Below, in pieces: positions 1 through 33,924 of a stretch of 33,924 bases of DNA. The stretch covers positions 1 through 33,924 of IMG/VR virus record IMGVR_UViG_3300050015_000813; one strand, written 5' to 3'. Both the position numbers and the translations under genes were made by a program. The stretch is from a virus. Every line of letters begins with the position of its first letter. The stretch's first letter is position 1. Under the pieces are notes generated by a model. The model did no database searches. It was not told the DNA's origin and saw only the letters and a program-made list of their open reading frames with translations.

Positions 1-161
1 AATATTGCAAGTCCTATAACTATTGTGCCCACAGGTACTATCCAGATGTTGTGTGGAAATTTATTGTTTCCTGCCCAATAGGATAAACTAAAGAATGCAA
101 AGATAATAATTATTTCCTTAATAAATGCCTTCCAGTTGATCTTTTTTAAAAATTCTTTCAT
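1..161 (-). CDS. Partial small membrane protein, C-terminus beyond the left edge
   Basis: The reading frame starts with ATG at 161-159 and stays open for 53 codons to the window edge. It begins MKEFLKKINWKAF, followed by a hydrophobic stretch (IIIIFAFFSLSYWAG) and a second one near the edge (IWIVPVGTIVIGLAI). This suggests a small inner-membrane protein with at least two membrane segments. Its ATG shares one base with the stop of the helicase gene upstream (TAATG), so it is probably translationally coupled in the same operon. Family and function are not recognisable. Confidence 0.6.
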   Translation of the reverse strand, partial: MKEFLKKINWKAFIKEIIIIFAFFSLSYWAGNNKFPHNIWIVPVGTIVIGLAI

Positions 162-2884
162 TAATAATCTATTTTAGTTGTTAAAACTGTTGCACTAATA
201 CTTGGACGGGTCAAAGCTACATATTTTATTTGATTTCTTTCCTTTAAAACCCAATTTTCATTAATATCATTTTCAAGCACAAAAACATGTGTATATGTGC
301 TACCTTGGGAATTATGAACAATAAATCCATCTGCAACAAATTGATGAATATTTTCGATTTCTAAATCATACATTTCTTCTTCACCAATTTCAATAATTTC
401 AATGATTTTATCATAAAAATAATAATTATCATAAATATCTTTTATATGTTGATTTATTGGTTTATTATTAATTTCATATAATTTAAAAATATTTTCCAAA
501 TGCCAGTAAGATAAATATTTAGCATATGTCGGAAATTTTCGAAATGATTCAGGATATATACCAGTATTTTTTGTTTGCCAAGTATTTTTATTTATTAAAT
601 CTTTTCGTACCATATCTAATATTTCACTTCGAAATGGTATATTATCGCAATTAGTTTTAATCGTGTATTTAAAATTATTTAATGTTTCGATTTTTCTATT
701 TAATCTAAATGAAATAAATTTCACATAATTGTTCATACTTGTTCCCAAAATGGTTAAAGTATATGCCTTCTTTTGTTTCCTATAATATGATATTATTCCA
801 AACTCCAATAAAATATTTTGAACTTCTTTAATTAATTTTATTGAATTGTTAACAAATCTAAGTCTACCTCTGCCTTTAATACTTCCATCACCATCAAACA
901 AACCAGCAATAAAATTTGACTTTTGTTGTAATGTTCCAATTATTATTGATTCAGGTATTGATTTATCATTGCCTTTAACATATTTTAAACCAAGATTAAA
1001 TAACTTTTCTCTCCATGCTTTATTTTCGCAATAAACATTTACGCAATTACTTTTATTTTTTTTATATGTGGAAGAACGAATGTTATTATTAATATAAAAA
1101 TTTTCTGCAAAATCAATATTTTCTTGGTCATCACCACCAATTGTTAAATCAATTCTATATTTATCATGTTTTCTATTACCAGCATAACTACCATCAGCAA
1201 CCAATAAACCCAAATAATAATTAATATCACGTTGAGTAATATCCATATTTCCAACATATGTTTTTCGATTAATTGGAATATAATCACCAACATTAAATTC
1301 TTTAAGTGGTTGAAATTCATTATATTTATTTAAAATTCTATGGTCTTCAGAACAAATAATTTCATAACCAAAAGAAGTCATCAATTTAAATGCTCTCTTT
1401 TTACCTGTATATATTTTATTCAATACTTTATTACAATTCATACCACCATTAATCACAATATCACCAATTTGAATATCTTTTAAACTAACAAACCCATCAA
1501 GTCGTTGAATTTTAGAATTTTCTGATAAACATTTGTGTCCAGTAATTGCATAACCATAATCCAAGTCCTTGACAATCACTTCACTGGTGGGTCTGTAGAG
1601 ACCATTACTATATTTGTCAATTGTGACCATCAGTAAATTGCTACGTCTGAAATCATAATATTTTGTCCACATTTTTTTATTTGCCTTACCCATTTCTTTA
1701 AAGAAATCGTGATTCTGAGCATATAGATGTAGATTCTGATGATCATAAATATCAATAATGAAGACATCCTGAGTTTTATGCTTACCACGTGCAAGGTCTT
1801 CTCTCAGTGTTACATTATATCCACTGATGCCATAACTGTTTTCTTCTTTATTGGATTTATTGACTACACGATAGTCTGCGGAATTTTCGATAATATTATA
1901 ACGTTGTTTTGAATCACTAATGCTCCTGTAACCCATAAGCAAATCACTGATTTCTACTACATCAATATCATCCCTGAATAAAGCCGTTCTAATAACTTTA
2001 TTTGCTGCCATAATCGTGTCGTTCTTCCATGCAATAACCTTTGCAAAGTCTGTATCGGCTCTGAAATCAGCAGAACTATATCTTTCAAGTATTGCCTGAC
2101 GAAATTCTGGTTTTCTAACGGTAAAAACAACACCTTCACCCTGATCGTTCATATTGGACTTCCTTAGAAAACCACCATCAAGCCTATTTAGATTGTTTCT
2201 AAGCGCATCATATATAAAAGCCAGAGGATTGGTATCATTTTGTCTTTCGATTTTTGTAAGCTGATGAAAATACTCTGTTCGTGCATCAGTGAAGACTGCG
2301 CTTTCTTTCTCACCAACTGGTGGAATTTGCGCAGGGTCGCCAACGTACAGAACTTTAGTATTGCTGCCTTTAGTTTTATCAATGATCATATCGAAAAGTT
2401 CTTTATTAATCATTGAGGCTTCATCAACAATAACGAAATTATAGTCATTGATTTTAGGTATGGCAATTGGATTGAACTTCGGGTCGTTGGGGTTGAAATT
2501 ATCCAGATCAACATCTGGTCTGAGTCCAAGTAATGCATGAAGTGTCTGCCCATCTTCACCTGTTGTGTCCATTACAACCTTCTTAGCTTTATGTGTAGGT
2601 GCACTTACCACAACACCACGATGATAGCCATCGAGTATTTTCTTTATCATTGTGGATTTACCTGTACCTGCGTAACCTGCCAGTGTGAAGAATGTCACAC
2701 CATTTTTAAGCCAAGAATTTATTTTCTGTACACCTTCAAATTGCTCCTGATTAAACGTAATTATTTTACCCGTTGGTAATTGTAATTGATTATCACTGAG
2801 TTTTTCTTTTGCTTGTTTCTTTGCATAATCGCTAAAGAGTTGTTTAAGCTCTTCTTTTTTGCTCTCTTCAATATCTTCTTCCAT
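161..2884 (-). CDS. dda: Dda/RecD-like SF1 DNA helicase interrupted by a LAGLIDADG intein
   Basis: The 907-aa precursor is an ATP-driven SF1B helicase of the T4 Dda type with a 407-aa intein (residues 452-858); the spliced product would be 500 aa, against about 440 for T4 Dda. Visible motifs are Walker A GYAGTGKST (70-78), Walker B VIVDEAS (151-157), GDPAQIPPVG (182-191) and motif VI KYVALTRP (887-894). The intein splits motif V: joining GHK (449-451) to SQGST (859-863) restores the family's HKSQGST signature. Dda-type helicases act at phage replication forks and in recombination. The start is the only ATG giving the full N-terminus, and it overlaps the stop of the 85-aa gene upstream by one base (TAATG). 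Transcription probably comes from the leftward TATCTTTG promoter near 3170. Confidence 0.93.
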   Translation of the reverse strand: MEEDIEESKKEELKQLFSDYAKKQAKEKLSDNQLQLPTGKIITFNQEQFEGVQKINSWLKNGVTFFTLAGYAGTGKSTMIKKILDGYHRGVVVSAPTHKAKKVVMDTTGEDGQTLHALLGLRPDVDLDNFNPNDPKFNPIAIPKINDYNFVIVDEASMINKELFDMIIDKTKGSNTKVLYVGDPAQIPPVGEKESAVFTDARTEYFHQLTKIERQNDTNPLAFIYDALRNNLNRLDGGFLRKSNMNDQGEGVVFTVRKPEFRQAILERYSSADFRADTDFAKVIAWKNDTIMAANKVIRTALFRDDIDVVEISDLLMGYRSISDSKQRYNIIENSADYRVVNKSNKEENSYGISGYNVTLREDLARGKHKTQDVFIIDIYDHQNLHLYAQNHDFFKEMGKANKKMWTKYYDFRRSNLLMVTIDKYSNGLYRPTSEVIVKDLDYGYAITGHKCLSENSKIQRLDGFVSLKDIQIGDIVINGGMNCNKVLNKIYTGKKRAFKLMTSFGYEIICSEDHRILNKYNEFQPLKEFNVGDYIPINRKTYVGNMDITQRDINYYLGLLVADGSYAGNRKHDKYRIDLTIGGDDQENIDFAENFYINNNIRSSTYKKNKSNCVNVYCENKAWREKLFNLGLKYVKGNDKSIPESIIIGTLQQKSNFIAGLFDGDGSIKGRGRLRFVNNSIKLIKEVQNILLEFGIISYYRKQKKAYTLTILGTSMNNYVKFISFRLNRKIETLNNFKYTIKTNCDNIPFRSEILDMVRKDLINKNTWQTKNTGIYPESFRKFPTYAKYLSYWHLENIFKLYEINNKPINQHIKDIYDNYYFYDKIIEIIEIGEEEMYDLEIENIHQFVADGFIVHNSQGSTYTHVFVLENDINENWVLKERNQIKYVALTRPSISATVLTTKIDY
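311..1531 (-). mobile_element. Intein with LAGLIDADG homing endonuclease inside the helicase
   Basis: The element covers helicase residues 452-858. It starts with Cys (CLSENSKI, block A) and ends HQFVADGFIVHN (blocks F and G), followed by Ser as the +1 extein residue; all three are standard for protein splicing. Block B reads GYEIICSEDHRIL, with the usual TxxH as S-E-D-H. Two LAGLIDADG motifs are present, LGLLVADGS (residues 558-566) and FIAGLFDGDGS (658-668), each keeping its acidic residue, so both splicing and homing look intact. The insertion in conserved motif V is typical of inteins, because imprecise loss there would kill the helicase. Confidence 0.93.
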
Positions 2885-3141
2885 TATTTTCTAAGTGATT
2901 TCAATATTTTTATAAAGTCATATAACTTATTGATGTTTCTGAATTTACCAACCTTTGGATATTCGCATAATTCAACAGTCCATTTATCATTTATGCATTC
3001 ATCATTACTGTTGCTGATAAGGCAAAAATCCTTAATATAAAGGGTATAGTAATAGTATAATACCACGTGATCAAATTCATCACGCTCTTCTTGTTTTTCA
3101 AAACCAAGGAACACCAATTTTTTTTCGGTTATATTATTCAT
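2884..3141 (-). CDS. Hypothetical 85-aa phage protein
   Basis: The product is a small soluble protein (MNNITEKKLVFLGFEK...) rich in Tyr, Asp and Lys, with a predicted beta-rich middle and a helical C-terminal end (NINKLYDFIKILKSLRK). No membrane segment or catalytic motif is visible and I do not recognise the family. It is the first gene of the leftward helicase operon: its ATG lies 28 bases downstream of a minus-strand TATCTTTG element, and its stop overlaps the helicase ATG (TAATG). Confidence 0.7.
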   Translation of the reverse strand: MNNITEKKLVFLGFEKQEERDEFDHVVLYYYYTLYIKDFCLISNSNDECINDKWTVELCEYPKVGKFRNINKLYDFIKILKSLRK

Positions 3142-3168
3142 ATATTTCTTTTAAAAAAATTTATTGAA

Positions 3169-3176
3169 CAAAGATA
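3169..3176 (-). promoter_or_regulatory. Leftward Bacteroidota-type -7 element (TATCTTTG)
   Basis: The minus strand reads TATCTTTG, a match to the Bacteroidota -7 consensus TAnnTTTG, 28 bases before the ATG of the 85-aa gene. A TTG lies upstream but only 10 bases away, closer than the usual 19-21, so the -33 element is not convincing. It forms a 9-bp inverted repeat with the rightward copy at 3200-3207. Confidence 0.5.
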
Positions 3177-3199
3177 GTTAATTTTTCAATAAAACATAG

Positions 3200-3207
3200 T
3201 ATCTTTG
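3200..3207 (+). promoter_or_regulatory. Rightward Bacteroidota-type -7 element (TATCTTTG) for the homing endonuclease
   Basis: TATCTTTG matches TAnnTTTG and lies 11 bases before the ATG at 3219. No well-spaced TTG is visible upstream. Together with the leftward copy at 3169-3176 it makes a divergent promoter pair in a 77-base intergenic region. Confidence 0.5.
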
Positions 3208-3218
3208 TATTTATTTTT

Positions 3219-3815
3219 ATGAATAAAATCTGCGGAATATATAAAATAACATCGCCAAGTAATAAAATTTATATTGGACAATCGGTTAATATTCTTCGAA
3301 GAATTAATCACTATGTAAATATTAAATGTGTTGACCAACCCAAATTATATCATTCGTTAATGAAATATGGATGGAGCGCACATAAATTTGAAATTATACA
3401 TGAATGTGAAAAAGCCGAATTAAACGATTTAGAAAAATCATATATTAAACAGTTTAATACTTTTAACACTGAATATGGTTTAAATTTAACAAATGGTGGA
3501 GAAGGTGCTAATGTCAGTATGAATACGAGGCTAAAAATAAGCAAAAGTAAAATTGGAATTAAACGTCCAGCAAGTGTGGGTAAAAATTTAAGTAAATTAA
3601 AAAGGGGTAAGCCACCACATATTAATTGTAGAAATCATTCGGGCAAATATGAAATTTATAATCAAAATAATGAATTAATTGTTGGCGGTGAATTTAATAT
3701 AAAAAATAAATTAATTGAGCTACATTTACCATCATATAGTTTTTGTAAATCATATAGAGAAAATTCAAAAATAAATAAAGGTAAGTACAAAAACTGGTAT
3801 GCTATTAAATTGTAG
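3219..3815 (+). CDS. GIY-YIG homing endonuclease, free-standing
   Basis: The 198-aa protein has an N-terminal GIY-YIG nuclease domain: GIY at residues 6-8, YIG at 18-20, the expected Arg near 27-28 (ILRRI), Glu72 in NDLEKSYI and a NLTNGGEG segment. A NUMOD3-like DNA-binding repeat follows (NTRLKISKSKIGIKRP), and the C-terminal part (KYEIYNQNNELIVGGEF) is probably a second DNA-binding module. Such enzymes cut an allele lacking the element and spread by repair. It is the only plus-strand gene in an otherwise leftward block, with its own promoter-like element, and its end overlaps the convergent PD-(D/E)XK-like gene by 11 bases. It is more AT-rich than its neighbours, which fits recent insertion. 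Confidence 0.9.
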   Translation: MNKICGIYKITSPSNKIYIGQSVNILRRINHYVNIKCVDQPKLYHSLMKYGWSAHKFEIIHECEKAELNDLEKSYIKQFNTFNTEYGLNLTNGGEGANVSMNTRLKISKSKIGIKRPASVGKNLSKLKRGKPPHINCRNHSGKYEIYNQNNELIVGGEFNIKNKLIELHLPSYSFCKSYRENSKINKGKYKNWYAIKL

Positions 3816-4341
3816 ATGATTTATTTTGTAATTTTATTATTTTTTCTTTTAATGACCAGATTCTCATTGTACCAAGCCATGCTATTTTCAATTGTTCTTC
3901 AGGTGTTAATTTTCTTGTGTTCTTTCGTTTTACTGGTGCTCGTTTCTCTCTCATGTATGCACTTGCGCCTTCCCAATCACCTATACTACATATTAGTATT
4001 CCCGCTTCTTCAGGTATCAAGTCCTTACACTTTTCATACATGGTTTCAGGCATTGCATAGTAGAAATATGTTATTCTTCCCTGCCTGTCCTTATGATCAT
4101 GTCCCTTTTTAAAATCTGCAAGTAAATCTGACCTGCTTATCTTAATTTCTACTTCTGTTACTATACCTGCCTTTGAAACGATAAACATATCACATTCATG
4201 CATCCACGCAAATCCCCAACTGATGTTCGGTACAATAATATTTTTCCTTATTCCATAATATTTAGCTATCGCTACTTCAATATCAATCGTTTTTATTGGT
4301 CTTTTTTTAACCTTCGGTGTTGTTGTTTTTCTTATTGGCAT
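3805..4341 (-). CDS. PD-(D/E)XK-like nuclease, MmcB-like
   Basis: The 178-aa protein carries a PD-(D/E)XK-like core: Asp51 in the strand CDMFIV and EVEIK (Glu65-x-Lys67), followed by SRSDLLADFKKG and RITYFYYAMPE. This resembles MmcB-type putative DNA-repair nucleases, in which VEIK-SR-D-DF-D is conserved. A Lys/Arg-rich N-terminus and a basic C-terminal tail suit DNA binding. It could serve in repair, recombination or host DNA breakdown. Its 3' end overlaps the convergent homing endonuclease, and it lies 25 bases downstream of the dihydrofolate reductase gene in the same direction. The fold assignment is fair; the biological role is inference. Confidence 0.65.
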   Translation of the reverse strand: MPIRKTTTPKVKKRPIKTIDIEVAIAKYYGIRKNIIVPNISWGFAWMHECDMFIVSKAGIVTEVEIKISRSDLLADFKKGHDHKDRQGRITYFYYAMPETMYEKCKDLIPEEAGILICSIGDWEGASAYMREKRAPVKRKNTRKLTPEEQLKIAWLGTMRIWSLKEKIIKLQNKSSTI

Positions 4342-4366
4342 TCTTCATATGTACTGACTTTTAAAG

Positions 4367-4885
4367 TTATTTTTTTCTATATTTTACTATTCTGTACTTC
4401 ATACCAGTTTTACTTAACTGCCAATCAGCATCAGTTTCGACCTCAAAGGTAGTTAATAATTTGACAATCGGAAACATTTTATTTCCATTTGGTACATTTA
4501 TATCAACCCATGTTATATATGCTTCATCACAATAATCTATAAGTGAATCATATATCATCGTTCCACCAGCTATAAAAATCTTTTCAATATCATTATTTGG
4601 GCTGTCCAGAAGTTCAAGAACGTCTTGTAAATTACTGAATTTATATACTTCTGGACGTTCGATGTGCTGACGATTTTTACCGCCAATTACTATATACTCC
4701 CTACCTTCAAAAGCCTTCTCAGGTAACGTAAGATATGTATTGTAACCAACAAGCAACATACTGCCCATTGTAGTATTCCTAAAATGTTTGAAATCTTCGG
4801 GTATTCTCCAAGGCATTTGTTCATTAATGCCAATAATACCATCGGTACTGACTGCTGCTATGATGATTAACTTACAATTTTTCAT
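4367..4885 (-). CDS. folA: Dihydrofolate reductase
   Basis: This 172-aa enzyme makes tetrahydrofolate from dihydrofolate with NADPH, supporting thymidylate synthesis during phage replication. The substrate-binding N-terminus reads IIIAAVSTDGIIGI then MPWRIPEDFKHF; Asp31 corresponds to the catalytic acid of E. coli DHFR. The NADPH-binding segment FIAGGTMIYDSLI and the ending YRIVKYRKK are typical. Length is normal for the family. Folate genes are common in large lytic phages. No thymidylate synthase gene lies in this window. No clear promoter is seen in the 73-base gap upstream. Confidence 0.96.
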   Translation of the reverse strand: MKNCKLIIIAAVSTDGIIGINEQMPWRIPEDFKHFRNTTMGSMLLVGYNTYLTLPEKAFEGREYIVIGGKNRQHIERPEVYKFSNLQDVLELLDSPNNDIEKIFIAGGTMIYDSLIDYCDEAYITWVDINVPNGNKMFPIVKLLTTFEVETDADWQLSKTGMKYRIVKYRKK

Positions 4886-4958
4886 AAAATAAATATATGT
4901 ATTATTAAGTATATAATTATAATTAAAAACATCGATATTATGATTTTTTTAAACACAA

Positions 4959-5552
4959 CTAGTATAATTTTTGTAATTTTTCCATATTTTCTGGAGTATC
5001 AAAAACGGATTTATAATATCTCCTGAGTCTACGCATTGTCAGAGTTTCGTTGGTACTCATGTAAACTTTATTGCTACATTTGTCACCAAGCCAATAAACT
5101 GTTTCAGCATAGCAACCATCAAAAAGTTTTGCTTCAGTGATTTTCCATGAATATTCCAAATTTTTGGGGTCTTCAAGTAAATCGCTAAGATAATTCAGAG
5201 CTTCTTTCAGTACATCATCGCCCCAAGTATAGTGAAACGCACCCTTTTTCCATTCATTACCACAAGCGTTGCAATGACTAACATCATTAGTATCAATTGA
5301 TATTGAGCCACTAACACCAAAGAGATTACCACCAACATGACCACTACCCTCTACTCGTCTGATTTTGTTAACAATATCTTTTCTTGCCCCACAATGAGGA
5401 CAAGTACCATCAGCATTGCTTTGAGCACTACGTTTCTCGGTATTTTTTCTATCTGCAATTTTGGAACATATTGTTTTTACACGTTCCATGTCATCTTTGT
5501 AAAGTTTTTCCTGTGCCTTTGAAGGCATACCAAAAAATTTTCTGATATTCAT
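4959..5552 (-). CDS. Zinc-ribbon protein of unknown function
   Basis: The 197-aa protein contains two CxxC pairs, CPHC (51-54) and CNAC (94-97), separated by a Gly-rich loop (SGHVGGNLFGVSGS), which should form one zinc ribbon. The N-terminal 45 residues are highly charged and helical; the C-terminal half is mixed and ends in a helical basic segment (LRRYYKSVF). Zinc ribbons of this kind often bind nucleic acid or scaffold complexes, but no specific role can be given. It starts two bases upstream of the end of the 178-aa gene's stop region in the same leftward run, so the two are probably co-transcribed. Confidence 0.7.
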   Translation of the reverse strand: MNIRKFFGMPSKAQEKLYKDDMERVKTICSKIADRKNTEKRSAQSNADGTCPHCGARKDIVNKIRRVEGSGHVGGNLFGVSGSISIDTNDVSHCNACGNEWKKGAFHYTWGDDVLKEALNYLSDLLEDPKNLEYSWKITEAKLFDGCYAETVYWLGDKCSNKVYMSTNETLTMRRLRRYYKSVFDTPENMEKLQKLY

Positions 5553-5553
5553 A

Positions 5554-6090
5554 TTATGCTAATTTTTTGTTTTTAATTAAGTCCCGTAGGAAGACATTCT
5601 TTACACCACCAACAAATCTTACCCATTCTTTATATTGCTTACTTTTTTCCAGTTCTTCTTGTGGAGTCATTCTGAGTCTGATACTTTCTTTTGGTGGTAA
5701 GGAATACTCAGCTACGACATAATCAATAAAGTCGGGATAATCCTTTTTATTGAAAACTCTTTCATCACAGATAAAGCAAAGTGCAGTAAGTGCATCATTC
5801 AAATCGGGTTCTTGAAAATAACCGAATTTAATATCATTTGCAAGTAAGTCATCGGCAATCTGATTTAAACTACCTTGAACTTTTCCATCAAAATTCCTAC
5901 TTTCATTGGTTGTTCCACCATCCAATATAATCCAAGTTTTCCAGTTTTCAACAAAATTTTTAAATTCATCAGTTAAACCATACATCCGAATATATTCAAG
6001 TATTGCATGTCCACATTGTATTCCTTTTTGTATGCCAATGAGTTGATAATTTGTAAAAAAATACATTCTTAATTCTAAATTCTCTTCCAT
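5554..6090 (-). CDS. Hypothetical protein with weak PTH2-like features
   Basis: The 178-aa protein has an N-terminal stretch, YFFTNYQLIGIQKGIQCGHA, and a later segment, WIILDGG, with LNQIADDLLANDI following. The order KG-Q--HA, then a helix of the leucine-alanine type, then a short conserved hydrophobic strand, is reminiscent of type 2 peptidyl-tRNA hydrolase, but the hallmark DAGxTQ is absent. The C-terminal third is basic and helical. The gene begins inside the last 16 bases of the broken homing endonuclease gene. Treat the PTH2 resemblance as weak. Confidence 0.55.
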   Translation of the reverse strand: MEENLELRMYFFTNYQLIGIQKGIQCGHAILEYIRMYGLTDEFKNFVENWKTWIILDGGTTNESRNFDGKVQGSLNQIADDLLANDIKFGYFQEPDLNDALTALCFICDERVFNKKDYPDFIDYVVAEYSLPPKESIRLRMTPQEELEKSKQYKEWVRFVGGVKNVFLRDLIKNKKLA

Positions 6091-6916
6091 CCTATTGTGT
6101 TTTTACCATAAATTTTATTTCCAATAACCATTTCTTTTGTAATTAATCCAATATTATTTTTTAAAACATAAAATTGCAGTCGATTATTTTTACAAAATTT
6201 TTGTAAATCAACAGCACCAAAGATAGTAAATTTATTTTGATCTGGAGACAATAATTCATATTTTTTTGCATCTATTTTTTTTACTGAATTTTTTTTACCT
6301 TTTCTATTACGTGCTGTTTCAATTATTTTATTTCTTCCATTTTCAGATAACTTTATTTTTCCTTCTATTTGTGCTTTTCGTACAGATTCTTTTTGCTCTT
6401 CACTTGTGTGTTTTCCATACATCGGATTACCAATTCCTTTATATTTTATTGATAATTCATTACAATATTTTATATAATTTGGGTCATTTTTTCTTTCTTT
6501 TGCAGCATTACTCATTGTTGATTTAAATTCTTCAGTTTTAAAATAAGAACGATATTTTAATAATGAACCATTTCTTTTCTTTTTTGTTTCTTCGGATTGT
6601 ATAATTCCAGAAGTACCTTCTCCACCAGCAGTAAAATTAGTTAATGCTCCAGTCATCATATCTCTTCGTCCGATTAATTTTATTAATGTTTTCTCCAAAT
6701 CAAATGCAATATCTTCTGTTAAATTATTTTTTATAATAATTCTTATTGGCTTTAGTTTCGCATTTTTTATTTTATTAATAATATTTCTTTTATATTTATT
6801 TTTCTTTTACCCTTACCGTTCCCGACATAAAACGGTTCATAATCAAAATGATATTCTTCATAATTAAAATCTCCCGATTTCAATGGATTCAAAATTATAT
6901 AAACATAGTATTCCAT
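6075..6916 (-). pseudogene. Frameshifted GIY-YIG homing endonuclease
   Basis: Two overlapping frames make one endonuclease. The first, ATG at 6916 to TAA at 6767 (49 aa), carries YVYIILNP and EPFYVGNGKGKR, the GIY-YIG half-motifs. The second, open from about 6800 to 6075, continues INNKIKNAKLKPIRIII, then DLEKTLIKLIGR, LTNFTAGGEG and a NUMOD3-like repeat (NPMYGKHTSEEQKESVRKA), which in this family belong to the same chain. The switch lies in an A/T run near 6770-6790. An ATG at 6698 exists in the second frame, but starting there would remove the whole catalytic core. A one-base indel, real or a sequencing error, is the simplest explanation; programmed frameshifting is possible but there is no specific sign of it. 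Confidence 0.8.
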
Positions 6917-6940
6917 AATATATTTTAATATAAATACTAT
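6917..6940 (-). repeat. Leader shared with the homing endonuclease at 17808
   Basis: The 24 bases before the ATG of the broken endonuclease are almost the same as the 25 bases before the intact endonuclease at 17808: ATAGTATTTATA, one T/C change, TAAAAT, then an A/T-only end. It may be a promoter or leader that moves with the element. Confidence 0.55.
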
Positions 6941-6974
6941 ATTTTTTATTATTGAATTGGTTAAATCTTATACC

Positions 6975-7379
6975 CTATTCAGGTATTACAAAGTCTTGCC
7001 ATGTGCCCTTTGGAAGATATTCATCAATCGGCTGCTGTTGTTCCATCAGATCATTGACTTTATTCCAATCTTCATCGGAAAGACTTTTCTTCCATGTATC
7101 CCAAAAACCATACCATTTCCAATAACTTCCTTTCCTATCAGTAACTGATTCAGGGTCAACACCAAATCTACTGAGATTATCAACTGCAAATTTTTGCAGA
7201 ACTCTGATTTTATTGATATCTTCTTGAATTCCTGCATGATGTTCTTGTGGAATTCTACCATGAGCCATTTCATGATTCATTCTCCACATAAATGCACCAC
7301 ACTCATCTATGAAAAAATAAGTGTCACGTTCATTAAATGCCAAAATAGGCTGTTTGTCTTCTTCAGTAATTTCGTACAT
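6975..7379 (-). CDS. Hypothetical 134-aa phage protein
   Basis: The product is acidic and soluble (MYEITEEDKQPILAF...), rich in Trp in its second half (WKWYGFWDTWKK). It has a possible metal-ligand cluster, HEMAHGRIPQEHH, in the first half; HExxH is spaced as H-E-M-A-H, which matches the zinc-protease signature by pattern only, and the rest of the protein gives no support for a protease. No membrane segment is visible. It sits between the broken endonuclease and a small membrane protein, all leftward. The family is not recognised. Confidence 0.65.
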   Translation of the reverse strand: MYEITEEDKQPILAFNERDTYFFIDECGAFMWRMNHEMAHGRIPQEHHAGIQEDINKIRVLQKFAVDNLSRFGVDPESVTDRKGSYWKWYGFWDTWKKSLSDEDWNKVNDLMEQQQPIDEYLPKGTWQDFVIPE

Positions 7380-7383
7380 ATGT

Positions 7384-7536
7384 TTATTTTATTAAGTTAT
7401 TTTCTTTAAGTTTATCTGCTTCTTTCTTTTTTTGCTCTGCATTATGTTCTTTTTCCATTTTAAGTATCATACCAACAAATAATCCGCAAATCACAATCAC
7501 AGTTGTAAGAACTACTAATTTTATTTCGGTAGACAT
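7384..7536 (-). CDS. Small single-span membrane protein
   Basis: The 50-aa product starts MSTEIKLVVLTTVIVICGLF, a single hydrophobic span with a short N-terminus, followed by a charged tail rich in Lys and Glu (EKEHNAEQKKKEADK). In-frame ATGs also exist at 7548 and 7542. I chose 7536 because the TTCGTATAA element of the promoter ends at 7550, which leaves no room for a leader before the first ATG. Function is unknown; a Lys/Glu tail behind one span is common in phage accessory membrane peptides. Confidence 0.6.
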   Translation of the reverse strand: MSTEIKLVVLTTVIVICGLFVGMILKMEKEHNAEQKKKEADKLKENNLIK

Positions 7537-7549
7537 ACTCATTTCCATC

Positions 7550-7579
7550 TTATACGAAAGTCCAGTAAAAATGTTACAA
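7550..7579 (-). promoter_or_regulatory. Phage-type promoter motif TTGTAAC-N14-TTCGTATAA, copy 1
   Basis: The minus strand reads TTGTAAC, 14 bases, TTCGTATAA. The motif lies just upstream of the small membrane protein gene (13 bases to the ATG at 7536). It is one of five copies with identical elements and identical spacing. Confidence 0.75.
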
Positions 7580-7583
7580 ATTT

Positions 7584-7850
7584 TTACTTTTTTATTCTAC
7601 AAGGACACCATTCAGGTATTTTGATCTTGTCATGCCATTCAACATATCCTGCGATATATCTTAATTTGAGCAGTTTACTATATCTCTTAATGGAAAGTCG
7701 TTCTGTTTCACTACTTTCGCTTTCAGCCACTGCATCATCATTCATACACCACCAATATTCAGGTCTTTCAAAACTATCCTCAGTATAATATGGTGATGCT
7801 TTAAAATGAGGACACTGACTACAACTTTTAATGTCAATTTCTATTTTCAT
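7584..7850 (-). CDS. Small cysteine-containing, probably metal-binding protein
   Basis: The 88-aa protein has CSQCPHF near the N-terminus, a single Cys in WWCMNDD, and WCPC at the C-terminus (PEWCPCRIKK). The CxxC, C and CxC spacing over the whole chain suggests a structural zinc site or small metal-binding fold. No enzyme motif is visible. Its ATG overlaps the stop of the 51-aa gene upstream (TTATGA), so the two are probably co-translated. Confidence 0.65.
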   Translation of the reverse strand: MKIEIDIKSCSQCPHFKASPYYTEDSFERPEYWWCMNDDAVAESESSETERLSIKRYSKLLKLRYIAGYVEWHDKIKIPEWCPCRIKK

Positions 7851-8002
7851 AATAAAACAATTACTGTTGTGATTATTCCTACCAGTACAAATGCTTGTAT
7901 AAGTGTGTCCATATAGAAAATAAATGCGTTAAAATCATAATTCTTTTTGAGTCGATAATAACATATCGGATACAGTCTTCTGCAATCAAAACCTTTTTTC
8001 AT
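7847..8002 (-). CDS. Small membrane protein, 51 aa
   Basis: The frame runs MKKGFDCRRLYPICYYRLKK and ends in a hydrophobic segment, LIQAFVLVGIITTVIVLL, so the chain would have a basic N-terminus and one C-terminal membrane span. Start at 8002 is one base after the stop of the 97-aa gene, and its TGA overlaps the ATG of the next gene, which supports real coding. A shorter start at MDTLIQ would keep only the membrane span. Function is unknown. Confidence 0.5.
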   Translation of the reverse strand: MKKGFDCRRLYPICYYRLKKNYDFNAFIFYMDTLIQAFVLVGIITTVIVLL

Positions 8003-8003
8003 A

Positions 8004-8297
8004 TTATATACTTTTTAAAAATAAAACTCCATTCACATCATTCCATGATTCAATCACAGAATTATCAATTTCAGTGGTAGTTGCCAGTCGGTCAACAATA
8101 TTATAGCGGTTCTTAATTATTTTATCATCAAGAAAAACAATTGTTGCTTGTCGCACTCTTTTCATAGGAGAAACTTTGGTTTTTATTCTTCCACCTTTTA
8201 AGTAATGCTTATATGCCTCAGTTACGTTTCGTGGCGATTGATAACTCTTTGCAAAGTTTGCAAACTCAATCATATCCTTACGTGAATAACGTCCCAT
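8004..8297 (-). CDS. Hypothetical basic 97-aa protein
   Basis: The product begins MGRYSRKDMIEFANFAKSYQ and is Lys/Arg-rich throughout, with a short acidic C-terminal end. The basic helical N-terminal half (KSYQSPRNVTEAYKHYLKGG) could bind nucleic acid, but no family is recognised. It sits five bases downstream of the ribbon-helix-helix-like gene, in the same leftward run as the RNA ligase. Confidence 0.65.
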   Translation of the reverse strand: MGRYSRKDMIEFANFAKSYQSPRNVTEAYKHYLKGGRIKTKVSPMKRVRQATIVFLDDKIIKNRYNIVDRLATTTEIDNSVIESWNDVNGVLFLKSI

Positions 8298-8302
8298 TGT
8301 AA

Positions 8303-8509
8303 TTATTTTTTAAGTAAGATTCCATTTTCTCTCAGGTATCCAGTCACATCCAAGCCAGATGCACCTTCAAACATAGCCAGTTCTTCCAAGCAATGACTTA
8401 TTACTTGTGACTGAGTAGCAACTTTTCCATCACCAAAATCCAGTGAATACTGAACTTCGTTGAAATATTTTTCGGCTTCATCCGACAACGTTACTGTGAT
8501 TCTTTTCAT
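8303..8509 (-). CDS. Ribbon-helix-helix-like small protein
   Basis: The 68-aa chain starts with a beta strand of alternating residues (KRITVTLSDEAEKYFNEVQ) followed by helix (TQSQVISHCLEELAMFE), the order of strand, helix and helix seen in CopG/Arc-type DNA-binding proteins. If so it would dimerise and bind an operator, perhaps regulating its own cluster. The family match is by pattern only. Its ATG overlaps the stop of the RNA ligase gene by one base (TAATG). Confidence 0.55.
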   Translation of the reverse strand: MKRITVTLSDEAEKYFNEVQYSLDFGDGKVATQSQVISHCLEELAMFEGASGLDVTGYLRENGILLKK

Positions 8510-9369
8510 TATTTTATAGTACTATTAAGTTTTTGTTTAAAAAGCGTAACGGTTTTAGTTCCAATAGCTTTTGTTGCTTCTTTTGACTGAACAATCTCTG
8601 TGCTACCTTCCCTGTAAACGTCTTCAATCATTGCTTTAATAATATCACCCATTGCTTCCATACTGGTATTTGCAGGAAATTTCTGCAGTATGTGTTCCAG
8701 ACGGAGATTAGTTACCCACTCTTCTGCAATTGCTTTTGCATCAGCAAGAACTTTAAGCTGTTCTGCATTAACTTCTCTGGGTGTCTTGGTTTCCATTTGT
8801 TCATCTGGCTTGTATTTGCAGATGACCCTATCGCCATTATTTGCACGCATTTCTTGCAGTGGTCTGAGAACAATACCTTCACGTGGATGTTTACCCATAC
8901 CATTACGAACTGCCTGAACAGAGTCATTATCTCTTTCTCTGGTAAGAGTACGTAAGGTAGTTCTGATTTTTCTGTAAAATACGAAATCCAGACCGAATTT
9001 ACTGCAAACATCTTCAGCATTTGGTACGTTAAGCCAAACATCACCGACCTGAACATCAAAGCCGATAAACTTGAGTTCTTTACCGTATGTGTGTGACATA
9101 CCTTGTTGTTTTCCACCATAGGCTTCACCATAGATAGTAACATCCTGATCAGGAAACATTTCTGCAAACATCTGAGTCAGTGCATTTTTATCGAACAATG
9201 CAGCAAATGATACATTGCTTTCACCACCACTGGAGTAGCGAACATCTTTGCTCTGGAATTTCCAGCCAATATGTGTCGAAGTCCCGTGTATCTTCTCAAG
9301 TGCATAAGCCTCTTTAAATAAGAGAATCAATTGGCTTTTATAAAGATTCTCGATGTGCATATACCCCAT
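8509..9369 (-). CDS. RNA ligase, T4 Rnl2-like
   Basis: The 286-aa enzyme has the nucleotidyltransferase motifs of the Rnl2/RNA_ligase family: motif I EKIHGT with Lys26 as the adenylated residue, YGEAYGG (80-86), KFIGFDVQ (100-107), motif IV REGIVLRP (163-170) and motif V RVICKYK (181-187). It would seal nicked RNA, most likely repairing tRNA or other RNA cut by host defence nucleases. T4 Rnl2 is somewhat longer (334 aa), so the C-terminal domain is reduced. Two HAD-type phosphatases of a family linked to RNA repair lie elsewhere in the window (13071 and 20781). Confidence 0.9.
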   Translation of the reverse strand: MGYMHIENLYKSQLILLFKEAYALEKIHGTSTHIGWKFQSKDVRYSSGGESNVSFAALFDKNALTQMFAEMFPDQDVTIYGEAYGGKQQGMSHTYGKELKFIGFDVQVGDVWLNVPNAEDVCSKFGLDFVFYRKIRTTLRTLTRERDNDSVQAVRNGMGKHPREGIVLRPLQEMRANNGDRVICKYKPDEQMETKTPREVNAEQLKVLADAKAIAEEWVTNLRLEHILQKFPANTSMEAMGDIIKAMIEDVYREGSTEIVQSKEATKAIGTKTVTLFKQKLNSTIK

Positions 9370-9390
9370 TGTATTTCAGTTAGTTATGTA

Positions 9391-9747
9391 TTATAAATAT
9401 ACTATTGTTTGATCATTTTTTTCTTTCTGTTTATCTTCCAAATATTTCTGATGTTTCACACGAATGAGTTTAAAATATTCTTCAATATCTGGATATTCGG
9501 TAGCGAATGGAATTAATGAATACTTTTCACTGCCATAGAATGAATGCTTGAAACCAGCTTCTCTCATATTGGGAAGTGATTGTGGACAGTCTTCCTGTGT
9601 GAGATATTCACCACAAACATATGCATCAAGTATCTCTGGTACAAAGCACCAGATTTCTTTTCCCTTTTTATCAAAGCGTTTAAATTGCAAATATCGATCA
9701 GCGATATATGTTTTTAAGGGAATAATTCTATAAGCAGTTTTTTCCAT
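9391..9747 (-). CDS. Hypothetical 118-aa protein behind a possible attenuator
   Basis: The product (MEKTAYRIIPLKTYIADRYL...) is soluble, with WCFVPEILDAYVCGEYL in the middle and a charged helical C-terminus (KHQKYLEDKQKEKND). Family not recognised. An in-frame ATG at 9777 would lengthen it by ten residues, but that ATG lies inside a terminator-like hairpin, so I chose 9747. The gene lies directly after the candidate structured RNA and could be expressed by read-through of its terminator. Confidence 0.6.
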   Translation of the reverse strand: MEKTAYRIIPLKTYIADRYLQFKRFDKKGKEIWCFVPEILDAYVCGEYLTQEDCPQSLPNMREAGFKHSFYGSEKYSLIPFATEYPDIEEYFKLIRVKHQKYLEDKQKEKNDQTIVYL

Positions 9748-9756
9748 TTTAATAAT

Positions 9757-9892
9757 TTTAAATAAAAACCAGTTCATTTATCAACTGGCAAGTTAGGTTT
9801 AGTTGCCAACTTTCCTTTGTGACGGTGCTTCCTTAGTTATGGCATGTTATCCGTCATTTGAACACGCAGCCATCGTGTTAGTAATCGATGTA
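9757..9892 (-). ncRNA. Candidate structured RNA or attenuator leader
   Basis: Read on the minus strand, four stem-loops occur in about 130 bases without a leftward gene. They are AACACG/CGTGTT (9861-9879, 7-base loop), TGACGG/CCGTCA (9820-9856, with an inner TGC/GCA), TGGCAA/TTGCCA (9786-9808, 11-base loop) and CCAGTT/AACTGG (9769-9788), the last followed by TTTTTATTT. Stems three and four share 9786-9788, so they cannot form together, as in attenuators and riboswitches. A promoter-like sequence sits just upstream at 9891-9921. No match to a known RNA family is recognised. It could be an independent small RNA or a leader that controls the 118-aa gene. Confidence 0.45.
9760..9788 (-). terminator. 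Terminator-like hairpin at the end of the candidate RNA
   Basis: The minus strand carries CCAGTT, an 8-base loop, AACTGG, then TTTTTATTT. The stem has only six pairs, so it is a modest intrinsic terminator; it competes with an upstream stem for 9786-9788. Confidence 0.5.
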
Positions 9893-9921
9893 AAAGTAGT
9901 GATTCAAAAATTAATATCCAA
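9891..9921 (-). promoter_or_regulatory. Host-like promoter for the candidate RNA
   Basis: The minus strand reads TTG, 20 bases, TACTTTTA. This fits TTG-N19/21-TAnnTTTG apart from the last base (A for G). It is positioned to start transcription just before the first stem-loop. Confidence 0.4.
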
Positions 9922-9980
9922 GTATTTATATAAAAATTTTCATATGAAACCAAATTTTACTGAATCCGAATATCAAAATG

Positions 9981-10088
9981 CTAAATCAGAAGAATTTTTG
10001 GAAACTCCTTAAAGAATACTGTGAAGCCACCCTGTGGGTCTTCCACATATATTGGAGTTACTGGTATTGTTAGCATGTATACACTCAT
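9981..10088 (-). CDS. Short HicB-like fragment, 35 aa
   Basis: The frame reads MSVYMLTIPVTPIYVEDPQG, continues GFTVFFKEFPK, and stops. The pattern of hydrophobic strand, D-x-x-GG-F/Y-T-V and E-F-P resembles the first two strands of HicB-type antitoxins and of related phage proteins, but the rest of that fold is missing, and no downstream frame restores it. The ATG overlaps the stop of the 96-aa gene (ATGA) and is preceded by AGGGAGG, one of the few convincing Shine-Dalgarno sequences in the window, so it is probably translated. It may be a decayed gene or a genuine small protein. Confidence 0.4.
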   Translation of the reverse strand: MSVYMLTIPVTPIYVEDPQGGFTVFFKEFPKILLI

Positions 10089-10375
10089 TTTATTTCCTCC
10101 CTTTTTACTCTGAATGAATGACCTTCACTCATTGCTTTTGCTTTAATCTGATCTTTTAACTTTTTGCCGATTCTCTCAGCAGCAAGCAGTGCATTTACAC
10201 ACCAACGTAGGTCTTCTTTGAGATATGGCTGACCGTCAAGAGTAGCGACACCTGTCCAGACATTAGTGCCTTTTGGTGGTATGCCCTCAACTTGCTTAAG
10301 TTCGATAGTCAAAAGCAAATCTTTTAACTCTCCGTCAAGAGTGTACGATAATTTGTAACTACCTTTTAGAACCAT
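10085..10375 (-). CDS. Hypothetical 96-aa protein
   Basis: The chain has a beta-rich N-terminal part (SYKLSYTLDGELKDLLLTIELKQVEG) followed by a helical basic C-terminus (ERIGKKLKDQIKAKAM). No motif or membrane segment is seen, and the family is not recognised. It overlaps its upstream neighbour by 17 bases and its downstream one by four (ATGA), which argues for a tightly packed leftward operon behind the DNA ligase gene. Confidence 0.65.
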   Translation of the reverse strand: MVLKGSYKLSYTLDGELKDLLLTIELKQVEGIPPKGTNVWTGVATLDGQPYLKEDLRWCVNALLAAERIGKKLKDQIKAKAMSEGHSFRVKREEIK

Positions 10376-10631
10376 TTCTTATCATATTAGCGACAAATTT
10401 ATCATAATCGGGACTACGTAATTCTTCTGGCATTTCACTAAGGTGTGCCTGAATGTTCTTCTCAACGGTCATATCAACTAATGCATACGCATCGGCTTCA
10501 TCAAGTCCACGTGCAATTACTTTCATACAGTCCTGAACGACAATTGGTTGACCCTCATCACTGGTCATAAATCGAGCACCGCAATAAGCGGGACTCGATT
10601 TTTCTGTGTATTCAAAAACAATGTATTTCAT
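10359..10631 (-). CDS. Hypothetical acidic 90-aa protein
   Basis: The product starts MKYIVFEYTEKSSPAYCGAR and is acidic, with a helical second half (EADAYALVDMTVEKNIQAHL). An in-frame ATG at 10658 would add nine residues but would overlap the upstream gene by 26 bases, whereas 10631 lies one base after its stop, so 10631 is preferred. Function is unknown. Confidence 0.65.
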   Translation of the reverse strand: MKYIVFEYTEKSSPAYCGARFMTSDEGQPIVVQDCMKVIARGLDEADAYALVDMTVEKNIQAHLSEMPEELRSPDYDKFVANMIRNGSKR

Positions 10632-10632
10632 A

Positions 10633-10818
10633 TTATTTCTTTCTTTTTTTAAATTCAAAAGTTATGGTAACGAATTCTCTACCGTCATCATATTCACCTG
10701 CCTTATTGACAAACATAATGGTGTCATCGGCTTTAATCATATCGATAATCTGTTGCATATTTGTTGCAATCGTACCCTTGTTATAGGTTTCCTGATAAAT
10801 AATTTTTTTCTTTGCCAT
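10633..10818 (-). CDS. Hypothetical 61-aa protein
   Basis: The product, MAKKKIIYQETYNKGTIATN..., has a basic first strand and ends in a strand with a Lys/Arg tail (REFVTITFEFKKRKK). It looks like a small alpha-beta protein. It starts six bases after the DNA ligase stop and is therefore part of the same transcript. Family not recognised. Confidence 0.6.
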   Translation of the reverse strand: MAKKKIIYQETYNKGTIATNMQQIIDMIKADDTIMFVNKAGEYDDGREFVTITFEFKKRKK

Positions 10819-10824
10819 TCTATA

Positions 10825-12195
10825 TTAGTCTAATGATACCGAATTATTAATTTCAATACATTCTGCCAATGTGTTGGCGATAGTCTTGTCATCCCTGAAA
10901 TGTTTATAAACAGGATGAAGAGTTGAATATTCACCTTTACTATTCTGAGAAAGACCACTACATTTGATTTCAACAATCTTACCCATTAACTTGTCTTGGT
11001 TAGCGGTAATATAGTCCATTTCGTCTTCGTCAATTCCTTGTGGTTTGGTTTTCAACAGACCATCCTCAGATTCAACATTCAAACTTGATATCAGAAATTC
11101 ATTCTTTGTTCCCTTTGTACCGTAATTAAAACCCGTAACTCTTAAGTCCAGATTGATTTCTTTCTTTACCTTTATCTGATATGAAGGTTTGGTATCTTTC
11201 CATACGCCATCCATGCTTTTAACAACAGTTCCTTCACCATCCCGACCAATAACCTCTTCAAAATGTGCCATAACTTCTTCAATGGTTGATACTTCTCTTG
11301 TTTCAACAACTCTCAGAGTTTCATATCCTTTAACGGTTTCATTCAATTCTTTAAGACGAACACTATAGGGTCTTTTGCATTTTCTTGTGAAATATTCGTC
11401 AATTGTCAGCATATCCCAAGCAGTAACACGAATACGATCAAGAGCTTCCTTGTAGGGCATATGTTTTGCTTCGAGTTTCTTTATGTCTTTGCTGGCATCA
11501 ACACCTTCAGACATTTTGGTTGCAATCGTTATTAAAGATGAAACGATTCCATTGCTTTCATATCGGGGAATACCTTCCATTGTTAATTCTCCATTGAGCA
11601 CACAATCTTTAATCGTTGAAAGTTCGGTCATGAACTTAGGATTATCCAATATTGTTGGTTCACCCTGACGACTTTCATTAGCAATTTCACCACCTTGAAT
11701 AATCATATTGATGAATCTGCCATCCATTTTTTCTTGACTGAAACACTTACCTTCAGCTAATACTTTGGTGATGAGTTCTTTCGAATATGGTTTACAACCC
11801 ATGTAACCAGTCTTTTCGATCAGATCAGGGAAAACTTTATTGATATTACGTGTACCCATGCCGATCTTACAGTCTTTTTCAATAATACGCTCAATGATAT
11901 ATCCATCATCAGGGTCAACGGAATCAAGTATGTATTTTAAATGTGCTATTGCATCATGACCAGTAACGCTTCTGTCGCTCAAAGCCGACAGTAAACCCAA
12001 TGCAGTACTTAATAACATTTTTAAACCCCAAGTATGTTCAGGAATTTGTTTAATATAGAACTTAACTCTTTTTGAGTTAGCCAAATATAGTACTCGTTTC
12101 AGAATATTATCATCTTTGTATTTCGAAAGAATATTCATTTTTTCGTTTGTGCCAGACTCATTGGCGATTTCATCAAAAATTTGTTTTATTGTCAT
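10825..12195 (-). CDS. ATP-dependent DNA ligase, T4 gp30-like
   Basis: The 456-aa enzyme seals nicks in DNA during replication and repair. The adenylated lysine is Lys156 in EKMDGRF (motif I KxDG); motif III reads VLNGELTM (199-206), motif IV EGTVVKS (321-327) and motif V YQIKVKKEI (339-347). An N-terminal helical domain precedes the nucleotidyltransferase core and an OB-type region follows (LDLRVTGFNYG onward). Length is close to T4 ligase (487 aa). A TTGTAAC-N14-TTCGTATAA promoter ends 12 bases before its ATG, so it heads its own transcript with four small genes behind it. Confidence 0.94.
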   Translation of the reverse strand: MTIKQIFDEIANESGTNEKMNILSKYKDDNILKRVLYLANSKRVKFYIKQIPEHTWGLKMLLSTALGLLSALSDRSVTGHDAIAHLKYILDSVDPDDGYIIERIIEKDCKIGMGTRNINKVFPDLIEKTGYMGCKPYSKELITKVLAEGKCFSQEKMDGRFINMIIQGGEIANESRQGEPTILDNPKFMTELSTIKDCVLNGELTMEGIPRYESNGIVSSLITIATKMSEGVDASKDIKKLEAKHMPYKEALDRIRVTAWDMLTIDEYFTRKCKRPYSVRLKELNETVKGYETLRVVETREVSTIEEVMAHFEEVIGRDGEGTVVKSMDGVWKDTKPSYQIKVKKEINLDLRVTGFNYGTKGTKNEFLISSLNVESEDGLLKTKPQGIDEDEMDYITANQDKLMGKIVEIKCSGLSQNSKGEYSTLHPVYKHFRDDKTIANTLAECIEINNSVSLD

Positions 12196-12207
12196 ATCTT
12201 TTATTTG

Positions 12208-12237
12208 TTATACGAATTATATTTAATAATGTTACAA
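12208..12237 (-). promoter_or_regulatory. Phage-type promoter motif TTGTAAC-N14-TTCGTATAA, copy 2
   Basis: The motif on the minus strand lies 12 bases upstream of the DNA ligase ATG and overlaps the last codons of the ATP-grasp gene. Both elements and the 14-base spacer length match the other four copies. Confidence 0.75.
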
Positions 12238-13017
12238 TTTATCACGTCTTTGTTCAACCATTTCTCTCTGAATGTATTGCCAGAACCACCTGTGATACAT
12301 TAATGGAAGTTTTGCATGATCATCAAAGCCATAGAGTCCACAACTGAAGAAGTCATGACATTCAATTACAAATGTGCCATTGGAATTAATACCGACATCC
12401 AGTGTATATGCTACTGGTGCAGACTTATATGCTCTAATCATGCTTTCTATTGTGTAGACATTGGGGAATTTCGTAAATTCACCTGCGTAGTTCCGCAATC
12501 CCACGAGTTTCTTATCAAAAACAAATGCACGCCATTCACTCTCAATTGATATTTGTGCCGATATCTGATAATTTCCTTTAGGTATACCCCATACGTGATT
12601 CCTATCACATAAAAGCAATTCAGTAAAACCTTTGATCTTGTCATTGCTCTTAACAAACCACCTACCATTGAGTTTCAATACGTCAGCCTCAGTACCATTA
12701 TATATAGGTCTGTGTGAGAACTGTGGTGAAAAGAGTTCTTCTGGTACGTTAATTGGTTTTGGTGTCAGACCATAAAAGTGCTGAAGAAATTCACTAACGA
12801 ACTCCACGCTACCAATAGGCACATACTTTTCATGCATTGGCTTAAAGGCAATTGGTGGATATACGTCATCAGGTTCAGTTATTGGAATGGTATTGAGATA
12901 CCTGACCATCATTTCTTTGTTATTGCTTAACCAGTTATGAAAATGAACTGATTGCGTCAGAGTATATGTAAAGTCCTGTCGGATTTCTCCATTGATTTTT
13001 TGTACTAAGAATTTCAT
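12232..13017 (-). CDS. ATP-grasp protein, R2K clade (DUF4343-like)
   Basis: The 261-aa protein matches the R2K clade of ATP-grasp enzymes: KSNDKIKGF as the first nucleotide-binding Lys region, ISIESEWRAFVFDKKLVGLRNY as the central strand pair, and TLDVGINSNGTFVIECHDFF followed by SCGLYGFD, in the place of the usual VIEVNDG-S-GLYG. ATP-grasp enzymes join a carboxylate to an amine or thiol through an acyl phosphate. The R2K clade has been linked to peptide tagging and phage-host conflict, but the substrate here is not known. The usual Asn in the E-x-N-D motif is Cys/His (ECHD), which is unusual. It is upstream of the DNA ligase and leftward. Confidence 0.8.
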   Translation of the reverse strand: MKFLVQKINGEIRQDFTYTLTQSVHFHNWLSNNKEMMVRYLNTIPITEPDDVYPPIAFKPMHEKYVPIGSVEFVSEFLQHFYGLTPKPINVPEELFSPQFSHRPIYNGTEADVLKLNGRWFVKSNDKIKGFTELLLCDRNHVWGIPKGNYQISAQISIESEWRAFVFDKKLVGLRNYAGEFTKFPNVYTIESMIRAYKSAPVAYTLDVGINSNGTFVIECHDFFSCGLYGFDDHAKLPLMYHRWFWQYIQREMVEQRRDKL

Positions 13018-13070
13018 CGTCTATGATTTGTTTATACTTTAATACCATTATCAATAATGACATTTTTAAT

Positions 13071-13664
13071 TCAAAATGTTTTGTGCAATAGAAATTTTCG
13101 GATGTCACTATAATTAGTTGGTGTGAATCCACAATAATTATCCACCTTAAAAAAATTAAATTGTTGATTAATAAGAAAATCTGAATCATCATCCACTATA
13201 CAAAAACGGTGAAAATCATAATACGGTTGACCAAACCATTTTTCGGAATTATCTTTCAGCCACTTACTTATTTCAGTGCCCCTTTCATATCCAGTGTATG
13301 GTGTCTTATCAATAATAGTAAAAGTTGCACCACAATGCTTAAAAATATCTTGTATTTCTTGAAGGTCGTGTCCATTTCGCATTGAAGCAGATATTACTAC
13401 ACACATATTTGTTTCCCCACATAAATCATTAATTAATGACATTACTTTGGGACACATATTCTGTTCATAATATTCATACTTAGATATCTCATTTGCTTTA
13501 AACTTCTTTCGTAAGAAATTAGTTACAATACGATGAATAGGTTTTTTATTGGACTTATAAATAATATCGCCAAATTTCTCTTTATAGAAAAGATCGCTAT
13601 TATAAACGCCATCGATGTCTAAAAACAAAACCGAATTAAATTTATTTACTTCTGGTTCAATCAT
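13071..13664 (-). CDS. HAD-superfamily phosphatase, RNA-repair type (HAD_SAK_2-like)
   Basis: The 197-aa protein has the HAD nucleophile motif LFLDIDGVYNS (Asp16 and Asp18), motif II VVISASMR, a basic region with TPYTGYERGTEISKWL, and motif III/IV FCIVDDDSDF. The layout resembles the HAD domain found in Swiss-army-knife RNA-repair proteins. In combination with the Rnl2-like ligase it could trim 3' phosphate or cyclic phosphate ends before ligation; that link is inference. Its ATG overlaps the stop of the 84-aa gene by one base. A second protein of the same type is encoded at 20781. Confidence 0.75.
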   Translation of the reverse strand: MIEPEVNKFNSVLFLDIDGVYNSDLFYKEKFGDIIYKSNKKPIHRIVTNFLRKKFKANEISKYEYYEQNMCPKVMSLINDLCGETNMCVVISASMRNGHDLQEIQDIFKHCGATFTIIDKTPYTGYERGTEISKWLKDNSEKWFGQPYYDFHRFCIVDDDSDFLINQQFNFFKVDNYCGFTPTNYSDIRKFLLHKTF

Positions 13665-13918
13665 TATTTATTGTATTGATCGCTTGCAAGTCTCATTGCC
13701 TGTTCGTCAAATGTTTCGACTGTTACTTCACCACCAGTATGATTGGTAAAAAGTATTGACAAATCATTTTTGAAGTTTTCAAGTTCATCGACATTATCGA
13801 AATAAAAGCCACCTTCAACATTAAATGTTGTAGGACTTTCACCACCTACCGTTATGTGAAATCCGTTAATTTTCATAATCTTCATTAAGTTTTTAAGTAA
13901 TTTATCTGTAATTTCCAT
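13664..13918 (-). CDS. Hypothetical 84-aa protein
   Basis: The chain starts MEITDKLLKNLMKIMKINGF, then strand-rich (FHITVGGESPTTFNVEGGFYF) and an acidic helical end (NVDELENFKNDLSILF). No family or catalytic motif is recognised. It heads the leftward transcript driven by the promoter motif at 13934-13963, with the HAD phosphatase and the ATP-grasp gene behind it. Confidence 0.65.
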   Translation of the reverse strand: MEITDKLLKNLMKIMKINGFHITVGGESPTTFNVEGGFYFDNVDELENFKNDLSILFTNHTGGEVTVETFDEQAMRLASDQYNK

Positions 13919-13933
13919 ATCTCTTTTTGTTTC

Positions 13934-13963
13934 TTATACGAATATTGTCGTAAAAGGTTACAA
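13934..13963 (-). promoter_or_regulatory. Phage-type promoter motif TTGTAAC-N14-TTCGTATAA, copy 3
   Basis: The minus-strand motif is 15 bases before the ATG at 13918. It lies just past the terminator of the envelope cassette, so it restarts transcription for the nucleotide-enzyme block. Confidence 0.75.
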
Positions 13964-14000
13964 ATATACTGAAATTATTTTAATTACAAATGATTATTAC

Positions 14001-14040
14001 AAAAAATGAGTGAGGCAATGTATTTCTACATCAACACTCA
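14001..14040 (-). terminator. Intrinsic terminator of the envelope cassette
   Basis: On the minus strand TGAGTG, an inner ATGTA, a 4-base loop, TACAT and CACTCA form a stem with one internal loop, followed directly by TTTTTT. It lies 30 bases after the last gene of the cassette and has the classic form of a rho-independent terminator. Confidence 0.75.
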
Positions 14041-14069
14041 CCCATCCAGTGAAAACAAAAGAATTTGTT

Positions 14070-14255
14070 TTATATGTGTATGCTTCCCAAAGAGGCAAGC
14101 AACCCAAACACTTTAAGTAGCCATAATACAACAGCAATGATTACCACTATATTAAGTACTTTTTTTATTTTGCCATCCATAGGGATGTATGAATTAACAA
14201 GCCATAGGAGAACACCTACAACTACTAATACGATTAAAACTGTGATTAATGGCAT
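14070..14255 (-). CDS. Two-span membrane protein, Thivi_2564 family
   Basis: The 61-aa protein reads MPLITVLIVLVVVGVLLWLV, then NSYIPMDGKIKKVLN and a second span VVIIAVVLWLLKVFG. This sequence of two membrane helices around an SYIPMDGKIK loop matches the Thivi_2564 family, which is common in bacterial genomes and of unknown function. It is the last gene of the cassette before the terminator. The frame on the opposite strand is a shadow. Confidence 0.85.
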   Translation of the reverse strand: MPLITVLIVLVVVGVLLWLVNSYIPMDGKIKKVLNIVVIIAVVLWLLKVFGLLASLGSIHI

Positions 14256-14259
14256 GATT

Positions 14260-14436
14260 TTATTTATTATTTTCTATTGTTATTTTTAGTCGTTTTCCAC
14301 GAACAATACCTATCAGTATTGCAACACCTGCAAATATAAAAAGCAAATGTATTAAACCACCCAGAGCGAATCCAAAAAATGCGATTGCCCATGTAATCAA
14401 TATGATTCCTGCAATTATAAAAAATAGATTTAGCAT
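14260..14436 (-). CDS. Small membrane protein, DUF5670 (lmo0937-like)
   Basis: The 58-aa product reads MLNLFFIIAGIILITWAIAF, then FGFALGGLIHLLFIFAGVAI and ends LIGIVRGKRLKITIENNK. Two membrane helices around a Gly-rich G-GG-IHLL turn and a final RG-K match the lmo0937/DUF5670 family of small bacterial membrane proteins, whose function is unknown. It lies four bases before the Thivi_2564 gene and 11 bases after the OmpA gene. It is too short for many ORF callers. Confidence 0.8.
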   Translation of the reverse strand: MLNLFFIIAGIILITWAIAFFGFALGGLIHLLFIFAGVAILIGIVRGKRLKITIENNK

Positions 14437-14447
14437 GGTTTTAATTA

Positions 14448-15710
14448 TTATTTATTTGTAAAGTCAATAACAACAATATTAGACCTGCGGTTTAATGCAT
14501 AATTACTGTCATTAATTTTACTGTCATTATTTTTATTAAATCCACTGGTTTCGCCAAGTCCTTGTGAAGTAATACGTGAAGCATCAATGCCCTTGCTAAT
14601 AAGGTAATCAACAACTGCTTTACTACGTCTTTCGGAAAGTTTTACATTGTAATTTTCAGTTCCCCTGACATCTGCATAGGATTTAATTTCTATGCCAATC
14701 TTAGCGTCTTTCTTTAAATCTTTAACCATTTTATCCAAATTATCAATCGTCTGATTATCAAGATTTGATTTATCAAACTTGAAATATAATGTATATGCTG
14801 TTGTTATTTTAATTGGTTCAGGAACAACTACAACAGGTACTACAACTGGAACTGGTTTAACAACCACAGGTGTTGTATCTCTTTTTACTATAGGAACTTC
14901 CCTAACAGCAACTGGTTTAGTTTTTACATGACCAAATTTCAGTACAGCACCAACCCTAACTGTGGTTAAATTCCATGTTTCAATTGAACGGGGATTCTGA
15001 CCAAAATATGGGTGCACATCTACGAATGGTGATAATATTACTTGTTTGTAGATTCTACCTTCTTCGGCAGTTCCCTTAACTTTACTCGAAAGCAGTATAT
15101 CATAACCAGCACCAATGTGCATTGAGATTACTGTACTATTCATTTTACTGAAGTCACCCTTTAACTCAGGACTTGCAGGTATGCTGCCATCAGCACTTAT
15201 GCCTTTATCATATACGAATGATTTTCCAACATTGAATGCCAAACGAGGACCGCCATAGACGTAGAATTTGCCTTTAAATGGCGCAACTCTTAAACTTGGT
15301 TCGATTGTTACATAACTAAGATTAGTTTTTAAGTCTGCAGGACAATTACATGGTGTTGTTACTTGATCGAATTTACCTTTGCGGTTATCATATCCTATTT
15401 GCAGCATACCACCCAAAACCTTTTCAGGATTCTGATATATAATAGTAGGTGCAAGAAATAATCCCAATCCACTACCATTATGGAAAGCTGGATATGAAAG
15501 TAAATCTGCATTTACTTCTTGTGTTGAACCACGATAGAAATTAAAGTTTCCACCGACTGCAACGCCAAACCATAATGATGGTATGGTGTCTTTTTTCGTT
15601 AATGAGTTATCTGCACGTATTTGTGCTTGAAGACTCACGCCAATCAGTATTAAAACACTCAATATGAGTGTCTTAATGCTGAATATGCTTTTTCTTATAT
15701 TTGTTTTCAT
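14448..15710 (-). CDS. OmpA-family outer-membrane protein
   Basis: The 420-aa protein has a signal peptide (IKTLILSVLILIGVSLQAQ), a beta-barrel-like region of about 220 residues (LWFGVAVGGNFNFYRG, LSYVTIEPSLRVAP, FYVYGGPRLAFNVG), a Pro/Val-rich hinge (VVVKPVPVVVPVVVVPEP), and a C-terminal OmpA peptidoglycan-binding domain with TLYFKFDKSNLD, the Asp/Arg pair region SYADVRGTENYNVKLSERRS and ITSQGLGE. It would sit in the outer membrane and hold the cell wall. This is a cellular type of gene and rare in phages. Its place between a surface lipoprotein and small membrane proteins suggests a cassette that alters the host envelope, for example to block superinfection. Confidence 0.88.
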   Translation of the reverse strand: MKTNIRKSIFSIKTLILSVLILIGVSLQAQIRADNSLTKKDTIPSLWFGVAVGGNFNFYRGSTQEVNADLLSYPAFHNGSGLGLFLAPTIIYQNPEKVLGGMLQIGYDNRKGKFDQVTTPCNCPADLKTNLSYVTIEPSLRVAPFKGKFYVYGGPRLAFNVGKSFVYDKGISADGSIPASPELKGDFSKMNSTVISMHIGAGYDILLSSKVKGTAEEGRIYKQVILSPFVDVHPYFGQNPRSIETWNLTTVRVGAVLKFGHVKTKPVAVREVPIVKRDTTPVVVKPVPVVVPVVVVPEPIKITTAYTLYFKFDKSNLDNQTIDNLDKMVKDLKKDAKIGIEIKSYADVRGTENYNVKLSERRSKAVVDYLISKGIDASRITSQGLGETSGFNKNNDSKINDSNYALNRRSNIVVIDFTNK

Positions 15711-15737
15711 ATATTTATTTATTATTTTTATTTAATA

Positions 15738-17210
15738 TTATGGTTTGGTTACTGTTGCTGCATTAAGCGTTACTGCTGTTTGAGCAAGTAATCTACCTAA
15801 AACTTTACTACCAGTATTCACTGAAATTAATGTTTTACATAAAATGTTTCCACTAAAATCAACGTTTGTACCAAGAACTGCGCCACTACCCGCAACTACC
15901 CAGAAGATATTTTTAGCCTGTGCACCGTTCTGTAATGTAATTACTACGCCATTTGCTACTGTAAGGTCTTGAGCTATTTGGAATATGAATGTTGCACAAT
16001 TGTCACCACCACCATCCAATACAATGCCGTTTGTTATTGAAACACCAGAACTCCATTTGTAGATACCTTTGGTCAATGTCTGACCATTAAGATTACCTGC
16101 CATGAATTCATTAACAGGTGCTGGAACAACTAAGCCATTAGCCGTTGTAAACGCTGTATGCATATCACCACTTGTAGTCACCATATTTGCTGGTGTAGGC
16201 ACTGCATAATCTGGTGCATATACATTACCAACAACAAGACTTGATGTTGAAAATGCGCTACCAGCAGGAAGAATTAATCCAAAGCCAGTAATAGATGTTG
16301 AGGTTACAGGATTTACACCCATATCGCCAGTGATTAATGTAACACCAGTAGTTGAAATGCCAGATTCTGCAAATATTACAAAATTACCAGATAATCCTAA
16401 ATCTACGATTGTAGGACATGATACTATTATAATTAATGAGAAATTAGCTGTAACGTTTTTGTTTGCATCCATAGTAACACTTGTTGGATTGATAGTACCT
16501 AATGCATCACCACTCCAAGAATCAAACTGATAACCAGCAGCAGGAGTTGCAGTAAGTTGTACTACATCACCACCATTATATGTTGGTTGATCAGGATTTT
16601 TTACCACACTGCCATTAACTGCTGTTACATTTAAAGTAAAGGTATTGAGTAAGAAATTTGCAACAAATGCTGTGTCTTTTGTTAAGGTAAATGTATAACT
16701 TGGTGTTATTGAAACTACTGTTACACCTTTAGTCCAATTAACAAATGTATAATTTGCATTTGGTGTTGCATTAATGGTTACAGAAGAACCAGCAAGAAAT
16801 GAGCCACCACCAGTGGTTGTTCCACCAGCAAGGGGATTTGAAGATAATGTTACAGCAAAGTTTCCAGCTACTACAGGAGTAAAGTTAGCAACCAATACCG
16901 TATTTTTTATTAAAGAAAAAGTATAACTTGAACTTGTTGAAGCAACTACTGCTTCATTTGTCCAATTAGTAAAGGTATAACCTGCATTTGGTGTTGCAGC
17001 AACCGTTACGAGAGAGTCTTTTGGGAATGTACCATCTCCAATGGTCGTTCCACCAAGAAGAGGATTTGACGATAATTGTATCGTAAATTCTACTTTTGGT
17101 TGTGGGCATGTTCCAACGAGTTCTTTAAAATCGTCCTTTTTACATGTTACCAGCATGAGCACTGCAATAATTGATACTGCAATGAGTGTTAATAATTTTT
17201 TTGTTTTCAT
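15738..17210 (-). CDS. Surface lipoprotein with InlB-type repeats and DUF3494 ice-binding-like domain
   Basis: The 490-aa protein starts with a lipoprotein signal ending LVTC (Cys23) followed by KKDD, similar to the export signal that sends lipoproteins to the cell surface in Bacteroidota. Three divergent InlB B-repeats follow (about 43-112, 117-187 and 190-262), each with the GG-T/V-F pattern and GYTFTNW or GYQFDSW. The C-terminal half (about 270-490) matches DUF3494: LGLSGNFVIFAESGIST, then ITGDMGVNP, LDGGGDNCATFIFQIA, NGAQAKNIFWVVAGSGAVLG and GRLLAQTAVTL. In known proteins this fold binds ice, and some members are adhesins. It is the first gene of the cassette; no clear promoter precedes it. 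Confidence 0.85.
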   Translation of the reverse strand: MKTKKLLTLIAVSIIAVLMLVTCKKDDFKELVGTCPQPKVEFTIQLSSNPLLGGTTIGDGTFPKDSLVTVAATPNAGYTFTNWTNEAVVASTSSSYTFSLIKNTVLVANFTPVVAGNFAVTLSSNPLAGGTTTGGGSFLAGSSVTINATPNANYTFVNWTKGVTVVSITPSYTFTLTKDTAFVANFLLNTFTLNVTAVNGSVVKNPDQPTYNGGDVVQLTATPAAGYQFDSWSGDALGTINPTSVTMDANKNVTANFSLIIIVSCPTIVDLGLSGNFVIFAESGISTTGVTLITGDMGVNPVTSTSITGFGLILPAGSAFSTSSLVVGNVYAPDYAVPTPANMVTTSGDMHTAFTTANGLVVPAPVNEFMAGNLNGQTLTKGIYKWSSGVSITNGIVLDGGGDNCATFIFQIAQDLTVANGVVITLQNGAQAKNIFWVVAGSGAVLGTNVDFSGNILCKTLISVNTGSKVLGRLLAQTAVTLNAATVTKP

Positions 17211-17399
17211 TTTATTTGTATTATTTCACAATTATTTACATATTGTGCTGTAGTTGACAGAGATAGGAATGTTAGACAGGGTATAGTTACAACATATAGT
17301 ATAAATAGGAAACCAAGTTTAATAAAAGTTACACAATTCTGTTTATATCTTACATGATTCACACATTTGAATATAATAAAAACTTTTTTACAAAATAAT
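17211..17399. other. Divergent control region without a visible gene
   Basis: This AT-rich gap separates the leftward envelope cassette from the rightward block. The minus strand has TATCTCTG (17258-17265), one mismatch from TAnnTTTG, with a TTG 24 bases upstream; the spacing is longer than usual, so I call it only a weak promoter candidate. No RNA structure, repeat or reading frame of substance was seen. Confidence 0.4.
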
Positions 17400-17429
17400 T
17401 TGTCGATTAAATAAATTGTATTACTTTTG
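17400..17429 (+). promoter_or_regulatory. Bacteroidota-type promoter TTG-N19-TACTTTTG
   Basis: TTG at 17400-17402, 19 bases, and TACTTTTG at 17422-17429 fit the TTG/TAnnTTTG consensus of Bacteroidota primary sigma factors. It lies 18 bases before the ATG at 17448 and starts the rightward block. The TTG at 17427 sits inside the -7 element and cannot be the start codon. Confidence 0.7.
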
Positions 17430-17447
17430 TGTCATATATCAAAAGCA

Positions 17448-17660
17448 ATGGAAGAAATAAGAAATCATATCGAAGATAACTTAGAATGTGCACAAAGAGA
17501 ATATGAGGACATATATTATCATTGGGATAAAGCACAGCAAGCATTTAAAAATTTGGAAACAGAGTTTAAATTCTTAACGGTCTCTTTAGACAAAGCACGT
17601 ATCAACGTAGAATACTACCAAAAACTTTTAAAAGAACTAAACGAACATGAGCGAAGATAA
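17448..17660 (+). CDS. Small coiled-coil protein
   Basis: The 70-aa protein (MEEIRNHIEDNLECAQREYE...) is strongly helical and charged, with hydrophobic residues at heptad-like spacing through LETEFKFLTVSLDKARINVE and a closing ELNEHERR, so it should form a coiled coil. Function is unknown. It is the first gene after the host-type promoter. I chose the ATG at 17448 because an upstream TTG falls inside the promoter. Its end overlaps the start of the 36-aa membrane peptide. Confidence 0.65.
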   Translation: MEEIRNHIEDNLECAQREYEDIYYHWDKAQQAFKNLETEFKFLTVSLDKARINVEYYQKLLKELNEHERR

Positions 17661-17757
17661 AATAGTATTATTAATAATGGCACTACTACCAGTTGTGGTG
17701 TTTGGCTATTTTTATTTAAGACTATCAGGATTTTTTGAACGTTTTAAAAAGAAATAA
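17647..17757 (+). CDS. Small single-span membrane peptide, 36 aa
   Basis: The frame reads MSEDKIVLLIMALLPVVVFG, continues YFYLRLSGFFERFKKK and stops. One membrane span follows a short acidic N-terminus, and the C-terminus is basic, which predicts an N-out, C-in topology. Its ATG overlaps the stop region of the coiled-coil gene by 14 bases, suggesting translational coupling, and it is below most ORF length limits. Such peptides occur in phage lysis or envelope functions, but no role can be assigned. Confidence 0.6.
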   Translation: MSEDKIVLLIMALLPVVVFGYFYLRLSGFFERFKKK

Positions 17758-17782
17758 CATGACATGATTTAATCGAAGATTC

Positions 17783-17807
17783 ATAGTATTTATACTAAAA
17801 TTTAATT
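17783..17807 (+). repeat. Leader shared with the broken homing endonuclease at 6916
   Basis: The 25 bases before the ATG begin ATAGTATTTATAC and end TTAATT. They match the leader of the frameshifted endonuclease (6917-6940) except for a few positions, and contain the short palindrome AGTATTTATACT. Sequence similarity outside the gene body suggests that the elements share a mobile promoter. Confidence 0.5.
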
Positions 17808-18455
17808 ATGTACATATATAAAATAACAAATAAAATTAACCAAAAAATTTATATCGGAAAACACGCATCAAAAAGAAAAAATTATTGGGGGTCGGGTCAG
17901 AAAATAAAATTAGCAATAAAAAAATATGGAAAAGAAAATTTTTATAAAGAAATTATTGAAGAGTGTACTAATGAAGAACAATTATCTGATCGTGAAATTT
18001 TTTGGATAAAATTTTATGATGCAAGAAATAGATTAAAAGGATATAATATTTTAGAAGGTGGTGAAGGAAATAGTATTATATGTAATGGATATTGGCTAAA
18101 TAAAAAATTAAGTCCTGAACACAAAAAAAATATATCAAAATATCATGCTGATGTTTCTGGTGAAAAAAATCCAATGTTTGGAAAAAATCGTAGTGAATTA
18201 TTTAAAGAAAATTTAAGAAAGATAAAAACTGGTTTAAAATATTCAGAGAAAACAAAATTAAAACAATCAAAAAAAAGAATTGGTGATAAAAATCCAAACA
18301 CTAAATTAACAAACGAAATTGTAATAGAAATTAGAAAAGAACATAAAAATGGAATAACAACAAAAGACCTTGCAAACAAATATAGCGTAAATAAACCTTG
18401 CATATGGAAAATTGTTAATAATTACACTTGGAAACATTTAATAATATATGGATGA
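17808..18455 (+). CDS. GIY-YIG homing endonuclease
   Basis: The 215-aa protein starts MYIYKITNKINQKIYIGKHA, with the two GIY-YIG strands at residues 2-4 and 15-17. The catalytic region continues through LSDREIFWIKFYDARN and GYNILEGGEG. A NUMOD3 repeat (EKNPMFGKNRSELFKENLRK) and a C-terminal helix-turn-helix (TTKDLANKYSVNKPCIWKIV) supply DNA binding. The last codons overlap the next gene by eight bases. The DNA is more AT-rich than the neighbouring genes, which fits a mobile element. Its leader matches that of the broken copy at 6075-6916. Confidence 0.9.
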   Translation: MYIYKITNKINQKIYIGKHASKRKNYWGSGQKIKLAIKKYGKENFYKEIIEECTNEEQLSDREIFWIKFYDARNRLKGYNILEGGEGNSIICNGYWLNKKLSPEHKKNISKYHADVSGEKNPMFGKNRSELFKENLRKIKTGLKYSEKTKLKQSKKRIGDKNPNTKLTNEIVIEIRKEHKNGITTKDLANKYSVNKPCIWKIVNNYTWKHLIIYG

Positions 18456-19026
18456 ATTAAGTTTTACTCTTTTAAGAGAAGTTGCACGTAGACAATATAA
18501 TGATGCAAACTGTAAATATGGTGATAATGAATATATTTATCACATTGATATGGTTGCAAATGCTATCAAAAAATATCAAGACGTGTTTATAAATCAAAAT
18601 GATTATAATAATACATACATGGCATCTTTATTCCATGATAGTATGGAAGATGCCAAACAGACATATAACAACATACTTGCAGTATCAAATAAAGATGTTG
18701 CTGATATTGTACTGAGAGTAACTGATGTACCTGCTGAAAATCGCCTAATGAAACACCTACTTACAATGGGTAAGACTGTTGAAGACCATCGTGCAATCAT
18801 TCTTAAAATGGCTGATATTTGGTCAAATGCAACCTTCAGTAGAACATCTGGTAGTTCAATGTATGCAAAATACGTTGAAGAATATCGTTATCGTAAACCA
18901 ATATTCGAAAAAGCATTGGCATGGTATGTACCACTTCTTGATCAGGTTTTGCTTGCTGAATTATGGGAAGAACTTGATTATGCTCATGGTGTTAAAGGAA
19001 CTTATTTAAATTTAAAATTAGAATAA
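18448..19026 (+). CDS. SpoT/Mesh1-like HD hydrolase, probable (p)ppGpp hydrolase
   Basis: The 192-aa protein is the size of the single-domain Mesh1-type alarmone hydrolases. It has an N-terminal His32 (YIYHIDMVANAI), the hallmark HDxxED as FHDSMED (63-68), the helix DIVLRVTD, and a metal-ligand Asp123 in ILKMADIWSN, in the order of the RelA/SpoT HD domain. It would remove the 3' pyrophosphate of (p)ppGpp, or possibly act on another nucleotide such as NADPH, as Mesh1 does. In a phage this could relieve starvation signalling or counter alarmone-based defence. It is followed by an exonuclease whose ATG overlaps its stop. Confidence 0.78.
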   Translation: MDELSFTLLREVARRQYNDANCKYGDNEYIYHIDMVANAIKKYQDVFINQNDYNNTYMASLFHDSMEDAKQTYNNILAVSNKDVADIVLRVTDVPAENRLMKHLLTMGKTVEDHRAIILKMADIWSNATFSRTSGSSMYAKYVEEYRYRKPIFEKALAWYVPLLDQVLLAELWEELDYAHGVKGTYLNLKLE

Positions 19027-19586
19027 TGGTAGTAAAAACGAAAAAACTTCATCACCTGATGCTCGATCTGGAAACGATGGGCAATGGTAGCAATTCAGCA
19101 ATCGTATCAATCGGTGCTGTTGAATTTGATATTGAATCTGGCGAAACTGGTAGAGAATTTTACCAGAGAGTCAATCTTCAGTCTTGCCTTAGAGCAGGTC
19201 TTATTGTTAATGCCAGTACTATAATGTGGTGGTTGCAACAAAGTGAACAAGCAAGAACGGAAATTACAAAGATTGGCGACAATCTGCATAATTCTTTAGG
19301 TAAACTCACCTGCTTTATGAACACACTTGAAAGAGATTTTCAACTCTGGGGAAATGGTGCAAGATTCGATATTGGTATTCTGGAAGATGCCTATAAAATC
19401 ACAGGTACTGATAACATGCCTTGGAATTTCAGATGCGAAAGAGACGTAAGAACTCTTGTATCTTTTGCACCACACATTAAAGATCACTATCCTTTCACTG
19501 GTACTCTGCACAATCCAATTGACGACTGTAAGCATCAGATCGGCTATTGCTCTGCAATATGGAATAAATTAAACTTTGAAAAATAA
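19026..19586 (+). CDS. DEDDh 3'-5' exonuclease, Rv2179c/DexA-like
   Basis: The 186-aa enzyme has all DEDDh residues: Asp14 and Glu16 in LMLDLETMG, Asp115 in NGARFDIGIL, and His162-x4-Asp167 in HNPIDDCKHQ. The region FYQRVNLQSCL and the layout match the Rv2179c-like family and T4 DexA. It removes nucleotides from 3' ends of DNA or RNA. It overlaps its upstream gene by one base. A second exonuclease of the same superfamily is encoded at 24009. Confidence 0.88.
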   Translation: MVVKTKKLHHLMLDLETMGNGSNSAIVSIGAVEFDIESGETGREFYQRVNLQSCLRAGLIVNASTIMWWLQQSEQARTEITKIGDNLHNSLGKLTCFMNTLERDFQLWGNGARFDIGILEDAYKITGTDNMPWNFRCERDVRTLVSFAPHIKDHYPFTGTLHNPIDDCKHQIGYCSAIWNKLNFEK

Positions 19587-19594
19587 TAATTATT

Positions 19595-19948
19595 ATGGAA
19601 AATTTAACAGTACAAACATTTAAAGAAAAAGTTTTCAACTACACTGAAAACACACAAAAAGCCGATTGGAAATTTATTGGCAAGAAACCCTGTGTGATTG
19701 ATTTTTACGCTGATTGGTGCGGACCCTGCAGAATGGTTGCTCCAATACTTGAAGAACTCAGTACGGAGAATCAAGACGTGGATTTTTATAAGATTGACAC
19801 CGATGCACAGCCTGAACTGACTCAAGTATTTGGAATCAGAAACATCCCTGCAGTTTTGTTCATTCCGATGACTGGTCAACCAACAATGGTTGTGGGTGCA
19901 CAGCAAAAATCAAAATTTCAACAAGCAATTAATTCAATAATTTTGTAA
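19595..19948 (+). CDS. trxA: Thioredoxin
   Basis: The 117-aa protein contains the redox motif WCGPC (residues 41-45) in VIDFYADWCGPCRM, the partner segment YKIDTDAQPELTQ and the cis-proline loop RNIPAVLF, so all thioredoxin elements are intact. There is no signal peptide, so it acts in the cytoplasm, where it can serve ribonucleotide reduction or, as in T7, polymerase processivity. Length fits the family. Its last codons overlap promoter copy 4, so the next gene starts a new transcript. It is one of the few well-known genes here that supports the standard code for TGT and TGC. Confidence 0.95.
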   Translation: MENLTVQTFKEKVFNYTENTQKADWKFIGKKPCVIDFYADWCGPCRMVAPILEELSTENQDVDFYKIDTDAQPELTQVFGIRNIPAVLFIPMTGQPTMVVGAQQKSKFQQAINSIIL

Positions 19949-19972
19949 CCTTTTCATTTTATCTTCGTATAA
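19943..19972 (+). promoter_or_regulatory. Phage-type promoter motif TTGTAAC-N14-TTCGTATAA, copy 4
   Basis: TTGTAAC contains the stop codon of the thioredoxin gene; TTCGTATAA ends 18 bases before the ATG at 19991. The same motif occurs four more times. Confidence 0.75.
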
Positions 19973-19990
19973 CGATGAAAATAATGAACT

Positions 19991-20794
19991 ATGGCAAAGC
20001 AAAAAACTAAACGTCCAACCGAAGAAGAGCGTCTGAAAGGATTACTTGAATCTGCATTACGTGATATTAAGGAAGATATTGTTTTCGGCATTGTTCCTAT
20101 GAATCCCACGAGATTCTTTGCAAAGGATGAACGTGTACAGTTAGGCGCACATAGAGAGGTATACATTCGTGAAGTTTGTCAGGGTGGTTTATATTATCTG
20201 GTTGAATGCATAGGTGTTCAGCGTGTAAGAAATGAACCACCTGCAAATGAAACACGTTATGTTGAATGGCAAGACTTATTCAAATATGATCAAACTGCAC
20301 CCACATGCTTTCGTAAAGAAGATAAATATTTCATAAGATTTCTGAATTCCAGTATCGATTCACTATTATCTATGGTATATCACGCAGGAGTGGACTTCGA
20401 TGTTGATTATCAACGTGATCACGTTTGGACACTTGATGACAAAGTTGCGCTTATTGACAGTATATTCAATAATATTGATATTGGTAAATTCTTATTCGCT
20501 GAGAGAAGCATGGGACATGAAGGTAAACTCTATGAGATTATCGATGGAAAACAAAGGCTTACCGCAATTTGTGAATTTTATGAAGGTAGGTTCAAATACA
20601 AAGGATTTACCTTTGCTGAATTATCAAATAGCGATAAGATGAAATTCGAAGGTCATGGAATTGCTTGGGGATATTTACAAAATCCAACTAAAAAAGCCGT
20701 TTACGAAACCTTCATTAAACTAAACACTTCTGGTAGACCTATGAAGAACGAAGATATTGACAAAGTTAAAAAATTGCTTGATGAACTCGGATAA
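19991..20794 (+). CDS. DUF262-domain protein
   Basis: The 267-aa protein carries the DUF262 signature: YQRDHVW (140-146), DDKVALIDSIFNNIDIG and IDGKQRLTAICEFYEG (DGxQR at 185-189). The fold is related to ParB and sulfiredoxin and can bind or hydrolyse nucleotides. It is found in the GmrSD-type modified-DNA nucleases and in DNA-modification systems. Here it is a stand-alone short form with an N-terminal extension that contains neither the DUF1524 HNH part nor a helicase. Its own strong promoter suggests a role as a host-takeover or anti-defence protein, which is inference. Its stop overlaps the next gene. Confidence 0.82.
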   Translation: MAKQKTKRPTEEERLKGLLESALRDIKEDIVFGIVPMNPTRFFAKDERVQLGAHREVYIREVCQGGLYYLVECIGVQRVRNEPPANETRYVEWQDLFKYDQTAPTCFRKEDKYFIRFLNSSIDSLLSMVYHAGVDFDVDYQRDHVWTLDDKVALIDSIFNNIDIGKFLFAERSMGHEGKLYEIIDGKQRLTAICEFYEGRFKYKGFTFAELSNSDKMKFEGHGIAWGYLQNPTKKAVYETFIKLNTSGRPMKNEDIDKVKKLLDELG

Positions 20795-21266
20795 CCCAAC
20801 ATTATTTCTCGACCTTGATGACGTTATGGTAACGTCAAACCAGTACTTTGGTAAGTATCATAAAAAGTACAATGGTCATCCTTTTGACTCAAAGTGTGTT
20901 AGAGTATTGAATGAAATTATTGAGAAAACCAATCCAATAATAATTATATCATCGGATTGGAAAATACATTTTACAATTTCTCAATTAAATGAGATATTTC
21001 TTCTAAATGGTGTAAATTCTTCTATTGATGCTGTAACTGACTCATCTTGGGGTGTAATGTTTAAAAGTATGCAACAACTGGAAGAATGTCGTGCATATGA
21101 AATTAATAAGTATGCCGAAGAACACCAACTAACTCGTTGGGTTGCCGTTGATGATCTAAACCTTAGAATATGGATACCTGATAACTTCGTCAGATGCACG
21201 CATTCCAGTGAAGGAATAAAACAAAGTGGAGTTAAAGATAAAATACTAAACATTTTAAATAAATAA
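20781..21266 (+). CDS. HAD-superfamily phosphatase, RNA-repair type, second copy
   Basis: The 161-aa protein has nucleophile motif LFLDLDDVMV (Asp11 and Asp13), motif II IIIISSDWK, a conserved CRAYEINKYAEEH helix and motif IV WVAVDDLNL. The layout is that of the HAD_SAK_2-like protein at 13071, including the EI helix before the VDD strand, so these are probably paralogues. The upstream TTG at 20757 gives no family match, while the ATG at 20781 lies 14 bases before the stop of the DUF262 gene and is preferred. RNA end repair together with the Rnl2-like ligase is a reasonable but unproven role. Confidence 0.75.
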   Translation: MNSDNPTLFLDLDDVMVTSNQYFGKYHKKYNGHPFDSKCVRVLNEIIEKTNPIIIISSDWKIHFTISQLNEIFLLNGVNSSIDAVTDSSWGVMFKSMQQLEECRAYEINKYAEEHQLTRWVAVDDLNLRIWIPDNFVRCTHSSEGIKQSGVKDKILNILNK

Positions 21267-21268
21267 TT

Positions 21269-22678
21269 ATGAAAAGCGAAAAATTAGAACTATTACTTAA
21301 CAAGGTTGTTGAATACAACAAACTTGATGGTGATCATTATAAAGGTTTCCTTTATAAGAACTCTGGTGGCTACTATATTAAAGTGGTCGAAACTATTAGC
21401 GGGACACAGTGGCACGATGGTGTTAAAGTCAATCTTGAAGACGGTGCTGATGAATTCATCACACACGCAGCTAAACCTACCCTTATGGTAGTTGACAGGA
21501 ATTCATGGCATTATAAACTCTTGCTGTACATTCTTGGTAAAAAAACACCTACACCGCAGACTATGCAGAACGGCTGTCCTTATTGGTGGCTCGTTGTATT
21601 TTCACTACTTGTATGTCCTTTTGTTGGACTTTATAGCGTGGGAAAATTCATTGTTATGTTATTGCCTAACGCTTTTATGACATTGCTTGAAAAATCCATT
21701 GACAATTGGGTTAAAACTCTTGATGATGTTGAAGCATATGAAATGAGTGAGAATCAGTGGACAAACAGGAAAGATGTACAGAAACTCCCAATAACTGCAA
21801 AGATTTTTTTCGACAATAACAAAGACGAAAGTTTTTTCAATTACTTTTTATCTAAGAAGTATGGTGAAGATGTACTTAAAGATCAGACCAAAGTAAATGA
21901 AATTCATGAGACTTGGGCAAAATGGCGTGAAGAAGTAAAAATAGCACGTCAGAAACGTGATGCAATTGAATATCAGAAATCACTTGAAAGAGAAAAAGCT
22001 GCAGAAATACGTATGGAAGCACGTGCAGCAAAAAAAGCTATATGGGATGCAAAAATGAAACCATATGTTGATGCAAAGAACAAACTTGCTGCCTCTATTA
22101 AAGAAGCATTCAGATTCAAAGGTGACGTTAAGGCATTGGTTAAGAAAACCAAACAGGTTGTTGGCTTATTCATTACACTTGTAATACTCGTAGCAACTTT
22201 CTTTGTTGTAGAATATTCAGCATTGGCTTTGATGGTTGTAATTGATGTTATTGTTAAAATCTGGATAGTATTTGTATATATTGCTGCTCTTTTGGCAGTT
22301 GCAGGTTTAATTTATGTAATTGGTGTATTTGTTGGCGGTTGGGTACAGAATCTCGTTAATGAATATAAGAAAGGTAAGAAAATCTGGTATGTAGAACCAT
22401 TCATATACTTGGTTTGGTATCCAGTTAAATACTTCTTTCTTGCACTTGGTTACTTTGCACTATATGTTCTCGGATATCCAATTAAATTCGTTTTCTACAC
22501 AGTTCTTTGGAATGCCATACTTGTAAAACTTGGTAAATTAGCATGGAAAGCAATGTGCGCAATAGGACGTGGTGTTGTAAGCAGCACTGGATTATTGGGT
22601 GAATACATTCATGCAGACTACACTGGATTATGCCCGGGTTTGGAATGGCGTGGCTTTGACGAAGAAGAGCAGAAGTAA
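21269..22678 (+). CDS. Large multi-span membrane protein with coiled coil
   Basis: The 469-aa protein has a soluble N-terminal part of about 100 residues, a first membrane region (WWLVVFSLLVCPFVGLYSVG), a long charged coiled-coil-like helix (WREEVKIARQKRDAIEYQ and onward, to about 270), then several more spans (VVGLFITLVILVATFF, IWIVFVYIAALLAVAGLIY, FFLALGYFALYVLGY). The C-terminal tail is soluble. I do not recognise the family. It heads a run of five membrane-protein genes and follows the HAD gene by two bases. Confidence 0.7.
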   Translation: MKSEKLELLLNKVVEYNKLDGDHYKGFLYKNSGGYYIKVVETISGTQWHDGVKVNLEDGADEFITHAAKPTLMVVDRNSWHYKLLLYILGKKTPTPQTMQNGCPYWWLVVFSLLVCPFVGLYSVGKFIVMLLPNAFMTLLEKSIDNWVKTLDDVEAYEMSENQWTNRKDVQKLPITAKIFFDNNKDESFFNYFLSKKYGEDVLKDQTKVNEIHETWAKWREEVKIARQKRDAIEYQKSLEREKAAEIRMEARAAKKAIWDAKMKPYVDAKNKLAASIKEAFRFKGDVKALVKKTKQVVGLFITLVILVATFFVVEYSALALMVVIDVIVKIWIVFVYIAALLAVAGLIYVIGVFVGGWVQNLVNEYKKGKKIWYVEPFIYLVWYPVKYFFLALGYFALYVLGYPIKFVFYTVLWNAILVKLGKLAWKAMCAIGRGVVSSTGLLGEYIHADYTGLCPGLEWRGFDEEEQK

Positions 22679-22715
22679 TATTTTCAATATGTTTAACCTT
22701 TAAAAACTCAAAATT

Positions 22716-23372
22716 ATGTTAATATTTGTTTCATCATTTATCGCAACCGTAATTATTTCCTTATGCTTTTTCAAAAGCAGAATTTGGGACAATCGATACT
22801 TAGTACTGTCAATTGGAGCAGGTGTGGCACTCGTTGCCACCCTTGCTACTAATTACGTAATTCGTGGCAGTCTTGCCACAAAATCTGAAGTAGTTTGGCA
22901 GAAACCAATTTATAAATTCTACATGCCAGATAGTGTCTGGCTTAAGAGCATATCATATCTTAATACCAAAGACACTCTTCATAACACTAATGCACAGCTA
23001 TCATTTATTGTAGACTATCGTTGGTATGATAAACACGATGCCAAAGAATTTTACAGAGATACTACAAAACTTCAGAATGCCGTGAGCATTGTGCTTTACG
23101 CTGCTGATAAAAAGGGAAAGAACAGATACTTTGGCGTATTCAGAACTGAACGTAAACAGGACTGGTATGGTGCTGACAATACTTATCTTGCTTCAAGTGG
23201 CTATGATAGCCTTAGATATGTACAGAAGAAGAAGCTCGTATATCAAATACCGCCAAGCAAATGGCTTACAGCTATGAGTTTGCCAAGAGCAAATGAGGAA
23301 GTAATTATATTCCTTCCACCAAAAGAATATGCTATGATACCTGATTCATTAATCAAAAAAATCCCATTCTAA
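22716..23372 (+). CDS. Membrane-anchored protein of unknown function
   Basis: The 218-aa chain begins with two membrane spans (LIFVSSFIATVIISLCFF and LVLSIGAGVALVATLAT) and continues as a soluble, probably periplasmic or cytoplasmic, beta-rich domain with many Tyr and Trp residues (WQKPIYKFYMPDSVW, TERKQDWYGADN). No catalytic motif is seen. Its stop overlaps the ATG of the next gene by one base. Confidence 0.65.
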   Translation: MLIFVSSFIATVIISLCFFKSRIWDNRYLVLSIGAGVALVATLATNYVIRGSLATKSEVVWQKPIYKFYMPDSVWLKSISYLNTKDTLHNTNAQLSFIVDYRWYDKHDAKEFYRDTTKLQNAVSIVLYAADKKGKNRYFGVFRTERKQDWYGADNTYLASSGYDSLRYVQKKKLVYQIPPSKWLTAMSLPRANEEVIIFLPPKEYAMIPDSLIKKIPF

Positions 23373-23617
23373 TGAAAACAACGTTATTACAGATCATGTT
23401 AAAGAAAGAAAAGAAACATTGGGGTCGTGTTAGGCAGATGTTCAGCAAGTTCAGTAATTGGTTTAGCAAGCTGACCTTCGGTGTAATTGTTGCAGTCATT
23501 CTGATCATCGTACATTATTTCATGACAGCTATGGCTACATTTTGGGAACTACTGTTATTCGTTTGTGCTAACAAAATGTTCAAAGCGAATCTACAGAAAA
23601 TGGCATTAAAAGTTTAA
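23372..23617 (+). CDS. Small membrane protein, 81 aa
   Basis: After a basic N-terminus (MLKKEKKHWGRVRQMFSKF) come two closely spaced hydrophobic stretches (FGVIVAVILIIVHYF and WELLLFVCANKMF). The positive-inside rule places the N-terminus in the cytoplasm. It overlaps the upstream gene by one base (TAATG). Family unknown. Confidence 0.6.
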   Translation: MKTTLLQIMLKKEKKHWGRVRQMFSKFSNWFSKLTFGVIVAVILIIVHYFMTAMATFWELLLFVCANKMFKANLQKMALKV

Positions 23618-23620
23618 GTT

Positions 23621-23884
23621 ATGTTGAAAATTTTAGCATTTATAATAAATTGCATTATGTACCCTGTGGTATTTACAATATGTTATGTTGTTTACTACAT
23701 CGGATACGTATTTATGACTTTTGAACTCCCATGTGACATGAACTATGTTAGGATGTATAAGAACGAACGTCATAAAGATTTCACTTTAGGCGATACTGCA
23801 TATGCACTATCTGCATTTATCCTTTGTGTAGTAGCTGCAGGATTACTTATTTATTTTTTATATGCTAAAACACACCAATCATGA
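23621..23884 (+). CDS. Small membrane protein, 87 aa
   Basis: Two hydrophobic stretches flank a polar, conserved-looking middle part (NYVRMYKNERHKDFTLGDTA): FTICYVVYYIGYVFM near the N-terminus and AFILCVVAAGLLIYFLY near the C-terminus. Both ends are on the same side in the simplest model. It overlaps the next frame by ATGA. Function unknown. Confidence 0.6.
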   Translation: MLKILAFIINCIMYPVVFTICYVVYYIGYVFMTFELPCDMNYVRMYKNERHKDFTLGDTAYALSAFILCVVAAGLLIYFLYAKTHQS

Positions 23885-24012
23885 CACTAAAAGAATTTAT
23901 TGAATTTGTTAGTCAGGATGGCAACCATTTTTGGGGATTCATTCTTGTACTCATAATAGTTACAAACGGACTGGCACAAATTGCCAAATATATATTTAGA
24001 AGAAAAGAATGA
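23881..24012 (+). CDS. Single-span membrane peptide, 43 aa
   Basis: The frame reads MTLKEFIEFVSQDGNHFWGF, continues as one membrane span (ILVLIIVTNGLAQIAKYIF) and ends RRKE. Both ends overlap neighbours in ATGA junctions, a strong sign that it is a real gene in a translationally coupled chain. It is the last of five consecutive membrane-protein genes. Function unknown. Confidence 0.6.
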   Translation: MTLKEFIEFVSQDGNHFWGFILVLIIVTNGLAQIAKYIFRRKE

Positions 24013-24530
24013 GCAAATTAATATGTGTTGATGTCGAAAGTGATGGGGGTTATATGCCAGATTATTCAATAGTTTGTTTTGCTGCAATTATTGTTGAACC
24101 TTCACTTTCAAAAACATTTTATGGGAGAATGAAACCCATTTCAAATAAATGGAATCCTGAAGCACTTGCAGTAAGTGGCTTCAGTAGAGAAGAACATTTA
24201 GCCTTTGATGAACCAGAAATGGTAATGAAAGAATTTGCTGATTGGTTAAAGCAAAATTCCAAAGGTTCACCTGTTGGAATATCAGATAATAATGGTTATG
24301 ATTTTGGTGTTTGCCTGAATTATTATTTTCATAAATTTTATGGCTCGAATCCATTTTCTTGGAGTTCAAGACGTATCGGGGATTTGTTTTGCGGTGCTGA
24401 ACGTGATATGTATTATAAATGGAAAAAGCATAGAATAACTTCCCATAATCATGACTGCCGATGCGATGTAAAAGGAAATGCCGAAGCGTTGCTGTATTTA
24501 TCAAAAACATATAATATTAAATTGCCATAG
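24009..24530 (+). CDS. DEDDh 3'-5' exonuclease, DnaQ/RNase T-like
   Basis: The 173-aa enzyme has Asp8 and Glu10 in ICVDVESDGG, Asp98 in DNNGYDFG, and His148-x4-Asp153 in HDCRCDVKG, giving a complete DEDDh site. The middle part KPISNKWNPEALAVSGF matches the substrate-loop region of DnaQ-type exonucleases. It may proofread, trim RNA or help degrade host DNA. It starts four bases inside the upstream membrane peptide gene. It is distinct in sequence from the exonuclease at 19026. Confidence 0.85.
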   Translation: MSKLICVDVESDGGYMPDYSIVCFAAIIVEPSLSKTFYGRMKPISNKWNPEALAVSGFSREEHLAFDEPEMVMKEFADWLKQNSKGSPVGISDNNGYDFGVCLNYYFHKFYGSNPFSWSSRRIGDLFCGAERDMYYKWKKHRITSHNHDCRCDVKGNAEALLYLSKTYNIKLP

Positions 24531-24534
24531 AGGT

Positions 24535-25410
24535 ATGATAACGCATCAAAATTTTTTAATAAGATTAAAACAAAATAATATTCATTATAAAAATAAAGAA
24601 TTTAAAATAATTGGTGAATATAAAAACATGAAAGAATGTATTTTACTTGAAGATAGTTTTGGATTATTAAAAAACCTACCTTATGACCTCTTACAAGGAA
24701 GAAAACCCACTGTACAATCTGCTTTAAATAAATATGAATACATTGTAAATAAATTTAATTATATTCATTTCAATAAATATGAATATAAAGTATTTAATTA
24801 TTCAGGAGAACTTACAGAATTTGAATTCATTTGTCCTAAACATGGTATAATAAAAACATTGGTTAGATATCATTTGAAACATGGATGTCCAAAATGTGGA
24901 ATAGAACAAGCGAAAAACAAGCAGCCTAAATCCTTAATTGATTTTATAAATCAATCTAATGTTGTACATAATAATAAATATAATTATTCTGATACCATAT
25001 ATGTTAACGATTCAACTAAATTAATTATAAATTGTCCCATACATGGTAATTTTTTACAAACGCCCAATAAACATTTACAAGGCAGAGGATGTAAGAAATG
25101 TAGTAGAGAAAATAATAATTTTAAAAAATTAGATTGGATAATTAAAAAGGGAATTGCAACTTTTTATATTTTAAATTGCTATAATGAAAATGAAAATTTT
25201 TATAAATATGGTATTTGTAGTGGAGAAATAGAAAATAGATATAATTCAAAAACTAAAATGCCATATAATTATATTATTAAGACCAAAACACAAAGTTTTA
25301 ACAGAAATATGATCTGGGAATTGGAAGAAAAATATAAAAAGAATAATTTACTAATTTCCTATAAGCCTAAAATTTATTTTAAAGGTTTATCGGAATGTTT
25401 TATTAATTAA
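24535..25410 (+). CDS. DUF723-repeat and GIY-YIG-like mobile endonuclease
   Basis: The 291-aa protein has two repeats of the DUF723 kind, NKFNYIHFNKYEYKVFNYSG and KYNYSDTIYVNDSTKLIINC, each followed by a zinc-type pair (CPKHG then CPKCG; CPIHG then CKKC). The C-terminal third, TFYILNCYNENENFYKYGIC, resembles a GIY-YIG core of the T5orf172 type. Proteins of this layout are seen in phages as homing endonucleases, where the repeats bind DNA. I chose the ATG at 24535, since the upstream part lies inside the exonuclease gene. The region is very AT-rich. Confidence 0.8.
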   Translation: MITHQNFLIRLKQNNIHYKNKEFKIIGEYKNMKECILLEDSFGLLKNLPYDLLQGRKPTVQSALNKYEYIVNKFNYIHFNKYEYKVFNYSGELTEFEFICPKHGIIKTLVRYHLKHGCPKCGIEQAKNKQPKSLIDFINQSNVVHNNKYNYSDTIYVNDSTKLIINCPIHGNFLQTPNKHLQGRGCKKCSRENNNFKKLDWIIKKGIATFYILNCYNENENFYKYGICSGEIENRYNSKTKMPYNYIIKTKTQSFNRNMIWELEEKYKKNNLLISYKPKIYFKGLSECFIN

Positions 25411-25429
25411 AAATTGATACAAAATAATT

Positions 25430-25654
25430 ATGGGAAAATATAAAGCAGAATCTTCAAGAATTCCAATAAAATTCATTGATTCAAAGACAGAGAATGAACT
25501 TTTTGAAATAAAAGATCGTAACTGGATGAATATGGGTGAAATTTTTACCGCACATTATGCCAGTACCTTAGTGGAAGCAGAGTACAAGAATAAAAAACTG
25601 CCAAAAAAAATCATGGTGTTGGCAGTGCTTGAATTAACCTTAGAGGAAGAATAA
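25430..25654 (+). CDS. Hypothetical 74-aa protein
   Basis: The chain MGKYKAESSRIPIKFIDSKT is basic, and the C-terminal half forms a strand and helix (KKIMVLAVLELTLEEE). No motif or family is recognised. It follows the DUF723 gene and precedes promoter copy 5. Confidence 0.55.
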   Translation: MGKYKAESSRIPIKFIDSKTENELFEIKDRNWMNMGEIFTAHYASTLVEAEYKNKKLPKKIMVLAVLELTLEEE

Positions 25655-25663
25655 CGACTTTTT

Positions 25664-25693
25664 TTGTAACATTTTATTGTTGTATTCGTATAA
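25664..25693 (+). promoter_or_regulatory. Phage-type promoter motif TTGTAAC-N14-TTCGTATAA, copy 5
   Basis: TTGTAAC at 25664-25670, 14 bases, and TTCGTATAA at 25685-25693. The ATG of the secreted protein follows after 26 bases. This is the cleanest copy, in a purely intergenic position. Confidence 0.78.
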
Positions 25694-25719
25694 CGACTAT
25701 AACAATTAAAATTAAAACT

Positions 25720-26319
25720 ATGAAAAGACTAACTATTTTATTCGGAATCTTATTAATAACCAGCAATTTATTTGCTCAGTTATTTGGTGGTGCATTTAAT
25801 TATTTCTACGAGAAACCTGCAAAGGATGCCATAACTATTGGGGATTTAAAGGCAAATGGATTTCAGGACTACCTTAATAATAGAACATATTCGTTCTTCG
25901 CAAATGATAAGCTGTACATGCTTTCATATGAAGATATGGAATTCACACAAAAACAACTAATGGAATATCCTAAGATGGGAGATATAATTAAAAGAAAATT
26001 GTACTTGTATCGTCTGGATGCCGATGGTTGGGTGATTGCTTGTGATAAACCAGTAATGACTGCATATGTAGATCACACTTCCTATATAAGCTATTTTTCC
26101 CGAAGAACAGCAAAGGATAACTCGGCTGATATAAGTGAATTTAGGGGAACAGCAAAAAACGGTAGTGTAACAATTGCTGCTGATGGTACGGTGACAATCA
26201 TACTTGTTTGTCATACTTCAATTGACTTAAATAAAGTTCCAACTCATTTTACTTTTTATAATCCCAGACCAATTGTTTTGAAACCAAGTACTGACGGAAC
26301 ATATATACTACAAGAATAA
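25720..26319 (+). CDS. Secreted protein of unknown function
   Basis: The 199-aa product has a clear signal peptide (KRLTILFGILLITSNLFA, with cleavage likely after FA), and the mature part is soluble and beta-rich with many Tyr residues (YFYEKPAKDAITIGDLKANG). There is no Cys at the cleavage site, so it is not a lipoprotein. It should be exported across the inner membrane. It is the first gene after promoter copy 5 and overlaps the next ATG by one base. Family not recognised; a role in envelope modification or exclusion is possible. Confidence 0.65.
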   Translation: MKRLTILFGILLITSNLFAQLFGGAFNYFYEKPAKDAITIGDLKANGFQDYLNNRTYSFFANDKLYMLSYEDMEFTQKQLMEYPKMGDIIKRKLYLYRLDADGWVIACDKPVMTAYVDHTSYISYFSRRTAKDNSADISEFRGTAKNGSVTIAADGTVTIILVCHTSIDLNKVPTHFTFYNPRPIVLKPSTDGTYILQE

Positions 26320-26726
26320 TGGCAAAAGTAATTCCATATATACAGACGATAGGGACTGAGAAGTTCAAGCAATTTCTCAGTCAACCTTTCAACCTTGATT
26401 ATTTAAAAGGCAATACGATCTTTGATGGTTGGTATTTTAAAGACATGGGAACTTGGTATAAGTTTTACGATGACAACAATGTCGTTCTGGAGTTCTATGC
26501 AAATAATTACACCATTAAATCCGCTAAACAAGATATACAAAAATTACCTGTACCACGTACCGTTAATGACTTCATTAATGATATGGACAGACTCGGAATT
26601 CAGCTTGAATGGGGGAAATTTGTTGACGATAATTTTGAACCGAAGGATTATTTATCACCCGAAGAAATCTGTAAGTACTTCACACAGTTACTGATCAGGA
26701 TGGGCAAGATCGAAGACCTCGATTAA
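26319..26726 (+). CDS. Hypothetical 135-aa protein
   Basis: The product (MAKVIPYIQTIGTEKFKQFL...) is soluble, with an aromatic central part (FDGWYFKDMGTWYKFYDDN) and an acidic helical C-terminus (SPEEICKYFTQLLIRMG). No motif is recognised. It is translationally coupled to the secreted protein gene and precedes a host-type promoter. Confidence 0.6.
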   Translation: MAKVIPYIQTIGTEKFKQFLSQPFNLDYLKGNTIFDGWYFKDMGTWYKFYDDNNVVLEFYANNYTIKSAKQDIQKLPVPRTVNDFINDMDRLGIQLEWGKFVDDNFEPKDYLSPEEICKYFTQLLIRMGKIEDLD

Positions 26727-26730
26727 ATCC

Positions 26731-26761
26731 TTGTTTTTTAAAAATATTTTACTTACATTTG
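26731..26761 (+). promoter_or_regulatory. Bacteroidota-type promoter TTG-N20-TACATTTG
   Basis: TTG at 26731-26733, 20 bases, and TACATTTG at 26754-26761 match the host consensus. It is 11 bases before the ATG at 26773. The TTG at 26731 is a promoter element, so the longer reading frame starting there is rejected. Confidence 0.7.
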
Positions 26762-26772
26762 ACGTTTATATT

Positions 26773-27531
26773 ATGGAAATACAGAAAAAACATTGGGAAA
26801 TTTGGGATAATATCACGTTCAAAACTACCGCATATCATAAGAATTTTGATTTGGTTAATGATAACGAAAGTATTATAAGCGAATATTGCGGAACAATTTC
26901 ACAAATACGCTTGGCTGAATCCAAACCACCGCTATTAATTGGCGAATTCGAACTTTCAGTATGGAATATCAGATTAGGAAAGACTTTTGATGTTAATTTT
27001 AATAAGCTACTAAAAAATCATAAAATTGAAGCCGTATACGGTGAGTTATTAAAGGTAGTTAAAGAAAAACACATTGATATTACAGAGTACGACAGATTAA
27101 TTTTAATTGCAAATCTTGTTGTACGTCCAGATTATAGAAAATCTGGAATAACAGAAGAGTTCGTTGAATTGATATACAGAGAATATTACGGTGATAAAAA
27201 TGCAATAATTACACTCGTTAAACCACTTCAGGATAATCCAATTGATGCGGATTACTATTTTAAACAAAAGGTCGTTGAGGTTCGTAATTCGCTTAAAACA
27301 AATTTCGAAATTGAGTTTGTTCCTGCAATTGATTATTATTCACTGAATGACTTATACAATAAACAAGATACCGAAATCAATGAGTATAAGCTATTTTCAG
27401 TTGCAACCAAATGTGGTTTCAATCGTATTGACGATTCATATTTGTTTCTCTTTTCACCAGAAACAACATTACAGCGAATGATTGAAAAACGAGAATATAC
27501 AAAAAAAATGAATACACTTTTTAAATTTTAA
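26773..27531 (+). CDS. GNAT-like acyltransferase
   Basis: The 252-aa protein (MEIQKKHWEIW...) has a GNAT motif-A-like segment, LIANLVVRPDYRKSGITEEF (V-x-P-x-x-R-x-x-G-I at 117-126), after a beta-rich N-terminal part and before helical and strand regions. In GNAT enzymes this loop binds the pyrophosphate of acetyl-CoA. The substrate cannot be read from the sequence; host protein or antibiotic-like targets are possible. The rest of the sequence diverges, so the call is moderate. I chose the ATG at 26773 because the upstream TTG start lies in the promoter. Confidence 0.6.
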   Translation: MEIQKKHWEIWDNITFKTTAYHKNFDLVNDNESIISEYCGTISQIRLAESKPPLLIGEFELSVWNIRLGKTFDVNFNKLLKNHKIEAVYGELLKVVKEKHIDITEYDRLILIANLVVRPDYRKSGITEEFVELIYREYYGDKNAIITLVKPLQDNPIDADYYFKQKVVEVRNSLKTNFEIEFVPAIDYYSLNDLYNKQDTEINEYKLFSVATKCGFNRIDDSYLFLFSPETTLQRMIEKREYTKKMNTLFKF

Positions 27532-27535
27532 AGCT

Positions 27536-27787
27536 ATGTCAAAACGTGAAAAATTCAGTAAACTCGATGATGGTTACTATCATGAAGCACTTGATAGATC
27601 ATACATTGTGGCAAATATGATCGAAACTGTGTTAATTAAGCATCCAGTCATTGAGAAACACAAAGAACTCCGTAAAAGGGTTAAGAAGGCACAAAAATTG
27701 ATTCTTGAAGCATACCAGTTAATCGGAGGCTTAGAGTGCAAGCTGTTTCCAGAAGGTAATTTACCTAAAAACGTGACTAAGAGTTAA
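27536..27787 (+). CDS. Hypothetical helical 83-aa protein
   Basis: The sequence MSKREKFSKLDDGYYHEALD and the rest are predicted mostly helical (DRSYIVANMIETVLIKHPVI, then ELRKRVKKAQKLILEAYQLI), with Arg/Lys-rich stretches. It resembles small phage proteins of the type with a conserved H-E/D-A-x-D-R start, but no function is known to me. It begins four bases after the GNAT-like gene. Confidence 0.6.
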   Translation: MSKREKFSKLDDGYYHEALDRSYIVANMIETVLIKHPVIEKHKELRKRVKKAQKLILEAYQLIGGLECKLFPEGNLPKNVTKS

Positions 27788-27829
27788 TTATAATTTTAAT
27801 GCTTTTTGAGTATTTATAGAGAATAACCA

Positions 27830-28018
27830 ATGAATAACGTAACAAAAATATTGAACACTTACAAAGAAAAAATCCCTTCATGGAAGGTCGATATTGTTCA
27901 AAATTTTGACGTGCTAATCTCTCCGATACCCAGAAAAACATACATTTCTGGGCATTTTCGTTTAATACCAGTAAAAAATCTTCAAAATTTTACTGGTAAA
28001 CAATTGATTTACAATTAA
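27830..28018 (+). CDS. Possible 62-aa protein, doubtful
   Basis: The frame MNNVTKILNTYKEKIPSWKV could code for a small basic protein, but it contains two strong inverted repeats (27929-27952 and 27966-27998) covering more than a third of its length, and no family is recognised. I list it with low confidence; the region may be regulatory RNA instead. Confidence 0.3.
   Translation: MNNVTKILNTYKEKIPSWKVDIVQNFDVLISPIPRKTYISGHFRLIPVKNLQNFTGKQLIYN
27929..27952 (+). repeat. Inverted repeat, 8-bp stem
   Basis: CCCAGAAA (27929-27936), an 8-base loop, TTTCTGGG (27945-27952). No long T run follows, so it is not a classic terminator. Confidence 0.6.
27966..27998 (+). repeat. Inverted repeat, 11-bp perfect stem
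   Basis: TACCAGTAAAA (27966-27976), an 11-base loop, TTTTACTGGTA (27988-27998). It is the longest perfect stem I found in the window. It lies 14 bases after the first repeat and ahead of the transglycosylase gene. Confidence 0.65.
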
Positions 28019-28042
28019 TTAATAACATTAAAAATTAAATTT

Positions 28043-28831
28043 ATGAAAAAAATCTTACTATTATTAACAATTCTTGTTTTAACACTTTTGATGAATGGGG
28101 TAGAAATTTCAGCAGATAATCATGTAAATTATGACCCAGCACCTTCAGGTTTTAGCAAGAAAATGTACATTGATAATTTGATCTACAGGATTGAAGATGA
28201 ATCAGAAATAAAAATTCCTGATTATGTCAATTTTAATTATATTGAGTATATGTATAATCTTGGAGTTGAATTCAATGTGCCAATAAGAATGATTTTTAGA
28301 TTGGTGATGAGGGAATCATCATTCATTGAAGATGCCATTTCTCCTGAAGGTGCTATGGGTTTCTTTCAAATTATGCCAAAAACACGTGCATTATATGTGA
28401 AAAAACTCGGTTTGGATACTTTGCTTTTTAATAATAATGCAAAGAATATCTATATTGGAATCTACATGCTTAAAGAATCACATGATTTTTGGGTTGCCAG
28501 AGGCAATTCTGATAAATATTCATGGAAGCTCAGTCTGGCTTGTTTTAATGCAGGTATTGTAGCGGTATATAAACATAAGGGAGTTCCACCATTCAAAGAA
28601 ACTCAAGAATACATTGCTTATGTACTGAAGTCACAACCACAAGCAGCAATACAAGTGACTCAGGTAAAAACATATAATACGAAAAAAGTTTCAGTGGAAA
28701 AAACATATTATTCAGCAAAAAGAATTTCACAAGTTAAAAAAGCAAATAGCTATGTTAGTTATGTTTTAAAGCCACAAGTACAACCACAACCAAAATCACA
28801 AGTAATAAAAACTTATTTAGCAAAAAAATAA
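28043..28831 (+). CDS. Lytic transglycosylase with SLT domain
   Basis: The 262-aa protein begins with a signal peptide (ILLLLTILVLTLLMNGVEIS) and then an SLT domain: RLVMRESSFIEDAISPEG with catalytic Glu91, AMGFFQIMPKTRALYV, and LACFNAGIVAVYKHKG. It cuts peptidoglycan between MurNAc and GlcNAc. The C-terminal 60 residues are Lys/Gln/Pro-rich (VLKPQVQPQPKSQVIK) and look like a cell-wall or virion linker. With a signal peptide it could act in release or in envelope passage; a virion role is also possible. It is followed three bases later by a 104-aa gene. Confidence 0.88.
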   Translation: MKKILLLLTILVLTLLMNGVEISADNHVNYDPAPSGFSKKMYIDNLIYRIEDESEIKIPDYVNFNYIEYMYNLGVEFNVPIRMIFRLVMRESSFIEDAISPEGAMGFFQIMPKTRALYVKKLGLDTLLFNNNAKNIYIGIYMLKESHDFWVARGNSDKYSWKLSLACFNAGIVAVYKHKGVPPFKETQEYIAYVLKSQPQAAIQVTQVKTYNTKKVSVEKTYYSAKRISQVKKANSYVSYVLKPQVQPQPKSQVIKTYLAKK

Positions 28832-28834
28832 AAT

Positions 28835-29149
28835 ATGATAACACACATTAAGACAGCCCATGAAGAACAATATTCTGACGGGAGCAAAACATTGGGGGTT
28901 CTTCTGAACTTTTCCTCAGAAGTAGAAAATGACAGTTGGAAAGAAAGTTTCGTGTATATTTTCAAATTCAGTGAAGCTGAAGGTGGTCGATATATATTCT
29001 TCAATACAATGGTGGATTTGTTTGACTACATGCTTTACGGTGAAGTCAAAATGAAAAGAGCATACATGGATGAAGAAGAATTCGATAGTTACTATGATGC
29101 TGAATATATTCAAGGTAGTTTTGCTGAGAAACTAAGTTGGATAGGATAA
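28835..29149 (+). CDS. Hypothetical acidic 104-aa protein
   Basis: The chain MITHIKTAHEEQYSDGSKTL is acidic, with aromatic patches (SFVYIFKFSEAEGGRYIFF) and an acidic helix-like middle (DEEEFDSYYDAEYIQ). No membrane span or motif is seen. It is the last rightward gene and stops 11 bases before the terminator hairpin. A partner of the transglycosylase is possible by position only. Confidence 0.6.
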   Translation: MITHIKTAHEEQYSDGSKTLGVLLNFSSEVENDSWKESFVYIFKFSEAEGGRYIFFNTMVDLFDYMLYGEVKMKRAYMDEEEFDSYYDAEYIQGSFAEKLSWIG

Positions 29150-29160
29150 TATTGGAATTT

Positions 29161-29195
29161 TCGCTAAGACACGGTATTTGATCGTGTTTTAGCGA
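29161..29195. terminator. Strong hairpin between convergent gene blocks
   Basis: TCGCTAAGACACG and CGTGTTTTAGCGA form 13 pairs with one G-T wobble around a 9-base loop. It lies between the end of the rightward block (29149) and the end of the leftward patatin-like gene (29269), so it can terminate transcription in both directions, even without a long T run. Confidence 0.75.
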
Positions 29196-29243
29196 TTATC
29201 TTCATAAATCAATACACGAAAGTCTTAAGAACGACTACGTGGC

Positions 29244-29272
29244 TTAAAATCGATAAAAATGCCTGATTTTAA
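29244..29272 (-). terminator. Second hairpin at the end of the leftward block
   Basis: TTAAAATC (29244-29251) and GATTTTAA (29265-29272) form an 8-bp stem overlapping the stop of the patatin-like gene. It is A/T-only apart from one pair, so it is weak. Confidence 0.4.
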
Positions 29273-30210
29273 AACTTTTTGTTTGTAGCAGGAAAGATTT
29301 CCAGTCTTTTTTCATTAAAGGCACTGTCATAACCTTCTTCCCACCAAGCAAGCATTTCTTTTTGATCATAAAACATTTGACTTGTATTTAAGTTTCGTGG
29401 TAGCCAGTAGACATTTACTTTTGCACCTTGCCTATTCAATCTTTTGATTCTTTCATAAAAATATTCCAATTCAATATTATAACGTATTACATCGACACTC
29501 GTAGTAATGTTATGTATTAAATTGTTAACTGGATTACCTTCAAGTTTTCTCTCAGTCCGTTCTCTGTGCAAAATAATATCAATTTCAGTTAGACCTTTCA
29601 TCATTAGTTGATCAACACCAATAAAATCGCTTAAACCACCACCATTCCATAAGCCTACATGAAAACTACCACTATCACTCTGCCAGCTTTTTTTGACCAA
29701 GCTGGTAAAATATGGAAAGTTCGCACCGCACCACATCCAATCTTTCAATTCCAGATATTCAACATCAGTTGAACTGAAATAATGAAGTACTGATGGTATT
29801 TCAGCATAATTTTGTGCAGCAATAATAATTTCCTTACCTTCCAGTCGTAATTCCTGAAAAAAATTCTCAGGAAAAAATTTATCAATAGTCTTTTTCAGTA
29901 CATTTGATGTATATACGGTTTTTTCACGTAAAAGTAAAGTTATTATTATTGGTAATGTGCTGAGTCTTCCATGTTTTTTAATTAATTTGGGTTTGTACCA
30001 GCAATGATCAATAATATCGTGATATTTAAGTGTGGTGTAATTAGTTTTTAATAATTCCCATTCCTTTAATGCGGTAAGCGGTGCTAATAGACTGCCTGTT
30101 GACATTCCAACGACTATATCATAATCACCATTAATTCTGGCAAGCGTACCGCCACCAAACGCTCCCCAACTACCACCACCTGAGATCAACAACCCACGTT
30201 TATTTTCCAT
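29269..30210 (-). CDS. Patatin-like phospholipase, unusual active-site Asp
   Basis: The 313-aa protein has the oxyanion loop ISGGGSWGAFGGGTLA (9-24) and the nucleophile elbow GMSTGS with Ser37. The second dyad motif, normally DG[G/A], appears as NGGGLSD (190-196), so the usual Asp is replaced by Gly or shifted to Asp196. Patatins hydrolyse lipid acyl chains; they occur in phages and in defence systems. Here it may act on host membranes or have lost catalysis. It follows the cysteine-rich gene in the same direction, so a structural or tail-associated role is also possible. Confidence 0.78.
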   Translation of the reverse strand: MENKRGLLISGGGSWGAFGGGTLARINGDYDIVVGMSTGSLLAPLTALKEWELLKTNYTTLKYHDIIDHCWYKPKLIKKHGRLSTLPIIITLLLREKTVYTSNVLKKTIDKFFPENFFQELRLEGKEIIIAAQNYAEIPSVLHYFSSTDVEYLELKDWMWCGANFPYFTSLVKKSWQSDSGSFHVGLWNGGGLSDFIGVDQLMMKGLTEIDIILHRERTERKLEGNPVNNLIHNITTSVDVIRYNIELEYFYERIKRLNRQGAKVNVYWLPRNLNTSQMFYDQKEMLAWWEEGYDSAFNEKRLEIFPATNKKF

Positions 30211-30228
30211 AATTTTTATAATATAATT

Positions 30229-31098
30229 TTAACTGGTGTATACGCATACAGAGCAACAGCCACCACCATAACATTCACTACCACTAATTGAAGTAATACA
30301 AGATATTCCAATAAAAGCTGCTGAACGTGTACCTGTTGATTTTAATTTATGTGCTATGACACAAAATACAACAGCATTACCTTGATTAACAGTAAATGAA
30401 CCTGAACCTAAACCGCACGCTGTACTTATACAACACGAGAGTTTACTACCACCAGCACATGTAATACAAAGAAATACACTACCTGCAGCTTGTCCACAAC
30501 TACCATTAAAATTATAACAAAGACAATATGAATCTCCCCCAGCTAATGCAGGAGTACTTGTTAATGTACCATATTGACAAGCATCTAAAGCAGTACCACA
30601 GCCAACACTTGTTGTAGTACCCATGTATATACATTTCCAAGTAACACCAGCAAGCTGACAAAAAGTAATGGTTTGTACACTACCGCAATGACTTGGAGTA
30701 TATGTTACTGTACCACATCTTGCAGCACCAGCATTTGCATCAACGGTAACATTTTGAGCCGTACCTGCTAATGAAGGGGCACTTGGTGCAGCAGGATGCA
30801 ACCAGCTACAAGCAGTTGCAGGAGTAAAAGTATTTGGACAGACAGAAATTGCACAAGTATGTGGAGTTGCACCTGCTGCAGATATTGATGCAATTGGTGT
30901 AGGACATACACATAAATCTCCATAAATAAATCCGTGAAAGTTTATCATGTTATTTGGTGTAGAAACACCTGCAATACCAAACATAGTAGCCAACGAAACA
31001 GGTCCTGATGTCGGACCGTATATCGAAGTTCCAATAGAACTGCATGCTCCTTGTGGAGCACTGATTAAGCCTAATGCACCTGTACCACAAATTGCCAT
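30229..31098 (-). CDS. Cysteine-rich putative tail or fibre-associated protein
   Basis: The 289-aa protein has 27 cysteines (9%), is rich in Ala, Gly, Ser and Thr, and has few charged residues, the composition of a beta-structured surface protein. It starts MAICGTGALGLISAPQGACS. There is no signal peptide. Cysteines occur singly, in CxC (CVC, CLC), CxxC (CITC) and CC pairs (SCCIST, GGCCSV). It lies two bases after the end of the fibre gene and probably forms part of the same structure. No family is recognised. Cysteine this high in a protein made in the cytoplasm is very unusual. Confidence 0.7.
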   Translation of the reverse strand: MAICGTGALGLISAPQGACSSIGTSIYGPTSGPVSLATMFGIAGVSTPNNMINFHGFIYGDLCVCPTPIASISAAGATPHTCAISVCPNTFTPATACSWLHPAAPSAPSLAGTAQNVTVDANAGAARCGTVTYTPSHCGSVQTITFCQLAGVTWKCIYMGTTTSVGCGTALDACQYGTLTSTPALAGGDSYCLCYNFNGSCGQAAGSVFLCITCAGGSKLSCCISTACGLGSGSFTVNQGNAVVFCVIAHKLKSTGTRSAAFIGISCITSISGSECYGGGCCSVCVYTS

Positions 31099-31100
31099 AA

Positions 31101-33924
31101 TTATTTATAAAATTTAGAATCTTTAATATAAGTTAATTCACTGCAAAGACAATTAATTTGTGTTTGTTGTTCTTTCATTGCTTCGATAAGAACTGCAACG
31201 ATCTTATCATATTTTATTCCGTATTTTATATCACAAATACCATATTTAAAATCACATTCTTCTGCTTTACTACAAGAAACTACCATAGGAAGTACATTAA
31301 GAGTATCTTGAGCAATTAAACCAATTTGTTTTTCATTTGTTTCATCACTACATCTTATATAAGAAACACCTTGTAAATGCATTACTGTTGATAAAGCATT
31401 GATAATTGGTTCAATACATTTTTTAAGTCTACGATCTGAGCCAGCAATAACATCAGGAGTTGTGACATTACCTAAGAAACCAGCAGCACCACCAGCACCA
31501 ATACACATACCACAAGTTGCAGCATTAAGACCATAGTATGCAAACCCAGCACAAGCATCAATAATAGCAATACCATTTGTATTTTGACCAATAGCTACAC
31601 AGCCAACAACCCACAATTTGGCAGTCCCTACACCTGCTATTCCAATACTAACATTACCACCAGCAGGTTGTAGGGCAATATTACCATTATCTGCAAGACT
31701 AACTTCAGTTGTTTGTAATTGTGCAATTCTATTACCAATAGCAGCAGCACCACAAATTGAAAATCTTAATCCCCAAGGATTTGAATTAATCTCGCATGAA
31801 CCAAAAAATGCCATATGTCTTAAAGAAGTATCTGTTTTTACGAAACCCTCTGCAACTTGAAATGAAAAAAGAGGCGTACAACCCGCAGAAATACCAATAC
31901 CAACATTACCACCACATGTTTGTAATATTTGACCCCAAGCACCCCACGTAGTGTTAGCACCTGTTCTATGCCAAAGATTACCATTATCTGTAAATCCAAG
32001 TTGATGTGAGTTTCCACCAGTCCAGTCAGCATATTGTCTGAAAGTCATTTGTCCGTGAAATGTACCACCATCAGAAAGACTCTCCGTTACATTTTGTTTA
32101 AAATCAAATACTACCAAGCTTTTATCAATGGTTTGTGGTGTTGTTACTGTTGCTCTGGTATCTGAAACAATTACTGAACTTACTGAACCCGCAGAACCAC
32201 CAATGCTCAATGATGCAGCAGTACCAGTAAGACCCGCACCGCTACCAACAAAACAAGTAGTTGCACACACAATAGGTGCACAAGTACAAGTTGTAAAAGA
32301 AGGACTTGCTAACGGAGCATAAGTATTAGCTAAATTACCGCCTAAACTTAATGCATTTCCAGCACAAGTAGCACATACAGCAGTACCACCAGAAGCCAAT
32401 TTACTATTAAAACATGTTTGTAAATCAGTTTGAGTAGATAATGTACCTGTAATTGAACCCCAAGTACCACCACCTGTTGATGTACCAGACACAATAGTTC
32501 CATCACTTTTAAAATAAGCTATTGCAGTCTCTACTGTTCTTGCACCTACTGTAGTTAATTGAATAACAGGTGTTGTTATTTTAGTCGTGAATACTGGACT
32601 ATCTAATGGCGCTTTAGTATTTATTTGTGTTTGAATATTACTTGTTGCACCTGTTAAATAATTAATAACAGTACCTGTAGCATTAACTTGTACAGCACCA
32701 ATTTTAAATGGTGTTGGTAATGTAGCACAAGTTACAAATACTGGTGATGCTTTTGGTGCATAACAAGCTGCTAATACTCCACCTAAACAAGCACTATTAG
32801 CAACACTTAAATTTGCTTCTGCGTGACCATTAACACAAACTGCGTTACAAACCGATAATGCTGCTTCAGTATGACCATTTAAACATGCACTATTTGTTGC
32901 ACATATTGCTGTACCACCACTTAATAAATATCCTGCAGGTAAAACGTTACCCAATTTTAATGAATTTCCTGCAGTTGTTGCACATAAAGCTGTACCACCA
33001 CTAAGAAGAAAACTTGCTGGTACGCATCCACAAAGGTTTTTTGCTCCAATAGCACAAGTAGCACAAACGGCAGTTGCACTTACACCCAAGAAGCATGTTG
33101 GTACACAACCACACAAACCTTTTGAATCAATACTTGAAGTTGAACATAGTGCTGTACTACCAGTATTAAGATAATATGCTGGTAACTGACCACCTAATTT
33201 CGATGAATTTACAGCCGTACCACCTGATAAAAGAAAACTTGCTGGTACACAACCACATAAATTTTTAGCACCAATTGCACAGGTTGCACATACAGCAGTT
33301 GCATTTACTCCCAAGAAACATGAAGGGGTACAACCAGCCACAGTACTTGCATTACCTGCACATGTAGCACAGACTGCAGTTCCTCCTGATAAAAGAAAAC
33401 TTGCAGGAACGCATCCACAAAGATTTTTTGCTCCAATTGCACAAGTAGCACATACTGCAGTAGAACCTGTATTGAGATAATACGCTGGTAATTTATTGTT
33501 TAATTTTGCAGAATCTAATGCACAGGTAATTGTACTACCAGTATTAAGATAATATGCTGGCAATTGATTATTAAATTTAGCAGTATCACAAGCACATGCA
33601 GTAGCACCTAAAAAACATGAAGGAATACAACCACATAATGATTTTGCTCCAACAGCACAAGTAGCACATACGGCAGTTGCATTGACACCTAAGAAACAGA
33701 CAGGAGTACAACCACATAACGCCTTTGAATTTATTGCTGATGTTGCACATATAGCAGTACCACCACTGGCAAGTTTTCCATTTAAACAAGTCTGTAGATC
33801 AGTTTGAGTAGATAATGTACCTGTAATTGAACCCCAAGTACCACCACCTGTTGATGTACCAGACACAATAGTTCCATCACTTTTAAAATAAGCTATTGCA
33901 GTCTCTACTGTTCTTGCACCTACT
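31101..33924 (-). CDS. Cysteine-rich tail fibre with S74 chaperone domain, N-terminus beyond right edge
   Basis: The frame stays open to the window edge, so the apparent GTG start at 33866 is inside the gene. Fibre-type repeats fill the upstream part: QLPAYYLNTGST, ASFLLSGGTAVCATCA, IGAKNLCGCVP and LNGHTEAALSV, repeated many times with synonymous changes. The downstream end is an intramolecular chaperone of the S74 type, SDRRLKKCIEPI, KQIGLIAQDTLNVLP and KYGIKYDKIVAVLIEAM, which in known fibres folds the trimer and is then cut off; the Ser and Lys for cleavage are kept. There are 63 cysteines in the last 921 residues (7%). Cys replaces the conserved Asn of RRLKKN (31416-31418). Confidence 0.9.
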   Translation of the reverse strand, partial: VGARTVETAIAYFKSDGTIVSGTSTGGGTWGSITGTLSTQTDLQTCLNGKLASGGTAICATSAINSKALCGCTPVCFLGVNATAVCATCAVGAKSLCGCIPSCFLGATACACDTAKFNNQLPAYYLNTGSTITCALDSAKLNNKLPAYYLNTGSTAVCATCAIGAKNLCGCVPASFLLSGGTAVCATCAGNASTVAGCTPSCFLGVNATAVCATCAIGAKNLCGCVPASFLLSGGTAVNSSKLGGQLPAYYLNTGSTALCSTSSIDSKGLCGCVPTCFLGVSATAVCATCAIGAKNLCGCVPASFLLSGGTALCATTAGNSLKLGNVLPAGYLLSGGTAICATNSACLNGHTEAALSVCNAVCVNGHAEANLSVANSACLGGVLAACYAPKASPVFVTCATLPTPFKIGAVQVNATGTVINYLTGATSNIQTQINTKAPLDSPVFTTKITTPVIQLTTVGARTVETAIAYFKSDGTIVSGTSTGGGTWGSITGTLSTQTDLQTCFNSKLASGGTAVCATCAGNALSLGGNLANTYAPLASPSFTTCTCAPIVCATTCFVGSGAGLTGTAASLSIGGSAGSVSSVIVSDTRATVTTPQTIDKSLVVFDFKQNVTESLSDGGTFHGQMTFRQYADWTGGNSHQLGFTDNGNLWHRTGANTTWGAWGQILQTCGGNVGIGISAGCTPLFSFQVAEGFVKTDTSLRHMAFFGSCEINSNPWGLRFSICGAAAIGNRIAQLQTTEVSLADNGNIALQPAGGNVSIGIAGVGTAKLWVVGCVAIGQNTNGIAIIDACAGFAYYGLNAATCGMCIGAGGAAGFLGNVTTPDVIAGSDRRLKKCIEPIINALSTVMHLQGVSYIRCSDETNEKQIGLIAQDTLNVLPMVVSCSKAEECDFKYGICDIKYGIKYDKIVAVLIEAMKEQQTQINCLCSELTYIKDSKFYK
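32424..32550. repeat. Direct repeat, copy 1 (127 bp)
   Basis: This stretch is identical to 33798-33924 at all 127 positions and lies 1374 bases (458 codons) away in the same reading frame. The repeat covers the fibre segment with FKSDGTIVSGTSTGGGTWGS. The second copy runs to the edge of the window, so the true repeat may be longer. Confidence 0.9.
33798..33924. repeat. Direct repeat, copy 2 (127 bp, cut by the edge)
   Basis: Identical to 32424-32550. The preceding bases differ, which marks the start of the repeat on this side. Identity at DNA level, unlike the neighbouring protein-only repeats, points to recent duplication or gene conversion. Confidence 0.9.

What the first reader, a model, noticed from the sequence alone, without database searches (positions are those of the whole stretch)
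9757..9921. Candidate structured RNA or switch with promoter, four stems and terminator
In a gap with no leftward gene, the minus strand has a host-like promoter (TTG-N20-TACTTTTA), then four stem-loops, then a T run. Stems three and four share bases 9786-9788 and exclude each other, as in attenuators. The last stem overlaps the alternative ATG of the next gene. It could be a riboswitch-like leader for the 118-aa gene or a phage small RNA.
Basis: partly seen in the sequence, partly recalled or inferred. Interest (0 to 1): 0.72.

Follow-up and report, generated by a model that had tools for sequence, protein, structure and literature searches.

The report
New pseudoknotted phage RNA beside tRNAs
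This stretch encodes a small RNA with a conserved folded shape that at least 17 other, mostly large bacterial viruses also carry, one copy each and usually directly after a tRNA or tRNA-like gene; no catalogued RNA family matches it and its job is unknown, though its neighbours point to tRNA and RNA repair.

Summary
Folding energy alone is unremarkable (z -0.8), yet the minus strand at 9887-9769 belongs to an RNA family absent from Rfam. I found it in 18 other viral records (17 loci; contigs up to 365 kb), one copy each. It has four helices plus an unpredicted pseudoknot between the first hairpin's loop and the strand after an AUAAC bulge. In 15 sequences, 96% of pairs are kept with 70 two-sided changes (19 expected).

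It is not a riboswitch or attenuator. The exclusive stem 3/4 pair is complete in only 4 of 15 members, downstream genes differ, and in tRNA-array phages it sits between tRNAs with no gene to control. By tool coordinates it starts 0 nt after a tRNA or tRNA-like gene in 11 loci. In the window that gene is lost; a weak promoter-like site would start transcription near the conserved 5' end. In all nine loci of the window's subgroup an RNA-ligase gene follows within about 1 kb; five relatives also encode Thg1. Best reading: a trans-acting phage small RNA, released by tRNA processing or its own promoter. Its biochemical role is unproven.

The parts
9769..9887 (-). Conserved structured RNA, full extent as matched by covariance model R1 (129.6 bits)
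   Evidence: alignment A1. The window sequence is in the model, so its own score is partly by construction; L070 was not in the model and scores 115.9 bits.
9861..9879 (-). Hairpin P1: AACACG (9879-9874) with CGTGTT (9866-9861)
   Evidence: 91% of cells paired in 15 sequences, 5 of 6 pairs with two-sided changes
9840..9872 (-). Pseudoknot: P1 loop TGGC (9872-9869) with GCCA (9843-9840), just after the conserved ATAAC bulge (9850-9846)
   Evidence: 93% of cells paired; GGC/GCC, AGC/GCU, CGC/GCG, GUC/GAC variants. Segments were picked by eye, so this helix carries selection bias.
9821..9855 (-). Helix P2: GACGG (9855-9851) with CCGTC (9825-9821), enclosing the ATAAC bulge, the pseudoknot strand and a variable insert
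   Evidence: 100% paired, all five pairs covary; RNAalifold finds it unprompted on the plain MAFFT alignment
9795..9816 (-). Hairpin P3: AGG-AA-AGTT-GGC-AACT-AAA-CCT, nearly invariant in sequence
   Evidence: RNAalifold. Invariant pairs neither support nor refute pairing by covariation; this stretch was also the search anchor.
9764..9788 (-). Hairpin P4 (CCAGTT 9788-9783 / AACTGG 9774-9769, loop GATAAATG) plus T run 9768-9764: covarying stem with related loops, doubling as terminator in the window's subgroup
   Evidence: 97% paired, 4 of 6 pairs with two-sided changes. T run seen by inspection in window, L001, L003, L006, L010, L050, L070; absent in L018 and in members followed by tRNAs.
9891..9921 (-). 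Possible promoter TTG-N20-TACTTTTA; would start transcription near 9887, the conserved 5' end of the RNA
   Evidence: Weak: one mismatch to TAnnTTTG (consensus: PMC9723704), no excess over chance for the class, not conserved in L006.
9944..10012 (+). Stub (MKPNFTESEYQNAKSEEFLETP, stop) of an endonuclease-like gene that is full length (298 aa ORF) in L006 between the tRNA-like RNA and this RNA
   Evidence: the endonuclease assignment is weak (only a zinc-finger Pfam match below its cut-off)
8509..9369 (-). RNA ligase gene downstream (286 aa), after a 118-aa gene of unknown function (9391-9747)
   Evidence: PF09414 E 2.6e-13, phrog_548 RNA ligase E 2.2e-27; RNA ligase downstream in relatives too

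Best explanation
The region encodes a phage small non-coding RNA of about 120-160 nt: hairpin P1, a pseudoknot between the P1 loop and the strand after the AUAAC bulge of P2, a near-invariant hairpin P3 and a closing hairpin P4. It acts as a free RNA, not as a leader of the next gene. In most relatives it starts exactly at the 3' end of a tRNA or tRNA-like RNA, so its 5' end would be made by tRNA 3'-end cleavage and, in tRNA arrays, its 3' end by RNase P at the next tRNA. In the window the upstream RNA genes are gone, so a local promoter or read-through from upstream genes would supply the transcript and the P4 hairpin with its T run would end it. Its role is most likely in phage tRNA or RNA maintenance, for example binding tRNAs, ribosomes or the neighbouring RNA-repair enzymes. 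Shown: the family, structure, single copy, position next to tRNAs, and RNA-ligase linkage in one subgroup. Inferred: transcription, processing, action in trans and the role.
For: Covariation: 96.3% of cells paired, 70 two-sided changes against 19.3 in shuffles, score 0.535 against 0.148, slid structures at most 44% paired; on the plain MAFFT alignment 93.1%, 32 against 8.8. One match each in 18 records including 246-365 kb contigs, plus L070 found afterwards. Start 0 nt after a tRNA or tRNA-like: Rfam tRNA coordinates in L035, L042, L048, L049 and tRNA-like model coordinates in G001, G004, G007, G009, G014, G017, G018. Next tRNA 5-8 nt downstream in L035, L042, L045, L048, L049. RNA ligase within about 1 kb downstream on the same strand in all nine loci of the window's subgroup; Thg1 in five records, four of them within 3 kb.
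Against: No transcript evidence. The RNA ligase is not adjacent in the tRNA-array subgroup (G008, G010, G012) nor in G014, so the functional link is partial and may reflect shared synteny. The window lacks the abutting tRNA, and L045/L046 also have none. L008/L066 has replaced P4. The pseudoknot segments were chosen by eye.
Confidence: 0.62

Rival explanations
1. Cis-acting leader: in the window's subgroup the RNA folds at the head of an RNA-repair operon and P4 with its T run acts as a regulated terminator (attenuator) for the downstream genes, perhaps sensing tRNA or RNA-ligase level.
For: RNA ligase lies downstream within about 1 kb in all nine loci of this subgroup; P4 is followed by a T run in seven members seen here.
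Against: The first downstream gene differs (118 aa, MEKEK..., an HNH-type gene, 82 aa, or the ligase itself). No gene follows in array members, where P1-P4 are equally conserved. The exclusive stem is complete in 4 of 15. L018 lies 28 nt upstream of the ligase start codon without a T run.
Confidence: 0.17
2. Structured 3' trailer: it only protects or terminates the tRNA transcript, or guides maturation of the one tRNA it follows.
For: 0-nt spacing after tRNA or tRNA-like genes; terminator in part of the family.
Against: One copy per genome even where 22-28 tRNAs are called in one locus; it follows different tRNAs; it is kept intact in the window and in L045 without a tRNA upstream; a plain terminator would not keep a pseudoknot and an invariant hairpin.
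Confidence: 0.12
3. A very short protein-coding gene: TTG GCA ACT AAA CCT AAC TTG CCA GTT GAT AAA TGA (MATKPNLPVDK) behind a purine-rich AAAGGA.
For: In window, L001, L003, L006 and L010 all differences inside this frame are synonymous (TTG/TTA, GTT/GTA/GTG).
Against: Start and frame are lost in L018, L070, L066 and all array members, while the RNA structure persists.
Confidence: 0.04

Closest known systems
GOLLD and ROOL RNAs (phage and prophage RNAs near tRNA islands; PMC12286853)
   Same: Structured phage-encoded RNA of unknown function beside tRNA genes, with pseudoknots and no known protein partner.
   Different: About 120-160 nt instead of several hundred to over 800; no Rfam match at gathering score and none to these families in lenient scans of two members; abuts the tRNA at 0 nt; linked to RNA ligase in one subgroup.
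Stable small RNAs of phage T4's tRNA cluster (RNA C and RNA D; from memory, not tested)
   Same: Small non-tRNA RNAs co-transcribed with phage tRNAs.
   Different: Homology not tested directly. BLAST of three family members against 50,697 phage records found nothing beyond chance-level hits.
tmRNA, permuted (RF04321)
   Same: tRNA-linked RNA with a pseudoknot; one relative (L048) carries a permuted tmRNA elsewhere in its tRNA array.
   Different: The element has no tRNA-like domain of its own and no conserved tag frame; no over-threshold match.

Membership tests
Conserved structured RNA family (as such) | Compensating changes in helices across diverged relatives, beyond shuffled and slid controls | tested here: met
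Conserved structured RNA family (as such) | Expressed as a discrete RNA | not testable with these tools
   no expression data available here
GOLLD / ROOL | Match to the family's covariance model | tested here: not met
   no GOLLD or ROOL match
GOLLD / ROOL | Phage-encoded RNA near tRNA islands | tested here: met
   (in relatives; the window itself has lost its tRNA-like neighbour)
Riboswitch or attenuator | Conserved mutually exclusive stems | tested here: not met
   competing stem complete in 4 of 15
Riboswitch or attenuator | Constant downstream gene or function | tested here: not met
   first downstream gene varies and array members have none; RNA ligase within about 1 kb is constant only in one subgroup
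tmRNA | tRNA-like domain plus tag reading frame | tested here: not met
   no ARAGORN tmRNA at the element and no Rfam tmRNA at gathering score there
Intrinsic terminator | Stable hairpin followed by a T run | tested here: met
   P4 plus TTTTT (9788-9764) in the window's subgroup; not in L018 or array members. Termination itself not tested.

The most novel reading that the evidence does not exclude
A previously undescribed class of phage RNA that works with RNA ligase and Thg1-type enzymes in tRNA repair or counter-defence (for example as decoy, scaffold or substrate), as part of an RNA gene cluster with a tRNA-like RNA lacking a recognisable anticodon loop and a second unknown structured RNA.
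Probability: 0.25. Interest if true: 0.88.

Novelty: new variant of a known kind. Interest (0 to 1): 0.72.

Why it matters
Structured RNAs near phage tRNA islands (GOLLD, ROOL) are conserved but unexplained. This is a small, single-copy, strongly covarying RNA of the same setting. It lies exactly at tRNA 3' ends and, in one subgroup, next to RNA-repair genes, which gives a concrete lead to function. At about 120-160 nt it is easy to make, probe, delete or pull down, so the question of what tRNA-island RNAs do for large phages becomes testable. It also shows that Rfam, ARAGORN and single-sequence folding miss such elements while alignment finds them.

Tried and rejected
Folding stability as evidence: not unusual on either strand. 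Rfam at gathering and lenient thresholds: nothing credible. Phage and plasmid records: only chance-level hits. Bacterial and archaeal genome scan with an 18-mer of the window's subgroup: four chance hits in coding DNA; this pattern would miss the GTTC variants. Chance hits of other patterns (L004, L005, L015-L017, L019-L034, L036, L037, L039-L041, L043, L071-L080) rejected by inspection or by the covariance model. Ten huge or Bacteroidota phage records (two Lak phages, seven uncultured-phage records, PTm1): no match, one 22-bit hit rejected as coding; two further records were not searched because of the size limit. Mini-ORF MATKPNLPVDK: dropped after wider sampling. Resemblances to SRP RNA loops, RNase P, twister and 23S helix 71 came from memory only; they fell at positions that vary in the family, and Rfam gave no match. 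'Relatives' of the window could not be drawn because it is a virus record.

Full report
What was checked. Taken alone they are weak. The fold is no better than shuffles (z -0.80), the plus strand folds as well, and promoter-like strings of this type are common in the window.

What decided it: relatives. A search with the neighbouring 118-aa protein gave one viral contig (L001, 78% identity) in which the non-coding stretch is also kept. DNA patterns from the core then gave further members in IMG/VR. In all, 18 viral records besides the window carry it (17 loci, since L009 and L010 give the same sequence; L045 and L046 also look like one phage). No member was found among 50,697 phage records, in plasmids or in Rfam.

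Structure. On a plain MAFFT alignment (A1) RNAalifold finds P2 and P3 without prompting, with two-sided changes in all five P2 pairs. The full structure without pseudoknot keeps 93.1% of cells with 32 two-sided changes against 8.8 in shuffles. Aligning the arms as segments (A3) and adding the pseudoknot gives 96.3%, 70 against 19.3, covariation score 0.535 against 0.148; no shuffle reaches any measure and slid structures fall to at most 44% paired. By helix: P1 91%, pseudoknot 93%, P2 100%, P4 97%; P3 is almost invariant. Caveats: segments for A3 were chosen by eye with small offsets, and relatedness inflates shuffle tests, but the slide control and the plain alignment agree.

Copy number and place. 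A covariance model (R1) finds exactly one copy in each of 18 records, including contigs of 246, 266, 299, 326 and 365 kb. L070, not used in the model, scores 115.9 bits. The RNA begins directly after a tRNA in L035, L042, L048 and L049 (Rfam coordinates) and directly after a tRNA or tRNA-like RNA in G001, G004, G007, G009, G014, G017 and G018; L003 and L044 look the same by eye. Exceptions: the window, L006 (an ORF inserted between), L010 (a deletion joins the tRNA-like 3' end to the P1 loop) and L045/L046. In L035, L042, L045, L048 and L049 another tRNA begins 5-8 nt after the element, so there is no gene to regulate.

The window's own history. In L006 a 298-aa ORF on the opposite strand lies between a tRNA-like RNA and the element. 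The window keeps only its first codons (9944-10012, plus strand), has no match to the tRNA-like model, and has no second structured RNA by motif search. The element itself is intact: all P1, P2, pseudoknot and P4 pairs form. It therefore seems to have been kept after its RNA neighbours were lost. The promoter-like site would start transcription at the conserved 5' end, but it is not conserved in L006; read-through from the upstream minus-strand genes is an alternative.

Neighbours. In the subgroup that includes the window (window, L001, L003, L006, L008, L009/L010, L018, L050, L070) an RNA-ligase gene follows on the same strand within about 1 kb, in more than one architecture: short ligases, one with a PHA02142 OB-fold domain in L006, and long ORFs in L001 and L010, the latter reading as an intein-interrupted ligase (by inspection). 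Thg1-type genes occur in five records, four within 3 kb of the RNA. In the tRNA-array subgroup and in G014 the ligase is not adjacent, so the link is to RNA maintenance in general rather than to one enzyme.

Interpretation. A leader or attenuator fits only part of the family and fails on the exclusive stems and on array members. A tRNA trailer signal does not explain one copy per genome among dozens of tRNAs. A free small RNA released by tRNA processing, or from its own promoter where the tRNA is lost, accounts for structure, copy number and placement. What it does there is not shown; action in tRNA or RNA maintenance is inferred from placement.

Host. The best protein matches of the window's RNA ligase include an uncultured 485-kb phage (53.5% identity) and, weakly, Prevotella Lak phages, and the Dda-like helicase's listed best matches are mostly Bacteroides and crAss-like phages. 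TAnnTTTG boxes, the -7 consensus reported for flavobacteria (PMC9723704), lie upstream of the RNA cluster in L003, L006, L010 and L066 (by inspection). A Bacteroidota host is likely but unproven.

Known or new. The nearest known kind is the tRNA-island RNA of phages (GOLLD, ROOL; PMC12286853). This RNA is not a member by Rfam and is far smaller. I therefore call it a new family of a known kind.

Noticed in passing
L003:1829-1932, L006:9508-9613, L010:5762-5866, L066:1640-1745, L070:13430-13542, L047:8246-8357 (all -), L001:1045-1150 (+): tRNA-like RNA of about 105 nt with acceptor, D and T arms, a long variable arm with an invariant GTGCACC, and GNRA-like or other unusual loops where the anticodon loop should be. 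Missed by ARAGORN; pairs covary. Possibly an anticodon-less tRNA mimic or decoy.
   Followed up: partly
L001:1172-1399, L050:2456-2673 (+); L003:1940-2136, L006:9622-9881, L010:5874-6075, L066:1755-1995 (-): A second unknown RNA of about 200-260 nt closed by TCTTTCTG...CAGAAAGA, preceded by GTTCTTTGAA and, in four of six, by a TAnnTTTG box; nothing credible in Rfam (L010 tested).
   Followed up: partly
L008:8339-9169 (-), L070:11023-11877 (-), and Thg1 matches in G003, G012, G017: Thg1-type (tRNA-His guanylyltransferase family) genes in these phages, mostly close to the RNA and the RNA ligase.
   Followed up: partly
L048:634-855 (-): Permuted tmRNA (RF04321, 54.4 bits; ARAGORN tag GEYAIAA) inside a phage tRNA array.
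   Followed up: no
window 161-2884 (-): Dda-like helicase interrupted by a LAGLIDADG intein.
   Followed up: no
window 15738-17210 (-): 490-aa protein with an ice-binding-like domain (PF11999, E 4e-66) and InlB-type repeats in a phage contig.
   Followed up: no
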